Assembly (NCBI RefSeq): GCF_900103175.1
Contig: NZ_FNLF01000002.1
Coordinates: 1,936,136 to 2,000,135, forward strand
Origin: Tsukamurella pulmonis
Lineage (GTDB): Bacteria > Actinomycetota > Actinomycetes > Mycobacteriales > Mycobacteriaceae
DNA: 64,000 bases
Direction of reading: 5' to 3'
Below the pieces are notes generated by a model that did no database searches, had not been told where the DNA came from, and saw only the letters and a program-made list of their open reading frames with translations. Shown piece by piece: positions 1 to 64,000 of the stretch. The stretch's first letter is position 1, and the number at the start of each line of letters is the position of its first letter. A program made the position numbers and the translations under genes.

Positions 1-668
1 CCGAGATCGTGGACCAGGTACGCAGCGCCGCGAAGGCGATGCAGGACGGCGACGTGTCCGGGGGACCGGGGCGGCTGTCGAACGTCGTGTTCATGGGCAT
101 GGGGGAGCCGCTCGCCAACTACAAGCGCGTGGTGCAGGCCGTCCGCCGGATCACCTCACCGGCACCGGAGGGCCTGGGGATCTCGCAGCGCCACGTCACC
201 GTCAGCACTGTGGGCCTGGCGCCCGCGATCCGCAAGCTGGCCGACGAGGGCCTGTCCGTGACGCTGGCCGTCTCGCTGCACACCCCCGACGACGAGCTGC
301 GCGACACGCTGGTTCCGGTGAACAACCGCTGGAGCGTGCAGGAGGTGCTGGAGGCCGCACGGTACTACGCCGATCGGACGGGCCGCCGCGTGTCCATCGA
401 GTACGCGCTGATCCGCGACGTCAACGATCAGCCGTGGCGCGCCGACATGCTCGGGGAGAAGCTGCGCAAGAAGCTCGGTCAGTTCGCGCACGTCAACCTG
501 ATCCCGCTGAACCCGACGCCGGGCAGCGAGTGGGACGCGTCGCCGAAGGACCGTCAGGACGAGTTCGTGCGCCGGGTGATCGCGCAGGGCGTCTCGTGCA
601 CCGTGCGCGATACCCGGGGCCAGGAGATCGCGGCGGCCTGCGGTCAGCTGGCCGCCGAGGAGAAGTAG
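1..668 (+). CDS. rlmN: 23S rRNA (adenine-2503) methyltransferase, C-terminal part
   Basis: Radical-SAM dual-specificity methyltransferase that makes 2-methyladenosine in 23S rRNA, and in many bacteria in some tRNAs. The 5' end lies outside the window, so the frame is already open at base 3 and 221 residues are visible. The family motif GMGEPLANY is at about residues 32-40 of the visible part. The C-terminal [16 protein letters not shown] holds the conserved Cys that carries the transient methyl group in the E. coli enzyme. The CxxxCxxC cluster that binds the iron-sulfur centre should lie upstream of the window. It ends one base before the convergent DUF2631 gene. Confidence 0.95.
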
Positions 669-669
669 C

Positions 670-933
670 TCAGTACTTCCACTTCTTGCGGCGGGTGGTC
701 AGCCACTGCACGAGGATCGAGCCCAGGATCACCACGGCGAAGCCGACGAGGAAGATGTCCTCGGTCTTGCCCTGGTGGTTGCCGATGGTCATGAGCAGCA
801 GCAGAATCGCGAACAGCACGCCGGAGATGCGCGCCGCGGTGGGGGCGTTGCCGCTCCAGCCCCAGTCGCGCGACGGGACGTCGGCGACGTCGACCTTCGA
901 AGTGCTCTGACGCTCCAGGTCGGTGGTTGCCAC
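670..933 (-). CDS. DUF2631 small membrane protein
   Basis: An 87-residue protein matching the DUF2631 family of mycolate-containing actinobacteria. A polar N-terminus of about 35 residues is followed by two predicted membrane segments at about 36-53 (ISGVLFAILLLLMTIGN) and 62-80. It ends in a basic tail, RRKKWKY. It starts with GTG at 933, preceded by a good ribosome site (GAAGGAGAA). Convergent with rlmN, with one base between the stop codons. Function is unknown; a membrane-associated accessory role is all the sequence supports. Confidence 0.8.
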   Translation of the reverse strand: MATTDLERQSTSKVDVADVPSRDWGWSGNAPTAARISGVLFAILLLLMTIGNHQGKTEDIFLVGFAVVILGSILVQWLTTRRKKWKY

Positions 934-1041
934 TCGAGTTCTCCTTCATCGCTTCAGCTGAGCACCGGGCCGGGGCCCGGGATACGGATGAATCCTATCC
1001 CGCTACGACCGTGCGTCGTACGAGGGGCGGGAAATCCTGGG

Positions 1042-1047
1042 TACCGT
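1042..1047 (+). promoter_or_regulatory. Putative leaderless -10 (TACCGT) for the DUF952 gene
   Basis: TACCGT ends 6 nt before the GTG at 1054, with no Shine-Dalgarno sequence between them. This is the spacing expected when transcription starts at the start codon. Confidence 0.45.
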
Positions 1048-1053
1048 GGCGCC

Positions 1054-1458
1054 GTGATCTTCCATCTGGCTCTCGTATCCGACTGGGACGCCGCGCGCGC
1101 CGCCGGCGAGTACACCGTGTCCACGCGCGGCGCCTCCCTCGCCGACGTCGGCTTCGTGCACTGCTCCACGGCGGAGCAGTGGCGCGGCGTCCGGGAGCGG
1201 TTCTACGCCGACGTCCCCGCCGCGGATCTCGTGCTGCTCTCCATCGATCCGACGGGGCTCGACGTGCGGTACGAGCCGCCCGCGCCCGGGGTCGAGGAAC
1301 TGTTCCCGCACGTCTACGGGCCGATCCCCGTATCCGCGGTGGTCGAACTGGCGCCCGCGGACCTCGTCGACAGTTCGTCAGCGGCGAAAGCGGTACCGGC
1401 GCAGCGGGACCGGACCGGCGGCGACGGCGGACCGTCGGGCGAGGGCGGCCGCCGATAG
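1054..1458 (+). CDS. DUF952 domain-containing protein
   Basis: A 134-residue soluble protein of the DUF952 family. The N-terminus VIFHLALVSDW and the core GFVHCSTAEQW are typical of it, and the rest of the domain runs to about residue 110. The C-terminal 25 residues are Gly/Arg-rich and probably disordered. The frame is open further upstream, but the GTG at 1054 is preferred because homologous sequence begins there and a -10-like hexamer ends 6 nt before it. Biochemical role is unknown. It ends 9 bases before dxr. Confidence 0.75.
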   Translation: MIFHLALVSDWDAARAAGEYTVSTRGASLADVGFVHCSTAEQWRGVRERFYADVPAADLVLLSIDPTGLDVRYEPPAPGVEELFPHVYGPIPVSAVVELAPADLVDSSSAAKAVPAQRDRTGGDGGPSGEGGRR

Positions 1459-1461
1459 GCT
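1456..1461 (+). promoter_or_regulatory. Putative leaderless -10 (TAGGCT) for dxr
   Basis: TAGGCT ends 6 nt before the dxr GTG at 1468. Its first three bases are the TAG stop codon of the DUF952 gene. No Shine-Dalgarno sequence is present. Confidence 0.5.
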
Positions 1462-1467
1462 GAGCCC

Positions 1468-2610
1468 GTGACCACCCGCGTCCTCATCCTCGGCAGCACC
1501 GGCTCCATCGGCACCCAGGCGCTGGAGGTGATCGCCGAGAACCCGGACCGGTTCGAGGTGGTCGGCCTCGGCGCCGGCGGTGGCAACACCGACCTCCTCG
1601 CCCAGCAGGCGCGCGCCGTCGGAATCGACGGTGCCCGGATCGGCATCGCGGACGCCTCCCGCGCCGCGGGTTTCGACGGTGCGCTGACCGGCCCGGACGC
1701 CATGACGAGGCTCGTCGAGACCGTCGAGGCGGACGTGGTGCTCAACGGCGTCGTCGGCAGCCTCGGGCTCGGCCCGACCCTCGCGGCGCTGGACTCCGGC
1801 GCGCGCCTCGCCCTGGCGAACAAGGAGTCGCTGGTCGCCGGCGGTTCACTGGTGCTGGCCCGCGCCGCCGAGGGGCAGATCGTGCCCGTCGATTCCGAGC
1901 ACTCGGCCATCGCCCAGTGCCTGCGCGGCGGGACGGCGGCCGAGGTGGACCGGCTGATCCTCACGGCGTCGGGCGGCCCCTTCTTCGGCCGCACGCGCGC
2001 CGAGCTCGCCGACGTGACCCCCGAGCAGGCGGGCAAGCACCCCACCTGGTCGATGGGGCCGATGATCACGCTCAACTCCGCGACGCTGGTCAACAAGGCG
2101 CTCGAGGTGATCGAGGCGCACCTGCTCTTCGGTGTGCCCTACGACCGCATCGACGTCACGGTGCACCGGCAGTCCGTCGTGCACTCGATGGTCACCTTCG
2201 TCGACGGCGCGACCATCGCCAAGGCCTCGCCGCCGTCGATGAAGCTGCCGATCGCGCTGGCCCTCGGCTGGCCCGATCGCGTGCCGGGCGCCTCCGCGGC
2301 CTGCGACTTCACGCAGGCGCACACGTGGACCTTCGCCCCCGTCGACGACGAGGCCTTCCCGGCGATCGCCGTCGCCCGCGACGCGGGCACCCGCGGCGGC
2401 AGCCTCACCGCGGTGTTCAACGCCGCCAACGAGGTGGTGGCGCAGGCCTTTCTCGACGGCCGCACCTCCTTCCTCGCCATCGTCGACACGGTCGCGCAGG
2501 TCGTGTCCGACGGTGCGCAGTGGCAGGCCGAGCCGCGCGACGTCGCGGACGTGCTCGCGGCCGAGCAGTGGGCCCGCCGGCGGGCGTCGGAGCTGGTCGG
2601 GCTGGTCTGA
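1468..2610 (+). CDS. dxr: 1-deoxy-D-xylulose-5-phosphate reductoisomerase
   Basis: Catalyses the NADPH-dependent conversion of DXP to MEP, the committed step of the non-mevalonate isoprenoid pathway, and is the fosmidomycin target. The 380-residue length is normal. Visible are the NADPH-binding GSTGSIGT at 9-16, the LANKESLV segment, and the metal/substrate motif DSEHSA with Asp142 and Glu144. A C-terminal helical domain follows. It starts with GTG at 1468. The order dxr, rip1, ispG repeats the conserved mycobacterial block, so two MEP-pathway enzymes flank an intramembrane protease. Confidence 0.96.
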
Positions 2611-2618
2611 TCGCCCGG

Positions 2619-2624
2619 TATCCT
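2619..2624 (+). promoter_or_regulatory. Putative leaderless -10 (TATCCT) for rip1
   Basis: TATCCT ends 7 nt before the ATG at 2632 with no Shine-Dalgarno sequence, so the protease gene may have its own leaderless transcript besides read-through from dxr. Confidence 0.5.
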
Positions 2625-2631
2625 GGAACCC

Positions 2632-3864
2632 ATGATGTACGCACTGGGTATCGCGGCGTTCGCGCTGTGCATCCTCGCGTCGATCGCGTGGCACGAGTGC
2701 GGGCACATGTGGGCGGCGCAGGCGACGGGCATGAAGGTCCGGCGCTACTTCATCGGCTTCGGTCCCACGCTGTGGTCCACCAGGCGCCCGAAGGGGCCGG
2801 ACGGGATCGAGTACGGCGTCAAGGCGCTGCCGCTGGGCGGGTTCTGCGACATCGCCGGGATGACCCTGCTCGACGAGCTGAAGACGCCCGTCGAGCAGGA
2901 GAAGGCGATGTACAAGCAGGCCGCGTGGAAGCGGCTGTTCGTGCTGTTCGCCGGCCCGGGCATGAACTTCATCCTGGGCGCCCTGCTCATCTACGGCGTG
3001 GCGGTCTTCTCGGGGCTGCCGTCGACGAGCGCGCCGCGCGCGGCGGTCGCCGCCACCGGCTGCGTCGCCGATGCCATCACCAAGCCGACGAAGGAGCGGC
3101 CGAGCACGCCGGTCGGCGAGTGCCGGCCGAGTCCCGCGGCGCAGGCGGGCCTGCAGCGCGGCGACGTGATCACCACGGTCAACGGCGGCGCGGTCGACGG
3201 GGACACCGTCGTCGAAGCCCTGCAGGCGTCCACGGGGCCGATCACCCTCGGCATCGAGCGCGACGGTGCGGAGCGCACCGTCGTGGTCGACCCCCTCACC
3301 AGCAAGAAGTGGCGGCCGTCCGAGGACGGGAAGGACCTCGTCGAGGTCTCCGGTCCTACCATCGGCATCACCGTGGGACTGATCCCGGTGACCGACCACT
3401 ACAACCCGATCACCGCGATCGGCGGCACCGCCGCGTTCACGATGGACTTGGGCCACAAGACGATCGTGGCGATCGGCGAGCTGCCGCAGAAGGTCCCCGC
3501 CCTCATCGACGCGATCAAGGGCGAGGAGCGCGGCCTCGACACCCCGCAGTCCCTGGTCGGCGCGTCGATGATCGGCGGCGAGGTCGTCGAGCGCGACATG
3601 TGGGCGGTCTTCTTCCTCCTGCTCGCGGGCCTGAACCTCATGCTCGGCCTGATCAACCTGCTGCCCGTGCCGCCCTTCGACGGCGGCCACATGGCGGTGG
3701 TGATCTTCGAGAAGCTCCGCGACCTGGTCACGCGCCGCAAGGGCGGCCCCGTCGACTACATGAAGCTCGCGCCGTTGACGTACGTCGTCCTGGCGCTCGC
3801 GGGCGGGTACATGTTGCTCGTCCTCACAGCTGACATCGTCAATCCGATCAAGCTCTTCAACTGA
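2632..3864 (+). CDS. rip1: Site-2 intramembrane metalloprotease (RseP/Rip1 family)
   Basis: Membrane zinc protease that cleaves transmembrane anti-sigma factors; Rip1 of M. tuberculosis acts on the anti-sigma partners of SigK, SigL and SigM. It has 410 residues. The zinc motif HECGH is at 21-25 in the first membrane segment, a PDZ domain lies at about 160-235 (with AGLQRGDVITTVNGG), and the second zinc motif PFDGGH has Asp350. A third C-terminal membrane segment follows at about 375-400. Two consecutive ATG codons start the frame at 2632. It sits between dxr and ispG, as in mycobacteria. Confidence 0.95.
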   Translation: MMYALGIAAFALCILASIAWHECGHMWAAQATGMKVRRYFIGFGPTLWSTRRPKGPDGIEYGVKALPLGGFCDIAGMTLLDELKTPVEQEKAMYKQAAWKRLFVLFAGPGMNFILGALLIYGVAVFSGLPSTSAPRAAVAATGCVADAITKPTKERPSTPVGECRPSPAAQAGLQRGDVITTVNGGAVDGDTVVEALQASTGPITLGIERDGAERTVVVDPLTSKKWRPSEDGKDLVEVSGPTIGITVGLIPVTDHYNPITAIGGTAAFTMDLGHKTIVAIGELPQKVPALIDAIKGEERGLDTPQSLVGASMIGGEVVERDMWAVFFLLLAGLNLMLGLINLLPVPPFDGGHMAVVIFEKLRDLVTRRKGGPVDYMKLAPLTYVVLALAGGYMLLVLTADIVNPIKLFN

Positions 3865-3880
3865 ACTGGAGTAGCAGGAA

Positions 3881-5029
<1,149 letters not shown>

Positions 5030-5079
5030 TCGGCTGCCCGCCGACGAGGGCGGGTCGAGTCAGGGGTGAGGAGGCAGCG

Positions 5080-5913
5080 GTGCTGAGGATGCTGCACGAG
5101 CGCCCGGTCCCGCCGCGGGACCTGGCCCGGGTGCTGACCGTCCTCGACGCCGACCCCGTCGCCGCCTGCATGGTCGCCGGCCGCGTCCAGGAGTGCGGCA
5201 CCGAACCCGGGCGCCTGGGTGGCGAGCTGTGGACCCACCGCGGCGTCGGCAGCTCACTGTGCTTCTCGGGCGCGAACCTCATGCCGCTGCGCGGTGATCT
5301 CGAGGACATGCGGTACTTCGCCGGACGGGCCGGGCGCGGGCACCGCGCCGCCGCCTCGGTCGTCGGGCGCGCCGAGATGGTGCTGCCGCTCTGGGAGGGC
5401 CTCGAGGGGGCCTGGGGTCCCGCTCGCGAGGTCCGGCCCGAGCAGCCCCTCATGACGATGAGCGAGCCGTCGCCGTTCGCGCACGCCGGCGTGCGGCCCG
5501 CGCGGCTCGCCGAGCTCGACCGGTACCTCGACGCCGCGGTCGCCATGTTCACCGCTGAGGTCGGCATCGATCCGCGGGGCGCCGACGGCGGTCGCGCCTA
5601 CCGCCGCCGCGTGGCCAACGTGATCCTCGGCGGCCGCGCGTACGTGCTCTTCGACGGTCCGGAGGTCGCGTTCAAGGCCGAGGTCGGAGCCGTCTCGCGG
5701 ACCGTCGGGCAGATCCAGGGCGTGTGGGTACGGCCCGACCTGCGCGGACAGGGCCTCGGCGGCGCCGGGACCGCCGCCGTCGCCGACGCGGTTCTGCGTT
5801 CCGGCCGTCTGCCCAGCCTGTACGTCAACAGCTTCAACGTCGCCGCTCGCCGCGCCTACGAGCGGGTGGGCTTCCGCCAAGTGGCGACGTTCGCCACCGT
5901 TCTGCTTACCTAG
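5080..5913 (+). CDS. DUF4081 domain GNAT-family N-acetyltransferase
   Basis: A 277-residue two-domain protein. The N-terminal about 110 residues match DUF4081. The C-terminal half is a GNAT fold with the acetyl-CoA signature VRPDLRGQGLGGAGTAAV and the late motif VNSFNVAARRAYERVGF. It is the usual gene downstream of ispG in this lineage (Rv2867c in M. tuberculosis, from memory). It starts with GTG at 5080 behind a GAGGAGG ribosome site. The substrate is unknown. It lies 50 bases after ispG, so cotranscription is plausible. Confidence 0.85.
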   Translation: MLRMLHERPVPPRDLARVLTVLDADPVAACMVAGRVQECGTEPGRLGGELWTHRGVGSSLCFSGANLMPLRGDLEDMRYFAGRAGRGHRAAASVVGRAEMVLPLWEGLEGAWGPAREVRPEQPLMTMSEPSPFAHAGVRPARLAELDRYLDAAVAMFTAEVGIDPRGADGGRAYRRRVANVILGGRAYVLFDGPEVAFKAEVGAVSRTVGQIQGVWVRPDLRGQGLGGAGTAAVADAVLRSGRLPSLYVNSFNVAARRAYERVGFRQVATFATVLLT

Positions 5914-5918
5914 TCCCC

Positions 5919-6395
5919 ATGAACGCATGGGGGTACGTGGCGGTCGTCGCGCTGATGGTCGTCGGCCTGGTCGGAATCGTGGTCCCGTTGCTGCCGGGCT
6001 CATCCCTGGTGGCGCTCGGCATCCTGATCTGGGCGATCTTCACCGGGGGGAACGCCTGGTGGGTCTTCGCCGGCGCGCTCGCGGTGATGGTGCTGGCCTG
6101 GGGGGTGAAGTACCTCGTCGGCGGTCGCACCATGGCCAAGGCCGGGGTGGGGAAGTGGTCGCTCGTGGCCGGCGGCATCGTCGGCATCGTGGGCTTCTTC
6201 GTGATCCCCGTGATCGGGCTGCTCATCGGCTTCGTCGGGGGCACCTTCGTGGCCGAGGCGATCCGTTTGCAGGACGCCAAGGCGGGCTGGCGGGCCGCGC
6301 TCGCCGCGACCAGGGCCGCGGGCCTGCTCATCCTCACCGAGCTCGCGGGCGCGCTGGGCGCCATCACGATCTGGCTGGCCGCGGTGCTCTCCTAG
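5919..6395 (+). CDS. DUF456 membrane protein
   Basis: A 158-residue, almost wholly hydrophobic protein of the DUF456 family. Glycine-rich membrane segments lie at about 4-26, 27-45, 48-68, 85-115 (with repeated GIVG/GFFV motifs) and 130-157. No enzymatic motif is visible. It starts with ATG at 5919, five bases after the GNAT stop codon. The stop codon overlaps that of the convergent channel-like gene (TAG at 6393-6395 on +, TAG at 6394-6392 on -), leaving no room for a terminator. Confidence 0.8.
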   Translation: MNAWGYVAVVALMVVGLVGIVVPLLPGSSLVALGILIWAIFTGGNAWWVFAGALAVMVLAWGVKYLVGGRTMAKAGVGKWSLVAGGIVGIVGFFVIPVIGLLIGFVGGTFVAEAIRLQDAKAGWRAALAATRAAGLLILTELAGALGAITIWLAAVLS

Positions 6396-6862
6396 AGATC
6401 CTCCTCGAGGGTCATTCCGAGGCGGGCCGCCTCCCTCCGGACCCGGTCGGCCTGTTCCTGCAGCAGTGCCTCCTTCTTCTGCAGTCGCATCTCCTCCTGC
6501 TCGAGGTGCGCGTCATCGCGGCGCACCCGGGCCACCTTCCGGTTGGTGTTCTTCACCGTCGCCTTCGCCAGCGAGCCGCCGACGGCGACGAACAGGCCCA
6601 CCACGACGAGCGCGTAGATCAGGGTGAAGATCTTCGACACGGTGGTCGTGGGGCCCAGCGCACCGTTGCCCATCGGCAGTCCCACCGACACGGCGTAGAA
6701 CAGTGAATCGAGCACCGACCACTTCTCGGTGAGCGTGTAGAAGATCGTCGCGCCGGTCACCGTGCCCACCAGGCTGATCGCCGCGCCCCGCGAGACTCGG
6801 TCGCGCCAGCTGGTGACGACCGCGTCGACGAGTCGCTTCACCATGAGAATCAGGCTCACCAT
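6392..6862 (-). CDS. Two-TM potassium-channel-like protein with atypical filter
   Basis: A 156-residue protein with the layout of Ion_trans_2 channel subunits. One helix lies at about 23-42, a re-entrant loop (DSLFYAVSVG) and filter-like PMGNGA at about 50-65, and a second helix at 71-90 (FTLIYALVVVGLFVAV). A charged coiled-coil tail rich in E/R/K/Q covers 100-156. The usual TVGYGD is replaced by PMGNGA, keeping only the two glycines, so ion selectivity cannot be assumed. The start at 6862 is uncertain; a second in-frame ATG lies at 6844. The stop codons overlap with DUF456. Confidence 0.7.
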   Translation of the reverse strand: MVSLILMVKRLVDAVVTSWRDRVSRGAAISLVGTVTGATIFYTLTEKWSVLDSLFYAVSVGLPMGNGALGPTTTVSKIFTLIYALVVVGLFVAVGGSLAKATVKNTNRKVARVRRDDAHLEQEEMRLQKKEALLQEQADRVRREAARLGMTLEEDL

Positions 6863-6943
6863 GGAGCGATCGTAGCGATTGCAATGTGAGCCGGTGATCG
6901 GATCACGGTTGTCCGCGCGGCCGGGCCGCGCGGTGCCGGGACG

Positions 6944-6949
6944 TACTGT
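6944..6949 (+). promoter_or_regulatory. Putative leaderless -10 (TACTGT) for the SDR gene
   Basis: TACTGT ends 7 nt before the ATG at 6957; no ribosome site is visible. Confidence 0.45.
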
Positions 6950-6956
6950 GTCTCCC

Positions 6957-7688
6957 ATGAATCCGCAGACGACCGCGCTGTTCGACCTCGCCGGCCGCAC
7001 CGCGCTGGTGACCGGGGCGAGTTCGGGGATCGGCGCCGCGATCGCGCAGGCGCTCGAGGGCGCCGGGGCGCGGGTCCTCCGGGCGGGCCGCGACCGCGAT
7101 CGGCTCGGGCCCGACGGGATCAGCGCCGACCTGGGCGCCGGCGCGGCTGCGTTGATCGCGCAGGTGGACGGACGGGCCGACGCCGTCGACATCCTGGTCA
7201 ACTGCGCGGGCAGCAACCCGCGCCCGCCGCTCGCCGAGATCGACGACGTGCTCTACCGGGAGATCCTCGCCGTCAATCTCGATGCGCCCTTCCAGCTCGG
7301 CCGGCACTACGGGCCGCGGATGGCCGCCCGGGGCTGGGGCCGGATCATCAACGTCGCATCGACCCAGGCGCATCGCGCATTCGGCAACAGTGGCGTCTAC
7401 GGCGTCGCGAAGGCCGGCATCGCCGGGCTGACGCGGTCCCAGTCCGAGGCGTGGGCGCCGTCGGGCGTCACCGCGAACTCACTCACGCCCGGACTCGTCG
7501 CGACGCCGATGACCGCACCCGTCCTGGCCGATCCGGAGCGCGCCGACTACTTCCGGCGGCGCGCGCACACCGGGACGCTGGGCGCACCGGCGGACTTCGC
7601 GGCGGCGGCGATCTTCCTCGCCGGCCCCGGTTCCGGTTGGGTGACCGGGCAGAACCTCTGCGTCGACGGTGGGCTTTCCGTCACCTGA
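6957..7688 (+). CDS. Short-chain dehydrogenase/reductase (SDR)
   Basis: Classical SDR of 243 residues that binds NAD(P)(H) through TGASSGIG at about 20-27. It has the NCAGSN motif and a catalytic Ser/Tyr/Lys set (INVAST, then YGVAKAG), and ends with the family's VDGG. It matches the genus-wide Rv2857c-type SDR by position and length, which suggests but does not prove gluconate 5-dehydrogenase or 3-oxoacyl reductase-like activity. The frame is open further upstream, but the ATG at 6957 gives the normal Rossmann N-terminus and has a correctly spaced -10-like hexamer. Confidence 0.85.
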   Translation: MNPQTTALFDLAGRTALVTGASSGIGAAIAQALEGAGARVLRAGRDRDRLGPDGISADLGAGAAALIAQVDGRADAVDILVNCAGSNPRPPLAEIDDVLYREILAVNLDAPFQLGRHYGPRMAARGWGRIINVASTQAHRAFGNSGVYGVAKAGIAGLTRSQSEAWAPSGVTANSLTPGLVATPMTAPVLADPERADYFRRRAHTGTLGAPADFAAAAIFLAGPGSGWVTGQNLCVDGGLSVT

Positions 7689-7764
7689 GCCTCGGAGAAT
7701 CGGCCGATTCCCGCGTGGCGATGCGCTCACGGGATCGCCGGCCGGAAATCAGCCGATTCGTCGA

Positions 7765-9057
7765 CTACACGCGCTCGAGCACCACGCTCGCGCCGTGGCC
7801 GCCCGCCGCGCAGATGCCGAGCAGGGCGGTGTCCTTGCCGGTCAGTGCGAGCTCGTTGGCCATCGTGGTGACCATGCGGGCACCGGTGGCGCCGAAGGGG
7901 TGGCCGATCGACACCGATCCGCCGTGCACGTTGAGTCGTTCCGGGTCGATCGTGCCGACGGGCTCGTCGCGGCCGAGACGCTCCGCCGCCCATTCCGGGC
8001 TGGCCAGGGCGTCGAGAACGGAGAGCGTCTGCGCGGCGAAGGCCTCGTGGATGTCCACCAGGTCGACGTCCTCGAGCTTCAGGCCCGCCTTCTCCAGCGC
8101 GCGGGGCATCGAGATCGCGGGGCCGATGAGCACCTCGTCGGCGGGGTCGACGCTGACGTAGCTCCACGAGCGGATCGCGGCGAGCGGGGTCAGGCCGAGC
8201 TCGCGCGCCTTCTCCTCGCTCATGAGCAGCACCGCGGCGGCACCGTCGGTGAGCGGGCTGGCGTTGCCCGCGGTCACGGTGCCCTCGCGCTCGAACGCGG
8301 GCTTCAGGCGCGCCATCTTCTCGGCGCTGGTGTCGGCCCGGACCAGGCCGTCGCGGGTCACCGTGGTGCCGTCGGGGGTGGTCACCGGGACCACCTCGCG
8401 GTCGAAGCGGCCCGAGGCGATGGCCGCCGCGGCGCGGGCGTGCGAGCGGGCGGCGAACTCGTCCTGCGCCTCGCGGGTGATGCCGTGGATGCGCGCCATC
8501 TTCTCCGCCGACTCGCCCATCACCTCGCCGGTGGTGCGCTCCTCGATCCGGGGGCGACTGGGCAGCAGGCCGGTGAACGGGGCGAGCCCGATCGCGGCGC
8601 CGACGTAGTCGCGGGCCGACGGTTTGCCCAGGGCCAGCGGAGCCGCGGCCTGCACCAGCTTCTGCGGCAGGTTCACTGCGGCGTTGGAGACCGAATCGGA
8701 GCCGCCGGCGATCATCACGTCGTACTCGCCGCGCTCGATCGCGGCGGCGGCGGTGGTGATCGCCTGCAGGCCGGAGGCGCAGGCGCGGGTCACGGTGTGC
8801 CCCTCGACGCCGTGACCGAGCCCGAGGTCCAGAGCGATCTCGCGGGCGATGTTCGGCGCACCCGCGGGCAGGATGACCCCGCCCCAGACGATGGCCTCGA
8901 CGCCGTCCGCGACGGCCGGAACACGATCGAGGAGGCCGCGGACGGCCTGGTCCGCGAGGGCGATGCTGTCGAGGCGGACGTAGTCGCCGAAGGCGCGGAC
9001 GAACGGGGTGCGCGCGCCGGAGACGATCACGGCGCGGCGACTCTGCTGCGTGGTCAT
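7765..9057 (-). CDS. Acetyl-CoA C-acyltransferase (thiolase)
   Basis: Thiolase-family enzyme of 430 residues, FadA/FadI-like, acting in fatty-acid beta-oxidation or acetoacetyl-CoA formation. The active-site nucleophile is Cys93 (TRACASG). The late motifs GHPFGATGAR (catalytic His) and CAAGGHG (second Cys) are both intact. The length exceeds the roughly 390 residues of short biosynthetic thiolases and fits the FadI-type subgroup. It starts with ATG at 9057, with a TAAGAT hexamer ending 6 nt before it. It diverges from the penicillin-binding lipoprotein gene across a 133-bp intergenic region. Confidence 0.92.
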   Translation of the reverse strand: MTTQQSRRAVIVSGARTPFVRAFGDYVRLDSIALADQAVRGLLDRVPAVADGVEAIVWGGVILPAGAPNIAREIALDLGLGHGVEGHTVTRACASGLQAITTAAAAIERGEYDVMIAGGSDSVSNAAVNLPQKLVQAAAPLALGKPSARDYVGAAIGLAPFTGLLPSRPRIEERTTGEVMGESAEKMARIHGITREAQDEFAARSHARAAAAIASGRFDREVVPVTTPDGTTVTRDGLVRADTSAEKMARLKPAFEREGTVTAGNASPLTDGAAAVLLMSEEKARELGLTPLAAIRSWSYVSVDPADEVLIGPAISMPRALEKAGLKLEDVDLVDIHEAFAAQTLSVLDALASPEWAAERLGRDEPVGTIDPERLNVHGGSVSIGHPFGATGARMVTTMANELALTGKDTALLGICAAGGHGASVVLERV

Positions 9058-9063
9058 GCCGCT

Positions 9064-9069
9064 ATCTTA
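9064..9069 (-). promoter_or_regulatory. Putative leaderless -10 (TAAGAT) for the thiolase gene
   Basis: Read on the minus strand, TAAGAT ends 6 nt before the ATG at 9057. There is no Shine-Dalgarno sequence. Confidence 0.5.
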
Positions 9070-9178
9070 CTCACGAGTCAGTTCGAGTGGGTGATCACGG
9101 TCACGGTGTTTCGGCCGTCACCTGCGTCCCACCTGTCACGGCCCAGCGCGGCAACCCGAACCCGACGGCGCACCGACA

Positions 9179-9184
9179 TACTCT
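9179..9184 (+). promoter_or_regulatory. Putative leaderless -10 (TACTCT) for the penicillin-binding lipoprotein
   Basis: TACTCT ends 6 nt before the GTG at 9191; no ribosome site is present. Confidence 0.45.
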
Positions 9185-9190
9185 GGGCCG

Positions 9191-11029
9191 GTGAACACGC
9201 CGATGCGCAGCGCCGTCGCGATCGTCGCCCTCGTGGCGCTGGTCGCCAGCGGAGCGTGCGCGCCGGCGCAGACCGCCGGCCCGGGGCCGCTCGCGGTGCG
9301 CTTCGGTGCGGCGCTCGCCGACAAGGATCTCGACGGTGCCGCCGCCCTCACCACGTCGCCCGACGCCGCGAAGAAGGCGCTGCAGGAGGCGTTCGACGGG
9401 CTGCAGGCGCGCGGCGTCCAGCTCAAGGTGGGGCAGGTGCGCACCGTCGGGGCCACCAGCCAGGTCGAGTACGAGTACGTGTGGGACCTGCCCGCCGAAC
9501 AGGGCCGCTCGAGCCGCTCCTGGGACTACCGCGGTTCGCTGACCGGTGTCCAGGAGAACGGGCAGTGGCGCGTGCGGTGGGCGCCGTCGGTGCTACATCC
9601 GCGGCTCGGCGCCAACCAGACGATGGTGCTGCGCGCGCTGCCCGCGGCCGAGGCGCCCGTGAACTCGGCGTCGGGCGGCGCCGTGCTCGTTCCCGGAGTG
9701 ATCAACCGGATCCGGCTCGACGCGTCGAAGGTGGCCGCCCCCACCACGGTGCTCGACGTCGCGGGGCAGCTGGCCCGCGCGTTGCAGCCGATCCTGCCGG
9801 GGCTCGACCCGGTGCAGATCACGGAGCAGGCGACGTCGCTGGGCGCGCCGTACACGGTCGCCTCGGTCAACCAGGCCGACCTGCGCAAGCTCGCGGGCGA
9901 TGTGACCTCGCTGCCGGGGGTCACCCTCGTCGAGCAGGCGGACCTGGTGCCCACCGACCGCAGCTTCGCCCCGGCGCTCATGTCCTCGATCAAGAAGAAC
10001 GTCGCCGGCGACCTCGCCGGCAAGGACGGCTGGGAGGTGATCGCCCAGGCCGACACCGGCGCTCGCGTGACCACGCTCTCGTCCACGGCGCCGCAGACTG
10101 CCCCGGCCGCGTCCGTGAGCATCTCGCCCATCGCGCAGGCCGCGGCGCAGGCCGCCGTGAACACCCGCCGCGACCGGCAGTCGATGATGGTGGTGATCCA
10201 GCCGTCGACCGGCAACGTCCTGGCGGTGGCGCAGAACCCCGAGGCCGACAAACTCGGCTCGCTCGCGACCTCCGGCCTGTACCCGCCGGGCTCCGTCGGC
10301 AAGATCGTGACGGCCACCGCGGCGATCTCCGCCGGCATCGCCGGGCCCGAGACGATCGTGCCGTGCCCCGGCACCCTCACCATCGGCGAGCGCGAGGTGC
10401 CCAACTACAACCGGTTCGCCCTGGGCGATGTGAGCATGCAGCGCGCGTTCGCCCGGTCGTGCAACACGAGCTTCGCCTACCTCGGTGCCAAGCTCACGCC
10501 CGAGGCGCTGCCCACCGCCGCGGCCGAGCTCGGCATCGGGCCGGAGTACTCGATCGCGGGCCTGCCCGTCTCGTCCGGGCAGTACCCGGTGCCCAAGGCG
10601 ATGGTCAATCAGGTCGAGGACAGCTTCGGGCAGGGCGAGGTGCTGGTGAGCCCGTTCGCCATGGCGCTCGCGGCCGCCGCGGTCGCGCACGGCGGCGCGG
10701 TCACCCCGCAGCTGGTGCTCGGCAAGCCCACCACGGTCGACGGGGAGCGGCCCCCGCTCGATCCGAAGGCCGTCGACGGGGTGCGCGCCATGATGCGCGA
10801 GGTGGTCGCCTCCGGTACCGCCGAGCTGATCCGCGGCTCGGGCGACATCCTCGGCAAGACCGGCGAGGCGGAGGTCGAGGGCGGCTCGCACGCCTGGTTC
10901 GTCGGCTACCGCGGCGACCTGGCCTTCGCGTCCCTCGTCGTGCTGGGCGGCAGCTCCGACAACGCGGTCGCGGTCACCAAGGAGTTCTTCGACCGCTTCG
11001 ACGCCCCGGTCGCGGCGACCCCCGGCTGA
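9191..11029 (+). CDS. Penicillin-binding lipoprotein (D,D-transpeptidase, class B-like)
   Basis: Cell-wall transpeptidase-like protein of 612 residues that should be exported and lipid-anchored. A signal peptide at 1-23 ends in the lipobox ASGAC. A MecA_N/NTF2-like domain lies at about 30-145, a dimerisation region follows, and the penicillin-binding domain runs from about 330. Catalytic motifs are intact: SVGK with Ser368 and Lys371, SCN at 423-425, and KTG at Lys556. It is the positional counterpart of Rv2864c. It starts with GTG at 9191. A role in peptidoglycan cross-linking and beta-lactam binding is expected. Confidence 0.92.
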   Translation: MNTPMRSAVAIVALVALVASGACAPAQTAGPGPLAVRFGAALADKDLDGAAALTTSPDAAKKALQEAFDGLQARGVQLKVGQVRTVGATSQVEYEYVWDLPAEQGRSSRSWDYRGSLTGVQENGQWRVRWAPSVLHPRLGANQTMVLRALPAAEAPVNSASGGAVLVPGVINRIRLDASKVAAPTTVLDVAGQLARALQPILPGLDPVQITEQATSLGAPYTVASVNQADLRKLAGDVTSLPGVTLVEQADLVPTDRSFAPALMSSIKKNVAGDLAGKDGWEVIAQADTGARVTTLSSTAPQTAPAASVSISPIAQAAAQAAVNTRRDRQSMMVVIQPSTGNVLAVAQNPEADKLGSLATSGLYPPGSVGKIVTATAAISAGIAGPETIVPCPGTLTIGEREVPNYNRFALGDVSMQRAFARSCNTSFAYLGAKLTPEALPTAAAELGIGPEYSIAGLPVSSGQYPVPKAMVNQVEDSFGQGEVLVSPFAMALAAAAVAHGGAVTPQLVLGKPTTVDGERPPLDPKAVDGVRAMMREVVASGTAELIRGSGDILGKTGEAEVEGGSHAWFVGYRGDLAFASLVVLGGSSDNAVAVTKEFFDRFDAPVAATPG

Positions 11030-11057
11030 TCGCGCGTCGAGACCGGACCGCCCGACG

Positions 11058-11579
11058 CTACAGGCGGTCCCAGCGGGCCCGGATCGGGTAGGTCGTCGTC
11101 CAGGTGGTCGAGCCGCGACGCGGCCACGTGATGGTGACCACGGTCGGCCCGATGTCGACCTTGGCGTCGCCCGCGAGGAACTGGGCGCTGTTCGGGGTGT
11201 CGGTGAGGAACGATCCGCGGAAGGTGATCCGGGGCGGCGAGGAGTCGATGCTCGACGGTTCGCCGTTCGCCCACGCGCGCAGGTACCGCATCCCGCTGTC
11301 GTCGCGGCACACTGCGAAGCGGTACGGGTCAGCCGGCAGGCCGCCCGAGATCAGGGTCACGGGGACGTCGGTGCCGTCGCAGCGCGCCGACGCCGCCGTG
11401 AAGCCCCGGCGATCCGTATCCGCGGGCGGCGTGCCCCGGCCCGCGGGCAGGGCGAGCGCGGCGCTGACCTCGGCGGCGTCGACGGTGGCGCGACCCTCGA
11501 TCGCCGTTGCGCAGCCCGTGAGCACGGCGGCGCCGATACACGTCAGCGCGATCGGCACCGCTGCGCGGAGCCGCGTCAT
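11058..11579 (-). CDS. Secreted lipoprotein, paralogue of the upstream gene (unknown family)
   Basis: A 173-residue lipoprotein with a signal peptide ending in the lipobox VLTGC. The mature part carries ADTDRRGFT, ARCDG, DPYRFAVCR, YLRAWANG and a C-terminal YPIRARW. The same blocks occur in order in the upstream gene, so the two are tandem paralogues. Two shared cysteines (in ARCDG and FAVCR) could form a disulfide outside the cell. The ATG at 11579 overlaps the upstream TGA (ATGA), implying translational coupling. I do not recognise the family; a surface binding role is possible but unproven. Confidence 0.75.
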   Translation of the reverse strand: MTRLRAAVPIALTCIGAAVLTGCATAIEGRATVDAAEVSAALALPAGRGTPPADTDRRGFTAASARCDGTDVPVTLISGGLPADPYRFAVCRDDSGMRYLRAWANGEPSSIDSSPPRITFRGSFLTDTPNSAQFLAGDAKVDIGPTVVTITWPRRGSTTWTTTYPIRARWDRL

Positions 11580-12046
11580 CCGCGGTGCCAGGCTGCTCGG
11601 ATGGGGTAGGAGACGGTCCATGCCCCGGCGCCGTTGTCGGGCCAGCGGATCGCGATGGGGGAGACCCCCACGTCGACGGTGGCGCCGCGGGCGGCGAAGA
11701 GGGTGTCCGATCCGTTGACGGCGGTCCCGCGCAGGCCGATCCGCGGCCCCTGCGTGTCCGCGAGGCTCGGCCGGCCGTTGGCCCACGCGCGCAGGTAGGG
11801 CGCGCCGTTCGCGGTGCGGCACACCGCGAAGCGGTACGGATCGCCGTTGCCGCCGGTGAACAGTGCCGTCGCGCGGTCGGCGCCGTCGCAGCGCGCGGCC
11901 GGCTGGGTGGTGAATCCGTGCGTGTCGGTGCCGGCGAGGGTGGGATCGCCGGGCGCGGCCTGGACCGGTCCTGCGGCGACCGCGAGCGCCGCCAGGAGCG
12001 CGCCGCCGGTGGCAGCGGTGCGGCGCAGGCGTGTGGTGCTGGGCAT
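11576..12046 (-). CDS. Secreted protein, first of a paralogous pair (unknown family)
   Basis: A 156-residue exported protein with a Sec signal peptide ending about VQAAPG at residue 35 and no lipobox. The mature domain has TDTHGFT, ARCDG, DPYRFAVCR, YLRAWANG and YPIRAAW, matching the downstream lipoprotein block for block. Start: ATG at 12046 has a strong GGGGGAG site 5 bases upstream; an in-frame ATG at 12058 is the alternative. The pair looks like one soluble and one membrane-anchored version of the same domain. Function is unknown. Confidence 0.75.
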   Translation of the reverse strand: MPSTTRLRRTAATGGALLAALAVAAGPVQAAPGDPTLAGTDTHGFTTQPAARCDGADRATALFTGGNGDPYRFAVCRTANGAPYLRAWANGRPSLADTQGPRIGLRGTAVNGSDTLFAARGATVDVGVSPIAIRWPDNGAGAWTVSYPIRAAWHRG

Positions 12047-12229
12047 TGTCTCCCCCATGTCGTCATCCGATCGCTTCCATCGATGCAACCCGCTCTGCGA
12101 CAGACTGCATACTGTGCCTGAGTAAGTTACCCAGGGTTGTGTTCGGAGACAAGAGACGGGCATTACACCCGCCGCACACCTCACGGGAAATCGATTGCCG
12201 CCCCGAGTCTCGTCGGGGAGGCTCGGGGC

Positions 12230-12808
12230 GTGGACATCGACCTCATCGCCCCGGACGCTGCGTGGCACCAGGAGTGGCTGCGCAACGTCGCGGAGTGGGG
12301 CGACGTGACGCACCACCCGGGCTCCGGCAGCGCGTTGGCGCGCGAGCTGGACCTGACGGCACCGTCGGACTTCGCTACCTGGGTGGATCGACTGAACGCG
12401 GCGACCACGATCGACCGGAGTGGCGAACTGCTGCCCGCGACGACCTGGTGGATCGTGCGGGGCGAGCGCTATCTCGGTGCGATCCAGCTCCGGCACGAGC
12501 TGTCCCCGATGCTCGCCGAGCTGGGCGGCCACATCGGGTACCACGTGCGTCCCTCGGCGCGCCGCCGCGGCGTCGCATCCGCCGCGCTGTGCGAGGTGGT
12601 CCGGCGCGCCGAGGGCATCGGGCTGACCGAGGTGCTCGTCACCTGCGACGAGGGCAACCTCGCCTCGCGGCGCACCGCGGAATCGGCGGGTGGCGTCCTC
12701 ACCAGGATCCGTCCGGTCGACGACTTCGCCGTCGGCCACGGCTTCCTCGAACCGACCTGCCACTACTGGCTCCCCACGGCCCCCGATGTCGCCCACCGGG
12801 TGACGTAA
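12230..12808 (+). CDS. GNAT-family N-acetyltransferase
   Basis: A 192-residue protein with a GNAT core in its C-terminal half. GHIGYHVRPSARRRGVASAA at about residues 101-120 contains the R-R-G-V-A pyrophosphate loop, and EGNLASRRTAESAGG is the typical late helix. The first 80 residues resemble the substrate lobe of RimJ/RimL-like members. GTG at 12230 is chosen because a GGGGAG ribosome site precedes it and the upstream in-frame extension is Arg/His-rich without similarity. Substrate unknown. The stop codon lies in the left arm of a 12-bp inverted repeat. Confidence 0.75.
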   Translation: MDIDLIAPDAAWHQEWLRNVAEWGDVTHHPGSGSALARELDLTAPSDFATWVDRLNAATTIDRSGELLPATTWWIVRGERYLGAIQLRHELSPMLAELGGHIGYHVRPSARRRGVASAALCEVVRRAEGIGLTEVLVTCDEGNLASRRTAESAGGVLTRIRPVDDFAVGHGFLEPTCHYWLPTAPDVAHRVT

Positions 12809-12864
12809 CAGCGTGAGCAGCAGGCGTTTTCCCAGGACGCCGTCCGAGCCGGCGCTGTTACGTC
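12802..12864. repeat. 12-bp perfect inverted repeat between GNAT and map
   Basis: GACGTAACAGCG at 12802-12813 is repeated inverted as CGCTGTTACGTC at 12853-12864, with 39 bases between. The left arm contains the TAA stop of the GNAT gene. A long loop and no T-run make it a poor terminator; it could be a protein-binding pair or the ends of a tiny remnant element. Confidence 0.6.
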
Positions 12865-12942
12865 CGGATGGGGCGGTGGCGACGGCCCGGTGGGCGGCTG
12901 CGTGCTTCGGGGCGGGGCGCTGGAGGTGTGGCGGGCGCCGAT

Positions 12943-12948
12943 TAGGCT
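12943..12948 (+). promoter_or_regulatory. Putative leaderless -10 (TAGGCT) for map
   Basis: TAGGCT ends 6 nt before the ATG at 12955. It is the same hexamer and spacing as at dxr. Confidence 0.5.
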
Positions 12949-12954
12949 GAACGG

Positions 12955-13821
12955 ATGACCCGCGCTGCACTCGTTCCCGGCACCGTCTCGCCCCGTCTGG
13001 CCGTCCCGGCGACGATCGTCCGGCCGGAGTACGTCGACAAGGCCTCGGCGAACGAGGGCAACGAGCCCTGGGTGCAGACCCCGGAGACCATCGAGAAGAT
13101 GCGCCTCGCCTCCCGGATCGCCGCGGACGCGCTGCAGGCGGCGGGCGCCGAGGTGGCGCCGGGCGTGAGCACCGACCACCTCGACCGGGTGGCGCACGAG
13201 TACATGATCGACCACGGCGCCTACCCCTCGACGCTGGGCTACCGCGGCTTCCCGAAGTCGTGCTGCACGAGCCTCAACGAGGTGATCTGCCACGGCATCC
13301 CGGACAGCACCGTCATCGAGGACGGCGACATCGTCAACATCGACGTGACCGCCTACATCGACGGGGTGCACGGCGACACCAACGCCACCTTCCTCGCCGG
13401 CGACGTCTCCGAGGAGCACCGCCTCCTCGTCGAGCGCACCCGCACCGCCACCGAACGCGCCATCAAGGCCGTCAAGCCCGGGCGCGAGCTCAACGTCGTC
13501 GGCCGCGTCATCGAGTCCTACGCGAACCGCTTCGGCTACACCGTGGTCCGCGACTTCACCGGCCACGGCATCGGCGAGACCTTCCACAACGGCCTCGTCG
13601 TGCTGCACTACGACGAGCCGAACGTCGAGACCGTCCTCGAGCCCGGCATGGTCTTCACCATCGAGCCGATGATCAACCTCGGCGGCCTCGATTACGAGAT
13701 CTGGTCCGACGGCTGGACCGTTGCGACCACCGACAAGAAGTGGACCGCGCAGTTCGAGCACACCCTCGTCGTCACCGACGACGGTGCCGAGATCCTCACG
13801 CTGCCGAGCGACGCCGCCTAG
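12955..13821 (+). CDS. map: Methionine aminopeptidase, type I
   Basis: Dinuclear metal enzyme that removes N-terminal methionine from new proteins. It has 288 residues with the N-terminal extension of about 40 residues that marks actinobacterial type-1c enzymes (MapB of mycobacteria); the extension contains a PxxVRP-like stretch. Metal ligands are recognisable in order: [19 protein letters not shown] (two Asp), [10 protein letters not shown] (His), TIEPM (Glu) and QFEHTL (Glu). It starts with ATG at 12955. The stop codon directly abuts the ATG of cobQ. Confidence 0.95.
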
Positions 13822-15345
13822 ATGCACGGGGCGCTGCTGATCGCCGGCGCCACCTCGGACGCCGGTAAGTCCACCGTCACGGCCGGGCTGTGCCGTCTGC
13901 TGGCCCGGCGAGGCGTGCGCGTCGCGCCGTTCAAGGCGCAGAACATGTCCAACAACTCCGTCGCCACCGTCGAGGCCGACGGCACGAGCGGGGAGATCGG
14001 GCGCGCCCAGGCGACCCAGGCGCTCGCGTGCGGTCTGGCGCCGTCGACCCGGTTCAACCCCGTACTGCTCAAGCCCGGCAGCGACCGGCGCAGCCAGCTC
14101 GTCCTGCACGGCCGGCCCGTCGGCGACGTGGGTGCGCGCGACTACGTCACCCGGCGGCAGTGGCTGCTCGACGAGGTCACCACCACACTGGCCGGCCTGC
14201 GCGAGGAGTTCGACGTCGTGCTCTGCGAGGGCGCTGGCAGTCCCGCCGAGATCAACCTGCGCGCTACCGACATCGCCAACATGGGCCTCGCGCGCGCCGC
14301 CGGCCTGCCGACACTGATCGTCGGCGACATCGACCGCGGGGGAGTGCTCGCCCACCTCGCGGGCACCGTCGCCGTGCTGCCGCCCGACGACCAGCGCCTG
14401 ATCTACGGCTTCCTGATCAACCGCTTCCGCGGCGACGTCTCGCTCCTCACGCCCGGACTGGAGCAACTCGAGGCGATCACGAAGCGGCCGACGCTCGGCG
14501 TGCTGCCGTACCTCACCGACCTGTGGCTGGACGCGGAGGACTCGCTCGCCGCGCTCGGCGCCGATCTCGTGGGCCGCGGCTCCACGCGCCCCGACCCGAT
14601 CCGCGTCGCCGCGATCGCGCTGCCGCGGGTGTCCAACACCACCGACGTCGAGGCCCTCGCGTGCGAACCCGGGCTGACGGTGCGCTGGACGACCCGGCCC
14701 GCCGACGTCGCCGCCGCGGACCTGGTCGTGCTCCCCGGCACGAAGAGCACCGTCGCCGATCTCGCGTGGCTGCGCGAACGCGGACTCGCCGACGCGCTGA
14801 TCCGGCGCGCCGCGGCGGACGGCCCGATCGTGGGCGTCTGCGGCGGCTACCAGATGCTCGGCCGCTCGATCACCGATCCCGGCGGTGTGGAGGCGGCGGC
14901 CGGGACGCGCGTCGACGGCCTCGGCATCCTCGACCTCGACGTCGAGTTCGGCCCCGTCAAATGCGTGCGGAACGTGACCGGCACGGGCATGGGTGCCGCT
15001 GCGAGCGGCTACGAGATCCATCACGGCGTCGTGGTCCGGACCGAGGAGAGCCCGGTGCTGCAGGGACCCGACGGGCCGGAGGGGGCGCTGCGGGGCACGG
15101 TCCTCGGCACCCACTGGCACGGACTGTTCGGCGCCGACGAGTTCCGGCGCGCCTACCTGGGCGCCGTTCTCCCGGGCCGCGACCTCGGTCCGGCCGTCGG
15201 CTACGACGCTGCGCGGCGCGCCCAGCTCGACGTCCTCGCCGACGCGATCGAGGAGCACTGCGACGTGGACGCGATCCTGGCGCCGTTGCAATCGCTCGGC
15301 GCGTTTTCCGCGATCCTGCCGCCCATACGGATTGTCAGTGACTAG
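13822..15345 (+). CDS. cobQ: Cobyric acid synthase (glutamine-hydrolysing)
   Basis: Catalyses four ATP- and glutamine-dependent amidations of adenosylcobyrinic a,c-diamide in cobalamin synthesis. It has 507 residues. The N-terminal ATPase domain has the P-loop-like TSDAGKST. The C-terminal class I (triad) glutaminase domain has its nucleophilic Cys in [10 protein letters not shown] at about 341 and its His in THWHGLFG. Translation starts at ATG 13822 directly after the map stop codon, with no ribosome site of its own, so it is probably coupled to map. It belongs with cobO, cobB and the chelatase-like gene in this window. Confidence 0.95.
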
Positions 15346-15348
15346 CGT
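15343..15348 (+). promoter_or_regulatory. Putative leaderless -10 (TAGCGT) for the alpha/beta hydrolase
   Basis: TAGCGT ends 8 nt before the ATG at 15357. Its first bases are the TAG stop of cobQ. Confidence 0.45.
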
Positions 15349-15356
15349 GAACGGTC

Positions 15357-16190
15357 ATGGGGATCGATACAGCGCAGACCGTGCAGGTACCCGCGGGCTC
15401 GTGGACGTTCGACGTCTCGGTCGGGGGGCCGGAGCACGGCGTGCCGGTGCTGTTGCTGCACGGATTCCCGCAGACCGAGGAGTGTTTCGACCAGGTCCGT
15501 GAGCGTCTGCACGAGGCCGGGTTGCGCACCATCGCGCCCCGCCAGCGCGGGTACAGCCCGGGCGCCCGTCCGGTGGGCGTCGACCAGTACACGATGAAGC
15601 ACCTCGCCGAGGACGCCGCGCGCATCCTGGACGCGCTCGAGGTGCCCTACGCGCACGTCGTCGGTCACGGCCTCGGCGCGACGGTGGCGTGGCACTTCGC
15701 CGCCGCCTATCCACTGCGCGCCATGAGCCTGACGGCGGTCTCGTTCGGCCACCCGTCGGCGTTCGGCGAGGCGATGGCGAGCGATCAGGACCAGCGGCAG
15801 CGTTCGCGCTACCTGGAGCTGTTCCTGCGCTCCGGCGAGGCCGAGAAGGCGCTGCTCGCGAACGACGCCCGCACGCTGCTCGCCACGGCGCCGGGCGGGG
15901 GCATCGAGGACCTCGCGAACGAACCCGCGTTGACGGCGGCGCTGAACTGGTACCGGGCCAACATGGTGCCCGGCGGGGAGGGGCTGGACTGCCCCGTGAT
16001 CGAGGTGCCCACCACGCTGGTCTGGGGCGATCGCGATGCGATCGCGGGTGCGGCGCAGGCCAAGGGCACCGCGCACTTCCTCCGTGCCGACTACCGGCTC
16101 AGCGAGGTGCCCGACGGCGACCACTGGCTCCCGTTGCGCGCGCCGGCGGCGCTGGCCTCGGAGATCGCGCTGCGCACGCTGCGGAACTGA
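15357..16190 (+). CDS. Alpha/beta hydrolase-fold protein lacking the usual nucleophile
   Basis: A 277-residue protein of the epoxide-hydrolase/haloalkane-dehalogenase-like branch. It has the oxyanion motif HGFPQTEE at 35-42 and a late acid/His region (VWGDRDAI, then DGDHWLP). The nucleophile elbow reads GHGLGA at 103-108, so Gly105 stands where Ser or Asp is expected. The codon is an unambiguous GGC. If the rest is intact the protein may be non-catalytic or use other chemistry. It starts with ATG at 15357, 11 bases after cobQ. Confidence 0.8.
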   Translation: MGIDTAQTVQVPAGSWTFDVSVGGPEHGVPVLLLHGFPQTEECFDQVRERLHEAGLRTIAPRQRGYSPGARPVGVDQYTMKHLAEDAARILDALEVPYAHVVGHGLGATVAWHFAAAYPLRAMSLTAVSFGHPSAFGEAMASDQDQRQRSRYLELFLRSGEAEKALLANDARTLLATAPGGGIEDLANEPALTAALNWYRANMVPGGEGLDCPVIEVPTTLVWGDRDAIAGAAQAKGTAHFLRADYRLSEVPDGDHWLPLRAPAALASEIALRTLRN

Positions 16191-16221
16191 CCGCGCCGCG
16201 CGCGGTCAGTCCCCGAGCGAG

Positions 16222-16323
16222 CTAGGAGCCGGAGCCGCAGGTGCAGCTGTCGCCGCACGAGCAGTTCTCGCACGTGCAGTTCGGGTTGGAGCAGCCGGGG
16301 ATGATCAATTCATTGTGATTCAT
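16222..16323 (-). CDS. Metallothionein-like small Cys-rich protein
   Basis: A 33-residue open frame with seven cysteines at 11, 16, 18, 21, 23, 27 and 29, arranged as repeated CxC and CxxC pairs. The mature core GCSNPNCTCENCSCGDSCTC has the spacing of zinc/copper-binding metallothioneins. It begins at ATG 16323, 26 bases downstream of the mycothione reductase stop on the same strand, and has its own TACAGT hexamer ending 7 nt before the start. There is no aromatic residue, as in metallothioneins. It does not resemble the MymT sequence I remember, so the family is uncertain. Confidence 0.7.
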   Translation of the reverse strand: MNHNELIIPGCSNPNCTCENCSCGDSCTCGSGS

Positions 16324-16330
16324 GCATATG

Positions 16331-16336
16331 ACTGTA
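16331..16336 (-). promoter_or_regulatory. Putative leaderless -10 (TACAGT) for the metallothionein-like gene
   Basis: On the minus strand TACAGT ends 7 nt before the ATG at 16323, inside the 26-base gap after mtr. No ribosome site is present, so expression independent of mtr is likely. Confidence 0.5.
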
Positions 16337-16349
16337 CCGCGGCCGGGCG

Positions 16350-17762
16350 TCAGGAGCGCATGTCCTCCGCCACCTTCAGGAAGGCGTTCTCGACCAGCTC
16401 CGGCAACGCCGGGTGGATCCAGTACTGACCGCGGGCGAACTCCTCCGGCGGGATCGAGAACGACATCGCCGTGATCGCCGACTGGATCAGCGCCGAAGCC
16501 TGGTGGCCGACGATGTGCGCGCCCACCAGCAGCCCCGTCGCGCGGTCGCCGACCAGCTTGCACACGCCCTCCGCATCCGCCATCGCCCAGCCGTAGGCGA
16601 TGTCGGCGTAGCGCTGCTCGCCGACCGCCACGTCGATGCCGCGCGCGCGGGCCTCGTCCTCGTTCAGGCCCACCGAGGCGACCTGCGGCCGGGAGAACAC
16701 CGCACCCGGCACGAACCGGTGATCCGAGGTCGCCGCGGGCGTGTCCCAGCCGGAGAGCAGGTTCTCCGCGACGGTCCGCGCCTCGTGGTTGGCCACGTGC
16801 CGCAGCGGGAACCGGGTGCTCACGTCGCCCAGCGCCCACACGCCGCGCACCGGGGTGCGCTGGTGCTCGTCGACGGGGACCCGGCCCTCCTCGTCGAGGT
16901 CGATGCCGATCGCGGACAGGTCGAGCGTGTCACCGTTCGGAATCCGGCCGGTCGCGACGAGCATCACGTCGGCGGCCACCGTCGACCCGTCGGTCAGATC
17001 CACCTCGACGCCGTCGCCCACCGCCCGCGTCGCGGTGACCTCGGTGCCGAGCCGCACGTCCCAGGTCCGGCGGACCTGTTCGGTGAAGATCTCCGAGATC
17101 GTCCGGTCCTGCGCCCGCAGCAGGCGCTCGCCCCGGGCCACGACGGTGACCTCGGAGCCGAGGCCGGCGAAGACGTGGGCGAACTCGGCGGCGATGTAGC
17201 CGCCGCCCACCACGATCAGCCGGCGCGGCAGGTCGTCGAGCCGCATGATGCTCTCGCTGACGTGGTAGCGCGCCGGGCCCGATTCGATGACGGGCGGGAC
17301 GGCCGGGCGCGAACCCGCCGCGATCACGACGTCGCGGCCGGCGACCACGGTGCCGTCCGCGAGCGCGAGACGGTGCAGGCCGTCCCCGGCGTCCGGGAGG
17401 AATCGCGCCTCCTGCTGGAAGACGGTGACGTTCGGGCACTTCTCCACGCGGTAGCGCAGGCCGCCCGCGGAGTAGCGGTCGATGCGGCCGAAGACGCGGT
17501 CCCGGATGGCCGGCCAATGGGTGGCCGTGACGGTCGCGTCGACGCCCAGCGGGCCGCTCTCGCGCGCGTCCTCGGCGACATCGGCCGGGTAGACGAACAT
17601 CTTGGTGGGAATGCAGCCGACGTTGAGGCAGGTGCCGCCGAACGCGCCGCCGGCCACGCCTTTGTCGACGATCGCGACGGTCCGGTCGTCGAAGCGGTGA
17701 TCGGGGATGGTGTTGCCGGCGCCGGAGCCGATGACGACGAGGTCGAAGACGTTCTCGGACAT
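16350..17762 (-). CDS. mtr: Mycothione reductase
   Basis: NADPH- and FAD-dependent disulfide reductase that regenerates mycothiol from mycothione in the cytosol. It has 470 residues. FAD-binding GSGAGNTI is at 12-19 and the redox pair is Cys45/Cys50 in [13 protein letters not shown]. The NAD(P) domain has [13 protein letters not shown], and the C-terminal interface His-Glu motif is [26 protein letters not shown] is characteristic of Mtr rather than of lipoamide dehydrogenase. One base separates its ATG from the stop of the upstream hydrolase, so they are an operon. Confidence 0.93.
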
Positions 17763-17763
17763 G

Positions 17764-18768
17764 TCAGGCCTCGATCTCTCGGGCCAGCCAACCGGCCAGC
17801 TCGGCGTAAGCGGTCTCCCGCGCGTCCTTCTCGGAGAGGAAGACGTCGTGCTTGGCGTTCTCGACGGGGATCACGGTCAGCCGCCCGCCGAGGGCGCCGG
17901 CCCATTTCGCGATCTGCCGGGTGTCGAGCACCACGTCGGCGCGGCCGGCCTCCTCGCTCCACTCCTTGGGGGCGAAGCTCTTCGTCGAGCGCAGCACCAG
18001 GGACGGGACGCCCACGTCCAGGCCGCGGTGCAGCAGGCTGTGCGCCACTCGCACGGCACGCAGCCAGCCGAACCGCACCGGGAAGCCCTCGATGGGCTTG
18101 ATCCGCGGGTCGAAGTCGAACTCGCCGTGCGCGCTCGAGTGGATGGTCTGGCCGTAGACGCCGACGGCTTCGACCGGCACCGGCCGGGTGCCGACGGCCT
18201 TGCCGATGAGCTTGACGACGGGCGTCGCGAGCTCGCGGAGCATCGCGGAGCCCTGGAGGTCGAACCAGGGGCTGTCGAGGACGAGGCCGACGACCGGTCC
18301 GGTGCGGCCCGCCTTGCGGCGCCGATCGAGCCACAGCGGGGTGATGAGTCCGCCCGTGGAGTGCGCCGCGACGACGACGCCGAGGCCGGGGTGCTCCTGC
18401 TCGATCGCCGCGACCGCGAGGTCCAGCTCCTCGTCGTAGACGGTGAAGTCGGTCGCGTAGTGCGCGGACTGACCCTCGCGCAGCGAACGACCGCACTTGC
18501 GCAGATCGAGCGCGTAGAAGGCGTACCCGCGCTCCGCGAAGAACTCCGCGACGGCGGTCTGGAAGAAGTAGTCGGAGAAGCCGTGCACCCACAGCACCGC
18601 GTGGTGCGGATCGGTCGCGCCCGCGGTGCTCGTCGGGACGTGCTTGACCAGCGTGGCCACGACGTCCCCGCCCGGCTCGCCGTCCGGGTCCGGGCCCAGC
18701 TCGAAGGTGTGCGCGACGTACTCGTCGCCGAGGACGTCGGGGGAGTAGGTCAGCTCAGTGGTCGCCAC
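17764..18768 (-). CDS. Alpha/beta hydrolase (serine lipase/lysophospholipase-like)
   Basis: A 334-residue serine hydrolase-like protein. It has the oxyanion block [12 protein letters not shown], the nucleophile elbow AHSTGG, and a late His in ENAKHDVF. It is the positional counterpart of Rv2854, next to mtr in M. tuberculosis. Start: GTG at 18768 is preferred because TACAGT ends 6 nt before it; a GTG at 18810 would add 14 residues without any ribosome site. It is cotranscribed with mtr (1-bp gap). The substrate is unknown; an acyl-glycerol or lysophospholipid is a family-level guess. Confidence 0.82.
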
Positions 18769-18774
18769 GACTTC

Positions 18775-18780
18775 ACTGTA
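18775..18780 (-). promoter_or_regulatory. Putative leaderless -10 (TACAGT) for the hydrolase-mtr operon
   Basis: On the minus strand TACAGT ends 6 nt before the GTG at 18768. The same hexamer precedes the metallothionein-like gene at the other end of this operon. Confidence 0.5.
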
Positions 18781-18907
18781 ATGAGGGTGTGCCGTCGGGT
18801 CGTACTGCACGGTGTGCCGCGCGCCACCGGAGGGGCCCGGAGTAAGGTTCTCGCCCAGAAGGGGGCCGATACCGGGCCCCGCCCCACGTCGAGGAGTGAA
18901 CTACCAG

Positions 18908-20404
18908 ATGGCCCGTAACGTGATCAGCACGGACGTCGCGCTCGTCGGCGCAGGAATCATGAGCGCCACGCTCGGGACCCTGCTCCGCAAGCTGGAGCCC
19001 AGCTGGTCGATCAACGTCTTCGAGTCCCTCGACGCCGCGGCGGCCGAGTCCTCCGACCCGTGGAACAACGCGGGCACCGGGCACTCGGCGCTGTGCGAGC
19101 TGAACTACACGCCGCAGGCGGCGGACGGTTCGGTGGACATCAGCAAGGCGATCACGATCAACGAGCAGTTCCAGGTCTCGCGCCAGTTCTGGGCGTACGC
19201 GGTGGACGCCGGCGTGCTCGACGAGCCCTCCGACTTCATCAACCCCATCCCGCACGCCAGCTTCGTGCACGGCGCCGACAACGTCGAGTACCTGCGCAAG
19301 CGCTACGACGCGCTGGCGCACCAGACGCTGTTCGGGGGCATGGAGTACTTCACCGATCCGGCCACGTTCTCCGAGCGCCTGCCGATCATGGCCGCGGGCC
19401 GCAACTTCGCCGATCCCGTCGCCGTGAACTGGTACGAGGGCGGCACCGACGTCGACTTCGGCTCGCTGACCAAGAAGCTGATCAACTTCGTGGGCAAGGG
19501 CGGCGCCGTCCACTTCGGCACCAAGGTCACCAACCTCAAGCGCACCAAGGACGGTTGGCGGCTGACGGTCAAGAACCTGCGCACCCACGAGGTCACCCAC
19601 GTGGACGCGCGCTTCGTCTTCGTCGGCGCGGGCGGCGGCGCGCTGCCGCTGCTGCAGAAGTCGGGCATCAAGGAGGCCAAGGGCTTCGGCGGTTTCCCCG
19701 TCTCCGGTCAGTTCTTCCGCTGCTCCAACCCGGAGCTCATCGACCACCACGCCGCCAAGGTCTACGGCAAGGCCGCCGTCGGCGCCCCGCCGATGTCGGT
19801 GCCCCACCTCGACACCCGCGTGATCGAGGGCAACAAGGGCCTGCTCTTCGGCCCCTACGCCGGGTTCTCGCCGAAGTTCCTCAAGGCCGGCCAGTACACC
19901 GACCTGCCGCTGTCGGTGAAGCCGAACAACCTGCTCCCGATGATGGCCGTGGGCCTCAAGGAGATGGGCCTGACCAAGTACCTCATCGGCGAGCTGCTCC
20001 AGTCGCCCGCAGACCGGGTCAAGACCCTCTCGGAGTTCGTGCCCCGCGCCGACGGCCACGACTGGGAGCTCATCACCGCCGGTCAGCGCGTCCAGGTGAT
20101 CCGCAAGGGCCCCGGTGGCGGCAACCTCGAGTTCGGCACCGCGGTGATCGCCGCGAACGACGAGTCGATCGCCGGCCTGCTGGGTGCCTCGCCCGGCGCC
20201 TCGACGGCCGTTCCCGCCATGCTGGACGTGCTCGGCAAGTGCTTCCCCAAGCACATGCAGGCGTGGAAGCCGTTGCTGCAGGAGATGATCCCGTCGTACG
20301 GCACCACGCTCAACGACAACAAGCAGCTCTTCGACCAGGTCTGGGACTGGACGAACCGCACGCTGCAGCTGTCCCCGGGCGTCGGGGCCGACGCGCAGGC
20401 GTAA
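18908..20404 (+). CDS. mqo: Malate:quinone oxidoreductase
   Basis: FAD-dependent peripheral membrane enzyme that oxidises malate to oxaloacetate and passes electrons to the quinone pool. It has 498 residues. FAD-binding [12 protein letters not shown] is at about 12-23, and the family blocks [18 protein letters not shown] and [14 protein letters not shown] are clear. It starts with ATG at 18908 behind a GAGGAG ribosome site; a TAAGGT hexamer at 18843-18848 could be its -10, giving a leader of about 50 bases. It diverges from the hydrolase-mtr operon. The next gene starts four bases after its stop. Confidence 0.95.
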
Positions 20405-20408
20405 CGCC

Positions 20409-20843
20409 GTGCACCGCGCCTCCGGTGACGAACTCGACGCGAGGACCCTCTACGCGCTGCTCAGGCTGCGCGCGGAGGTCTTCATCGCCGAGCAGCAGAG
20501 CCCGTGGCTCGACGTCGACGGGCGGGACCTCTCCCCGTCGACGGTGCACTTCTGGCTGCCCGCCGAGGACGGTGGCGCCGTCGCCACCGTGCGCGTCACC
20601 GACGAGGGGCCGGGCCTGGCCGCGATCGGCCGGGTGTGCGCGGCACCGTCGCACCGCGGGCGTGGCCTGATCGGCGAACTGATGACCGCGGCGCTCGCCG
20701 AACTCGACGGTCGCGCCTGCCTGCTCGAGGCGCAGTCGCACCTCGAGGCCATGTACGCCAAGTACGGATTCGCCCGCGAGGGAGACGAATTCATCGAGGA
20801 CGGCATCCCGCACGTCCCCATGAGGAGGCCCGCCGGTGTCTGA
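20409..20843 (+). CDS. ElaA-type GNAT acetyltransferase
   Basis: A 144-residue GNAT of the ElaA group. [17 protein letters not shown] near the N-terminus, [20 protein letters not shown] (acetyl-CoA loop) and [14 protein letters not shown] are family hallmarks. It starts with GTG at 20409. It is squeezed between mqo (4-base gap) and the chelatase-like gene, which it overlaps by 8 bases, so it is part of a mqo-GNAT-chelatase transcript. The position matches Rv2851c of M. tuberculosis. Substrate unknown. Confidence 0.85.
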
Positions 20844-22683
20844 CCGCTACCCGTTCAGCGCCGTCGTCGGCCACGACGAGCTGCGGCTCGCACTGACCCT
20901 GTGCGCCATCGCGCCCGCGGTCGGCGGCGTGCTCGTGCGCGGCGAGAAGGGCACCGCGAAGTCGACCGCCGCCCGCGCGCTGGCACCGCTGCTCCCGCCG
21001 CGCAGTGACGGCGGCACCGCCCGCCTCGTCGAGCTGCCCATCGGCGCCACCGAGGACCGCGTCGTGGGCTCCCTCGATCTGCACCGCGCGCTCGGTGAGG
21101 GGGCCGTGGACTTCACGCCGGGCCTGCTCGCGGACGCCGACGGCGGCATCCTCTACGTCGACGAGGTCAACCTGCTCTCCGACCACCTCGTGGACGTGCT
21201 GCTCGATGCCGCCGCGATGGGCCGGGTGAGCGTCGAACGCGACGCCGTCTCCCGTTCCTACCCGGCGCGATTCGTCCTGGTGGGCACCATGAATCCCGAG
21301 GAGGGGGAGCTGCGGCCCCAGCTGCTCGACCGGTTCGGTCTCGCGGTGGACGTGCGCGCCAGCCGCGACGTCGACGACCGCGTCGAGGTGATGCGGCGGC
21401 GCCTCGCCTTCGAGGCCGACCCCGCGGCCTTCGCCGCCGAGTACGCCGCGGCCGACGCCGAGCAGGCCCGTCGCATCGCCGCCGCCCGCGACCGGCTACC
21501 GGACGTCGTGCTGCCCGACGCGGAGCTGCGCCGCATCGCCGCGGTGTGCGCGGCCTTCGACGTCGACGGCATGCGCGCCGACCTGGTGATCGCGCGCGCC
21601 GCCCGCGCCCACGCCGCCTGGCGCGGCGCCGACGAGGTCACCGAGGACGACGTGCGCGTCGCCGCGGCGCTGGCGCTGCCGCACCGCAAGCGCCGTGACC
21701 CCTTCGACGAGCCTGGCCTCGACGAGTCCGAACTCGAGCGCGCCCTCGACGAGGCCCGCCAGGACGACGACCCCGAACCCGAGCCGGACCCCGATCCCGA
21801 CGGCCCGGACGGCGGCGAGGCGGCGGACCCGCCGACGCCGCAACAGGATCCGGGCGAGGACGGACAGGACGCGCCGGGCGGTGCGCCGCTGCCCACCGCG
21901 CGGCACCGCACCGTCGGCCGGCTCACCGTGCCCGGCGTCGGGACCGGGGGAGCAGCGGGCCGTCGCTCGAAGTCCCGCTCCGATCGCGGCAGCGTCGTCC
22001 GCGCGGCCCCCGCCGGCACCGGCGCGGGCCTGCACCTGGCCGCCACGCTGCGCGCCGCGGCACCCGCGCAGGCCGCCCGCGGCCGCGTCGACGGTCCGCT
22101 GCGCCTGGCACCGTCGGATCTGCGGTCCCCGATCCGGGAGGCGACCGAGGGCAACCTCGTGGTCTTCGTCGTGGACCTCTCCGGGTCGATGGCGGCCCGG
22201 GAGCGGATCGCGCTGGTCGGCGAGGCCGCCGTCTCGCTGCTGCGCGACGCCTACCAGCGCCGCGACAAGGTCGCCGTCATCGGCTTCCGGGGCGCCGAGG
22301 CCACCCTGCTCGTCCCGCCGACGCGGTCCGTCGACGTGGCCGTCGGGCGACTGGCGCGGGCCCGCACCGGCGGCCGGACCCCGCTGGCCGAGGGCCTGAT
22401 CGAGGCGCGGAAGCTGCTGCGTCGCGAGGACCTGCGGCCCGACGCCCGGCGCCCGCTGGTCGTGGTGCTCACCGACGGTCGCGCGACCGCCGGCCGTGAT
22501 CCGCTGCCGCGGGCTCTCGCCGCGGCCGCGGGCCTGCGCGCCGACGGCCGCGCGGCGGTCGTGGTGGACTGCGAGACCTCCATGGTGCGGCTGGGGCTGG
22601 CGACGAAGGTCGCGGCCGAGCTCGGCGCCTCGCTACTCCCGCTGAGCGGCCTGAGCCCGCAGGATCTCGCCCGCGTCGCCTGA
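20836..22683 (+). CDS. Magnesium/cobalt chelatase-like AAA+-VWA fusion (ChlI-ChlD)
   Basis: A 615-residue protein that fuses the AAA+ motor and VWA domain of metal chelatases. Walker A GEKGTAKS is at 36-43, followed by the Walker B region [10 protein letters not shown]. An acidic/Pro-rich linker (about 310-350, many D/E/P) and an Arg-rich stretch precede a VWA domain whose MIDAS motif DLSGS is near 447. In mycobacteria this gene (Rv2850c) sits next to cobO, so cobalt insertion into the corrin ring, with a CobN subunit elsewhere, is the likely job. It starts with GTG at 20836 behind GAGGAGG. Confidence 0.87.
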
Positions 22684-22698
22684 CGTATGTTCGCCAAC

Positions 22699-22756
22699 GT
22701 CGGGTTCTGCGGCCCTCCGAGGTGAGATCGGGCCGCGGAGCCCCGCGAAACCCGAC
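22699..22756 (+). promoter_or_regulatory. Two-stem inverted-repeat structure in the cobO leader
   Basis: An outer stem GTCGGGTT (22699-22706) pairs with AACCCGAC (22749-22756). An inner stem GCGGCCC (22709-22715) pairs with GGGCCGC (22730-22736). Both are perfect. The structure lies between the chelatase stop and the cobO ribosome site. It could be an attenuator or an mRNA processing/stability element. I see none of the conserved cobalamin-riboswitch boxes in it. Confidence 0.4.
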
Positions 22757-22775
22757 ACTCAGTGAGGAGCCCCGA

Positions 22776-23393
22776 ATGCCCCAGGGCAAGGTCGAATCGG
22801 TGCCGCAGGACGGCCTGACCACTCGGCAGCGCCGCAACCAGCCGGTTCTCGCGGTGCACACCGGGCCGGGCAAGGGGAAGTCGACGGCGGCGTTCGGCAT
22901 GGCCATGCGCGCCTGGAACCAGGGTTTCGACATCGGCGTCTTCCAGTTCGTCAAGAGCGCGAAGTGGAAGGTCGGCGAGGAGCAGACGATGCTCGCGCTG
23001 AACGAGCTGCACGAGCGCACCGGTGCCGGCGGGCCCGTCGAGTGGCACAAGATGGGGCAGGGCTGGTCGTGGCTGCGCCGCACCGACGACGCCGAACAGG
23101 ACCACGCCGAGGCCGCGCGCGACGGCTGGCGGGAGATCGCGCGCCGGCTCAGCGTCGAGCAGCATCGCTTCTACGTGCTCGACGAGTTCACCTACCCGCT
23201 CAAGTGGGGCTGGATCGATGTCGACGAGGTGGTCGAGACCCTGGTGCACCGCCCCGGCAACCAGCACGTCGTCATCACCGGCCGCGACGCGCCGCAGGCC
23301 CTCATGGACGCCGCCGACCTGGTCACCGAGATGACGAAGGTCAAGCACCCCATGGACGCGGGGAGGAAGGGGCAGAGGGGGATCGAGTGGTGA
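22776..23393 (+). CDS. cobO: Cob(I)yrinic acid a,c-diamide adenosyltransferase
   Basis: Transfers the 5'-deoxyadenosyl group of ATP to cobalt in the corrin ring during cobalamin synthesis. It has 205 residues. The P-loop GPGKGKST is at about 32-39 and the family block YVLDEFTYPLKWGW lies near 130-143. ATG at 22776 has a GAGGAG ribosome site; the open frame extends upstream but without similarity. It lies 92 bases after the chelatase-like gene and 55 before cobB, forming the cobalamin run. Confidence 0.94.
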   Translation: MPQGKVESVPQDGLTTRQRRNQPVLAVHTGPGKGKSTAAFGMAMRAWNQGFDIGVFQFVKSAKWKVGEEQTMLALNELHERTGAGGPVEWHKMGQGWSWLRRTDDAEQDHAEAARDGWREIARRLSVEQHRFYVLDEFTYPLKWGWIDVDEVVETLVHRPGNQHVVITGRDAPQALMDAADLVTEMTKVKHPMDAGRKGQRGIEW

Positions 23394-23448
23394 GGAACGG
23401 CTCCGGCGTCCCGGGAGGCGCGGTGGCCGGGGAGAGCAGGGGCATCGC

Positions 23449-24798
23449 ATGGTGACCCCCGCCGTCGTCATCGCCGCGCCCTCGTCCGGCAGCGGGAAGA
23501 CGACCATCGCGACGGGACTCATGGGTGCCCTCGCGCGCACCGGTGCGGTGGCGCCGTTCAAGGTCGGCCCCGACTACATCGATCCCGGCTACCACGCGCT
23601 GGCCACCGGGCGCCCCGGCCGCAATCTCGACGCCGTGCTGTGCGGCGACGAGCGCATCGCGCCGCTCTACCGGCACGGCGCGCAGGGCGCCGACATCGCG
23701 GTGATCGAGGGCGTGATGGGCCTGTTCGACGGGCGCATCCTCGACGGCCCGGCCGGCGTCGCGACCGAGGGCATCGGCTCGACCGCCGACGTCGCCCAGA
23801 TCCTCGGCGCCCCGGTGCTGCTCGTCGTCGACGCCCGCGGCCACTCGCAGTCCCTCGCCGCCCTGCTCGCCGGTTTCGCCACCCATCGTCCGGGGATCGC
23901 GATCGCCGGCGTGATCCTCAATCGCGTCTCCAGCCCGCGCCACGAGCGGGTGCTGCGCGATGCGTGTGTGCACGCGGGCCTCGAAGCGGTCGGGGCGGTC
24001 CCCGGCGCCGCCGCTCTGGAGGTCCCGGCGCGACACCTGGGCCTGATCCCCGCGGCGGAGCGCGGCACGGACGCGGTCGCCGCCGTCGAGGCCATGACCG
24101 ACCTCGTCGAACGCCACGTCGACGTGGAGCGGATCCGCGCCCTCGCGCGGCCCGTCGCGGAGGGGCCGGTGTGGTCGCCCGCCACGGAGGTGGCCGCCGT
24201 GGGCGAACCCGTCGTCGCCCTGGCCGGCGGCCCCGCCTTCAGCTTCGGCTACGCCGAGCACGAGGAACTGCTGCGCGCCGCCGGCGCCCGGGTGCACCGC
24301 TTCGATCCGCTCACCGATGAACTGCCCGAGCACGCCGCCGCCGTGGTGCTGCCGGGCGGCTTCCCCGAGGTGTACGCGGAGCGGCTCTCGGCGAACGCGC
24401 CGCTGCGCGCACAGGTCCGTGCGCTCGTCGCCGCGGGGGGAGTGGTGCACGCCGAGTGCGCCGGCCAGCTCTATCTCGCGGACTCGCTCGACGGGGTCCC
24501 GATGTGCGGGGTGATCCCGGGCGACGCGGCCTTCACCCCCCGTCTGAAGCTCGGCTACCGCGACGCCGTCGCCCTCGGCACGGGGGCGCTGTTCGCGGCC
24601 GGCGAGCGCGTGACGGGTCACGAGTTCCACCGCACCGTGCTCGCTCCCGGCCCCGCGCCCGCCTGGGGCTGGCGCGACGGTGACGGTGTCGCCGTCACCG
24701 ACGGACACCTCTCGCCCACAGTGCACTCCTCGTATCTGCACGTGCACCCTGCCGGATACCCCGAGGTCGCGGAACGCCTGGTCAGAGCGGTCGCGTGA
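23449..24798 (+). CDS. cobB: Cobyrinic acid a,c-diamide synthase
   Basis: ATP-dependent glutamine amidotransferase that amidates the a and c carboxyls of (hydrogeno)cobyrinic acid. It has 449 residues. The N-terminal P-loop is APSSGSGKTT, followed by KVGPDYIDPGYHA, a signature of the family. The C-terminal glutaminase domain has its nucleophilic Cys in HAECAGQLYL and GHEFHRT near the end. It starts with ATG at 23449, with purine-rich sequence upstream. It is part of the chelatase-cobO-cobB operon. Confidence 0.94.
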   Translation: MVTPAVVIAAPSSGSGKTTIATGLMGALARTGAVAPFKVGPDYIDPGYHALATGRPGRNLDAVLCGDERIAPLYRHGAQGADIAVIEGVMGLFDGRILDGPAGVATEGIGSTADVAQILGAPVLLVVDARGHSQSLAALLAGFATHRPGIAIAGVILNRVSSPRHERVLRDACVHAGLEAVGAVPGAAALEVPARHLGLIPAAERGTDAVAAVEAMTDLVERHVDVERIRALARPVAEGPVWSPATEVAAVGEPVVALAGGPAFSFGYAEHEELLRAAGARVHRFDPLTDELPEHAAAVVLPGGFPEVYAERLSANAPLRAQVRALVAAGGVVHAECAGQLYLADSLDGVPMCGVIPGDAAFTPRLKLGYRDAVALGTGALFAAGERVTGHEFHRTVLAPGPAPAWGWRDGDGVAVTDGHLSPTVHSSYLHVHPAGYPEVAERLVRAVA

Positions 24799-24809
24799 GG
24801 AGTTCGTCT

Positions 24810-24846
24810 CACCCTGAGCGAGGGCCTCGCGCGGGCTGAGAGGGTG
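24810..24846 (+). terminator. Hairpin after cobB, possible terminator
   Basis: CACCCT (24810-24815) pairs with AGGGTG (24841-24846), and inside it GCGAG (24818-24822) pairs with CTCGC (24826-24830) around a GGC loop. It begins 11 bases after the cobB stop and has no T-run, as is common in actinobacteria. Confidence 0.35.
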
Positions 24847-24861
24847 CTGTACAAAAGCTTC

Positions 24862-25467
24862 ATGCACTCCTCGATCAAGCTCGTCTCCGTGACCTTCGCC
24901 GCCGCTGCCGTGGTCGCCACCTCCGCCTGCGCCGCCGGGTCCTACGCCGCCCCCGGTTCGCCGTCGTCCTCGTCCTCCGCGAAGCCCAGCGGGTCCGCCA
25001 AGCCGTCCACCAAGCCTTCGACCGGCACGTCGGCCGGCGCTTCGGCCAAGCCCTCGGCCGCGAAGCCCACCCCGGTCAAGGCGGGCACCCCGGGCGCGAT
25101 CCTCGCCTCCACCGCGTGGGAGACCACCGGTGCCAAGGACGCGAAGGGCGCCACGGTCGCGCTGACCGACAAGAACGTGAAGAACTACGTCGGCTGGGCC
25201 TACTTCAAGAAGGACGGCACCTTCACCCTCTACAACCTCGACGACACCGCCAAGGGCAAGGGCGACTGGACCGTCTCCGCCGACGGCAAGACCCGCACCA
25301 TCGTCGCCAAGAACGCCGACGGCAGCGTCCAGTACAAGCGCACCGTCGAGATCGTGACCCTCACCGAGAAGGAGTTCACGTACCGCGTGTACCCCGAGGC
25401 GTCGAACAAGGCCGTGTACTACGACATCGTGCACACGCCGACCAAGCACGCCGAGCCGCGCGCATAG
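24862..25467 (+). CDS. DUF4822 lipoprotein
   Basis: A 201-residue exported lipoprotein. A signal peptide at 1-24 ends in the lipobox TSAC. A Ser/Lys/Pro-rich, probably disordered spacer covers about 35-75 and would hold the domain away from the membrane. A DUF4822 domain covers about 80-195 (GAILASTAWETTGAKDAKG, then GWAYFKKDGTFTLYNLDD). ATG at 24862 is preferred over an upstream ATG; TACAAA ends 6 nt before it, a weak -10-like match. Function unknown; probably a surface protein. Confidence 0.75.
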   Translation: MHSSIKLVSVTFAAAAVVATSACAAGSYAAPGSPSSSSSAKPSGSAKPSTKPSTGTSAGASAKPSAAKPTPVKAGTPGAILASTAWETTGAKDAKGATVALTDKNVKNYVGWAYFKKDGTFTLYNLDDTAKGKGDWTVSADGKTRTIVAKNADGSVQYKRTVEIVTLTEKEFTYRVYPEASNKAVYYDIVHTPTKHAEPRA

Positions 25468-25484
25468 CCGCACCGGTCGCTCAC

Positions 25485-25490
25485 TAAGCT
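25485..25490 (+). promoter_or_regulatory. Putative leaderless -10 (TAAGCT) for the cysG-type gene
   Basis: TAAGCT ends 7 nt before the ATG at 25498; no ribosome site. Confidence 0.5.
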
Positions 25491-25497
25491 GAGCGGA

Positions 25498-26715
25498 ATG
25501 AACAGCCACGGCGCCCCGCACGATCCCTACCTCGTCGGTCTGGATCTGCGAGGGCGCCGTGTCGTCGTCGTGGGGGCCGGCACCGTCGTGCAGCGCCGGC
25601 TGCCCGTCCTGCTCGCCGCGGGCGCCGACGTCCACGTCGTTGCCCCCGAGGCCACGCCGGCGGTGGAGGCGACCCCGGGGATCGTCTGGCACCGGCGCGA
25701 GTACGCCTCCGGCGACCTGCTCGGCGCCTGGTACGCCCTGGCCGCCACGAACGATCCCGCGGTCAACGCGGCCGTCGTCGCCGAGGCCGAGGTGCAGCGC
25801 ACCTTCTGCGTCCGCGCCGACCTCGCTCGCGAGGGCACGGCCGTCACTCCGGCGACGGTCGCCACGGACGGCCTCCAGGTGGGCGTCCTCGCCTCGGGTG
25901 ATCACCGACGGTCCGCCGCCGTCCGGGACGCTCTCCGCGCCGTCCTGACGGGCGACGAGGCCGCCCGCCCCAGCCGCAAGCCCGAAGGCGTGGCGCTCGT
26001 CGGCGGGGGACCGGGCGACCCCGACCTCATCACCGTGCGGGGCCGGGCCCTGCTCGGGTTGGCCGACGTGGTCGTCGCCGACCGCCTCGCGCCGCCCCGC
26101 CTGCTCGCCGAGCTCGCGCCGCACGTCGAGGTCATCGACGCGGCGAAGGTGCCCTACGGGCGCGCCATGGCGCAGCAGGCGATCAACCAGGTGCTCATCG
26201 AACGCGCGCGCGAGGGCAAGTTCGTCGTCCGGCTCAAGGGCGGCGACCCGTACGTCTTCGGCCGCGGCTTCGAGGAGCTCGAGGCGCTGGCAGCCGAGGG
26301 CATCCCCGTGACGGTGGTCCCGGGGATCACCAGCTCGATCGCCGCGCCTTCGGCTGCGGGCATCCCGGTCACGCACCGCGGCGTCACGCACGAGTTCGTC
26401 GTCGTCTCCGGGCACGTGGCGCCGGGGCACCCCGACAGCCTCGTCGACTGGGACGCGCTGGGCCGGCTGCGCGGCACCGTCGTGGTGCTCATGGCGGTGG
26501 AGCGGCTCGCGGCGATCGCCGAGGCGCTGATCGCGGGCGGGCGGCCCACCGAGACCCCCGCCGCCGTGGTCGAGAACGCGACGACGGGCGGCCAGCGGAC
26601 CGTCCGCGGCACGCTCGCCTCGATCGCGGCCGATGCCGCGGCCGCGAACGTCGTCCCGCCGGCGGTGCTCGTGGTGGGGCCGACGGCCGGATTCCTGGCG
26701 GCGCAGGGGGCCTGA
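25498..26715 (+). CDS. cysG: Uroporphyrinogen-III C-methyltransferase with siroheme-synthase N-domain
   Basis: A 405-residue fusion. The N-terminal about 150 residues are the CysG-type precorrin-2 dehydrogenase domain, with Rossmann motif VVVVGAGTVVQRRLP at about 21-35. The C-terminal about 240 residues are SUMT/CobA, with VGGGPGDPDLITVRG, VVVADRL, LKGGDPYVFGRG and VPGITSSIAAPSAAGIPVTH. It makes precorrin-2, the branch point to siroheme and cobalamin, and so fits the neighbouring cob genes. Whether ferrochelatase activity is kept cannot be told from sequence. It is the counterpart of Rv2847c. Confidence 0.93.
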   Translation: MNSHGAPHDPYLVGLDLRGRRVVVVGAGTVVQRRLPVLLAAGADVHVVAPEATPAVEATPGIVWHRREYASGDLLGAWYALAATNDPAVNAAVVAEAEVQRTFCVRADLAREGTAVTPATVATDGLQVGVLASGDHRRSAAVRDALRAVLTGDEAARPSRKPEGVALVGGGPGDPDLITVRGRALLGLADVVVADRLAPPRLLAELAPHVEVIDAAKVPYGRAMAQQAINQVLIERAREGKFVVRLKGGDPYVFGRGFEELEALAAEGIPVTVVPGITSSIAAPSAAGIPVTHRGVTHEFVVVSGHVAPGHPDSLVDWDALGRLRGTVVVLMAVERLAAIAEALIAGGRPTETPAAVVENATTGGQRTVRGTLASIAADAAAANVVPPAVLVVGPTAGFLAAQGA

Positions 26716-26740
26716 CGCCCATCCGGGGTGTGGTTTCGCC

Positions 26741-26760
26741 GCGTGTCGCTCGAGTGTGAC
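26741..26760 (+). promoter_or_regulatory. Upstream element conserved between the two efpA copies (copy 1)
   Basis: GCGTGTCGCTCGAGTGTGAC ends 176 nt before the first efpA start. A near-identical element (CGTGTCGC, CGA, TGTGAC blocks) ends 175 nt before the second efpA start, which suggests a shared regulatory site kept after duplication. Confidence 0.45.
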
Positions 26761-26863
26761 GCCCCCACGGCCTCCCGCGCCCCGAGCCGGGGGGAGCACC
26801 GCTCTGCGCTGCGCGAATCGCCCGAATCCGCTCGGATCGCCGTCGTGGCGAACCGTAACTTCA

Positions 26864-26886
26864 GTAACTCTCGTCACAATTGTTAC
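26864..26886. promoter_or_regulatory. AT-rich palindromic patch upstream of efpA copy 1
   Basis: GTAAC at 26864-26868 faces GTTAC at 26882-26886, and the perfect palindrome ACAATTGT lies inside at 26876-26883. It is an AT-rich island in GC-rich DNA, 50-72 nt before the start codon, so an operator is plausible. It is not conserved as a whole upstream of copy 2. Confidence 0.35.
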
Positions 26887-26920
26887 CGTTCACGACTTCC
26901 AGATCCGGTGGGGTAGTCGG

Positions 26921-26926
26921 TAGCCT
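26921..26926 (+). promoter_or_regulatory. Putative leaderless -10 (TAGCCT) for efpA copy 1
   Basis: TAGCCT ends 9 nt before the ATG at 26936, within the 12-mer CGGTAGCCTCGG that is identical upstream of efpA copy 2. Confidence 0.5.
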
Positions 26927-26935
26927 CGGACCATC

Positions 26936-29269
26936 ATGACTTCAACGATGGCGCCCAGCAGCCCGGCGCAGACCTACCGCGTCAAGGGCAGTGCAGTCGG
27001 CATCCCGATCCTCGTGCTCTGCGGCATGATCTTCCTCTCGGTGCTCGACGGCACCGTGGTCTTCGTCGCCATGCCGGAGATCCAGGACGCGCTCGGCCTG
27101 TCGGATGCCACCAAGGTGTGGGTGTTCGGCGCGTACGCGCTCACGTTCGGTGGATTCCTGCTGCTGGGCGGCAGGCTGGGCGACACCTTCGGGCGCAAGA
27201 AGATGTTCCTGCTCGGGGTCATCGGCTTCACGATCGCCTCGGCGCTGGCGGGGTTCGCGACCAACGAGATGTGGCTGCTCGCGGCCCGCGTGGGCCAGGG
27301 CTTCTTCGCCGCCATCGCCGGGCCCACGGCGCTGGCGCTCATCGCGACCACGTTCGCGCCGGGTAAGGCGCGCAACCAGGCCTTCGCCGTGTTCGGCGCC
27401 ATGGCGGGCCTCGGCTCCATCGCCGGGCTCGTGGCCGGCGGCCTGCTCGCCACCATCGACTGGCGCCTGATCTTCTGGATCAACGTGCCCGTCGGTATCG
27501 CGTGCGCCATCGGCGGTTACCTCACGCTCGACGAGGCCATGGCCGAGCGGCGCCACGCCCTCGACGTGAAGGGGGCCGCGCTCGCCGTCGCCGGCTGTGT
27601 GACGGGCGTGTACGCCCTCACCGCCGGGCCCGAGGCGCACTGGCAGAGCACGTCGGTCTACGTGGCCGCGGTGATCAGTGTGATCTGCCTGGCCCTGTTC
27701 CTCTGGGTCGAGCGGACCGCGAAGAACCCGATCCTGCCGTTCTCCCTGTTCAACAACCGCAACCGGGTCGCGGCCATGCTCGCGATCCTGGTCTGCGGCG
27801 CGCTGATCCCGACGCTCGGTTTCTACGTCGCGCTGACCTTCCAGCTGGTGCTCGGCTACACGCCGTTCCAGTCCGGGCTCGCACTGCTGCCCTTCGCCGT
27901 CGGCTTCGGCATCTCCGTGGCGATCAGCGCCTCCCTGGTGCGGCGCTTCCAGGCGCGCTGGCTCGTCGCCTTCGGCGGGCTCATCGTCTTCCTGCCCTGC
28001 CTCTACGTGCCCACGCTCATGGCCAAGGCGCCCGCCACCATCGACTACTTCCCGCAGATCGCCCTGCCGGTGTTCTTCATCGGCATCGGCGTGGGCCTGG
28101 CCGTCGTGCCGCTGCCGCTCGGCGCCGTCGCCGGCGTGCGCCCGTCGGAGATCGGTCCGCTGACCGCGCTGATCGAGGTCGCGCAGAACCTCGGCGGCAT
28201 CATCGGTCTCGCATCGGTGCAGGTCGTAGTGACCTCGCGGATCATGGCCGAGGGCGGCCCCACGACCGGCCACCTGCGCCACGACAACCTCTCGGGCGAC
28301 CAGATCCACGCGCTCGCCTCGGGCTACGGCCTCGCGTTCATCGCGTGCGCCGCGATCCTCATCCTCGCCGGCCTCGTGGTGGTGCCCTTCATGCGCTTCA
28401 CCCCCGAGGAGATCGCCGAGGGGCAGGCCGCCAAGGAATCCAGCGAATCCGGTGGCGCCATTCCGTCCACCTCCTTCCCGGCGCAGGCCTTCGAGGACGA
28501 GGACGACGTCGACGACGATTGGGAGCCGCTGGAGGGCGACGTCACCTCCGGTTCGTTCGCCGCGATCCGCCGCGAGGACTACGACCGCGCCTACAACGAA
28601 CAGCCCGGTGATCCGGAGCCCGTGTACTTCACCGACCGGTTCCGCGCCATCAAGCGCGCCGACGTCGAGAACGCGGCCGCGGCCCAGGGCCGGCCCGCCC
28701 CCGCCCAGCCGCAGCCGCCGACGGCGCAGGTCCCCGTCGCCCGGCCGGGGCAGGCCCCCGGGGTACGGCCCGGGCAGCGCCCCGCGCCGCCGGTGCCGCC
28801 GCGCGGGCAGCCGCACCCGAGCGATCCGCTGCACCGACCGGCACCGTCGGCGCCGCAGCAGGCCTACTCGCATCCCAGCGATCCGCTGCCCCGCCTGGGC
28901 GGCCGCCCGGGAGAGGGCCTGGCCGGCGTCGCGCGCCCGTCGGGCCCGATCCAGCGCGAGAGCGTCGACCTGCCGCGTCCCCCGGTGCCGCCGGCGCCGC
29001 GCGCGGCCGTGCCGGACTACCGTCCGCCGCGCCCCGCGCCGCAGCAGTACCGCGCCGACCCGCGGCCGCCGCGCCCGAGCGGCCCCGTCCCGCGGCCGAG
29101 CGCACCGACGGCCGGTGCGCCGGAGCAGCGCGTCCCGCAGTACCAGGGCGCCCCGGCGCCGCGCACCGGTCGGCACGCCGCGCCGGAGCCCGACGGCATC
29201 CACCACGCGGAGTCGACCCCGCAGGCCGAGCGGGTCAGCCGCGCGCGCCGGCACCGCCGGGAGGACTGA
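26936..29269 (+). CDS. efpA: EfpA-type MFS (DHA2, 14-TM) exporter, copy 1, with Pro-rich tail
   Basis: Inner-membrane drug/H+ antiporter of the QacA/EmrB (DHA2) family, closest in sequence and position to mycobacterial EfpA (Rv2846c). It has 777 residues. The membrane domain covers about 20-485, with motif A GGRLGDTFGRKKMF and the DHA2 block GGLLATIDWRLIFWINVPVG. A cytoplasmic tail of about 270 residues follows: an acidic conserved part (DEDDVDDDWEPLEGDVTSGS, YFTDRFRAIKR), then Pro/Arg/Gln-rich disorder. EfpA as I remember it is about 530 residues, so the tail is extra. It is tandemly duplicated with the next gene. Confidence 0.9.
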   Translation: MTSTMAPSSPAQTYRVKGSAVGIPILVLCGMIFLSVLDGTVVFVAMPEIQDALGLSDATKVWVFGAYALTFGGFLLLGGRLGDTFGRKKMFLLGVIGFTIASALAGFATNEMWLLAARVGQGFFAAIAGPTALALIATTFAPGKARNQAFAVFGAMAGLGSIAGLVAGGLLATIDWRLIFWINVPVGIACAIGGYLTLDEAMAERRHALDVKGAALAVAGCVTGVYALTAGPEAHWQSTSVYVAAVISVICLALFLWVERTAKNPILPFSLFNNRNRVAAMLAILVCGALIPTLGFYVALTFQLVLGYTPFQSGLALLPFAVGFGISVAISASLVRRFQARWLVAFGGLIVFLPCLYVPTLMAKAPATIDYFPQIALPVFFIGIGVGLAVVPLPLGAVAGVRPSEIGPLTALIEVAQNLGGIIGLASVQVVVTSRIMAEGGPTTGHLRHDNLSGDQIHALASGYGLAFIACAAILILAGLVVVPFMRFTPEEIAEGQAAKESSESGGAIPSTSFPAQAFEDEDDVDDDWEPLEGDVTSGSFAAIRREDYDRAYNEQPGDPEPVYFTDRFRAIKRADVENAAAAQGRPAPAQPQPPTAQVPVARPGQAPGVRPGQRPAPPVPPRGQPHPSDPLHRPAPSAPQQAYSHPSDPLPRLGGRPGEGLAGVARPSGPIQRESVDLPRPPVPPAPRAAVPDYRPPRPAPQQYRADPRPPRPSGPVPRPSAPTAGAPEQRVPQYQGAPAPRTGRHAAPEPDGIHHAESTPQAERVSRARRHRRED

Positions 29270-29284
29270 CGGCGGGCGCGCCCG

Positions 29285-29305
29285 GCGTGTCGCCCGAATT
29301 GTGAC
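29285..29305 (+). promoter_or_regulatory. Upstream element conserved between the two efpA copies (copy 2)
   Basis: A 21-base stretch with CGTGTCGC, CCGA and TTGTGAC blocks ends 175 nt before the second efpA start. It matches the element at 26741-26760 with two mismatches and one gap, at the same distance from its gene. Confidence 0.45.
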
Positions 29306-29331
29306 CTTTCCGACGGCGATGTCGTCGCGAT

Positions 29332-29348
29332 CGGCCGGATACCGGCCG
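29332..29348. terminator. Hairpin after efpA copy 1 (possible terminator)
   Basis: CGGCCGG at 29332-29338 pairs perfectly with CCGGCCG at 29342-29348 around an ATA loop, 63 bases after the first efpA stop. No T-run follows. It could equally be an operator for the second copy. Confidence 0.35.
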
Positions 29349-29465
29349 TGGTCTGGGAAAACGCTCCCGCGCAATGATTGCGGGGTGCATGCACGGCTGC
29401 TCGCGCTCCTCGGGAACGCCCGGAAAACCAGCGTGAGCGATTTCTTAGCGACTTCTATCAGCCGG

Positions 29466-29471
29466 TAGCCT
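29466..29471 (+). promoter_or_regulatory. Putative leaderless -10 (TAGCCT) for efpA copy 2
   Basis: TAGCCT ends 8 nt before the ATG at 29480 within the same CGGTAGCCTCGG 12-mer as copy 1. Confidence 0.5.
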
Positions 29472-29479
29472 CGGTCTCC

Positions 29480-31843
29480 ATGACCTCAACGATGGCCCCC
29501 GGGGCCCCGGCGCAGACCTACCGCGTCAAGGGCAGCGCTCTCGGACTCGCCATCGTCGTGCTGTCCGGGATGATGTTCCTCGCCGTGCTCGACGGCACGG
29601 TCGTCTTCGTGGCCCTGCCGCGGATCCAGGACGCCATGCACCTGTCCGACGCCGCGAAGATCTGGGTGTTCGGCGCGTACGCGGTGACCTTCGGCGGCTT
29701 CATGCTGCTGGGCGGCAGACTGGGCGACACCTTCGGGCGCAAACGGATGTTCATCCTCGGCGTCGCGGGATTCACCCTCGCGTCGCTGCTCACCGGCTTC
29801 GCCACCAACGAGGCCTGGCTGCTGATCGCCCGCGCCGGGCAGGGGCTCTTCGCCGCCATCGCCTGTCCCACAGCGCTGGCGCTGATCGCGACCACGTTCG
29901 CGCCGGGCAAGGCCCGCAACCAGGCATTCGCGATCTTCGGGGCGATGGCCGGCCTCGGCTCGGTCTCCGGACTCGTCGCCGGCGGCCTGCTCGCCACCTG
30001 GGACTGGCGTTTCGTCTTCTGGATCAACGTCCCGGTGGGCATCGTGTGCATCATCGGCGCAGTCATCGCGCTCGAGGAGTCCACGGCCGAGCGGCGGCAC
30101 GCGCTCGACATCAAGGGCGCCTTCCTCGCCGTCGCGGGCTGCGTCGCCGGCGTCTACACCCTGACCATGGGCCCGGAAGTGCACTGGCAGGGCGCCGGTG
30201 TCTACATCTCCGCCGCGATCGCCGTCGTGTGCCTGGCGACGTTCCTCGTCGTCGAGCGCACCGCGAAGAACCCGATCCTGCCCTTCTCGCTCTTCCACAA
30301 CCGCAACCGCGTCGCGGCCATGGTGGCGATCCTGGTCTGCGGCGCCCTCATCCCCACCCTCGGCTTCTACGTCGCGCTCACCTTCCAGCAGGTGCTCGGG
30401 TACACGCCGCTGCAGTCCGGCCTCGCGCTCATCCCGTTCGCCGTGGGCATGGGCATCGCCGCGCCGATCTCCTCCAAGCTCGCGCTGCGGGTCCAGGCGC
30501 GCTGGCTGGTGGCGCTCGGCGGCGCCATCGTCTTCCTCCCGTGCATCTACGTCCCGACGCTGATGACCCGGGACCCGGCCACCGTCACCTACTTCCCGTA
30601 CATCGGTCCGGCGGTCTTCTTCATCGGCCTGGGCGTGGGCTTCGCGATGATCCCGCTGCCCATCTGCGCCCTGGCCGGGGTGCGTCCGTCGGAGACCGGC
30701 CCCATGTCGGCGCTGGTCGAGGTGTGCCAGAACATCGGCGGCATCGTCGGGCTCGCCACCGTCCAGGTGATCGTGACCTCGCGGATCATGGCCGAGGGCG
30801 GACCGACCAAGGGCGAGATCACGCACGACATGCTCGACGACGCGCAGCGCAGCGCGCTCGCCTCGGGCTACGGCCTCGCCTTCATCGCGTGCGCCGTGAT
30901 CCTGATCCTCGCGGGCCTCGTCGTGATCCCGTTCATGCGGTTCACCCCGGAGGAGGTCGCCGAGGGACAGGCGGCGCAGGAGTCGAGCAAGTCCGGCGGC
31001 ACCATCCCGTCGACCTCCTTCCCGGCGCAGGCGCTCGATCACGAGGACGACGTCGACGACGATTGGGAGCCGCTCGAGGGCGACGTCACCTCCGGTTCCT
31101 TCCCTGCGGTGCGCCGCGGCGACTTCGACCGCGCCTACAACGAGCAGCCGGGCGATCCGGAGCCCGTGTACTTCACCGACCGGTTCCGCGCCATCAAGCG
31201 CCCGCAGGCCGCGCCGCCCGCCCCGCCGGCGCCGCGTGCTCCCGCCGCACCGAGCGCTCCCGCCGCCCCGGCGCCGCAACAGGCCTACTCGCATCCGAGT
31301 GATCCGATCACCCGCCCCGGTGACGACCTCGCCGGTCTCGCGCGCCCGTCCGGTCCGATCCAGCGCGACGTCGTCGAGCCGCAGCAACCCGCGCGACCGC
31401 AGCCGCAGCGCCCGGCGGCGGACCCGCAGTACCGGCCCGGCCCGGGCCCGTCGGCGCGCCAGCAGCGCCCGAGCGCGCCGATCCAGCGCCCGAGCGCGCC
31501 GATCCCGCGCCCGAGCGGGCCGATGCAGCGCCCGAGCGGGCCGGTGCAGCGTCCGAGCGCGCCGATCCAGCGTCCGAGCGGTGCGATGGGGCGCCCCGAT
31601 CAGGCACCGCGCCCCAGCGGCCCGGTGCAGCGCCCGAGCGCGCCGATGCAGCGCCCGAGCGGCCCGATCCAGCGCCCAGCCTCCCCGCCGCAGCGCCCGA
31701 CGGCGTCCGAGCCCCCGACGCGGGCGCCCCGGACCGGTGGCCGGCACGCGCTGCCCGAGTCCGACGGCATGCACCGTCCCGATCCCTCGCCCCAGGCCGA
31801 TCGGGTGCGCCGGGCGCGTCGGCACCGCACCGACGAGGACTAG
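29480..31843 (+). CDS. EfpA-type MFS (DHA2, 14-TM) exporter, copy 2, with heptad-repeat tail
   Basis: Tandem paralogue of the preceding exporter, 787 residues. The membrane domain is very similar (GGRLGDTFGRKRMFILG, WDWRFVFWINVPVG). The acidic tail block DEDDVDDDWEPLEGDVTSGS and FTDRFRAIKR are conserved between copies. The distal tail differs: from about residue 660 it is built of tandem RPS(A/G)P(I/V/M)Q heptads. ATG at 29480 is chosen because it aligns exactly with copy 1; an upstream in-frame ATG at 29378 has no counterpart. The stop overlaps that of the convergent DUF6891 gene. Substrates may have diverged from copy 1. Confidence 0.88.
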   Translation: MTSTMAPGAPAQTYRVKGSALGLAIVVLSGMMFLAVLDGTVVFVALPRIQDAMHLSDAAKIWVFGAYAVTFGGFMLLGGRLGDTFGRKRMFILGVAGFTLASLLTGFATNEAWLLIARAGQGLFAAIACPTALALIATTFAPGKARNQAFAIFGAMAGLGSVSGLVAGGLLATWDWRFVFWINVPVGIVCIIGAVIALEESTAERRHALDIKGAFLAVAGCVAGVYTLTMGPEVHWQGAGVYISAAIAVVCLATFLVVERTAKNPILPFSLFHNRNRVAAMVAILVCGALIPTLGFYVALTFQQVLGYTPLQSGLALIPFAVGMGIAAPISSKLALRVQARWLVALGGAIVFLPCIYVPTLMTRDPATVTYFPYIGPAVFFIGLGVGFAMIPLPICALAGVRPSETGPMSALVEVCQNIGGIVGLATVQVIVTSRIMAEGGPTKGEITHDMLDDAQRSALASGYGLAFIACAVILILAGLVVIPFMRFTPEEVAEGQAAQESSKSGGTIPSTSFPAQALDHEDDVDDDWEPLEGDVTSGSFPAVRRGDFDRAYNEQPGDPEPVYFTDRFRAIKRPQAAPPAPPAPRAPAAPSAPAAPAPQQAYSHPSDPITRPGDDLAGLARPSGPIQRDVVEPQQPARPQPQRPAADPQYRPGPGPSARQQRPSAPIQRPSAPIPRPSGPMQRPSGPVQRPSAPIQRPSGAMGRPDQAPRPSGPVQRPSAPMQRPSGPIQRPASPPQRPTASEPPTRAPRTGGRHALPESDGMHRPDPSPQADRVRRARRHRTDED
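31465..31702 (+). repeat. 21-bp tandem repeats encoding RPS(A/G)P(I/V/M)Q heptads
   Basis: About ten to eleven imperfect 21-base units (for example CGCCCGAGCGCGCCGATCCA followed by G) in the tail of the second EfpA. One unit is divergent (GRPDQAP). The repeats are in frame, so copy-number change would lengthen or shorten a disordered tail without breaking the gene. Confidence 0.8.
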
Positions 31844-32511
31844 GCGCCCGGGCCGATCGGGACGTACCAGTCGGCGTTGGCCAGCAGCACTCGCGTGCCC
31901 AGGTCGCGGTTCCACTCGGGTTCGATGCCGTGCCGCCGCAGGACGGGGAAGACCACCTCGTCGAGCATGCGGGTGACGTCCGCCGCGTATCCGGCCCGCT
32001 TCTCGGCGTCGCTGAGGTCCGCGTACGCGACCTCGTCGAAGTCCGCGGGCGGGAATGCGCCGTAGCCGATGTAGGTGCTGCCGGTCTCGATCAGTCCCTC
32101 GGTGTCCTGGCTGTGGAAGTAGACGTACCCGGACCAGTGCCGGCTCTCGTCCCGCTCGTCGCCGATCTCCGCCGCCGCGCAGGTGCCGCAGCAGGTGAAG
32201 TCGCCGCGCGCGAGGATCCCGTGCTCCGCCAGCTCCGCGAAGGCGGCGGTGGTGCGCGAGCGCAATCCACCGAACCCGGCCTGCTGCCGGATGCGGGCCT
32301 CGCGCAGGCCTCGGAAGGCCGCGATCAGCTGCTCCGGCGAGAGGTCGTACTCCTCCGCCGCGTACTCGGCGAACTCCTCGGGGTCGTCCCGCCCGACGAC
32401 GAGCAGCGACCAGATCTCCGTCCGCAGCGCCTCCGCGTCCTCGGCGCCCAGCCCGAGCGGGGGCAGCGCCGCGTCGTCGGGCACGGCGTTGGGATTCGAC
32501 GGTGCGATCAT
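31840..32511 (-). CDS. DUF6891 family protein
   Basis: A 223-residue soluble, acidic protein. It has FTCCGTCAAAEI in the middle, followed by WSGYVYFHSQDTE and GYGAFPPAD, a pattern I associate with the DUF6891 family. The C-terminal quarter is a separate block (VLRRHGIEPEWNRDLGTRV). The paired cysteines in CCGTC may bind metal, but no enzymatic motif is recognised. It starts with ATG at 32511 behind GGAAAGGG. Stop codons overlap with the convergent efpA copy 2. It lies 31 bases downstream of yaaA on the same strand, so the two may be cotranscribed. Confidence 0.7.
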   Translation of the reverse strand: MIAPSNPNAVPDDAALPPLGLGAEDAEALRTEIWSLLVVGRDDPEEFAEYAAEEYDLSPEQLIAAFRGLREARIRQQAGFGGLRSRTTAAFAELAEHGILARGDFTCCGTCAAAEIGDERDESRHWSGYVYFHSQDTEGLIETGSTYIGYGAFPPADFDEVAYADLSDAEKRAGYAADVTRMLDEVVFPVLRRHGIEPEWNRDLGTRVLLANADWYVPIGPGA

Positions 32512-32542
32512 GGCGCCACCCTTTCCGGCGGGATCGGGTGAC

Positions 32543-33289
32543 TCACCCGGCGGTGACGATCGTAACCTCGGTCGGCGACGACAGTTCCGCGCGCAGGCCC
32601 GCCTTCTCGGCGACCTTGACGACGGCCTTCGCGTCACCGGGCTCGGCGCGACTGATCACCAGCGCCCGGGCCAGCAGGCCCTTGTGGTGCTTGTTGAAGT
32701 GCGAGACCACCGAACGCGAGCCGTCGGACTTCTCCGTCACGACGGTCGCGGTGACCGCGTCCGGCACCTTCCCGAGCGCCGCGTAGCCGCCGGAGCGCAG
32801 GTCCACCACCAGGCCTCGGTCGGCATCGGCGAGCGCGTCGGCGAGGTCCGGCTTCCACTGCGCCGCCAGGGTTCCCAGCCCGGGCAGCTTCGAGCCCGAC
32901 GAGAGCCGGTAGGCGGGGATCGCGTCGACCGCCCCGACGACCCCGAACAGTGCCGAGCCGACGGCCAGCCGCGCGTCCGCCTTCGCGCGCTGCGCCCGGG
33001 TCAGTCCGCGCACGTCGAGGGCGTCGTAGAGCACGCCCGTGTACTGCTCGATCGCGGGTCGCGTGGCGGCGGTGCGCAGCGCCCGGTTGCGCTCGAGCTC
33101 GTCGGTCTGCCCCTCGGACAGGCCCAGCGCGGCGCGGGCTGCACCGTCGTCCTGCGACAGCGTGACGAGCGCGTCGAGGAGGCGCTGGCGGGTCGGGGTG
33201 AGCGACGGGAAGGTCAGCGCGGCGAGGTCGAGCGGCGCGCCCTTCCCGCCACCGGCCTTGGTTTCGGACGGGGGAAGCAGGATCAACAC
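32543..33289 (-). CDS. yaaA: Peroxide stress protein YaaA (DUF328)
   Basis: A 248-residue member of the YaaA family. E. coli YaaA is induced by OxyR, limits free iron during peroxide stress and binds DNA. The N-terminal [12 protein letters not shown] and the late [14 protein letters not shown] motif are hallmarks. It starts with GTG at 33289, matching where the family begins. On the minus strand TAGTGT ends 7 nt before the start and overlaps the -10-like hexamer of the divergent proS. Confidence 0.88.
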
Positions 33290-33296
33290 ACCGGAC

Positions 33297-33302
33297 ACAC
33301 TA
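33297..33302 (-). promoter_or_regulatory. Putative leaderless -10 (TAGTGT) for yaaA
   Basis: On the minus strand it ends 7 nt before the GTG at 33289. It shares two bases with the opposite-strand TAAGCT of proS. Confidence 0.4.
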
Positions 33303-33306
33303 AGCT
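33301..33306 (+). promoter_or_regulatory. Putative leaderless -10 (TAAGCT) for proS
   Basis: TAAGCT ends 8 nt before the GTG at 33315; there is no ribosome site. It overlaps the divergent yaaA hexamer. Confidence 0.45.
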
Positions 33307-33314
33307 GTGGCGTC

Positions 33315-35072
33315 GTGATCACCCGATTCTCCCAGCTGTTCCTGCGCACGCTCCGCGACGACCCGGCGGATGCCGAGGTGCCCAGCCACAAGCTGCTCGT
33401 CCGTGCCGGCTACGTGCGCCGCATCGCACCCGGCGTCTACTCCTGGCTGCCGCTGGGCCTGCGGGTGCTGCGCAACATCGAGCAGGTCGTCCGCGAGGAG
33501 ATGAACGCGATCGGCGGCCAGGAGATTCTGCTGCCCGCGCTGCTGCCGCGCGAGCCCTACGAGACCACCAACCGGTGGACCGAGTACGGCGACGCGCTGT
33601 TCCGGCTCAAGGACCGCAAGGGCGCCGACATGATGCTCGGCCCCACCCACGAGGAGATCTTCGCCCTCACCGTGAAGGGCGAGTACAACTCGTACAAGGA
33701 CCTGCCGGTCATCCTGTACCAGATCCAGACCAAGTACCGCGACGAGGAGCGCCCCCGCGCGGGCATCCTGCGCGGTCGCGAGTTCGTCATGAAGGACAGC
33801 TACAGCTTCGACACCTCCGACGAGGGCCTGTCCGAGGCGTACGCCAAGCACCGCGCCGCCTACCAGCGGATCTTCGCGCGCCTCGACGTCGAGCACGTGA
33901 TCGTCTCCGCGACGTCGGGCGCCATGGGCGGCAGCGCCTCCGAGGAGTTCCTCGCGGTGAGCGAGGTCGGCGAGGACACCTACGTGCACTCGACGGAGTC
34001 CGACTACGCGGCCAACGTCGAGGCCGTGATCACCCCCGCGCCCCCGGCGATCCCGCTCGCCGGGCTGCCCGCCGCGCAGGTCCACGACACCCCGGACGCG
34101 CCCACCATCGAGACCCTCGTCGCGTGGGCCAACGAGGGCGCCGACGGTGCCTCCGTGCTCGGCCGCGAGGTCACGGCGGGGGACACCCTCAAGAACGTCA
34201 TGGTCAAGACCCGCGCTCCGGGCGGCGACTGGGAGCTGCTCGGCGTCGGCGTCCCCGGCGACCGCGAGGTGGACTTCAAGCGCCTCGAGGCGTCGCTGGA
34301 GCCCACCGAGGTCGCGCTGCTCGAGGCCGAGGACTTCGCGAAGCACCCGTTCCTGGTCAAGGGGTACATCGGGCCGAAGGCGCTGCTGGAGAACAAGGTC
34401 CGCTACCTCGTCGACCCGCGCGTCGTCGATGGCACCGCCTGGATCACCGGCGCGGACGCACCCGGCAAGCACGTCGTGAACCTCACCGCCGGCCGCGATT
34501 TCACCCCCGACGGCACGATCGAGGCCGCCGAGGTCCGCGACGGCGACGCCTCGCCCGACGGCAAGGGCGTGCTGCAGTCCGCGCGCGGCATCGAGATCGG
34601 TCACATCTTCCAGCTGGGCCGCAAGTACACGGATGCCTTCGAGATCGACGTGCTCGGCGAGAACGGCAAGCCCGTGCGCCTGACGCAGGGCTCCTACGGC
34701 GTCGGCGTCTCGCGCCTCGTCGCCGTCGTCGCCGAGCAGCAGCACGACGACAAGGGCCTGCGCTGGCCCAAGGGCATCGCCCCGTTCGACGTGCACGTCG
34801 TCATCGCCAACAAGGACGAGGGCGCCTGGAGCGGCGCCGAGGAGATCGCCGCCGCGCTCGACGCACAGGGCCTGCAGGTGCTGCTCGACGATCGCAAGGC
34901 CTCGCCCGGCATCAAGTTCAAGGATTCCGAGCTGATCGGCGTGCCGACCGTCGTGGTGGTGGGCCGGGGCTGGGCCGATGGTGTCGTCGAGCTCCGGGAC
35001 CGCCTGAGCGGCGAGTCCCGCGAGATCCCCGTCGCCGACGCCGCGACGGAGATCGCCGCCGCCGCGAAGTAG
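33315..35072 (+). CDS. proS: Prolyl-tRNA synthetase (bacterial type, with editing domain)
   Basis: Class II aminoacyl-tRNA synthetase that charges tRNA-Pro. It has 585 residues. Class II motif 2 ([18 protein letters not shown]) and motif 3 ([17 protein letters not shown]) flank a YbaK-like editing insertion at about 225-395. The anticodon-binding domain follows from about 490 ([12 protein letters not shown]). GTG at 33315 gives the usual [17 protein letters not shown]-terminus; longer in-frame extensions have no similarity. It is followed by a strong hairpin terminator shared with the convergent DUF4190 gene. Confidence 0.96.
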
Positions 35073-35085
35073 CCCGAGCGACGCA

Positions 35086-35116
35086 GGAAGCCCGCACCGG
35101 AACGGTGCGGGCTTCC
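35086..35116. terminator. Bidirectional hairpin terminator between proS and the DUF4190 gene
   Basis: GGAAGCCCGCACCG at 35086-35099 pairs perfectly with CGGTGCGGGCTTCC at 35103-35116 around a GAA loop. It is a 14-bp stem, starting 14 bases after the proS stop and 19 bases before the convergent gene's stop. Confidence 0.85.
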
Positions 35117-35134
35117 CGCGTTGAAGAACGGGTG

Positions 35135-35947
35135 CTAGCGCAGCAGCGAGAGCAGGAAGTCGGTGCCGCTACCGAAACCGTCGGTCGCCACGTACGCGAT
35201 GCCGAAGATCAGGCCGATCACGAGCAGGACCAGGTAGACACTTCCGAGGACGATGCCCGCGATGGCCATGCCGCGTCCCTGCTGTCCGGTCTGTTTGGCC
35301 TGCTTCATCCCGATGATGCCGAGCACGATCGCGGCGATCGCGAGGAACGGAGTGACGTACCCGAGGAACGGGATGCACGCGAGCGGGAAGGCGAGGACGC
35401 CCGTCACGAGCGCGGCGATCGCGAGGCCGTTGGTCCCGGACTGCTGCTGGGCCGGGTATCCGGGGTAGCCCGGGTAGCCGCCGGCCTGGCCCGGGTACGC
35501 GGGGAAGCCCTGCTGGCCGTAGCCCTGCTGACCGAACGGCTGCTGCTGCCCGAAACCCTGCTGGCCGTAGGGATCCTGACCGTACGGCTGCTGCCCGTAC
35601 TGCGGCTGCTCGCCGCCGAACTGCTGTCCCGGGTACTGCGGTGGCGCGGCGTACGGGTTCGCGTACGGGTCGGCCGGGGCCGCGTAGGGGTTCTGCTGCG
35701 CGTACGGATCCGCCGGTGCCGCGTACGGATCGGCGGGCGGGGTGTACGGCGCGGCGTACGGATTCGGCTGCGCCGTGTTGTGCACGGTGGTCGCCGCGTC
35801 CGGGTCGCCGACGTTCTGATCGCCTGCGCTCGCCGTCCCGCCGTCCCGCTTGGTCAGGTCGGGGGCGGACGGGGTCGGCTCGGCCGGGCGGATCACGGTC
35901 GGGTCGTCGGTCCCGTCGCCGGGCTGCTGCGGATCGCTGGACGTCAT
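35135..35947 (-). CDS. DUF4190 membrane protein with Tyr/Gln/Pro-rich N-terminal region
   Basis: A 270-residue protein. About 165 residues of cytoplasmic low complexity come first (repeats of DPYAxPA, GQQ and YPGxP types). A DUF4190 domain follows with two long hydrophobic segments, at about 170-205 ([20 protein letters not shown] and following) and 224-255 ([20 protein letters not shown]). The basic [14 protein letters not shown] lies between them. The domain's role is unknown. It starts with ATG at 35947, with TACACT ending 6 nt before it. Convergent with proS across a terminator. Confidence 0.8.
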
Positions 35948-35953
35948 TCCCCG

Positions 35954-35959
35954 AGTGTA
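35954..35959 (-). promoter_or_regulatory. Putative leaderless -10 (TACACT) for the DUF4190 gene
   Basis: On the minus strand TACACT ends 6 nt before the ATG at 35947; no ribosome site. Confidence 0.45.
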
Positions 35960-35978
35960 GGGGTACGTAATGACGACG

Positions 35979-36413
35979 TCAGGTGCGGATACCGGGGAAC
36001 GGCGTGGTCACGGGGGAGTCGCCGAGAGCGACGCGCCAGCGGGCGCCGCGCACGGCCGCGCCGCCGAGGCCCGTGACGCCGAGGTGCCGGATGCCGTCAC
36101 CGTCGGCGTGCGCGAGCACGTTGCGGTGCGCCGCGGCGACGTCGTCCTCCGCCGCGGCCGCGACCTTGGCCGCGCTCACGGGATCGGTGACGGTCTCCGG
36201 CGGCGTGTAGGCGGGCGCCGCGGCGGGCACCTCGACGCCGGCGGCGCTGAGCACCCGGATCAGGGCGTCGCGCTGCGCGCGGTGGTCGGCGGCGTAGGTC
36301 GCGATCTCACTGCGGCGGGTGGGGGCGGCGTACGCCTCCACCAGGCCGTAGAGGTACACGGCGGCGTGCTCGGACTTCACGGCGGCTGCGACCGCCTCCT
36401 GCGCGGGGGTCAT
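35979..36413 (-). CDS. DUF4439 (ferritin-like) protein
   Basis: A 144-residue helical protein with the DUF4439 pattern. An early helix contains [18 protein letters not shown], followed by [12 protein letters not shown], and Glu/His pairs recall ferritin-like four-helix bundles. Metal binding is not certain. The ATG at 36413 overlaps the TGA of the upstream lipoprotein gene (ATGA), so translation is coupled. In M. tuberculosis the same two genes (Rv2843/Rv2844, from memory) lie between proS and rimP. Confidence 0.75.
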
Positions 36414-36919
36414 GCGAGCACCACCTCGGCGTGCACCCGGGTCGCGGCGGCGACGGACCCGAGCAGCGCGGACTGGTACCCGGAGGCCGCGACTGCGGCG
36501 TCGCCCGCATCCTTCGCGGAGCGGACCAGCTGGGCGTGCAGCGACTGACGGGTCAGCGGGGACGGCGGCGCCGGGGTCGACGACGGCGCGGCGGTCACGG
36601 ACGTGGTGCGCTCGACGTACCGCGACAGCTCGTCGGCCAGCGCGGAGGCGTGCTGACCGCGCTGGTCCGCGATGACCCGCAGCTGCGCCCCGGCGGCACC
36701 GTCGAGCACCGCGAGCCCGCGGGCGGCATCGGCGTCGGCCTGCGCCTGCGCGGCGGCGGCCTGCAGGCGCACGGCCTGCGGGTCGTCGGCGCGGTCGTCG
36801 GGCGTCGTGCACCCGGCGAGGGCGCCCGAGCCTACGAGTGCGCCACCCGTCACCAGGGCGGATGTCAGGGCGGTGCGCCGATTGATACCGCGGCGGCCGC
36901 TGTGCGGTTGGTCGATCAC
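36410..36919 (-). CDS. Lipoprotein with Tat-like signal, partner of DUF4439 protein
   Basis: A 169-residue exported protein. The N-region has a twin-arginine-like RRGINRRTALT followed by a hydrophobic stretch and the lipobox GALAGC, so Tat-dependent lipoprotein export is possible. The mature part is Ala/Gln-rich and helical (AAAAQAQADADAARGL, HASALADEL), resembling the same helical-bundle family as its partner. GTG at 36919 is chosen because TAGACT ends 7 nt before it. It overlaps the DUF4439 gene by 4 bases. Confidence 0.75.
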   Translation of the reverse strand: MIDQPHSGRRGINRRTALTSALVTGGALVGSGALAGCTTPDDRADDPQAVRLQAAAAQAQADADAARGLAVLDGAAGAQLRVIADQRGQHASALADELSRYVERTTSVTAAPSSTPAPPSPLTRQSLHAQLVRSAKDAGDAAVAASGYQSALLGSVAAATRVHAEVVLA

Positions 36920-36926
36920 GCGGTCG

Positions 36927-36932
36927 AGTCTA
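36927..36932 (-). promoter_or_regulatory. Putative leaderless -10 (TAGACT) for the lipoprotein-DUF4439 operon
   Basis: On the minus strand TAGACT ends 7 nt before the GTG at 36919; no ribosome site. Confidence 0.45.
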
Positions 36933-37025
36933 TGGGGCGCTGCCGGGCTCGCGCGCACGCGACCTGATCGTCGTTTCGCTCCGAGGCCTGTGGCGGGCGT
37001 CACGACCCCGGCTCGGTGATAGAAC

Positions 37026-37054
37026 TTGCGCCCACATCTATCGGTCGCTAGGTT
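37026..37054 (+). promoter_or_regulatory. Putative sigma-70-type promoter for mmpS-mmpL
   Basis: TTGCGC at 37026-37031 and TAGGTT at 37049-37054 are separated by 17 bases. The operator-like palindrome at 37062-37078 would lie just at or after the transcription start. Confidence 0.4.
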
Positions 37055-37061
37055 CGGTACA

Positions 37062-37078
37062 CCGATCAGTCTAGTCGG
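37062..37078. promoter_or_regulatory. TetR-type operator candidate upstream of mmpS
   Basis: CCGATCAGTCTAGTCGG is an imperfect palindrome (CCGA, AG, CT and TCGG arms match). Its first 12 bases recur exactly at 41158-41169 upstream of the tetR gene of the same unit. Confidence 0.6.
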
Positions 37079-37156
37079 CACCGACCGTGGCGGTCGTCGC
37101 CGCTCGGTCCGGTTCCCGCTCGAACCGGGCCACTGAGCAAGGGGAGAGGTTCTGGT

Positions 37157-37630
37157 ATGGGACGCACAGACGGTCGTGCCGGCTTCGGGCGCGTCTCGCG
37201 CCGGTTGCGCGACGGTGGGTGGATCGCCCTCGTGGTGGTGCTGGTGATGAGCGTGTCAGGTCTGTACGTCGGCCGACTACGGCTCAGTGAGATCCCCGAT
37301 CGGGCGATCGGTCATGCGCCGCCTGCTCCTGAAGCCGGCCTCCCGCGGGACAGATCGATCGAGTACACGGTCGCGGGACCCGCCGGAACCACGGCGCGGG
37401 TGTCCTATCTCGGTGCGGCGGGCCGCGCCCAGGACGAGCAAGTCGTACTGCCGTGGCGAAAGGTCGTCACGTCGAGGGAGTTCACCGTGTCCGCGGGCGT
37501 CCTCGCCCAGGTCTCGGGATCCGGTTCGGTGTCCTGCACGGTCCGGGTCAACGGCGTGCAGCGGGCGACCGAACGTGGAACCGGGCCGGCGGGAACAGCG
37601 GCCGTCAATTGCGCCGTGCCGGTCGCGTAG
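37157..37630 (+). CDS. mmpS: MmpS-family accessory protein
   Basis: Small membrane-anchored partner of an MmpL transporter, 157 residues. The cytoplasmic N-terminus is basic, one membrane helix lies at about 22-44 (GWIALVVVLVMSVSGLYVG), and a periplasmic beta-rich domain has two cysteines (SVSCTVRVNG and VNCAVP), likely disulfide-bonded. It starts with ATG at 37157 behind GGGGAGAGG. The stop is 17 bases before mmpL, so they are an operon. MmpS proteins help assemble or stabilise MmpL export complexes for lipids or siderophores. Confidence 0.88.
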   Translation: MGRTDGRAGFGRVSRRLRDGGWIALVVVLVMSVSGLYVGRLRLSEIPDRAIGHAPPAPEAGLPRDRSIEYTVAGPAGTTARVSYLGAAGRAQDEQVVLPWRKVVTSREFTVSAGVLAQVSGSGSVSCTVRVNGVQRATERGTGPAGTAAVNCAVPVA

Positions 37631-37647
37631 ACGAAGGGGAGTCGACG

Positions 37648-40560
37648 ATGAAGATCTCCGCGCGCGATGTGCGCCACCGCGTTTCCGATGTCACGAAGGG
37701 CCTCGGAGGCGAGCTCCGCCATCCGGTCCGCCTCGATGTCCTTCGTCGACCGGTCGACGGTCGTTCCCGGTTCGCGCGATTCCTGTATGCGTGTTCGCTG
37801 CCGGTGATCGGTGTGTGGCTGGTGCTCGCCGGCGTGCTGAATCTCACTGTTCCGCAGCTGGAGTCGACGGTGACCGCGCACGCGCAGTCCTTCCTTCCGG
37901 ACGAGGCGTCCTCGGTGCAGGCGCTGGTGAAGATGGGGAAGTACTTCGGTGGCGGCGGAAGCAACAACTTCGTCTACGTCCTTCTCGAAGGCGACGAGCC
38001 GCTCGGCGACGACGCCCGGACGTACTACAACGGCCTGCTGACCAGGCTGACCGCCGACACCGAGCACGTCGGATCCGCGATGGACCTGTGGTCCAATGCC
38101 GATCTCGCGCCGGTCGCGGAGAGCCGCGACGGCAAGGTCGCCTACGTGCTGGTGAACCTCACCGGCAACATGGGGACCGCGCTGGCGATGGAATCGACGC
38201 AGGCGGCACGGGACATCATCGCCGCGAATCCGCCGCCCGCGGGTATCACCGCGCACCTCACCGGTCCGTCCGCGGTCGTCAATGACGAGATGGTCGCGAT
38301 CAACGATTCGATGATCCTGCTCATCGTCCTGTGCTCGCTCCTCGTGACCTTGGTCCTGATCCTGGTGTACCGGTCGGTGGTGACCGCGCTGGTGCCGCTC
38401 CTCGGAGTGGGCATCGCGCTCGCCGTGGCCCGCGCGACGATCTCCCTGCTCGCCGAGCACGAGGTCATCCAGGTATCGATCTTCGCCGCGTCCCTGTCCG
38501 CAGTCGTCGTGCTGGGCGCCGGGACCAATTACGGGATCTTCCTCGTCGGTCGGTACCAGGAATCACGCCGCAAGGGAATGACTCCCGAGGACGCGTACTA
38601 CGCGGCGCTCGCCGGGGTCCAGCACATCGTCATCGCGTCGGCGCTGACGGTGGCGGGCGCCATGGCCTGCCTCGCGGCGACGCGTCTCGCGATGTTCAGT
38701 ACGTCGGGGCTGCCGTGCACCATCGCCATTCTGGTCACCCTGGCGGCGGCGTTGACGCTGGGACCCGCGATCCTCGCGGTCACGACCAGGCTCGGATTCG
38801 TGGAACCCCGTGCGAATGATTCGGGGCGCCGGTGGCACCGGATCGCCACCTGTGTGGCCAGGTGGCCCGGACCGGTGCTGGCAGGCGCGCTCGCAGTCCT
38901 CGCCGTGATGATCGTTCCACTGGCGTTCTACGCACCGAGCTACAACGAACGCCGGGCGCAGCCGTCCGATTCACCCGCCAACCTGGGCTTCGCCGCGGCC
39001 GACCGGCACCTGCCCCCGAACATCATGTCCCCCAGTGTGTTGATCGTCGAATCCGATCACGACATGCGCAATCCGGGCGATCTCATCGCCCTCGCCAAAC
39101 TCACCGACGCTGTCGCATCCATCGACGGCATCAGCGCGGTGCAGGGAATCACCCGCCCGCTCGGGCAACCCTTCAACCAGGGGTCCCTGACCAGCCAGGC
39201 CGCCTACATCGGCAACCGGTTCACGCAGATGACGACCTTGCTCCGCGACCGGCTCGCAGACCTCGACTCCGTCTCGGCCACGATCGATCAGCTCGACACC
39301 GCGATCAACGGTCTCGATTCCGCCCTCAAGCAGGGAGGTGCCGGCGCCGCGGGCCTCTCCACCGCAACCAGGTCCTTGGCGACGATCAGCGATTCCGCGT
39401 TGAAGAAGGTCGTGGAGCTCAGCACGGCGATCGCTCCGGCGCGCGGTCTCATCAGTTCGATCCCGCAGTGCGCCACGCTCGCGCCATGCAAGGCGGCGCT
39501 CACCGGGCTGTCCGTGCTCGACGAACTGCCGCAGCTGCGACGGTCCGTCCAGTCGCTCACGGACGGCACCACCGCGCTCAGCGCGGCTCTGCCGGACGCC
39601 GCTCGCCAGATCCCCGTCATGCGCGCGGCGGTCGCTCAGACGCGCCAGCTGATTTCGCCGCTGCGAACGACTCTCGGGGCGCTGATCCCGCAGACCGGCG
39701 AGATCACGGACTTCGTCAACGAGGTCAGCTCCGCCTATGCGGCCGGCAATCCGGGCACGTCGTTCTTCCTCCCCAGTCAGGCGCTCGAGAGCCCTCTCTT
39801 CAAGAGCGGCATGCCCTACTTCTTCTCCGCGGACGGCAAAGCCACGCGCATGGTCGTGACGCCGCAACGCGAGGGGTTCAGCCGCGACGCGATGGACGTC
39901 AGCGCGAAGGTGATCCCCGCGGCGCTCACCTCGATGAAGGGCACCTCGCTCGCGGGCTCGACTGTCAGCATCGGCGGACCGGGTGGCACGCTGCTCAACA
40001 TCGAGTCGTTCGCGCACGAGGACTTCATCGCGATCATCGTCGCGGCGTTCGCGTTCGTCTTCTGCGTCGTCCTCATCCTCCTCCGGAGCCTGATCGCCGC
40101 GCTCGCGGTCATCGGCACCGTCGGACTGTCGTACCTCGCGGCCCTGGGCGTCGCGGTGTTCCTCTGGCAGGACGTCATCGGCAACCCCCTGCACTGGTCG
40201 GTCGCACCCATCGCGTTCACCTTCCTCGTGGCGGTCGGCGCCGACTACAACATGCTGCTCGTGAGCAGGCTCCGGGAGGAGTACGCCGCCGGACCGGGAG
40301 TCGGTCTCATCCGCGCGATGGTGGGCACCGGCAGCGTCGTCACGCAAGCAGGCCTGACCTTCGGCGTCACCATGTTCGCGATGCTCGCCAGCTATGCGCC
40401 CAACGTCGCCCAGATCGGTACCACCGTCGGCATCGGGCTCGTGATCGACACGCTCATCGTCCGCACCCTGGTCATGCCCGCCATCGCCCGGCTCGCGGGG
40501 CGCTGGTTCTGGTGGCCGACGAGCTTCCTGAGCTCGACTACACCGAGGTCCGCGGCGTGA
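37648..40560 (+). CDS. mmpL: MmpL-family RND transporter
   Basis: Inner-membrane RND exporter of 970 residues. It has two six-helix halves, each opened by a large extracytoplasmic domain (about 70-200 and 430-760). Proton-relay segments contain GTNYGIFLVGRYQE in the first half and GADYNMLLVSRLREE in the second, the paired Asp/Tyr motifs of MmpL proteins. The second extracytoplasmic domain has a long helical hairpin (TQMTTLLRDRLADLDSVSA). A good ribosome site, AAGGGGA, precedes ATG 37648. It pairs with MmpS; substrate is not predictable. The 3' end overlaps tetR by 23 bp. Confidence 0.92.
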   Translation: MKISARDVRHRVSDVTKGLGGELRHPVRLDVLRRPVDGRSRFARFLYACSLPVIGVWLVLAGVLNLTVPQLESTVTAHAQSFLPDEASSVQALVKMGKYFGGGGSNNFVYVLLEGDEPLGDDARTYYNGLLTRLTADTEHVGSAMDLWSNADLAPVAESRDGKVAYVLVNLTGNMGTALAMESTQAARDIIAANPPPAGITAHLTGPSAVVNDEMVAINDSMILLIVLCSLLVTLVLILVYRSVVTALVPLLGVGIALAVARATISLLAEHEVIQVSIFAASLSAVVVLGAGTNYGIFLVGRYQESRRKGMTPEDAYYAALAGVQHIVIASALTVAGAMACLAATRLAMFSTSGLPCTIAILVTLAAALTLGPAILAVTTRLGFVEPRANDSGRRWHRIATCVARWPGPVLAGALAVLAVMIVPLAFYAPSYNERRAQPSDSPANLGFAAADRHLPPNIMSPSVLIVESDHDMRNPGDLIALAKLTDAVASIDGISAVQGITRPLGQPFNQGSLTSQAAYIGNRFTQMTTLLRDRLADLDSVSATIDQLDTAINGLDSALKQGGAGAAGLSTATRSLATISDSALKKVVELSTAIAPARGLISSIPQCATLAPCKAALTGLSVLDELPQLRRSVQSLTDGTTALSAALPDAARQIPVMRAAVAQTRQLISPLRTTLGALIPQTGEITDFVNEVSSAYAAGNPGTSFFLPSQALESPLFKSGMPYFFSADGKATRMVVTPQREGFSRDAMDVSAKVIPAALTSMKGTSLAGSTVSIGGPGGTLLNIESFAHEDFIAIIVAAFAFVFCVVLILLRSLIAALAVIGTVGLSYLAALGVAVFLWQDVIGNPLHWSVAPIAFTFLVAVGADYNMLLVSRLREEYAAGPGVGLIRAMVGTGSVVTQAGLTFGVTMFAMLASYAPNVAQIGTTVGIGLVIDTLIVRTLVMPAIARLAGRWFWWPTSFLSSTTPRSAA

Positions 40561-41122
40561 CGCTCCTGTCGTCCGGCGCGACCAACTCCTCCAGGACGCT
40601 CAGCGCCTGGTGGAGCGGCTCGACCGATCGGGTCGCGGCACTCATGATGATGGCGCCCTCGACGGTCGCGACCATCGTCGTGGCGACGGCCCGCGCCCTA
40701 CGCGGCTCCATCGCGCTGTGCTCGACGAGCGAATCCGTCAGTGTCTCGATCCACTGCCGGAACGCATCGCCCGCGGCGTCCGCGGCCTCGGGCGCCTCGG
40801 CGCGCCCGAGCGCCGCAGCGACGATCGGGCATCCGGACAGGAACCGGCTTTCGATCAGGGTGGTCTCCCAGAGGGCGCCGAACCGGCGGATCGCCGCGGC
40901 CGGATCCTCGAGCGGTAGCGCCGCGATGACGTCGGCCATGAACTGGCCGGCGGCGCGCGTCGCGGCTTCCACGAGCTGTGCCTTGCCCTGGGGGAAGTTG
41001 AGGTAGATCGTGCGCCGCGACCGCCCGCTCGCCTCCGTGATCGCGGTCAGACCCGTTCCGGCCACGCCGTGACGGCGGAGCAGACCGACGGTTGCTTCGA
41101 TGAGGCCGTCCCGTGCTCGCAT
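40538..41122 (-). CDS. TetR-family repressor of the mmpSL unit
   Basis: A 194-residue regulator. An N-terminal TetR HTH lies at about 1-50 (ATVGLLRRHGVAGTGLTAIT, then GRSRRTIYLNFPQGKAQLVE). The C-terminal ligand domain resembles the LmrA/YxaF-like group (FLSGCPIVAAAL). It is convergent with mmpL with a 23-bp overlap. Identical 12-bp operator-like sequences occur upstream of this gene and of mmpS, so it probably represses itself and the transporter. ATG at 41122 has a GGGAGGGG ribosome site. The ligand is unknown; lipid or drug induction is usual for such pairs. Confidence 0.9.
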   Translation of the reverse strand: MRARDGLIEATVGLLRRHGVAGTGLTAITEASGRSRRTIYLNFPQGKAQLVEAATRAAGQFMADVIAALPLEDPAAAIRRFGALWETTLIESRFLSGCPIVAAALGRAEAPEAADAAGDAFRQWIETLTDSLVEHSAMEPRRARAVATTMVATVEGAIIMSAATRSVEPLHQALSVLEELVAPDDRSVTPRTSV

Positions 41123-41157
41123 CGTGTGCCCCTCCCACAGGGATCTCCGGTGATATC

Positions 41158-41193
41158 CCGATCAGTCTACCGACGGCCCGCTAGTCCGATCGG
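41158..41193. promoter_or_regulatory. TetR-type operator pair upstream of tetR
   Basis: CCGATCAGTCTA (41158-41169) faces CTAGTCCGATCGG (41181-41193), an inverted partner that matches the complement of the mmpS-side site at 11 of 13 positions. On the minus strand the first site contains TAGACT, a -10-like hexamer, so bound repressor would block tetR transcription. Confidence 0.55.
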
Positions 41194-41305
41194 TGTGTTC
41201 GATCGACGTGGACGCAGTCGCGCACTCGCCGCGTGGGACATGAGTACACTGGCCGCAGCGTTCGACACCGGGCACGTCCGGTGACAATTTCACAGGGAGG
41301 CGCGT

Positions 41306-41902
41306 ATGGCTTACGACGAATCGGCGGTGAAGGCCGTCCTCGCGCCCCACCTGGATGCGGCTGGACTCGATCTCGAGCAGCTGAAGATCAACAACGCGGG
41401 CAGCAAATCGACCATCGCGGTGGTCGTGGACAGCGATGCCGGACCCACCCTCGACGAGCTGGCCGAGGTGGCGCGCACCCTGTCGGCCGCGGTCGACGAC
41501 GCCGACGAGGTCTTCGGCGGTCAGGCGTTCACCCTCGAGGTCACGACTCCGGGCGCCGAGCGTCCGCTCGTCGAGCCTCGCCACTGGCGCCGCGCTCGCG
41601 GCCGCCAGGCGGCGATCGAACTGACCGACGGGACGAACCTCCTGGCCCGGATCGGACCGCTGTCGGACGACGGCGCCGGGGTCACCGTCGTGCTGCCGGG
41701 GGCGAAGGGATCCGCCCCCACGACCCGCGAGCTCGCGCTGGACGAGGTGGCCGCCGCCGCCGTCCGGGTCGAGTTCCGCAGGCCGAACCCCAGGGAGATG
41801 GAGCTCTCGGGCATCACGCCCGGGCGCGTGGAGTCGGGCGCCGAACCGGCGGACCTGACGGGTGATGACGCCGGAGCGGCGCAGAGCGAGGATGAGGAAT
41901 AG
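41306..41902 (+). CDS. rimP: Ribosome maturation factor RimP
   Basis: Needed for maturation of the 30S subunit. It has 198 residues: an N-terminal alpha/beta domain (LDLEQLKINNAGSKSTIAVV), then FTLEVTTPGAERPL, the family signature, and an SH3-like C-terminal domain. A variable acidic tail covers the last 30 residues. It starts with ATG at 41306 behind AGGGAGG. It is the first gene of the rimP-nusA-ylxR-infB operon, and its stop directly abuts the nusA ATG. Confidence 0.94.
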   Translation: MAYDESAVKAVLAPHLDAAGLDLEQLKINNAGSKSTIAVVVDSDAGPTLDELAEVARTLSAAVDDADEVFGGQAFTLEVTTPGAERPLVEPRHWRRARGRQAAIELTDGTNLLARIGPLSDDGAGVTVVLPGAKGSAPTTRELALDEVAAAAVRVEFRRPNPREMELSGITPGRVESGAEPADLTGDDAGAAQSEDEE

Positions 41903-42907
41903 ATGAACATCGACATGGCGACCCTGCGGGCGATCGAGGCGGAGAAGGACATCTCGGTCGACACCGTCATCGAGGCGATCCAGGTGGCGCTCCTCACCGC
42001 GTACAAGCACACCGAGGGGCATCAGCCCCACGCGCGCATCGACGTCGACCGGCGCACCGGCGCGGTGAAGGTGCTCGCGCAGGAGCTCGACGCCGACGGC
42101 AACATCATCACCGAGTGGGACGACACCCCTGAGGGCTTCGGGCGCATCGCCGCCGACTCGGCGCGCCAGCTGATCACTCAGCGCCTGCGTGACGCGGAGA
42201 ACGACCGCACCTTCGGCGAGTTCGCCGTCTACGAGGGCGAGGTCGTCTCCGGTGTCGTGCAGGCCGACGCCCGCGCCGCCGCCCGCGGCTTCGTGGTGGT
42301 CCGCATCGGCAGCGAGCGCGAGGGCCACGAGGGCCTCCTGCCGCCCGCCGAGCAGGTGCCGGGGGAGAGCTACGAGCACGGCGACCGGATGAAGTTCTAC
42401 GTCGTCGGCGTCAGCCGCGGCCAGCGCGGCACGCAGATCACCCTCTCGCGCACGCACCCGAACCTGGTCAAGAAGCTGTTCGCGCTCGAGGTGCCCGAGA
42501 TCGCCGACGGCAGCGTCGAGATCACTTCCGTGGCCCGCGAGGCCGGGCACCGCTCGAAGATCGCGGTGCGCACCTCGGTGGCGGGGCTCAACGCCAAGGG
42601 CGCCTGCATCGGCCCGATGGGCCAGCGCGTGCGCAACGTGATGAGCGACCTCGAGGGGGAGAAGATCGACATCATCTCCTACGACGACGACCCCGCGGTC
42701 TTCGTCGGCAACGCGCTCTCGCCGTCGTCGGTGGTCTCGGTGACCGTCGTCGACGCGAAGGAGAAGGCCGCCCGTGTGGTGGTGCCCGACTTCAAGCTGA
42801 GCCTCGCGATCGGCAAGGAGGGCCAGAACGCCCGCCTCGCCGCGCGGTTGACCGGCTGGCGCATCGACATCCGCTCGGACGCGGACAGCGCGGCGTCGGA
42901 GGGATGA
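41903..42907 (+). CDS. nusA: Transcription termination/antitermination factor NusA
   Basis: RNA polymerase-binding factor acting in pausing, termination and antitermination. It has 334 residues, the short actinobacterial form without the C-terminal acidic repeats of E. coli NusA. The N-terminal polymerase-binding domain covers 1-125, an S1 domain about 130-200, and two KH domains with [15 protein letters not shown] and [18 protein letters not shown]. Its ATG follows the rimP stop directly, and its stop overlaps the ylxR start (ATGA). Confidence 0.96.
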
Positions 42908-43155
42908 CCCCGTCCGGCCCCGTGCGCACCTGCATCGGATGCCGTCGCCGGGCGCCGGCGGGCGAGCTGATCCGGGTGGTCGCGGTCACCGGTGACGACG
43001 GTGCGCGCACCGTCGTCGTGGACGACCGGCGCCGGCTGCCCGGCCGCGGGGCGTGGCTGCACGACGATCCGGGCTGCCGGGAGGCGGCGGCGAAAAGGAA
43101 CGCGTTCCGCCGCGCTCTGCGGGTTTCGGGCCCGTTGGACGACTCCCTGCGGTGA
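42904..43155 (+). CDS. ylxR: YlxR-family protein
   Basis: An 83-residue basic protein with the YlxR/DUF448 pattern: [19 protein letters not shown] at the start, LPGRGAWLH in the middle (GRGAW is diagnostic) and a basic end. In other bacteria it binds RNA or RNase P RNA and modulates transcription. It overlaps nusA by four bases (ATGA), so translation is coupled. About 200 bases of leader precede infB. Confidence 0.9.
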
Positions 43156-43200
43156 ATCGACTTGCCAGGACGCGCTATGATTATGAGCGGTCTGAAGACG

Positions 43201-43226
43201 GTAGGTCTTTCCCAAGGCCGACCTAC
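43201..43226 (+). other. Hairpin in the ylxR-infB intergenic leader
   Basis: GTAGGTC at 43201-43207 pairs with GACCTAC at 43220-43226 around a 12-base loop. No T-run follows. It is a possible processing or regulatory structure; alone it is weak evidence. Confidence 0.3.
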
Positions 43227-43354
43227 TCGGAAATGAAGGAATCGAGCTGAAGACATGAGCACACCGTGAAGCACCAGCGATGAACGGCAATCGGAGTAAC
43301 TAACCGAGGTCGGCGGGACCAGTGATGCCCTCGACCTCACATTTGAGGAGAAGA

Positions 43355-46165
43355 GTGGCAGGCAAGGCCCGCGTGCACGAGTTGGCAAAAGAGCTCGGTG
43401 TCACCAGTAAGGAAGTTCTCGCTCGGCTCAGTGAGCAGGGCGAGTTCGTGAAGTCCGCGTCGTCGACGGTGGAAGCACCCGTCGCGCGACGCCTGCGCGA
43501 GTCGTACGGAACCAAGTCCGACGCCGCGAAGCCGGGCCCCGCCCCGGCCCGCAAGCCCGGCCCCGCGGCCGCGAGCACCCCCGCACCGTCGGCACCCGCC
43601 GCGGATGCGCCCCGTCCCACCTCGGCCCGACCCGGCCCGCGCCCCGCTGCGCCGGCCGCGCCCGAGCCGACCCCGGAGCCCGCCGCACCGGCGGCTCCCG
43701 CCGCGAGTGCCGCACCGTCGGCGCCCGAGGCGCGCCCCGCGGCTCCCGCCGCACGCCCGGCTCCGCGCCCGGCCGGCCCCAAGCCCGGCCCGCGCACGCC
43801 CAAGGTGGGTAACAACCCGTTCTCCTCGCAGGCTCCCGTCGAGCGTCCCGCGGCCCGTCCGCAGCCGGGTCCCGGTGGTCCCCGCCCGCAGGGCGGCGCC
43901 CGTCCGGCGCCCGGCCAGGGTGGTCCGCGTCCGCAGGGCGGCGCCCGTCCGGCGCCCGGCCAGGGTGGCCCGCGTCCGCAGGGCGGTCGCCCCGCGGCCG
44001 GTCCCGGCGGCCCCCGTCCGACCCCTGGCAGCATGCCTCCGCGCCCGACTCCGGGAGCGATGCCCGCACGCGCCGCACGTCCGGCCGCTCAGGGCCGTCC
44101 CGGCCCCGGTGGTCGTGGCGGGCCCGGTGGGCGTCCCGGCGGTGGCGGCGGCTACCGCGGTGGGCCCGGCGGCGGCACCGGTACCGGTGCTCCCGCGGGC
44201 GGCTTCCGCGGGCGTCCCGGCGGCGGCGGTCGTGGCCGTCCCGGCGGTACCGCGGGTGCGTTCGGTCGTCCCGGTGGCGCTCCGCGTCGTGGCCGTAAGT
44301 CGAAGCGGGCGAAACGCGCCGAGTACGAGAACATGCAGGCGCCGATCGCCGGTGGCGTCCGGCTGCCCCGCGGCCAGGGCGAGACGATCCGTCTCGCCCG
44401 GGGCGCGTCGCTGAGCGACTTCGCGGAGAAGATCGACGCGAACCCGGCGTCGCTGGTCCAGGCGCTGTTCAACCTGGGCGAGATGGTCACCGCCACCCAG
44501 TCGGTGAACGAGGAGACCCTCGTGCTGCTGGGCGAGGAGATGAACTACGTCGTCCAGGTCGTCAGCCCCGAGGACGAGGATCGCGAGCTGCTCGACAGCT
44601 TCGACCTCACCTACGGCGAGGACGAGGGCGGCGAGGAGGACCTCGAGCAGCGTCCGCCGGTGGTCACCGTCATGGGCCACGTCGATCACGGTAAGACCCG
44701 ACTGCTCGACACGATCCGTAAGGCCAACGTCCGCGAGGGCGAGGCCGGCGGCATCACGCAGCACATCGGTGCCTACCAGGTGCTGACGGAGCTCGAGGGC
44801 AACGAGCGCCTGATCACGTTCATCGACACCCCGGGTCACGAGGCGTTCACCGCCATGCGTGCCCGTGGTGCGAAGGCCACCGACCTCGCGATCCTCGTGG
44901 TCGCGGCCGACGACGGCGTCATGCCGCAGACGGTGGAGGCCATCAACCACGCGCAGGCGGCCGACGTGCCGATCGTCGTGGCGGTGAACAAGATCGACAA
45001 GGAGGGCGCGCAGCCGGAGAAGATCCGCGGGCAGCTCACCGAGTACGGCCTGATCCCCGAGGAGTACGGCGGCGACACGATGTTCGTCGACATCTCCGCC
45101 AAGCAGGGCACGAACGTCGAGGAGCTGCTCGAAGCGGTGCTGCTGACGGCCGACGCCTCGCTGGACCTGCGGGCGAACCCCGACATGGACGCGCAGGGCG
45201 TGGCCATCGAGGCGCACCTCGACCGCGGCCGCGGCCCGGTGGCCACCGTGCTCATCCAGCGCGGCACCCTGCGGGTGGGCGACTCGATCGTGGCGGGCGA
45301 CGCCTACGGTCGCGTCCGGCGCATGGTCGACGAGAACGGCGACGACATCACCGAAGCGACCCCGTCGCGTCCGGCGCAGGTCATCGGCTTCACGTCGGTC
45401 CCCGGTGCAGGCGACAACCTGCTCGTGGTCGACGAGGACCGCATCGCCCGGCAGATCGCCGACCGGCGCGCGGCGCGCAAGCGCAACGCCCTGGCGGCCC
45501 GCTCGCGCAAGCGCGTCTCGCTCGAGGACCTGGATGCGGCTCTGAAGGAGACCAGCCAGCTCAACCTCATCCTCAAGGGCGACAACTCGGGCACCGTGGA
45601 GGCGCTCGAGGAGGCCCTGCTGGGCATCGAGATCGACGACGAGGTGCAGCTGCGCGTCATCGATCGCGGTGTCGGTGGCGTCACGGAGACCAACGTCAAC
45701 CTGGCGTCGGCGTCGAACGCGATCATCATCGCCTTCAACGTGCGCGCCGAGGGCAAGGCCACCGAGCTCGCCAACCGCGAGGGCGTGGAGATCCGGTACT
45801 ACTCGGTGATCTACCAGGCCATCGACGAGGTCGAGGCCGCGCTCAAGGGCATGCTCAAGCCGGTCTACGAGGAGAAGGAGCTCGGCCAGGCCGAGATCCG
45901 CGCGATCTTCAAGTCCTCCAAGGTGGGCAACATCGCGGGCTGCCTCGTCCAGTCGGGCATCATGCGGCGCAACGCCAAGGCGCGCCTGCTGCGTGATTCG
46001 ACCGTCGTGGCCGAGAACCTCACGGTCACCTCGCTCAAGCGTGAGAAGGACGACGCGACCGAGGTCCGCGAGGGCTACGAATGCGGTCTGACGCTGTCGT
46101 ACTCCGATATCAAGGTCGGCGACGTCATCGAGACCTACGAGCTGGTCGAGAAGCCGCGCGTGTGA
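43355..46165 (+). CDS. infB: Translation initiation factor IF-2
   Basis: GTPase that places initiator tRNA on the ribosome. It has 936 residues. An IF2_N domain ([20 protein letters not shown]) comes first, then a long Ala/Pro/Gly/Arg-rich disordered region at about 60-315. A second IF2_N-like segment follows, then the G domain with G1 GHVDHGKT at 441-448, DTPGHEAF (G3) and NKID (G4), and domains II-IV to the end. GTG at 43355 is chosen over upstream ATGs because GAGGAG lies directly before it and homologous sequence starts there. Confidence 0.95.
43873..43990 (+). repeat. 45-bp tandem repeats in the disordered region of infB
   Basis: Three imperfect in-frame units encode [15 protein letters not shown]-like peptides; the last is truncated and diverges to GRPAAGPGG. 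This is normal low complexity for actinobacterial IF-2, not a CRISPR or mobile repeat. Confidence 0.7.
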
Positions 46166-46242
46166 TTCACGGGTCCAGGGGCCGGGCGCAGTCGCGCCCG
46201 GCCCGTGGGCTCCCTACCCCCTGGGCCGGGTGGCCCGACTGA

Positions 46243-46533
46243 ATGTTCCTCGGTGCTCTGGAAATCGATCTGCTGCTGGGCGACGTCCACTCGCTCAAGC
46301 AGAAGCGATCGCTCATCAAACCCGTTCTCGCCGAGCTGCGGAGGTTCTCCGTCAGCGCGGCGGAGGTCGGCGGTCAGGATCTGCACCGCCGCGCGGTGCT
46401 CGGGGTCGGCGTCGTCGGCCCGGATCATGCGCACGTCGTCGAGGTGCTCGACCGGTGCGAGCGCACGGCCGCCGCGCATCCCGAGTTCGAGGTGCTGTCG
46501 GTGCGCCGGAGGCTTTTCGGCCCCGAGGATTGA
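46243..46533 (+). CDS. ylxP: YlxP/DUF503 family protein
   Basis: A 96-residue ferredoxin-fold-like small protein. It shows the DUF503 pattern MFLGALEIDLLLGDVHSLKQ with KQKRSLIKPVLAELR, and a late VEVLDRCER helix. In Bacillus the homologue YlxP lies between infB and rbfA, exactly as here. It starts with ATG at 46243; no convincing ribosome site is seen. Function unknown, presumed linked to translation or ribosome assembly. Confidence 0.87.
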   Translation: MFLGALEIDLLLGDVHSLKQKRSLIKPVLAELRRFSVSAAEVGGQDLHRRAVLGVGVVGPDHAHVVEVLDRCERTAAAHPEFEVLSVRRRLFGPED

Positions 46534-46647
46534 GCGTCCCCGACGCAGGTTCCGGCACGACCGCACCGTGCCGGGATATGCTCGCTGTTCCATCGGATGA
46601 CACACGACTCCGATGAAGTTCGTTCGACGTGTAAGGGAGAATTGGCC

Positions 46648-47115
46648 ATGGCTGACCCGGCACGGGCCGCTCGGCTCGCCAAGCGGATCGGGACCATTGT
46701 CGCGACCGCGATCGAGCACGACATCAAGGACCCGCGGCTCGACTACGTCACCGTCACCGATACCCGCGTGACGAACGACCTGCACGACGCGACCGTCTTC
46801 TACACCGTCATGGGACCGACGCTCGACGTCGAGCCGGACTACGAAGCGGCCGCGGCCGGCCTGGAGAAGGCCCGCGGCCAGCTCCGCAGCAAGGTCGGCG
46901 CGGGCACCGGCGTGCGGTTCACGCCCACCCTGCGCTTCGAGCTCGACGGGGTGCCCGCGGCCGTCGCGAACATGGAGGCGCTGCTCGCCAAGGCGCGGGA
47001 GCAGGACGAGCGGGTGGCCGCCGTCGCCGCCACCGCGCAGCCCGCCGGCGAGGCGGACCCGTACAAGCACGACGACGAGGACCCGGACGACGAGCCGGGC
47101 GAGGACGTGCGGTGA
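46648..47115 (+). CDS. rbfA: Ribosome-binding factor A
   Basis: KH-fold 30S maturation and cold-adaptation factor, 155 residues. The N-terminal [39 protein letters not shown] and [11 protein letters not shown] are family blocks. The last 35 residues are an acidic disordered tail. ATG at 46648 has an AAGGGAGA ribosome site; an upstream in-frame ATG at 46597 lacks one. It overlaps nrnA by four bases (GTGA). Confidence 0.94.
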
Positions 47116-48053
47116 CCGACGCCGCTGCCGTCGCCGCGGCCCTCGACGGCGCCCGCAGGGTGGCCGTGTACTGCCACGTGCGACCGGATGCGGACACCCT
47201 GGGCTCCGGCCTGGGACTCGCGCGGGTGCTGCGCGCCCGGGGTGCCGAGGTGAGCGTGAGCCACCCGGGGCCCGATCTCCCCTCCGGCATCGGCCGGCTC
47301 CCCGGCGTGGACGGATTCTCCGCCCCGTTCGCCGATGCGGAGGTCGCGGTCGCCGTCGACTGCGCGAGCGCGGAGCGGCTCGCCGGGCTCGAGGAGTCCT
47401 TCCACGCGCATCCCGTGCGCGTGGTCATCGACCACCACGCCACCAACCCGGGCTTCGGCACCATCGACCTGATCGACCCGGGAGCGAACTGCACCACCGA
47501 GCTGGTGCTGGCCGTCATCGACGCGCTCGGTGCCGAGCTCGACGCCGGAACGGCGGACTGCCTCTACGCAGGACTGGTCACCGACACCGGATCGTTCCGT
47601 TGGTCGTCCCCCGCGGGACACACGATGGCCGGCCGGCTGCTCGCCGCGGGCGCCCAGGGCCGTGAGCTCTCGCGCGACCTGCTCGACAGCCATCCGCGCG
47701 CCTGGTTCTCGATGGTCGCCGCCGTGCTCGGTTCGGCGACCGCGGTGCCCGAGGCCTTCGGCGGTCGCGGCGCGGTCTACGCCGTGTGCCGTGCCGCCGA
47801 TCGCGGGCCCCTGGGCTGGGACGCGGCGGAGTCGCTCATCGACCTGTTGCGCACCGCGGAGGACTGCGAGGTCGCCGCGCTGTTCAAGGAGGCCGACAAC
47901 GGGGACTGGTCCGCCTCGCTGCGGGCCCGCACCGATCTCGACGTCGCGGCGTTCGCGCGCGCCTTCGGTGGCGGCGGCCACAAGCTGGCCGCGGGCTACT
48001 CGGCGCGCGGCACCGGCGAGGACGTGGTCTCCGCCTTCCTCGCCCGCACCTGA
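47112..48053 (+). CDS. nrnA: DHH/DHHA1 phosphoesterase (NrnA-like oligoribonuclease/pAp phosphatase)
   Basis: Degrades short oligonucleotides and 3'-phosphoadenosine 5'-phosphate in relatives such as the M. tuberculosis protein Rv2837c, which also acts on cyclic dinucleotides. It has 313 residues. Metal motifs are [20 protein letters not shown] and VIDHHATN; the DHHA1 end has [11 protein letters not shown]. It starts with GTG at 47112 overlapping the rbfA stop. It is part of the infB-rbfA operon. Confidence 0.92.
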
Positions 48054-48082
48054 CCGCCCCGCCCGATTCCGACGTGACCCGT

Positions 48083-49438
48083 ATGACCGAGACCGACGCC
48101 GTGCCCAGTGGGCTCGGTCGGCGCATCCTCGGGCAGGCACTGCCCGCTCTCGGCGTACTCGCCGCCGAGCCGTTGTACCTGTTGTGGGACACCGCGATCA
48201 TCGGCCGGCTCGGCGCGCTCCCGCTCGCCGGGCTCGCCGTCGGCGCGCTGATCCTCGCCACCGTCTCCACCCAGTTGACGTTCCTCTCGTACGGCACCAC
48301 GTCGCGCTCCGCGCGCCGCTTCGGCGCCGGCGATCCCGGCGGAGCCGTCGTGGAGGGCGTGCAGGCCACCTGGATCGCGCTGGCCGTCGGTGGCGCCCTG
48401 CTGGCTCTCGTGCAGGGCCTCGCCGGTCCGATCACGCGGGCGATCGCGGGCCGCGCGGAGATCGCCGGGGCCGCGGAGTCCTGGCTGCGCGTGGCGGCCT
48501 TCGGGATCCCGCTGATCCTGATCACGATGGCCGGGAACGGGTGGCTTCGCGGCGTGCAGCGGCCCCGCGCTCCACTGGTCTTCGTGCTGGTCGGCCTCGG
48601 GCTCTCGACGGTGCTCTGCCCGGTCCTCGTCTTCGGGTGGGCGGGCGCACCGGAGCTGGGGCTGGTCGGCTCGGCGTGGGCGAACCTCGCCGGGCAGATC
48701 GTCAGCGGGTCGCTCTTCCTCGGCGCGGTCGTGCGCGCGGCGGGCGGCGGCGCGGCCGGGCCCGTCGCCGCACTGCGCCCGCAGCCCGCTCTGATCCGGG
48801 CGCAACTGGTGCTGGGGCGCGACCTGATCGTGCGCAGCCTGTCCTTCCAGGTGTGCTTCGTCTCGGCCGGTGCGGTCGCGGCCCGGGCGGGCGCGCAGTA
48901 CGTGGGCGCGCATCAGATCGCGATGCAGCTGTGGAACTTCGTCTCGCTGGTCCTGGACTCGCTGGCGATCGCCGCACAGACCCTGGTGGGTGCGGCCCTC
49001 GGGAGTGGGAAGGTGGCCGCCGCACGCTCACTGGGGCACCGGGTCACCGCCTGGTCGACTCTTGTCGCGGTGCTGATCGCCACGGCCCTGGCGGCGGCGT
49101 CGGGCGTGCTGCCGCACCTGTTCACCTCGGACCCCGCGGTGCTGGACGCGCTGCGGGTCCCGTGGTGGTTCCTGGTGGCGATGATCCCGATCGCGGGCGT
49201 GGTCTTCGCGCTCGACGGTGTGCTGCTGGGCGCCTCCGACGCCGCGTACCTGCGCTCGGCGACGCTGGCCGCGGCGCTGGTCGGTTTCCTGCCGCTGATC
49301 TGGCTGTCCTACGCCTTCGGGTGGGGCCTGGCGGGGATCTGGTCGGGCCTGGCGACGTTCATGGTGCTGCGCTGCCTCGCCGTCGTGGTGCGTTTCCTGG
49401 GGCATCGGTGGGAGCGGGTGGGCACCGCACCGGCGTGA
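48083..49438 (+). CDS. MATE-family efflux transporter (DinF-like)
   Basis: Inner-membrane antiporter of 451 residues with about 12 membrane helices and the MatE repeat architecture. It has LYLLWDTAIIGRLGALPLAG at the start of the first half and VAARAGAQYVGAHQIAMQL in the second. It corresponds to dinF (Rv2836c) after nrnA. ATG at 48083 is chosen; a GTG at 48074 is the alternative. It lies 29 bases after nrnA. Substrate and coupling ion (H+ or Na+) cannot be told from sequence. Confidence 0.9.
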   Translation: MTETDAVPSGLGRRILGQALPALGVLAAEPLYLLWDTAIIGRLGALPLAGLAVGALILATVSTQLTFLSYGTTSRSARRFGAGDPGGAVVEGVQATWIALAVGGALLALVQGLAGPITRAIAGRAEIAGAAESWLRVAAFGIPLILITMAGNGWLRGVQRPRAPLVFVLVGLGLSTVLCPVLVFGWAGAPELGLVGSAWANLAGQIVSGSLFLGAVVRAAGGGAAGPVAALRPQPALIRAQLVLGRDLIVRSLSFQVCFVSAGAVAARAGAQYVGAHQIAMQLWNFVSLVLDSLAIAAQTLVGAALGSGKVAAARSLGHRVTAWSTLVAVLIATALAAASGVLPHLFTSDPAVLDALRVPWWFLVAMIPIAGVVFALDGVLLGASDAAYLRSATLAAALVGFLPLIWLSYAFGWGLAGIWSGLATFMVLRCLAVVVRFLGHRWERVGTAPA

Positions 49439-49480
49439 GCGGGCTTGCAATGCGGCCGCGAATGCGATCCTATGTTGCCT

Positions 49481-49912
49481 ATGTCGTTCACTGTGATTAC
49501 GAGCACGAACCCGCTCCGCCGGATCCTCGCCGGTGCCGCCGTCGTCGCGGCGTGCGGTGTGGCGGTCGCCTGCTCCCCGTCGGCCCCGGAATCGGTGCCC
49601 TCGTTCACGGTGAATCCGTCGGCGCCGAGCGCGCCGTCGGGTTCGGCCTCGGCCGGTGCTTCCGCGTCGTCGTCGGCCTCCGCGGCCGCCGCCACCACGA
49701 CGGCGCCGCCGCGGACCGAGGCGCCGCAGCAGCCCTACACCCCGCCGTACACGCCGCCCACCACGACGTACACCGAGCCCGAGACCACGCAGGCGCCGGC
49801 GGCGACGCAGGAGCCGTACCCCACCACGGTCGTGATCCCGCCGGCGATCCAGTTGCCGCCGGGCGCGCCGCGCACCATCACCATCCCGCCGGGGCTGCCC
49901 GTTCCGCGCTGA
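49481..49912 (+). CDS. Pro/Thr-rich lipoprotein
   Basis: A 143-residue exported protein. A signal peptide ends in the lipobox AVAC. The rest is low complexity: a Ser/Ala-rich stretch, then Thr/Pro/Tyr repeats (PYTPPYTPPTTTYTEPETTQ), then PPGAPRTITIPPGLP. No folded domain is evident; a wall-spanning or surface-exposed tether is a reasonable guess. The start is uncertain between ATG at 49481, 49472 and 49445; 49481 gives a normal signal-peptide length. Confidence 0.6.
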   Translation: MSFTVITSTNPLRRILAGAAVVAACGVAVACSPSAPESVPSFTVNPSAPSAPSGSASAGASASSSASAAAATTTAPPRTEAPQQPYTPPYTPPTTTYTEPETTQAPAATQEPYPTTVVIPPAIQLPPGAPRTITIPPGLPVPR

Positions 49913-49925
49913 TCCCCGGGCGAGC

Positions 49926-51517
49926 GTGCTGACCCGCGGCTACCTGCGGATCTCGGACCCGTCCGACGGTCCGGATCAGGTGTGGGTCCCGGGACGGCGG
50001 GGGCTGCGCCCCGTCGCCGACTGCGCGAGCCGGGAGGGCGTCGCCGCCGGAACGGTACTGCCGGTGGTGCTCGACATGGACCGCCCCACCACGGCGGTCC
50101 TGCTCGACACGCGCGACGCGATCGACGGGGTCGACCCCTCACGGCCGTCCGCGGTGGAGTCGCTGTGCCCGGCGCCGACGGTGGCCGCCCTGCTCGAGGC
50201 GGTGAGTGCCGGGGACCGCGGCGTCTTCCCGGCGGAGGAGCCGGGGGAGCGGATGTCGGAGCTGCAGTGGGCGCTCGCGCTGCGCCTGGGGCAGCTGAGC
50301 GTGCACGAGGTCCATCGCATCGCCGAGGTGAGCGTCGCGGCGGGAGTGGACGCGCCGGCGCTACGGGCGCGGCTCGAGGCGATCGGTCCGGTCGCCGCCG
50401 GGCTGTCGTACCGCCCGGCGACCGTCGAGCGCGCGCTCGATCACCTCCCGAACACCATGATCGGTACCGCGCATACGGTCCCCGTCCTCGCCGCCTTCGC
50501 CGCGATCACCCGGATCGAACGACGTGGGCCCCGCGCGGTGCTCCGCAGCCGGTCGCCGGGGGCGGAACCGCGCTGCGGCTCGACGCCTCCGACGACGAGA
50601 CGATCACCGTCGGCGACGTCGTGGCCGTCGTCGCGCGCGAGGGCGTCAGCTACGCCTCCGTGGCGGTCGGGGCCGGGTGCACACTGCATCGGGTCACCGT
50701 GGTGAACGGGCCGGCGCGGGGCTCGCTCACGGTGCGGGTCGTCCCCGCGGTGCCGTCGCACGCCGCCGACCGGGTGCGCGTGCTGTCCGTGGAGCGCTGC
50801 CGCGCACACCTCGCCGGCGATCCCTCCGCGGGGGCGCGGATCGTCGAGAACCGGCCCGCGCGGGGCTACCGCCGTCCGCCGCCCGGGCTGCGGGTCGGGG
50901 CGCCGGCGGCGCCACCGGTCCCGCGACGCACGCGATCGTGGTGGCGCCGCGCGCCGCGCCCGTCCCCGGGGCCGTCGCCCGCAGAGCTGCTGTGGCGCGC
51001 GGCCACCGCGGAACACGATCGGGTCCTGGGCGCGTATCTGCCGTACGAGAGCGACCCCGCGGTGATCCTGGCGTACCCGGCCGTCTCCGACGTCACCGAA
51101 CAGCCGACGGCCGATTTCCACGACGCCCTCGGCCGGGCACAAGCCCTGCGCACGGAGTCGGGTCCGACGGGAACCGAGCACGCGCAGCAATACCACCGCG
51201 CGGTCACCGAGACCGCGCGACGGTGGGCGGTGTGCGAGGACCACGGCCGCCGGACCGGCCACGCACGGCTCACGGCACCCGACGCCGCCGATCTCGATCG
51301 CGCCGTGAGACTGCTCCGGCACGCCGTCGGCGCCGCCACCGAGGCCGAGCGGATCGCCTACCTGGACCGGGCGCGCGATCTGGTGGACGACATCGCGGGC
51401 CGGGCCACGGTACGCCTCGGCCCCGGGGCGCGGCGGCAGCTCGGCGAGTTCGCCGTGGCCGCGCTCCCGGGGCCGGGGTCGGGCGGAGATCAGCGCGAGG
51501 CGCGCGGGGCCCCCTGA
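49926..51517 (+). pseudogene. Unknown protein gene with an apparent -1 frameshift
   Basis: Two coding-quality segments lie in different frames. The first runs from GTG 49926 to about 50555 (protein-like up to AFAAITRIERRG). The second runs from about 50565 to 51517 (LRLDASDDETITVGDVV, then LLWRAATAEHDRVLGAYLPY). The first frame ends in Arg/Ser/Pro-rich nonsense at 50705, and the second has no good start before GTG 50621. Adding one G to the G5 run at 50558-50562 would join them into one protein of about 530 residues. It may be a sequencing error, a true mutation, or ribosomal slippage. I do not recognise the family. The end overlaps fmdA by 28 bases. Confidence 0.55.
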
Positions 51518-52746
51518 CCCGGATCGATCCGCACCGGTCCGTCCTTGCCGGGGGTGACGTCGAAGTCGAAGATCGACGTCGGAATGTACACCGTGGCACA
51601 GGAGTTCGGGATGTCGACCACGCCCGAGAGGCGGCCCTCGATCGGCGCGGCGCCGAGCAGCAGGTACGCCTGCTCCGGGCTGTAGCCGAACTTGGTCAGG
51701 TAGTCGATCGCGTGCAGGCACGCCCGCTGGTAGGCGAGATGGCTGTCCAGGTAGCGCTGTTCGTCGTCGAGCGTGACCGACGTGCCGGAGAAGGCGAGGA
51801 ACTGCTCGTAGCGCGGACCCACGTCGCCGCCGGGCAGGAAGATCGCGTTCTCGCTGACGCCGTAGGTCTCCATGCCGCCCGAGATGATGTCGACGTGCAG
51901 ATCGATGAAACCGCCCATCTCGATCGCGCCGCAGAAGGTGATCTCGCCGTCGCCCTGGCTGAAGTGCAGGTCGCCCACCGACAGGTTCGCCCCGTCCACG
52001 AACACCGGGTAGAACACGCGGGTGCCGCGGGTGAGGTTCTTGATGTCCTGGTTGCCGCCGTTCTCGCGCGGCGGCGCCGTGCGGGCGCCCTCCGCGGCGG
52101 CCGCGGTGAAGGCGTCACCGGTCAGGGAGCCGAGGATGGCGTCGTTCGGCTCGGGCGGCAGCGCCAGCGGCGGAACGCGATCGGGGTCGGTCGCGATCAG
52201 CGCGGCCTCGCGGGCGTTCCACCGGGCGAGCAGGTCCTTCGACGGTGCCGTTCCCATCAGGCCCGGGTGGATGATGCCGGTGAAGCTCACGTGCGGCACG
52301 TGCCGCGACGTGGCGGTGTGGCCCGTGAAGTCCCAGACGGCCTTGTAGGCGTCGGGGAACTGCTCGGTGAGGAAGCCGCCGCCGTTGTCCTTGGCGAAGA
52401 TGCCCGTGTAGCCCCAGCCCTGCCCGGCGAGCGGACCGCTGTCCTCCTGCGGGATCGGGCCCACGTCCACGATGTCCACGATCAGCAGGTCGCCCGGCTT
52501 GGCGCCCTCCACCGCGATCGGCCCGGACAGCGTGTGCACCGTCGTCAGCGGGGCGTTGAGGATGTCCTCGGCGGAGTCGTCGTTGTGAATGGCACCGTCG
52601 AACCACTCGCGGCAGTGCACCCGGAACGTGTCGCCGGGCTTGACGGTGACGGCCGGCGGAATGGCGTAGTGCCACCGGTTGTGGCCGATCTTCTCCTGAT
52701 CGGTGAACTTCTTACTGGAGTCGAGCGGAAAGACGACTTCGGGCAT
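51490..52746 (-). CDS. fmdA: Formamidase (FmdA/AmdA family)
   Basis: Zinc-dependent amidohydrolase-like enzyme that releases ammonia from formamide or short amides. It has 418 residues, the normal length. KPGDTFRVHCREWFDGAIHN near residue 36, GQGWGYTGIFA and HVSFTGIIHPGLMGTAPS are family signatures. It starts with ATG at 52746 behind GAAAGG. It lies 37 bases downstream of fmdB on the same strand, the usual fmdBA order. With the NCS1 permease nearby it suggests amide/nucleobase nitrogen use. Confidence 0.92.
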   Translation of the reverse strand: MPEVVFPLDSSKKFTDQEKIGHNRWHYAIPPAVTVKPGDTFRVHCREWFDGAIHNDDSAEDILNAPLTTVHTLSGPIAVEGAKPGDLLIVDIVDVGPIPQEDSGPLAGQGWGYTGIFAKDNGGGFLTEQFPDAYKAVWDFTGHTATSRHVPHVSFTGIIHPGLMGTAPSKDLLARWNAREAALIATDPDRVPPLALPPEPNDAILGSLTGDAFTAAAAEGARTAPPRENGGNQDIKNLTRGTRVFYPVFVDGANLSVGDLHFSQGDGEITFCGAIEMGGFIDLHVDIISGGMETYGVSENAIFLPGGDVGPRYEQFLAFSGTSVTLDDEQRYLDSHLAYQRACLHAIDYLTKFGYSPEQAYLLLGAAPIEGRLSGVVDIPNSCATVYIPTSIFDFDVTPGKDGPVRIDPGQGAPRASR

Positions 52747-52783
52747 GGAGCGGGCCTTTCTTCAGTGGACGGTCTTCGGTGGT

Positions 52784-53062
52784 CTAGGGGCGGGGCAGGC
52801 GCGCGTGCCGGGGGTCCGACGGTGCGCCGCCGCCCCCGCTCCGGCCGGGCGGTCCCGAGACGACGGCGGGCCGCTCCGCGGTGGCCTTGGTGGCGTCGAG
52901 CAGACGCATCGCGCCGGTCGCGCCGGTGCCCAGCCGGGGAGCGGAGATGCCGCGACGCGCCGGGGCGCCGCACCGGCACGGCGTCGTCGCGGGGACCTCG
53001 CGCATGCTGAACACCGCGTCGAAGGGTCCGCAACCGCTGCAGCGGAATTCATAGGTAGGCAT
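52784..53062 (-). CDS. fmdB: FmdB-type zinc-ribbon regulatory protein
   Basis: A 92-residue protein. An N-terminal zinc ribbon has MPTYEFRCSGCG and, later, CRCGAPARRG, giving the paired cysteines of the FmdB/CxxC family. A Gly/Pro/Arg-rich disordered tail covers about 60-92. FmdB was described as a positive regulator of formamidase in Methylophilus. It starts with ATG at 53062, with TACGGT ending 6 nt before it. It is the first gene of the fmdB-fmdA operon. Confidence 0.88.
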   Translation of the reverse strand: MPTYEFRCSGCGPFDAVFSMREVPATTPCRCGAPARRGISAPRLGTGATGAMRLLDATKATAERPAVVSGPPGRSGGGGAPSDPRHARLPRP

Positions 53063-53068
53063 GAGTGG

Positions 53069-53074
53069 ACCGTA
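53069..53074 (-). promoter_or_regulatory. Putative leaderless -10 (TACGGT) for fmdBA
   Basis: On the minus strand TACGGT ends 6 nt before the ATG at 53062. An AAAGGA lies too far upstream to serve as ribosome site. Confidence 0.4.
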
Positions 53075-53130
53075 TTCCTTTCGTCCGGTTCCCGAGGGGG
53101 AACTACCGAATCGGTACCGCTTGCGGTGAG

Positions 53131-53136
53131 TACCGT
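53131..53136 (+). promoter_or_regulatory. Putative leaderless -10 (TACCGT) for the HNH gene
   Basis: TACCGT ends 6 nt before the GTG at 53143. It supports this start over in-frame codons further upstream. Confidence 0.45.
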
Positions 53137-53142
53137 GGGCGC

Positions 53143-53547
53143 GTGCCCCCGAAGTCGACGCCGCCCGCGCGGACCCGCAAGGCCAGGATCGCCCGCCGCC
53201 GCGCCCGGCGCGTGGCCGCCGCCGACAACGATCTGACCGGCGCGCAGTGGGAGGAGTTGCTGCGGCTGTGGGGCGCGTGCGCGTACTGCGGGGGAGAGGG
53301 CCCCTTCCAGAAGGACTGCGTCCTTCCGATCTCCCGCGGCGGCCGCTACACCCGGGACAATGTGGTACCCGCGTGCCGTTCGTGCAATGCGAGCAAGTGC
53401 AACGCGGAGGTCACCGGGTGGATGCGCCGCAAGAAGCTCGACGAGAAGGCGTTCCTGCAGGGGCACGCCGAGATCCTGATGCATCTGCGCCTGCGCGACG
53501 ACGACGGCGCACCGACCGGGGAGGTCGGCGCACCGTCGGCGTCCTGA
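53143..53547 (+). CDS. HNH endonuclease family protein
   Basis: A 134-residue basic protein with an HNH domain: CAYCGG (zinc-knuckle first pair), then DCVLPISRGGRYTRDNVVPA and CRSCNASKC (second pair). The usual DH of the first HNH position is DC here, so catalysis is not assured. The N-terminal 30 residues are very Arg-rich, fit for nucleic-acid binding. It stands alone on the plus strand between fmdB and the NCS1 permease. No intron, intein or methylase partner is visible. Confidence 0.82.
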   Translation: MPPKSTPPARTRKARIARRRARRVAAADNDLTGAQWEELLRLWGACAYCGGEGPFQKDCVLPISRGGRYTRDNVVPACRSCNASKCNAEVTGWMRRKKLDEKAFLQGHAEILMHLRLRDDDGAPTGEVGAPSAS

Positions 53548-53553
53548 CGATCC

Positions 53554-55275
53554 CTACCGCACCGGCGGATCGGCGGGCAGGATGTGCTCGCCCGACTTGT
53601 CGGTCGAGAGGGCCAGGGAACTGATGTACTGCTTCGCGCCGTCGGGGCCGGGCACCGCGGAGGCCAGCATGTCCGGGCGCTCGAACTCGATGCCGGTCAC
53701 GCAGCACAGCAGCTTCTCGCCCGACGGGTTGCCGTCCTCGTCGAACATCGGCAGGTCGATGCCGTCGTCGCCGCGGCGCAGGTAGTACTTGCCGCGGGTG
53801 GCCACGGCCAGTACCGGCGGCAGTACGAGGGCGAGGACCAGCGCGACGAGCGGCGAGTACGGCTGCAGGCCCGAGCCGAGCAGTCCGAAGAACGCGGCGA
53901 TGGACAGACCACCGGCGACGATCAAGGTGACGACGCCGACCGGATTGACGTTGTAGAGCATGCCGCGGCGGAACTCAGGATCCTTGGGCGAGATCTTCAG
54001 CAGGTACTTGTTGATGGCGATGTCGCTGGCGACGGCCACGATCCAGGCGATGCCCAGGTTGGCGTAGAAGCCGAGGATCGAGTTGAGGAAGCTGAACATG
54101 TCGGCCTCCATGAGCACCAGGGCGATCGCGACGTTGAGCACCACGAAGACCAGGCGTCCGGGGTAGGTGCTCGTGACGCGGGTGAAGGCGTTCGTCCAGG
54201 CGAGCGAGCCGGAGTAGGCGTTGGTGACGTTGATCTTGATCTGGCTGATCACCACGAGGATCACGGCGAGCGTGATGGCGAGCCAGCCCGGGAGGAAGTC
54301 GGAGTAGATCTCCACGAACTGGTGCACGGGCTCATTGGCGATGCCGGCGTTGTCCGCGGTCTGCGCGATCAGGTACACCGCCAGGAACAGCCCGACGACC
54401 TGCTTGATGGCGCCGAAGACGACCCAGCCCGGTCCGGCGGTGAGCATCGCGGTCCACCAGGCGCGCCGATTCTCGGCGGTCTTGGGCGGCATGAATCGCA
54501 GGTAGTCGATCTGCTCGGCGATCTGGGCGATGAGCGAGAGGCATACGCCGGCGGCCAGCATGGTGCCGGCGAGACTGACGCCGTGCCCGGCGGACGTCGC
54601 GGAGAGCACGTTCCCGGCGTCGTCGCGCACGATGTCGGTGCCCGAGTACGCGAAGAAGTCGCCGATCGCGGACGGGTGGCTGATGAGCAGGTATGCGAAC
54701 GGCAGCACCATCATGATCAACCAGATCGGCGTGGTCCACACCTGCAGCTTCGCGAGGGTGTTCATGCCGTAGATGACCAGCGGGATCACCATCACCGAGC
54801 TGACGAAGTAGCCGACGGGCAGCGGGATGCCGAGGCCGAGCTTGAGCCCCTGCGCCATGATCGCGCCCTCGAGGGCGAAGAAGATGAACGTGAACGACGC
54901 GAAGATCACGTTGGTGAGCACCGACCCGTAGTAGCCGAAGCCGCTGCCGCGGGTGATCAGGTCGAGGTCGATGTTGTACCGGGCGGCGTAGTAGGCGAGG
55001 GGCAGTCCCGTGGCCATGATGACCAGGGCGAAGAAGCCGATGCCGAGCAGCGCGTTGCCGGTGCCGCCGGCGATGCCGATGTTCGCGCCGATCGCGAAGT
55101 CGGCGAGGTAGGCGATGCCGCCGAGCGCGGAGGTCGCCACGACGGCGGGCCCCCACTTGCGGTAACTGCGCGGCGCGAACCGCAGGGTGTAGTCCTCGAG
55201 CGTCTCGCGGGAGGCGGCGTCGCGGCGGGCGGCGGACGGGGCGCCGTCGGCCTGCGCGGGTTGCAGTGCGGTCAC
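53554..55275 (-). CDS. NCS1-family nucleobase/cytosine permease
   Basis: Inner-membrane cation symporter of 573 residues with about 12 helices. ALGGIAYLADFAIGANIGIA and GFGYYGSVLTNVIFASFTFI mark the nucleobase:cation symporter-1 family (purine-cytosine permease branch). Substrates in the family include cytosine, purines, allantoin and hydantoins. The C-terminal 70 residues are cytoplasmic. GTG at 55275 has GGAAGGA upstream. Its neighbour formamidase suggests uptake of a nitrogen source whose breakdown gives formamide; this is inference. Confidence 0.85.
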   Translation of the reverse strand: MTALQPAQADGAPSAARRDAASRETLEDYTLRFAPRSYRKWGPAVVATSALGGIAYLADFAIGANIGIAGGTGNALLGIGFFALVIMATGLPLAYYAARYNIDLDLITRGSGFGYYGSVLTNVIFASFTFIFFALEGAIMAQGLKLGLGIPLPVGYFVSSVMVIPLVIYGMNTLAKLQVWTTPIWLIMMVLPFAYLLISHPSAIGDFFAYSGTDIVRDDAGNVLSATSAGHGVSLAGTMLAAGVCLSLIAQIAEQIDYLRFMPPKTAENRRAWWTAMLTAGPGWVVFGAIKQVVGLFLAVYLIAQTADNAGIANEPVHQFVEIYSDFLPGWLAITLAVILVVISQIKINVTNAYSGSLAWTNAFTRVTSTYPGRLVFVVLNVAIALVLMEADMFSFLNSILGFYANLGIAWIVAVASDIAINKYLLKISPKDPEFRRGMLYNVNPVGVVTLIVAGGLSIAAFFGLLGSGLQPYSPLVALVLALVLPPVLAVATRGKYYLRRGDDGIDLPMFDEDGNPSGEKLLCCVTGIEFERPDMLASAVPGPDGAKQYISSLALSTDKSGEHILPADPPVR

Positions 55276-55369
55276 GAAGGATTCCTTCCGGTCCCGGCCG
55301 TGCGGCGGGACTGCAGGGAATCGTGCTGGCGGCGGGTTCAGAGCCGATGACCCCGCCGTAACGGTCGGG

Positions 55370-56194
55370 TTACGAGGCCGGCGGTGATGTCACGACGGTG
55401 TTGCCCGTGCCGGGGCGCGCGGCCGCCTCCTCCTTGCGCTTGACGGTGTCGCGGATCTGGTCGATGTTCTCGCGCAGCATGTCCGAGACCAACTCGTCGG
55501 TGCGCTCGTCGGCGAGCACCTGCAGCACCATGCGGAAGGTGGTGTCCACGATGAGCTGGATGATCTCGTCGTGGAAGGGGATGTACTTGACCCGCTTGGT
55601 CTGCGGATCGTTCTTGATCGTCTCGAGGATCATGCCCGTCATCTCGGGCTTGTTCTCCTCGAGCGCCGCGGCGATGTTCTTGGTGTAGTGGCCCGCCTTG
55701 AGCACGGCGGCGACCTCGTCGAGTACGGCGATCGTGATCGGCCGCTTGACCGCGTCGACGACGGTGTCGGTGGCGCGGTTGACCACGGCAGCGGTGATCC
55801 GGTCGCCGTAGAGCCGGTCGATGGCACGGGCGAGGCGGGCGAGGGCGACGGCGATCCGGATGAGGCGGAACAGTCGCGGCGCCGGGCTCGGGACGATGAT
55901 GGCCGGGACCATGCCGAGCAGCTCGTACCAGTTCACCAGAAGGAACCGCCGGTGCCAGCCCACCTGCCGCCAGCGGTAGAGGAACTCCACGGCGAACACG
56001 ACGCAGATCACCGCGTCGGCGATGAGCACGGTGGTACGGGTGGTCTCGGAGACGTCGAAGAAGGTGATCCACACGATCAGCCCGACGGAGACGAAGGCCA
56101 GTACGACCATCGCCCAATCGGTCCACAGGACGGGCGGTTTGCGCGGGTACGGCGCGAGCTGGGCATCGGTCGTGGGAGTCATCGCACCCGACAT
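55370..56194 (-). CDS. Voltage-sensor-like membrane protein without a pore domain
   Basis: A 274-residue protein. Hydrophobic segments lie at about 27-46, 54-73 (ending in FLYRWR) and 88-101. They are followed by an S4-like amphipathic helix with arginines 107, 110, 113, 120, 123 and 127, mostly every third residue. The remaining 145 residues are charged and helical with no pore helix or filter. It resembles ion-transporter voltage-sensor domains only. It starts with ATG at 56194; another in-frame ATG is at 56182. It might be a voltage-gated proton-conducting or regulatory protein. Confidence 0.7.
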   Translation of the reverse strand: MSGAMTPTTDAQLAPYPRKPPVLWTDWAMVVLAFVSVGLIVWITFFDVSETTRTTVLIADAVICVVFAVEFLYRWRQVGWHRRFLLVNWYELLGMVPAIIVPSPAPRLFRLIRIAVALARLARAIDRLYGDRITAAVVNRATDTVVDAVKRPITIAVLDEVAAVLKAGHYTKNIAAALEENKPEMTGMILETIKNDPQTKRVKYIPFHDEIIQLIVDTTFRMVLQVLADERTDELVSDMLRENIDQIRDTVKRKEEAAARPGTGNTVVTSPPAS

Positions 56195-56250
56195 TACTGA
56201 GCCGCCGACGTCGCGGTGGGCGGTCCGTGCGGACCGCCCACCGGAGCGGG

Positions 56251-57189
56251 TCAGGGCTTGGGCTTCACGAGGCGCTGCACGTCGTCGATGATGCGGCCGG
56301 CGCCGAGCACCCCGATCCCGACCATCCAGGTCTCGTCCTCGACCGCGAACGCGCGACCGGCGGCCACGGCGGGGAGCGCTCCCCATCGGCCGGTCACCGT
56401 CTTCGCCGTCGCGGCGGCGTTGGCGCCCTCGGTGTAGAACACGGTGTCGCCGTCGATCTCGGCGAAGTTCTCCAGCGAGGTCTCGATCATCGAGTACTGG
56501 CCCCACGCCTTCTGCGGCAGGCTGAATCCCATCGAGGCGATGACGCTGCCGGAGAAGGTCTCGGGCCCGTAGAGGCGGAAGCCGTTGGCGCGGAACCGCA
56601 CGATCGAGAGGGTGGTGCCGGGGGCGCCCACCTGCTTGCCGACCGCGGTGGCGCGGGCGTCGAGCTCGGCGAGCTTGGTGTCCATCTCCGCGGTGCGGTT
56701 GACCGCCGACGCGGTGATGTTCGCCTGCTCCTTCCAATTGGTGCCCGTGTCCACGGAGAAGACGGTCGGCGCGATGCCCGAGAGCTGCGCGTACATCTTC
56801 TCGTGGCGCACCTTCGAGCCGATGATGAGGTCGGGGCGCAGTGCGGCGATCTCCTCGATGGTGGGGGAGGTGGTCGATCCGACGGAGACCGTGCCGCTCA
56901 GCTTGTCGCGCAGGTACCCCGGGAAGCCGTCGTTCGCCGAGGAGACCGTGGCGCCGACGGGCGTGATCCCGAGCGCCACCAGGGCGTCCAGGTGCGGCGA
57001 GTCGATCACCACGACCCGCTTGGGGTCGACGGGGACCGAGGTCTCGCCCATCGCGTGCCGGACGACACGGGTGTCCGACGGGCCGGCCTCGGAGTCGCCG
57101 GATCCGCACGCGGCGAGCGTGGCGGCGGTCGCCACGGCGAGCGTGACGGCGAGGAATCGACGGCGGTTCGGGCGCGATGCGATGGTCAT
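56251..57189 (-). CDS. Iron-siderophore ABC transporter substrate-binding lipoprotein
   Basis: A 312-residue periplasmic-binding-protein-like lipoprotein of the FepB/FecB (PF01497) type. The signal peptide has NRRRFLAVT (Tat-like) and the lipobox LAAC. The domain shows VDPKRVVVIDSPHLDALVAL, ALRPDLIIGS and a C-terminal helix GAGRIIDDVQRLV. TAGCGT ends 8 nt before ATG 57189, and an IdeR/DtxR-type box lies at 57214-57232. No permease genes are adjacent, so it must work with one encoded elsewhere. Confidence 0.9.
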   Translation of the reverse strand: MTIASRPNRRRFLAVTLAVATAATLAACGSGDSEAGPSDTRVVRHAMGETSVPVDPKRVVVIDSPHLDALVALGITPVGATVSSANDGFPGYLRDKLSGTVSVGSTTSPTIEEIAALRPDLIIGSKVRHEKMYAQLSGIAPTVFSVDTGTNWKEQANITASAVNRTAEMDTKLAELDARATAVGKQVGAPGTTLSIVRFRANGFRLYGPETFSGSVIASMGFSLPQKAWGQYSMIETSLENFAEIDGDTVFYTEGANAAATAKTVTGRWGALPAVAAGRAFAVEDETWMVGIGVLGAGRIIDDVQRLVKPKP

Positions 57190-57197
57190 GGCGGTAG

Positions 57198-57203
57198 ACG
57201 CTA
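57198..57203 (-). promoter_or_regulatory. Putative leaderless -10 (TAGCGT) for the siderophore-binding protein
   Basis: On the minus strand TAGCGT ends 8 nt before the ATG at 57189, and the iron box begins 10 nt upstream of it. Confidence 0.5.
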
Positions 57204-57213
57204 GCAGGTGCAG

Positions 57214-57232
57214 TTAGGGTTACCTTGCCTAA
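57214..57232. promoter_or_regulatory. IdeR/DtxR-type iron box
   Basis: TTAGGGTTACCTTGCCTAA matches 15 of 19 positions of the consensus TWAGGTTAGSCTWACCTWA that I remember, including both TTAGG/CCTAA arms. It would overlap the -35/spacer region, so iron-loaded IdeR should repress the binding-protein gene. Confidence 0.75.
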
Positions 57233-57278
57233 TGATCGCGGCGCCCGCCCGGCGCGCCCGGCGACCGCCCGGGGCCGG

Positions 57279-57284
57279 TAGCGT
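57279..57284 (+). promoter_or_regulatory. Putative leaderless -10 (TAGCGT) for the phosphoesterase-pptT-truB operon
   Basis: TAGCGT ends 6 nt before the GTG at 57291. Confidence 0.45.
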
Positions 57285-57290
57285 GGAGGG

Positions 57291-58304
57291 GTGGCGAATC
57301 TCTGGGCGATCAGTGACCTGCACGTGGGTCATCGGGGGAACGAGGGGATCGTCGATCTCATCCGACCCGCCGCCCCCGACGACTGGCTCATCCTCGCCGG
57401 TGATCTGTGTGAGCGGACCGACCAGCTCGACGAGGTGCTCTCCGCCCTCGCGCCGCGGTTCGCGACGGTGATCTGGGTGCCGGGCAACCACGAGCTCTAC
57501 ACCACCTCCAAGGACCCCATGCAGGTCTTCGGTGAGACCCGCTACGACCACCTGGTCGAGATCTGCCGGCACCACGGCGTGCTCACGCCCGAGGACCCGT
57601 TCCCGGTCTTCGAGGACGCGCAGGCGGGGCCCGTCACGATCGTCCCGATGTTCCTGCTCTACGACTACAGCTTCCGCGACGAGGGACTGACCGCGCTGCA
57701 GGCCCTCGCGCGCGCGAAGGAGAAGAGCGTCGTCGCCACCGACGAGTTCCTGCTCTCCCCGGAGCCGTACGCCACGCGCGACGCCTGGTGCCGCGCCCGC
57801 CTCGAGTACACGCGTCGCCGGCTCGCGGCGCTGCCGGCGGGCACGCGCACCGTGTTGGTCAACCACTGGCCGTTGCGGCGCGAACCGACCGACGTGCTGT
57901 TCTACCCGGATTTCGCTCTCTGGTGCGGAACGACGGAGACCCGTGACTGGCACGTGCGGTACAACGCCGAGGCCGCGGTGTACGGCCACCTGCACATCCC
58001 ACGCACCACCTGGTACGACGGCGTGCGCTTCGAGGAGGTCTCGGTCGGCTATCCGCGGGAGTGGAACAAGCGCGGCCTGCCCGATCCGCTTCTGCGGCGG
58101 ATCCTGCCCGCGCCGGAGTACACCCCGGAGTCGCTCGGGCACTACGGCGTGCACTTCGAGGTGGACCCCGAGTACCGGGACGATCCGGAGAAGTTCGCCG
58201 CCGAGCGGGCCGCGGCCCAGGAACGGCTGAGCGACCGTCGCACCGCCGCACGGGAACGCATCGCCGAGCGCCGGGCGGCGCGGGCGAAGGAGGGGGAGCA
58301 GTGA
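57291..58304 (+). CDS. Calcineurin-like metallophosphoesterase
   Basis: A 337-residue phosphoesterase with all core metal motifs: SDLHVGHRG at the start, GDLCE, WVPGNHELY, VNHWPL and GHLHIPRT. The C-terminal 45 residues are Arg/Glu/Ala-rich and helical. It overlaps pptT by four bases (GTGA). The gene is the fixed neighbour of pptT in mycobacteria (Rv2795c, reported as PptH, which removes phosphopantetheine from acyl carrier proteins). That makes it a likely antagonist of the next gene. It starts with GTG at 57291. Confidence 0.9.
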   Translation: MANLWAISDLHVGHRGNEGIVDLIRPAAPDDWLILAGDLCERTDQLDEVLSALAPRFATVIWVPGNHELYTTSKDPMQVFGETRYDHLVEICRHHGVLTPEDPFPVFEDAQAGPVTIVPMFLLYDYSFRDEGLTALQALARAKEKSVVATDEFLLSPEPYATRDAWCRARLEYTRRRLAALPAGTRTVLVNHWPLRREPTDVLFYPDFALWCGTTETRDWHVRYNAEAAVYGHLHIPRTTWYDGVRFEEVSVGYPREWNKRGLPDPLLRRILPAPEYTPESLGHYGVHFEVDPEYRDDPEKFAAERAAAQERLSDRRTAARERIAERRAARAKEGEQ

Positions 58305-58972
58305 TCCTGCAGTCCATGCTGCCGCGCGGCGTCATCGCCCGCGAGGCCCACGGCGACGTCGAGGCGCCGCTGCACCCGCGCGAGGCCGCGCAGATCGCCA
58401 AGGCCGTGCCCAAGCGGCAGGCCGAGTACGCGACGGTGCGTCATCTGGCCCGGGAGGCGCTGGGCGAGTTGGGCATCGGCGACGCCGTGCTCGTCAAGGG
58501 CGAGGGCGGCGGCGTGGACTGGCCCCGCAACGTGGTCGGTGCGCTGACCCACTGCGACGGCTACCGCGGGGCCGTCGTCGGCTACCGGATGGGTGTGCGC
58601 ACCGTCGGGATCGACGCGGAGCCGCACCTCGCGCTGCCCGACAAGGTGCTGCCCACCGTCTCCGTCGAGTCCGAGCGCGAGGTGCTCGCCTCGCGCCCCG
58701 ACGACGGACTGCACTGGGACCGGCTGCTGTTCTGCGCCAAGGAGGCCACCTACAAGGCGTGGAACCCGATCACGGGCCGCTGGTTGGGCTTCGAGGACGC
58801 CGAGATCACCTTCGAGGTCACCGACCGCACCGACGACGCCGCCGAGGGACTCTTCCACTCGCGGATCCTCATCGACGGGCGGGCGACCGACGGCGGCGCC
58901 CCCGTCGCGTCCTTCGACGGCCGGTGGCGGATCACCGACGGCCTCATCGTCACCTCGATCGCGGTGGTCTGA
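58301..58972 (+). CDS. pptT: 4'-phosphopantetheinyl transferase, Sfp/PptT type
   Basis: Activates carrier domains of polyketide synthases and non-ribosomal peptide synthetases, including those for mycolates and siderophores, by attaching phosphopantetheine from CoA. It has 223 residues. The Mg2+/CoA motifs are VGIDAEPH near 105 and FCAKEATYKAW near 145. LTHCDGYRGAVVGYR precedes them. It starts with GTG at 58301, overlapping the phosphoesterase stop. truB follows after one base. Confidence 0.94.
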   Translation: MILQSMLPRGVIAREAHGDVEAPLHPREAAQIAKAVPKRQAEYATVRHLAREALGELGIGDAVLVKGEGGGVDWPRNVVGALTHCDGYRGAVVGYRMGVRTVGIDAEPHLALPDKVLPTVSVESEREVLASRPDDGLHWDRLLFCAKEATYKAWNPITGRWLGFEDAEITFEVTDRTDDAAEGLFHSRILIDGRATDGGAPVASFDGRWRITDGLIVTSIAVV

Positions 58973-58973
58973 G

Positions 58974-59879
58974 ATGACCTCGGCGAGAGGATTCCTCGAA
59001 CCCGACGGCGCCGGCCTGGTCATCGTCGACAAACCGGCGGGCTTGACCAGCCACGACGTCGTCGCGCGCTGCCGGCGCGCGATGGGCACCCGCAAGGTGG
59101 GCCACGCGGGCACTCTCGATCCCATGGCGACCGGTGTGCTGGTCATCGGTATCGAGCGCGCGACCAAGCTGCTCGGCCACCTCGCCCTGACCACCAAGGC
59201 CTACTCCGCCACCGTGCGGCTGGGGGCGTCCACGTCGACCGACGACGCCGAGGGCGAGATCACCGGCGGCGCTTCGGCCGCCGCGGTCACGGAGCAGGAC
59301 GTGCGCACCGCGATGACGCCGCTCACCGGGGCGATCGAACAGGTCCCGTCCACCGTCAGTGCCATCAAGGTCGACGGTAAGCGCGCCCACCAGTTGGTGC
59401 GCGAGGGTGCGGAGGTACAGCTCAAGTCCCGCCCGGTCACCGTCGACGAGTTCGCGGCGCACGCGTTCCGGCGCGACGGCGAGTACCTCGACGTCGACGT
59501 GAGCGTCGAGTGCTCGTCGGGCACCTACGTGCGGGCGCTGGCCCGCGATCTGGGCGCCGCGCTCGGCGTGGGCGGACACCTCACCGCGCTGCGGCGCACC
59601 CGTGTCGGCCCGTACGGACTCGACCACGCGATCACCCTCGACGACCTCTTCGAGACGCCGCGCCTGTCCTACGGGATCGACGAGGCGATCGCCGCGGGCT
59701 TCGCCACGCGGACGATCACCGACGAGCAGGCCGTGGATCTGGCACTCGGCCGGTGGCTCGATCCCGTCGGCATGCCGGGCGTCTACGCCGCCGTCACCGC
59801 GGACGGGCGGGCCTTCGCGCTGCTGCAGGAGAGCGGCAAGCGCGCGAGCTCGGTGTTCGTGGTCCGCCCCTCGGCGTGA
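58974..59879 (+). CDS. truB: tRNA pseudouridine(55) synthase
   Basis: Makes pseudouridine 55 in the T-loop of tRNAs. It has 301 residues. VIVDKPAGLTSHDVV is at about 15-29, with catalytic Asp in GHAGTLDPMATGVL at about 41-54. SSGTYVRALARDLG lies near 180, and a PUA-like C-terminal domain completes it. ATG at 58974 is one base after the pptT stop, so translation is probably coupled. The stop is 7 bases from the convergent GNAT-like gene. Confidence 0.95.
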   Translation: MTSARGFLEPDGAGLVIVDKPAGLTSHDVVARCRRAMGTRKVGHAGTLDPMATGVLVIGIERATKLLGHLALTTKAYSATVRLGASTSTDDAEGEITGGASAAAVTEQDVRTAMTPLTGAIEQVPSTVSAIKVDGKRAHQLVREGAEVQLKSRPVTVDEFAAHAFRRDGEYLDVDVSVECSSGTYVRALARDLGAALGVGGHLTALRRTRVGPYGLDHAITLDDLFETPRLSYGIDEAIAAGFATRTITDEQAVDLALGRWLDPVGMPGVYAAVTADGRAFALLQESGKRASSVFVVRPSA

Positions 59880-59886
59880 CGGGGCG

Positions 59887-61014
59887 TCACTGCTCCCGGT
59901 AGCGGGTGAACATCTCGCGAGGCGAGTCGGCGTCGCCGATCGTCGGCAGGGTCTGTCCCTCGGAGACGAAGTCGATCCCGATGAGCGGGTCGCGTGCGCC
60001 CGCGTGCCGATCGGCCAGCGCCACCGTCAGTCGCCTGGTGTTCTGGCGCTCCGCCAGGACGCGGCAGGCCGCGACGGTGGCCGCGGTCGCGATCTCCTTG
60101 GGTGCGTCCGGACGCAGCCACTCGATGAGCTCCGTCGTCGAAGTGCCCGGGTCGACCGTGATCTGCACCTGACCGATCCGCGTGCCGTCGGCGGTCACCG
60201 TGTAGCGCTGGTCGGGCCCGGGGACGAACGCGATGGCGTGACCGTCCTCGGTCGTGGCCGCGGGCAGGAGTACGGCTGCCGCGCCCGAGGACGCCCCCGC
60301 CCCGCGGCGGGCGCGGGCGCGGCGCACGCCCGCGCGGGCCAGACCGAGCAGCGCCTCGGGCGACGGGGCGGCCGCGCGGCGCGGTGCCACGCGTTCCACA
60401 CCGAGCGAGGCCACGAGCTTCTCGAGGTGGTCCTTGTACTCGGGGGTGTTGGGCCCCGCGTACAGCGTGTGATCGATGGGGACGCCGCTGTACTCGCGGA
60501 AGCCGCGCATGTCGTTGATCCAGGTGAGGTTGACCGCCTTCGCCAGCGCGATGGCGGGCGCGTTCGTCACGGCGAGCGGCGCAGTGGCCCACGTCACCTG
60601 CGGATGCAGCCGGAACAGCTCGAGCATGTTCATCGCGCAGAGCCATACCGCGACCTTGCTCGAATCGTCGAGGCCGGCGATCCACGTCGACGATTCGGCG
60701 TGGCCGGTGCGCGGATCCGGGCCGGCGTAGGCCTGCTGACCGACGACGCGATCGGTGTCGCCCTCCTCGAGGAGGATGAGGCGAGAGAGGGGGATCCCTA
60801 CGCCGGACCGGTCCGCCAGCCACTTCTGCGCCCATGCGGTGGCCGAATGCTCGGCGTCCCAATCCGAGCTGGGGCTGCCGAAGGCGGGCCGGAGCCGCTC
60901 CTCGTGCTCGAGATTGGTGCGCCGCCAGGAGCGTCCGTCGGAGAGACGGGACGTGCGGAGCTCGATGATCCGGTCCCCGAAGCGGTACCGGCCGGAGTTC
61001 GACTGTGTGGTCAC
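59887..61014 (-). CDS. Two-domain GNAT-like protein
   Basis: A 375-residue protein. The N-terminal about 200 residues resemble RimJ/RimL acetyltransferases: LRTSRLSDGRSWRRTNLEHE, a central AVWLCAMNMLELFR helix, and a late DHTLYA motif. A basic/Ala-rich linker at about 210-235 joins a second lobe (VTADGTRIGQVQITVD, TTELIEWLRPDA) that also looks GNAT-like but lacks a clear acetyl-CoA loop. Annotation as GNAT is moderate; substrate unknown. It starts with GTG at 61014, with TAGCAT ending 6 nt before it. Confidence 0.65.
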   Translation of the reverse strand: MTTQSNSGRYRFGDRIIELRTSRLSDGRSWRRTNLEHEERLRPAFGSPSSDWDAEHSATAWAQKWLADRSGVGIPLSRLILLEEGDTDRVVGQQAYAGPDPRTGHAESSTWIAGLDDSSKVAVWLCAMNMLELFRLHPQVTWATAPLAVTNAPAIALAKAVNLTWINDMRGFREYSGVPIDHTLYAGPNTPEYKDHLEKLVASLGVERVAPRRAAAPSPEALLGLARAGVRRARARRGAGASSGAAAVLLPAATTEDGHAIAFVPGPDQRYTVTADGTRIGQVQITVDPGTSTTELIEWLRPDAPKEIATAATVAACRVLAERQNTRRLTVALADRHAGARDPLIGIDFVSEGQTLPTIGDADSPREMFTRYREQ

Positions 61015-61020
61015 GCGATG

Positions 61021-61026
61021 ATGCTA
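61021..61026 (-). promoter_or_regulatory. Putative leaderless -10 (TAGCAT) for the two-domain GNAT-like gene
   Basis: On the minus strand TAGCAT ends 6 nt before the GTG at 61014. It overlaps the stop codon of the citrate synthase gene upstream. Confidence 0.45.
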
Positions 61027-62136
61027 CTGCAAAATTCGGCCGGTGTAGCGCGCGGACGGGCGGATGATTTTTCCCTGCGCGACCTGCTCGAGGACGTTGG
61101 CCGTCCACCCGACGACGCGTGCCGTGCCGAAGGTGGGCGTGAACATGGACGGCGGCAGTCCCACCTCGCTCATCACCACCCCTGCGTAGTACTCGACGTT
61201 CGCGTACAGCCGCCGACCCGGCTTGAGCTCGTTGATCGCGGTCTCGATCTCCGACTCCACTTGCAGCGCCTGGCGGACCAGCACCGAGTCGTAGCGGCGG
61301 GCCACGCCCTTGAGCAGCTCCGAGCGCGGATCGTGCGTGCGGTAGACGGCGTGCCCGAAGCCCATGATCCGCTCGTCCCGGGCGATCTTGTCGCGCACCC
61401 AGTCCCGGGTGTTGCTCGGGTCTCCGATCTCGTCGAGCGCGGCCAGTGCGCGGCTCGGCGCACCGCCGTGCAGTGGACCGAGGAAGGCGCCCAGGGCGCC
61501 GAGCAGGCACGACGCCATGTCCGAGCCGGTCGACGCGATCACCCGCCCCGCGAACGTCGAAGCGTTGAAACCGTGATCGATGGTGGCGACGAGGTAGGTC
61601 TGCAGTGCCGCGGCGTCGTCCGGTGCGACGTTCCCCGTCGCCATGCGCAGGTAGTCGGCGGCGTGGCCGGCAGCGGGGTCGGCGTCCACGGGCGCCTCTC
61701 CGCGGGCCAGACGGTGTGCCGCCGCCAGGATCGTCGGCGTCAGCGCGGCGTACCGCAGTGCGGCCGCCGTACGTTCGTCCTCCGGCAGGTCCATGAGCGG
61801 CCGCTCACCCAGGCCGAGCGCCGCGAGCGCGACGCGGAGGGCGTGCATGGGCTCGGTCCCGGGTCGAACGGTCGCCCGCAGCAGGTCGACGGTGCGTCCG
61901 TCGAGCTCGCGGAGAGCGCCCACCCGTCGTCGGAAGGCGGCGGCCTCGTCGGGCCGGGGGAGTGCACCGAACAGCACGAGGTGCCAGGCGTCCTCGAAGT
62001 CGACGTCCCTGGCCAGGGCTGTGGCGTCGTGGCCGCGGTAGTGGAAGTAGCCCTCTTCGCCTCGGACATCGCCGAGTTCGGTGTCGGTCACGATGACGTT
62101 CTTGAGCCCCGCCGGGGCGATGAGCGGTGTGGTCAT
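61024..62136 (-). CDS. Citrate synthase family protein (citrate/methylcitrate synthase-like)
   Basis: A 370-residue enzyme of the short type I bacterial citrate synthase family, condensing an acyl-CoA with an oxo acid. The catalytic histidines are His223 in LHGGAPS and His262 in MGFGHAVYR. The position of the usual Asp holds Glu315 (ANVEYYAG), a conservative change. Actual substrate (acetyl- or propionyl-CoA) is not determined. It starts with ATG at 62136. It diverges from an HTH-citrate synthase fusion across 55 bases holding a 16-bp palindrome, so it is probably under that protein's control. Confidence 0.88.
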   Translation of the reverse strand: MTTPLIAPAGLKNVIVTDTELGDVRGEEGYFHYRGHDATALARDVDFEDAWHLVLFGALPRPDEAAAFRRRVGALRELDGRTVDLLRATVRPGTEPMHALRVALAALGLGERPLMDLPEDERTAAALRYAALTPTILAAAHRLARGEAPVDADPAAGHAADYLRMATGNVAPDDAAALQTYLVATIDHGFNASTFAGRVIASTGSDMASCLLGALGAFLGPLHGGAPSRALAALDEIGDPSNTRDWVRDKIARDERIMGFGHAVYRTHDPRSELLKGVARRYDSVLVRQALQVESEIETAINELKPGRRLYANVEYYAGVVMSEVGLPPSMFTPTFGTARVVGWTANVLEQVAQGKIIRPSARYTGRILQ

Positions 62137-62151
62137 GGCCCGAGTCTGGGC

Positions 62152-62179
62152 GATGTTGATCAACATCCGCAATGTTGAT
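62152..62179. promoter_or_regulatory. Palindromic operator candidate between the two citrate-synthase-domain genes
   Basis: GATGTTGATCAACATC at 62152-62167 is a perfect 16-bp palindrome; ATGTTGAT repeats as a further half-site at 62172-62179. It is an AT-rich island centred 24 nt from one start codon and 33 nt from the other. Confidence 0.7.
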
Positions 62180-62191
62180 TGAATCAAGGTC

Positions 62192-63265
62192 GTGGACAGA
62201 TGGATCACGACCTCGGAAGCGGCCGAGCGCCTCGGGGTCAAGCGCGGGACGCTGTACTCGTACGTGAGCCGGGGCGTGCTGCATTCGCAGCGCATGCCCG
62301 GCCAGGCCGAGTCGCTCTTCGATCGCACGCAGGTCGACTCGCTCGCCGCCGCGAAACACGACGGCCGCCGCGAAGCGGACCGCCTGCTGCGCTTCCGAGC
62401 CGTGACCACGCGCGTCTCCGCGCTCCGCGGGGACGCGCTCTCCCTGCGCGGCCGACCGATCGCGCAGGTGTGCGCGGAGATGGACTTCGCCGCCGCCGCG
62501 CGTTTCGCCCTCGAGGCGCGGACCGCGGAGGCGCCGCCCGTCGTCGATCTCGGCGCGGCGCGGGCCGTAGCGCTGGAGCGCAGGATCCCGCTCGCCGTCG
62601 CGCTGCTCGCGGCGCAGGACCCGTTGCGGGCGGACCGTTCCCAGGTGGCAGAACGGGCTCTCGGACTGTTGCCGGTGCTCGCCGAGCTCGTCCCCGAGGT
62701 CCATCTCGAGCACCCCTGGGTCGACGCGCTCGCGACCTGCCTCATCGACAACGGGCTCGCGGCGTCCACGACTGCCGCCCGGGTCGCGGCGTCGGCGCGG
62801 GCGGGTCTGTACGACGCACTGCTCGCGGGGTACGGGGCGATGGCGGGGGTGCTGCACGGCGGTGCGCCGGCCGCGGCCTACGCGATGCTCGGGCGGGTGC
62901 TCGCGGGCGGCGACGTGGACGCGGCGATCGCCGACGCCTCCTGGGGTGGGCACCTGTCGGGGTTCGGACACATCGTCTACACGGGCGAGGATCCGCGGGC
63001 CACCGTCGTCCTGGGGATGATTCGCCAGGACCGGCCCGATGCCCCTGCTCTGCGGGCGGTCTCGGCGCTCGCGGACCGCGTCGGCCGGGCGGTGAACATC
63101 GATCTGGCGGGCGCCGCGGTCGCGCACGCGCTGGGGCTGCCGGAGCGCGCCACAGAGGTGCTCTTCCAATACGGGCGCACCGTCGGGATGGCGGCGCACA
63201 TCGCCGAGGAGTACGAGGAGGCGCCGCTGCGCTGGCGCGGCGCCAACAGTAGCGCCGTGCGCTGA
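62192..63265 (+). CDS. HTH-citrate synthase fusion, probable regulator
   Basis: A 357-residue protein. The N-terminal about 55 residues are a MerR/excisionase-like winged helix (TTSEAAERLGVKRGTLYSYV, then a wing ending FDRTQVDSL). The rest is a citrate synthase fold with His222 (LHGGAP), His260 (GFGHIVY) and Asp304 (NIDLAG) all present. This suggests a metabolite-sensing regulator that may still bind or turn over substrate. It starts with GTG at 62192 with AAGG nearby. It faces the citrate synthase gene over a palindrome. Confidence 0.82.
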   Translation: MDRWITTSEAAERLGVKRGTLYSYVSRGVLHSQRMPGQAESLFDRTQVDSLAAAKHDGRREADRLLRFRAVTTRVSALRGDALSLRGRPIAQVCAEMDFAAAARFALEARTAEAPPVVDLGAARAVALERRIPLAVALLAAQDPLRADRSQVAERALGLLPVLAELVPEVHLEHPWVDALATCLIDNGLAASTTAARVAASARAGLYDALLAGYGAMAGVLHGGAPAAAYAMLGRVLAGGDVDAAIADASWGGHLSGFGHIVYTGEDPRATVVLGMIRQDRPDAPALRAVSALADRVGRAVNIDLAGAAVAHALGLPERATEVLFQYGRTVGMAAHIAEEYEEAPLRWRGANSSAVR

Positions 63266-63281
63266 CGACGACTGTGATTCA

Positions 63282-63300
63282 CTAGGTTAGCCAAGCCTTA
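63282..63300. promoter_or_regulatory. IdeR/DtxR-type iron box
   Basis: CTAGGTTAGCCAAGCCTTA matches 16 of 19 positions of TWAGGTTAGSCTWACCTWA. It abuts the AGGAG ribosome site of the following gene, 8 nt before its ATG, so bound regulator would block transcription. Confidence 0.75.
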
Positions 63301-63308
63301 GGAGAATA

Positions 63309-64000
63309 ATGAGTGCCGTAGTCTCGCCCACCCGTCGCGCCCTGTTCCGTGGCGCGGGACTGCTCGGTGCGGCCGGTCTGGCGGCAGCGTGCGGCGCGGG
63401 CGGGGGTTCGGTGGTCGAGTCCGGGCGGCGCACCGTCGACCATCTGCGGGGGAGTACCGCGGTGCCCGACGATCCGCGGCGCATCGTCGCGGTCGGCTTC
63501 AGCGATCAGGACCCCGTTCTCGCGCTCGGTGGGCGTCTCGTCGGGGTGACCGATTGGTACGGCGACTACGAGTTCGCCACCTGGCCGTGGGCGCAGGCGC
63601 AATTGGGGGATCAGCGGCCCGCCGTGTTGAACAAGGGGAAGTTCACCGGGACCCCCGACTACCGCTACGAGGAGATCGCCGCGCTGCGCCCGGATCTGAT
63701 TCTGGGTCTCTACACCGAGATGAATCCCGATCAGTACGAGCGGCTTTCGCGGATCGCGCCCACCGTCGGGCCGCCCCCGGGCTACAAGGAGTTCACCGCG
63801 CCGTGGGATGCCGCGACCCGGCTCGCGGGCGATGCCCTCGGGCGGCGGGAGGCGGCCGAGCGTGCGATCACTGCTGTGAACGAGCGGCTCTCGGCGGCAC
63901 GAGCGGCACACCCCGAGTTCGCCGGGCGAACGGCGGTCGTCGTCGAACGGTTCGAGCCCGGAGCGACCTTCGTGCGCTCCCCGGGTGATCCCCGCTCACG
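63309..64000 (+). CDS. Siderophore-binding lipoprotein (ABC transporter), N-terminal part
   Basis: Substrate-binding protein of the FepB/FecB type, running off the window end with 230 codons visible. The signal peptide has a twin-arginine motif (TRRALFRG) and the lipobox AAAC, so Tat-exported lipoprotein is likely. AVPDDPRRIVAVGFSDQDPV, IAALRPDLILGL and RLSRIAPTVG are typical. ATG at 63309 has AGGAG directly upstream, overlapping the end of an iron box. It is distinct from the binding protein at 56251-57189; permease genes may follow outside the window. Confidence 0.9.
   Translation, partial: MSAVVSPTRRALFRGAGLLGAAGLAAACGAGGGSVVESGRRTVDHLRGSTAVPDDPRRIVAVGFSDQDPVLALGGRLVGVTDWYGDYEFATWPWAQAQLGDQRPAVLNKGKFTGTPDYRYEEIAALRPDLILGLYTEMNPDQYERLSRIAPTVGPPPGYKEFTAPWDAATRLAGDALGRREAAERAITAVNERLSAARAAHPEFAGRTAVVVERFEPGATFVRSPGDPRS

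Follow-up and report, generated by a model that had tools for sequence, protein, structure and literature searches.

HTH-CS, a probable family of transcription factors with a citrate synthase fold, and its conserved operator beside a divergent citrate synthase gene in Tsukamurella pulmonis

Background

The MocR/GabR regulators (PMC5320631, PMC4944035) join a helix-turn-helix (HTH) domain to a full enzyme fold that serves as the sensor, are broadly spread among bacteria and have conserved operators. The protein considered here, which we call HTH-CS, resembles them in these respects and differs in its parts, since MocR/GabR combine a GntR-type winged HTH with an aminotransferase fold (PLP), whereas HTH-CS combines HTH_17 with Citrate_synt, for which no cofactor link is known, in contrast to the PLP-enzyme fold of MocR/GabR. 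HTH-CS has neither the GntR winged HTH nor the PLP aminotransferase fold and thus falls outside that family. BzdR (PMC3602430) is likewise an enzyme-derived regulator, composed of an HTH and a shikimate-kinase-like effector domain that binds benzoyl-CoA, and the loss of enzyme activity was part of its evolution; it differs from HTH-CS in having an unrelated sensor domain, and most HTH-CS members retain the catalytic residues. As these systems are similar in logic but built from different domains, HTH-CS would be a new family of a known kind of regulator.

In Streptomyces coelicolor, sco5831 and sco5832 ('citA3/citA4') are two putative citrate synthase genes; MtrA binds between them and both are raised in the mtrA mutant, while the text on SCO5831/SCO5832 mentions neither a helix-turn-helix nor DNA binding (PMC12323332). 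This pair is divergent and citrate-synthase-like, as is the one described here, and we assigned it to the same family by annotation and arrangement rather than by alignment.

With the citrate synthase/2-methylcitrate synthase family (PF00285, TIGR01800) HTH-CS shares the fold and, mostly, the catalytic residues, but it has an added HTH, is linked to an operator, carries Asn187 in Tsukamurella and lies far below every NCBIfam cut-off (among the curated NCBIfam models, the fusion exceeded only that of the short excisionase domain). Annotated records name it citrate synthase or 'citrate synthase family protein', and in the open-access literature we found no report of an HTH plus citrate synthase architecture or of a citrate-synthase-type regulator. 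The domain pair is presumably listed in domain databases.

Results

The divergent gene pair

We analysed a 64,000-nt stretch of the genome of T. pulmonis (contig NZ_FNLF01000002.1, positions 1,936,136 to 2,000,135), hereafter the window, in which HTH-CS and a partner citrate synthase are divergently encoded (Table 1). An earlier note on this DNA had described such a pair separated by 55 bases, and both open reading frames and the gap (62137-62191) are present in the sequence. The partner is matched by Pfam Citrate_synt over its full length (8.4e-103) and is one of 4 genes with a citrate synthase domain in the genome (4.78 Mb), HTH-CS being another. It has Glu at the position of the catalytic Asp375 (pig numbering), as does the CitA-like citrate synthase of the same genome, and Asn at the column of H336, where its relatives have His. 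A role of the partner in the methylcitrate cycle was considered and judged unlikely: no PrpD (PF03972) was found in the genome, so the partner is probably outside any such cycle.

Table 1. Features of the HTH-CS locus, in window coordinates
Feature	Position	Strand	Basis
HTH-CS (predicted transcription factor, 357 aa, GTG start)	62192..63265	+	ORF, Pfam, AlphaFold model
HTH_17/excisionase-type DNA-binding domain, residues 4-51	62201..62344	+	Pfam HTH_17 4.1e-07, TIGR01764 6.5e-08, alignment
Citrate-synthase-fold sensor domain (predicted), residues 52-350	62345..63241	+	AlphaFold model, fold search, alignment
Partner citrate synthase (370 aa, predicted regulated target)	61024..62136	-	ORF, Pfam
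16-bp perfect palindrome GATGTTGATCAACATC	62152..62167	.	Sequence; sits in spacer of predicted citrate synthase promoter
Deep-conserved predicted operator GCAAT-G-TTGAT-TGA-ATCAA = GCAATGTTGATTGAATCAA	62169..62187	.	Comparative alignments
Predicted -35 TTGCGG, overlapping operator	62167..62172	-	Position conserved in 50/50 representatives
Predicted -10 CAGACT, 18 bp after -35	62143..62148	-	Comparative spacing

A record of Tsukamurella tyrosinosolvens (L160, NZ_LR134461.1) has the gene order of the window, including the GNAT and siderophore-binding neighbours. The latter, a siderophore-binding ABC transporter protein, lies directly downstream of HTH-CS (63309-64000) in the same order in both species, and at the HTH-CS locus of Agrobacterium fabrum C58 a FecR/TonB siderophore receptor cluster is nearby. 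The T. tyrosinosolvens record is titled 'plasmid 19', and its order matches that of the window, which lies on a 4.7-Mb contig; it is possibly a chromosome fragment wrongly labelled as a plasmid.

Domains, fold and active-site residues of HTH-CS

In the family alignment the HTH carries the signature YxYVSRG. Its MerR-type scores were just above the cut-off for MerR_1 (23.4 against 21.6) and below it for MerR. The Pfam match to Citrate_synt covers only the C-terminal half (residues 171-343, 2.8e-40). The whole citrate synthase fold is found in residues 52-350 of the AlphaFold model (mean pLDDT 76.8; HTH about 87-93), with a VIA Z of 26.1 over 293 residues against 1a59, the list of fold matches being filled by the citrate synthase domain and hence informative for that part and not for the HTH. 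M. tuberculosis CitA and PrpC are among the nearest structures that have been solved; a sequence search for a solved HTH-CS structure returned none, its matches being citrate synthases and one citryl-CoA lyase.

Within the sensor domain we labelled N187, H222, H260, R269, D304, R329 and R349. The statement of the earlier note that the fusion keeps all three catalytic positions (His/His/Asp, pig 274/320/375) is right as regards His222, His260 and Asp304, but it is incomplete: at the position of the His that orients oxaloacetate (pig His238, E. coli His229) the window protein has Asn187, which makes normal catalysis unlikely. That position is His in 134 of the 153 aligned family members, and the Asn state occurs in 19/133 actinomycete members, the window protein included. 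The triad is complete in 145/153; a single change at H260 is seen in L010, L083, L065 and L084, and two or three triad residues are lost in L164, L167, L177 and L181, all of which keep the HTH and the arginines. Arg197, Arg269, Arg329 and Arg349 are invariant in 153/153 members, including these four. Arg269, Arg329 and Arg349 align with E. coli R314, R387 and R407, which are known carboxylate-binding residues of citrate synthase. As the arginines are invariant while the triad is sometimes lost, the strictest selection acts on carboxylate binding and not on catalysis.

L177, L181 and L167 (on plasmids of Massilia, Acidovorax and Caballeronia) form a separate clade with two or three catalytic residues lost, and their neighbours are ring-hydroxylating oxygenase/ferredoxin genes or a TPP-enzyme gene; these are apparently pure regulators.

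Distribution in actinomycetes

HTH-CS was found in 16/16 genomes of the genus. In 19 other genomes sampled from the same family there was no match scoring above ordinary citrate synthases; elsewhere it is scattered through the order and present in several further families of the phylum. One large-genome family of the class (probably Streptomyces) has it in most of the genomes sampled, and many named records of Streptomyces, Actinoplanes and Micromonospora contain it as well. A divergent citrate synthase gene is upstream, on the opposite strand, at 127/134 actinomycete loci. In our tree, partner citrate synthases sampled from Actinomycetota and Pseudomonadota form a single supported clade (97), and the Tsukamurella-type HTH-CS is a long branch, which may have one origin with the remaining HTH-CS proteins; the own_citA row of this tree is unreliable (branch length 6.25).

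The palindrome and the conserved operator

The earlier note had placed a 16-bp perfect palindrome with an extra half-site between the genes. The palindrome is indeed present, and GATGTTGATCAACATC has its sole exact copy in the 4.78-Mb genome here; with at most 3 mismatches allowed, 3 matches were found in the window against 0.06 expected. As the key site, however, only part of it stood the comparison: its core TTGATCAA (62156-62163) is invariant in all 18 sequences from the genus and two near relatives, while the outer arms vary, and in more distant sequences its place is often taken by single half-sites. The palindrome is thus accessory, being confined to the genus and those near relatives. 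It is the 'extra half-site' TTGATTGAATCAA, that is TTGAT-N3-ATCAA at 62175-62187, which together with GCAAT makes up the deeply conserved operator.

With no motif assumed in advance, every 5-mer inverted repeat was counted in 123 intergenic regions. The top repeat was TTGAT-N3-ATCAA (82/123), and no repeat exceeded 2 in shuffled sequences; the aligned consensus reads GTCAATrTTGATtsaATCAATrT. Since raw counts are inflated by relatedness, we let the argument rest on representatives below 72% identity and on the cross-phylum cases. The composite TCAATnTTGAT-N3..7-ATCAA (at most 3 mismatches, within 300 bp upstream) was present in 56 of the 63 representatives, against 0-2 in dinucleotide-preserving shuffles and none within coding genes; with no more than 2 mismatches allowed, it was found at 0/22 ordinary citrate synthase loci. 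No obvious operator site was seen at L013, L069 and L164, and a recognisable one was retained at L167 and L177, whose triad is broken. The comparison of homologous pairs for a conserved palindrome, suggested in the earlier note, came out in favour of its reading, with TTGAT-N3-ATCAA as the element kept across pairs.

In a pattern search of the 4.78-Mb genome for a possible regulon, the operator sequence TTGATNNNATCAA occurred exactly once, in the 62137-62191 intergenic region, and the combined two-site element (palindrome plus operator) also once, so the switch is probably dedicated to this one gene pair.

The predicted citrate synthase promoter

Read on the target strand, GTCAA of the operator is TTGAC, a -35 element. 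Among 50 representatives the -35 hexamer starts with TTGAC in 41, TTGAT in 7 and TTGCG in 2, and a -10-like NANNNT follows at 17 bp (30) or 18 bp (16), hence in 46/50, against 0-3 of 50 at other spacings from 14 to 21 bp. The -10 is mostly weak, TANNNT being found at 17 or 18 bp in only 9/50. An extra half-site lies in the spacer between -35 and -10 in 30/50 representatives, against 3.2 expected, and in Tsukamurella this is the palindrome. MerR regulators have their operator within a long promoter spacer of 19-20 bp; at HTH-CS loci the spacer measures 17-18 bp and the main operator lies outside. A generic promoter scan gave nothing; the predicted promoter falls short of consensus thresholds, and its assignment is based on comparative spacing. 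From the -10 to the ATG of the citrate synthase there are 6 nt, which makes a leaderless mRNA likely.

In the window the operator ends 4 nt ahead of the HTH-CS start codon, and across loci this distance ranges from 3 bp to over 100. Since the spacing to the target is fixed while the distance to the HTH-CS start varies, the fixed relation of the operator is to the target promoter.

The operator in other phyla

By tblastn into plasmid records, on which the Pseudomonadota spread rests, HTH-CS was also found in Pseudomonadota and Deinococcota. In these phyla only some loci (Agrobacterium, Chelatococcus) have a citrate synthase as divergent neighbour; other neighbours are a CoA transferase, a 2-hydroxyacid dehydrogenase operon, a pyruvate carboxyltransferase, a TPP enzyme, a ring-hydroxylating oxygenase operon and a DUF2332 gene. 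The operator is present at nearly all loci with such other neighbours, with a half-site gap of 6 or 7 bp, for example as GTCAATATTGATTGATATAATCAATA in A. vitis, GTCAATCTTGATTAAGTCGATCAATAT in Azospirillum and GTCAATCTTGATTCCAGAATCAAG in Deinococcus, so it follows the fusion and not the citrate synthase. Across Actinomycetota, Pseudomonadota and Deinococcota the code is TCAAT-n-TTGAT-N3/6/7-ATCAA: the half-sites are unchanged and the gap measures 3, 6 or 7 bp depending on the lineage (L066-L079 versus L161-L180), which suggests an altered spacing of the two HTH domains.

Burkholderia cepacia and Paraburkholderia sprentiae have a cluster of four genes on one strand in which HTH-CS comes last. 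No site was found directly upstream of HTH-CS in these two; the operator is instead at the divergent promoter of the cluster, nearly 3 kb away, and in B. cepacia it reads GGTCAATATTGATTGGTTCGATCAACATG, with a second copy in the opposite orientation. This site at a distant operon promoter is the strongest single argument that HTH-CS reads the operator. On the plasmid of B. cepacia ATCC 25416 the cluster (D-glycerate dehydrogenase/SDR/MFS/VOC/HTH-CS) is present twice (L172, L173).

The idea of a self-contained switch acting on its paralogue, put forward in the earlier note, is therefore supported by the comparison, but it is too narrow for the family, in which the operator also stands beside other genes.

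Discussion

At the level of sequence, HTH-CS unites a DNA-binding domain, a ligand-binding-type enzyme fold and a conserved operator; the sequence itself shows this architecture together with the conserved gene pair and operator and the fixed promoter geometry. The most likely role of HTH-CS is that of a local transcription factor with a citrate-synthase-fold sensor, and we hold it highly likely that it is a one-component factor that binds the operator, senses through this fold and controls both the citrate synthase and itself. That an enzyme-derived transcription factor controls its divergent paralogue through the intervening site, as the earlier note proposed, has in the conserved pair, operator and promoter geometry strong comparative support, and the rise of both sco5831 and sco5832 in the mtrA mutant was counted on the same side. 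On the other side we counted that the TTGAC part of the operator is also simply a -35 element and that a triad kept in 145/153 members also fits an active enzyme.

DNA binding, the ligand and the sign of regulation we infer as follows. The N-terminal excisionase-type HTH would bind the TTGAT/ATCAA half-sites, and the C-terminal citrate synthase fold would dimerise and act as the sensor. The protein would occupy the operator and, in Tsukamurella, also the TTGATCAA site inside the palindrome; as the operator adjoins the -35 of the partner gene and ends so close to the HTH-CS start, it should control both genes together. The most likely signal would be a 2-oxo, di- or tricarboxylate, namely oxaloacetate or citrate, and an acyl-CoA may take part as well. 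An operator placed immediately ahead of the -35, together with a weak -10, fits an activator, and a half-site within the spacer fits a repressor. We lean slightly towards a scheme in which HTH-CS represses itself and, depending on the ligand, activates the target from the operator ahead of the -35, with repression exerted through the half-site inside the promoter.

Simple repression, in which HTH-CS on the operator and the promoter spacer blocks both genes and departs when the ligand binds, is a serious alternative, though we rate its chances somewhat below even. It would account for the in-spacer half-site, seen far more often than expected and represented in Tsukamurella by the perfect palindrome, and for an operator that ends 4 nt before the HTH-CS start, but the site that is conserved universally abuts the -35 from upstream, a common location for activators, and the -10 is mostly weak (TANNNT in 9/50). 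We consider it unlikely that HTH-CS is a bifunctional trigger enzyme, that is an active citrate or methylcitrate synthase which also binds DNA and whose catalysis reports substrate supply. The earlier note had raised this possibility, and the retained triad and the full citrate synthase fold agree with it; for the window protein it is made doubtful by Asn187 in place of the oxaloacetate-orienting His, by the four relatives without two or three catalytic residues that keep the HTH and the arginines (L167 and L177 with a recognisable operator), and by the three other citrate synthase genes of the genome. The window protein is probably a poor enzyme at best, and other members could be active as enzymes.

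Very improbable, in our judgement, is that the intergenic sequence belongs to another regulator such as MtrA, or represents two face-to-face promoters, with HTH-CS being an enzyme paralogue with an idle HTH. MtrA does bind the S. coelicolor intergenic probe (PMC12323332), and other factors could thus make use of part of the conserved sequence; TTGAC, moreover, is a -35 element; against this, TTGAT-Nn-ATCAA recurs beside HTH-CS with different neighbours in Pseudomonadota and Deinococcota, lies at the promoter of the Burkholderia operon and did not turn up at the 22 ordinary citrate synthase loci.

With its operator beside relatives in at least three phyla, HTH-CS very probably represents a family of metabolic gene switches that has gone unrecognised and that derives from a central enzyme. 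It is also likely, in our estimate, that this undescribed cross-phylum family uses one operator code, reads carboxylates or acyl-CoA and runs a paralogous citrate synthase or local catabolic operons, with some members being enzymes and some having lost catalysis. As the widespread family is annotated merely as citrate synthase, hundreds of probable regulators and their targets would be mislabelled. Because the family contains both triad-complete and triad-lost members, the transition from enzyme to regulator can be tested directly. Citrate synthase stands at the entry to the TCA cycle, and if our reading is true, bacteria would gain a direct gene-level readout of oxaloacetate/acyl-CoA status, and the family would offer a natural biosensor scaffold.
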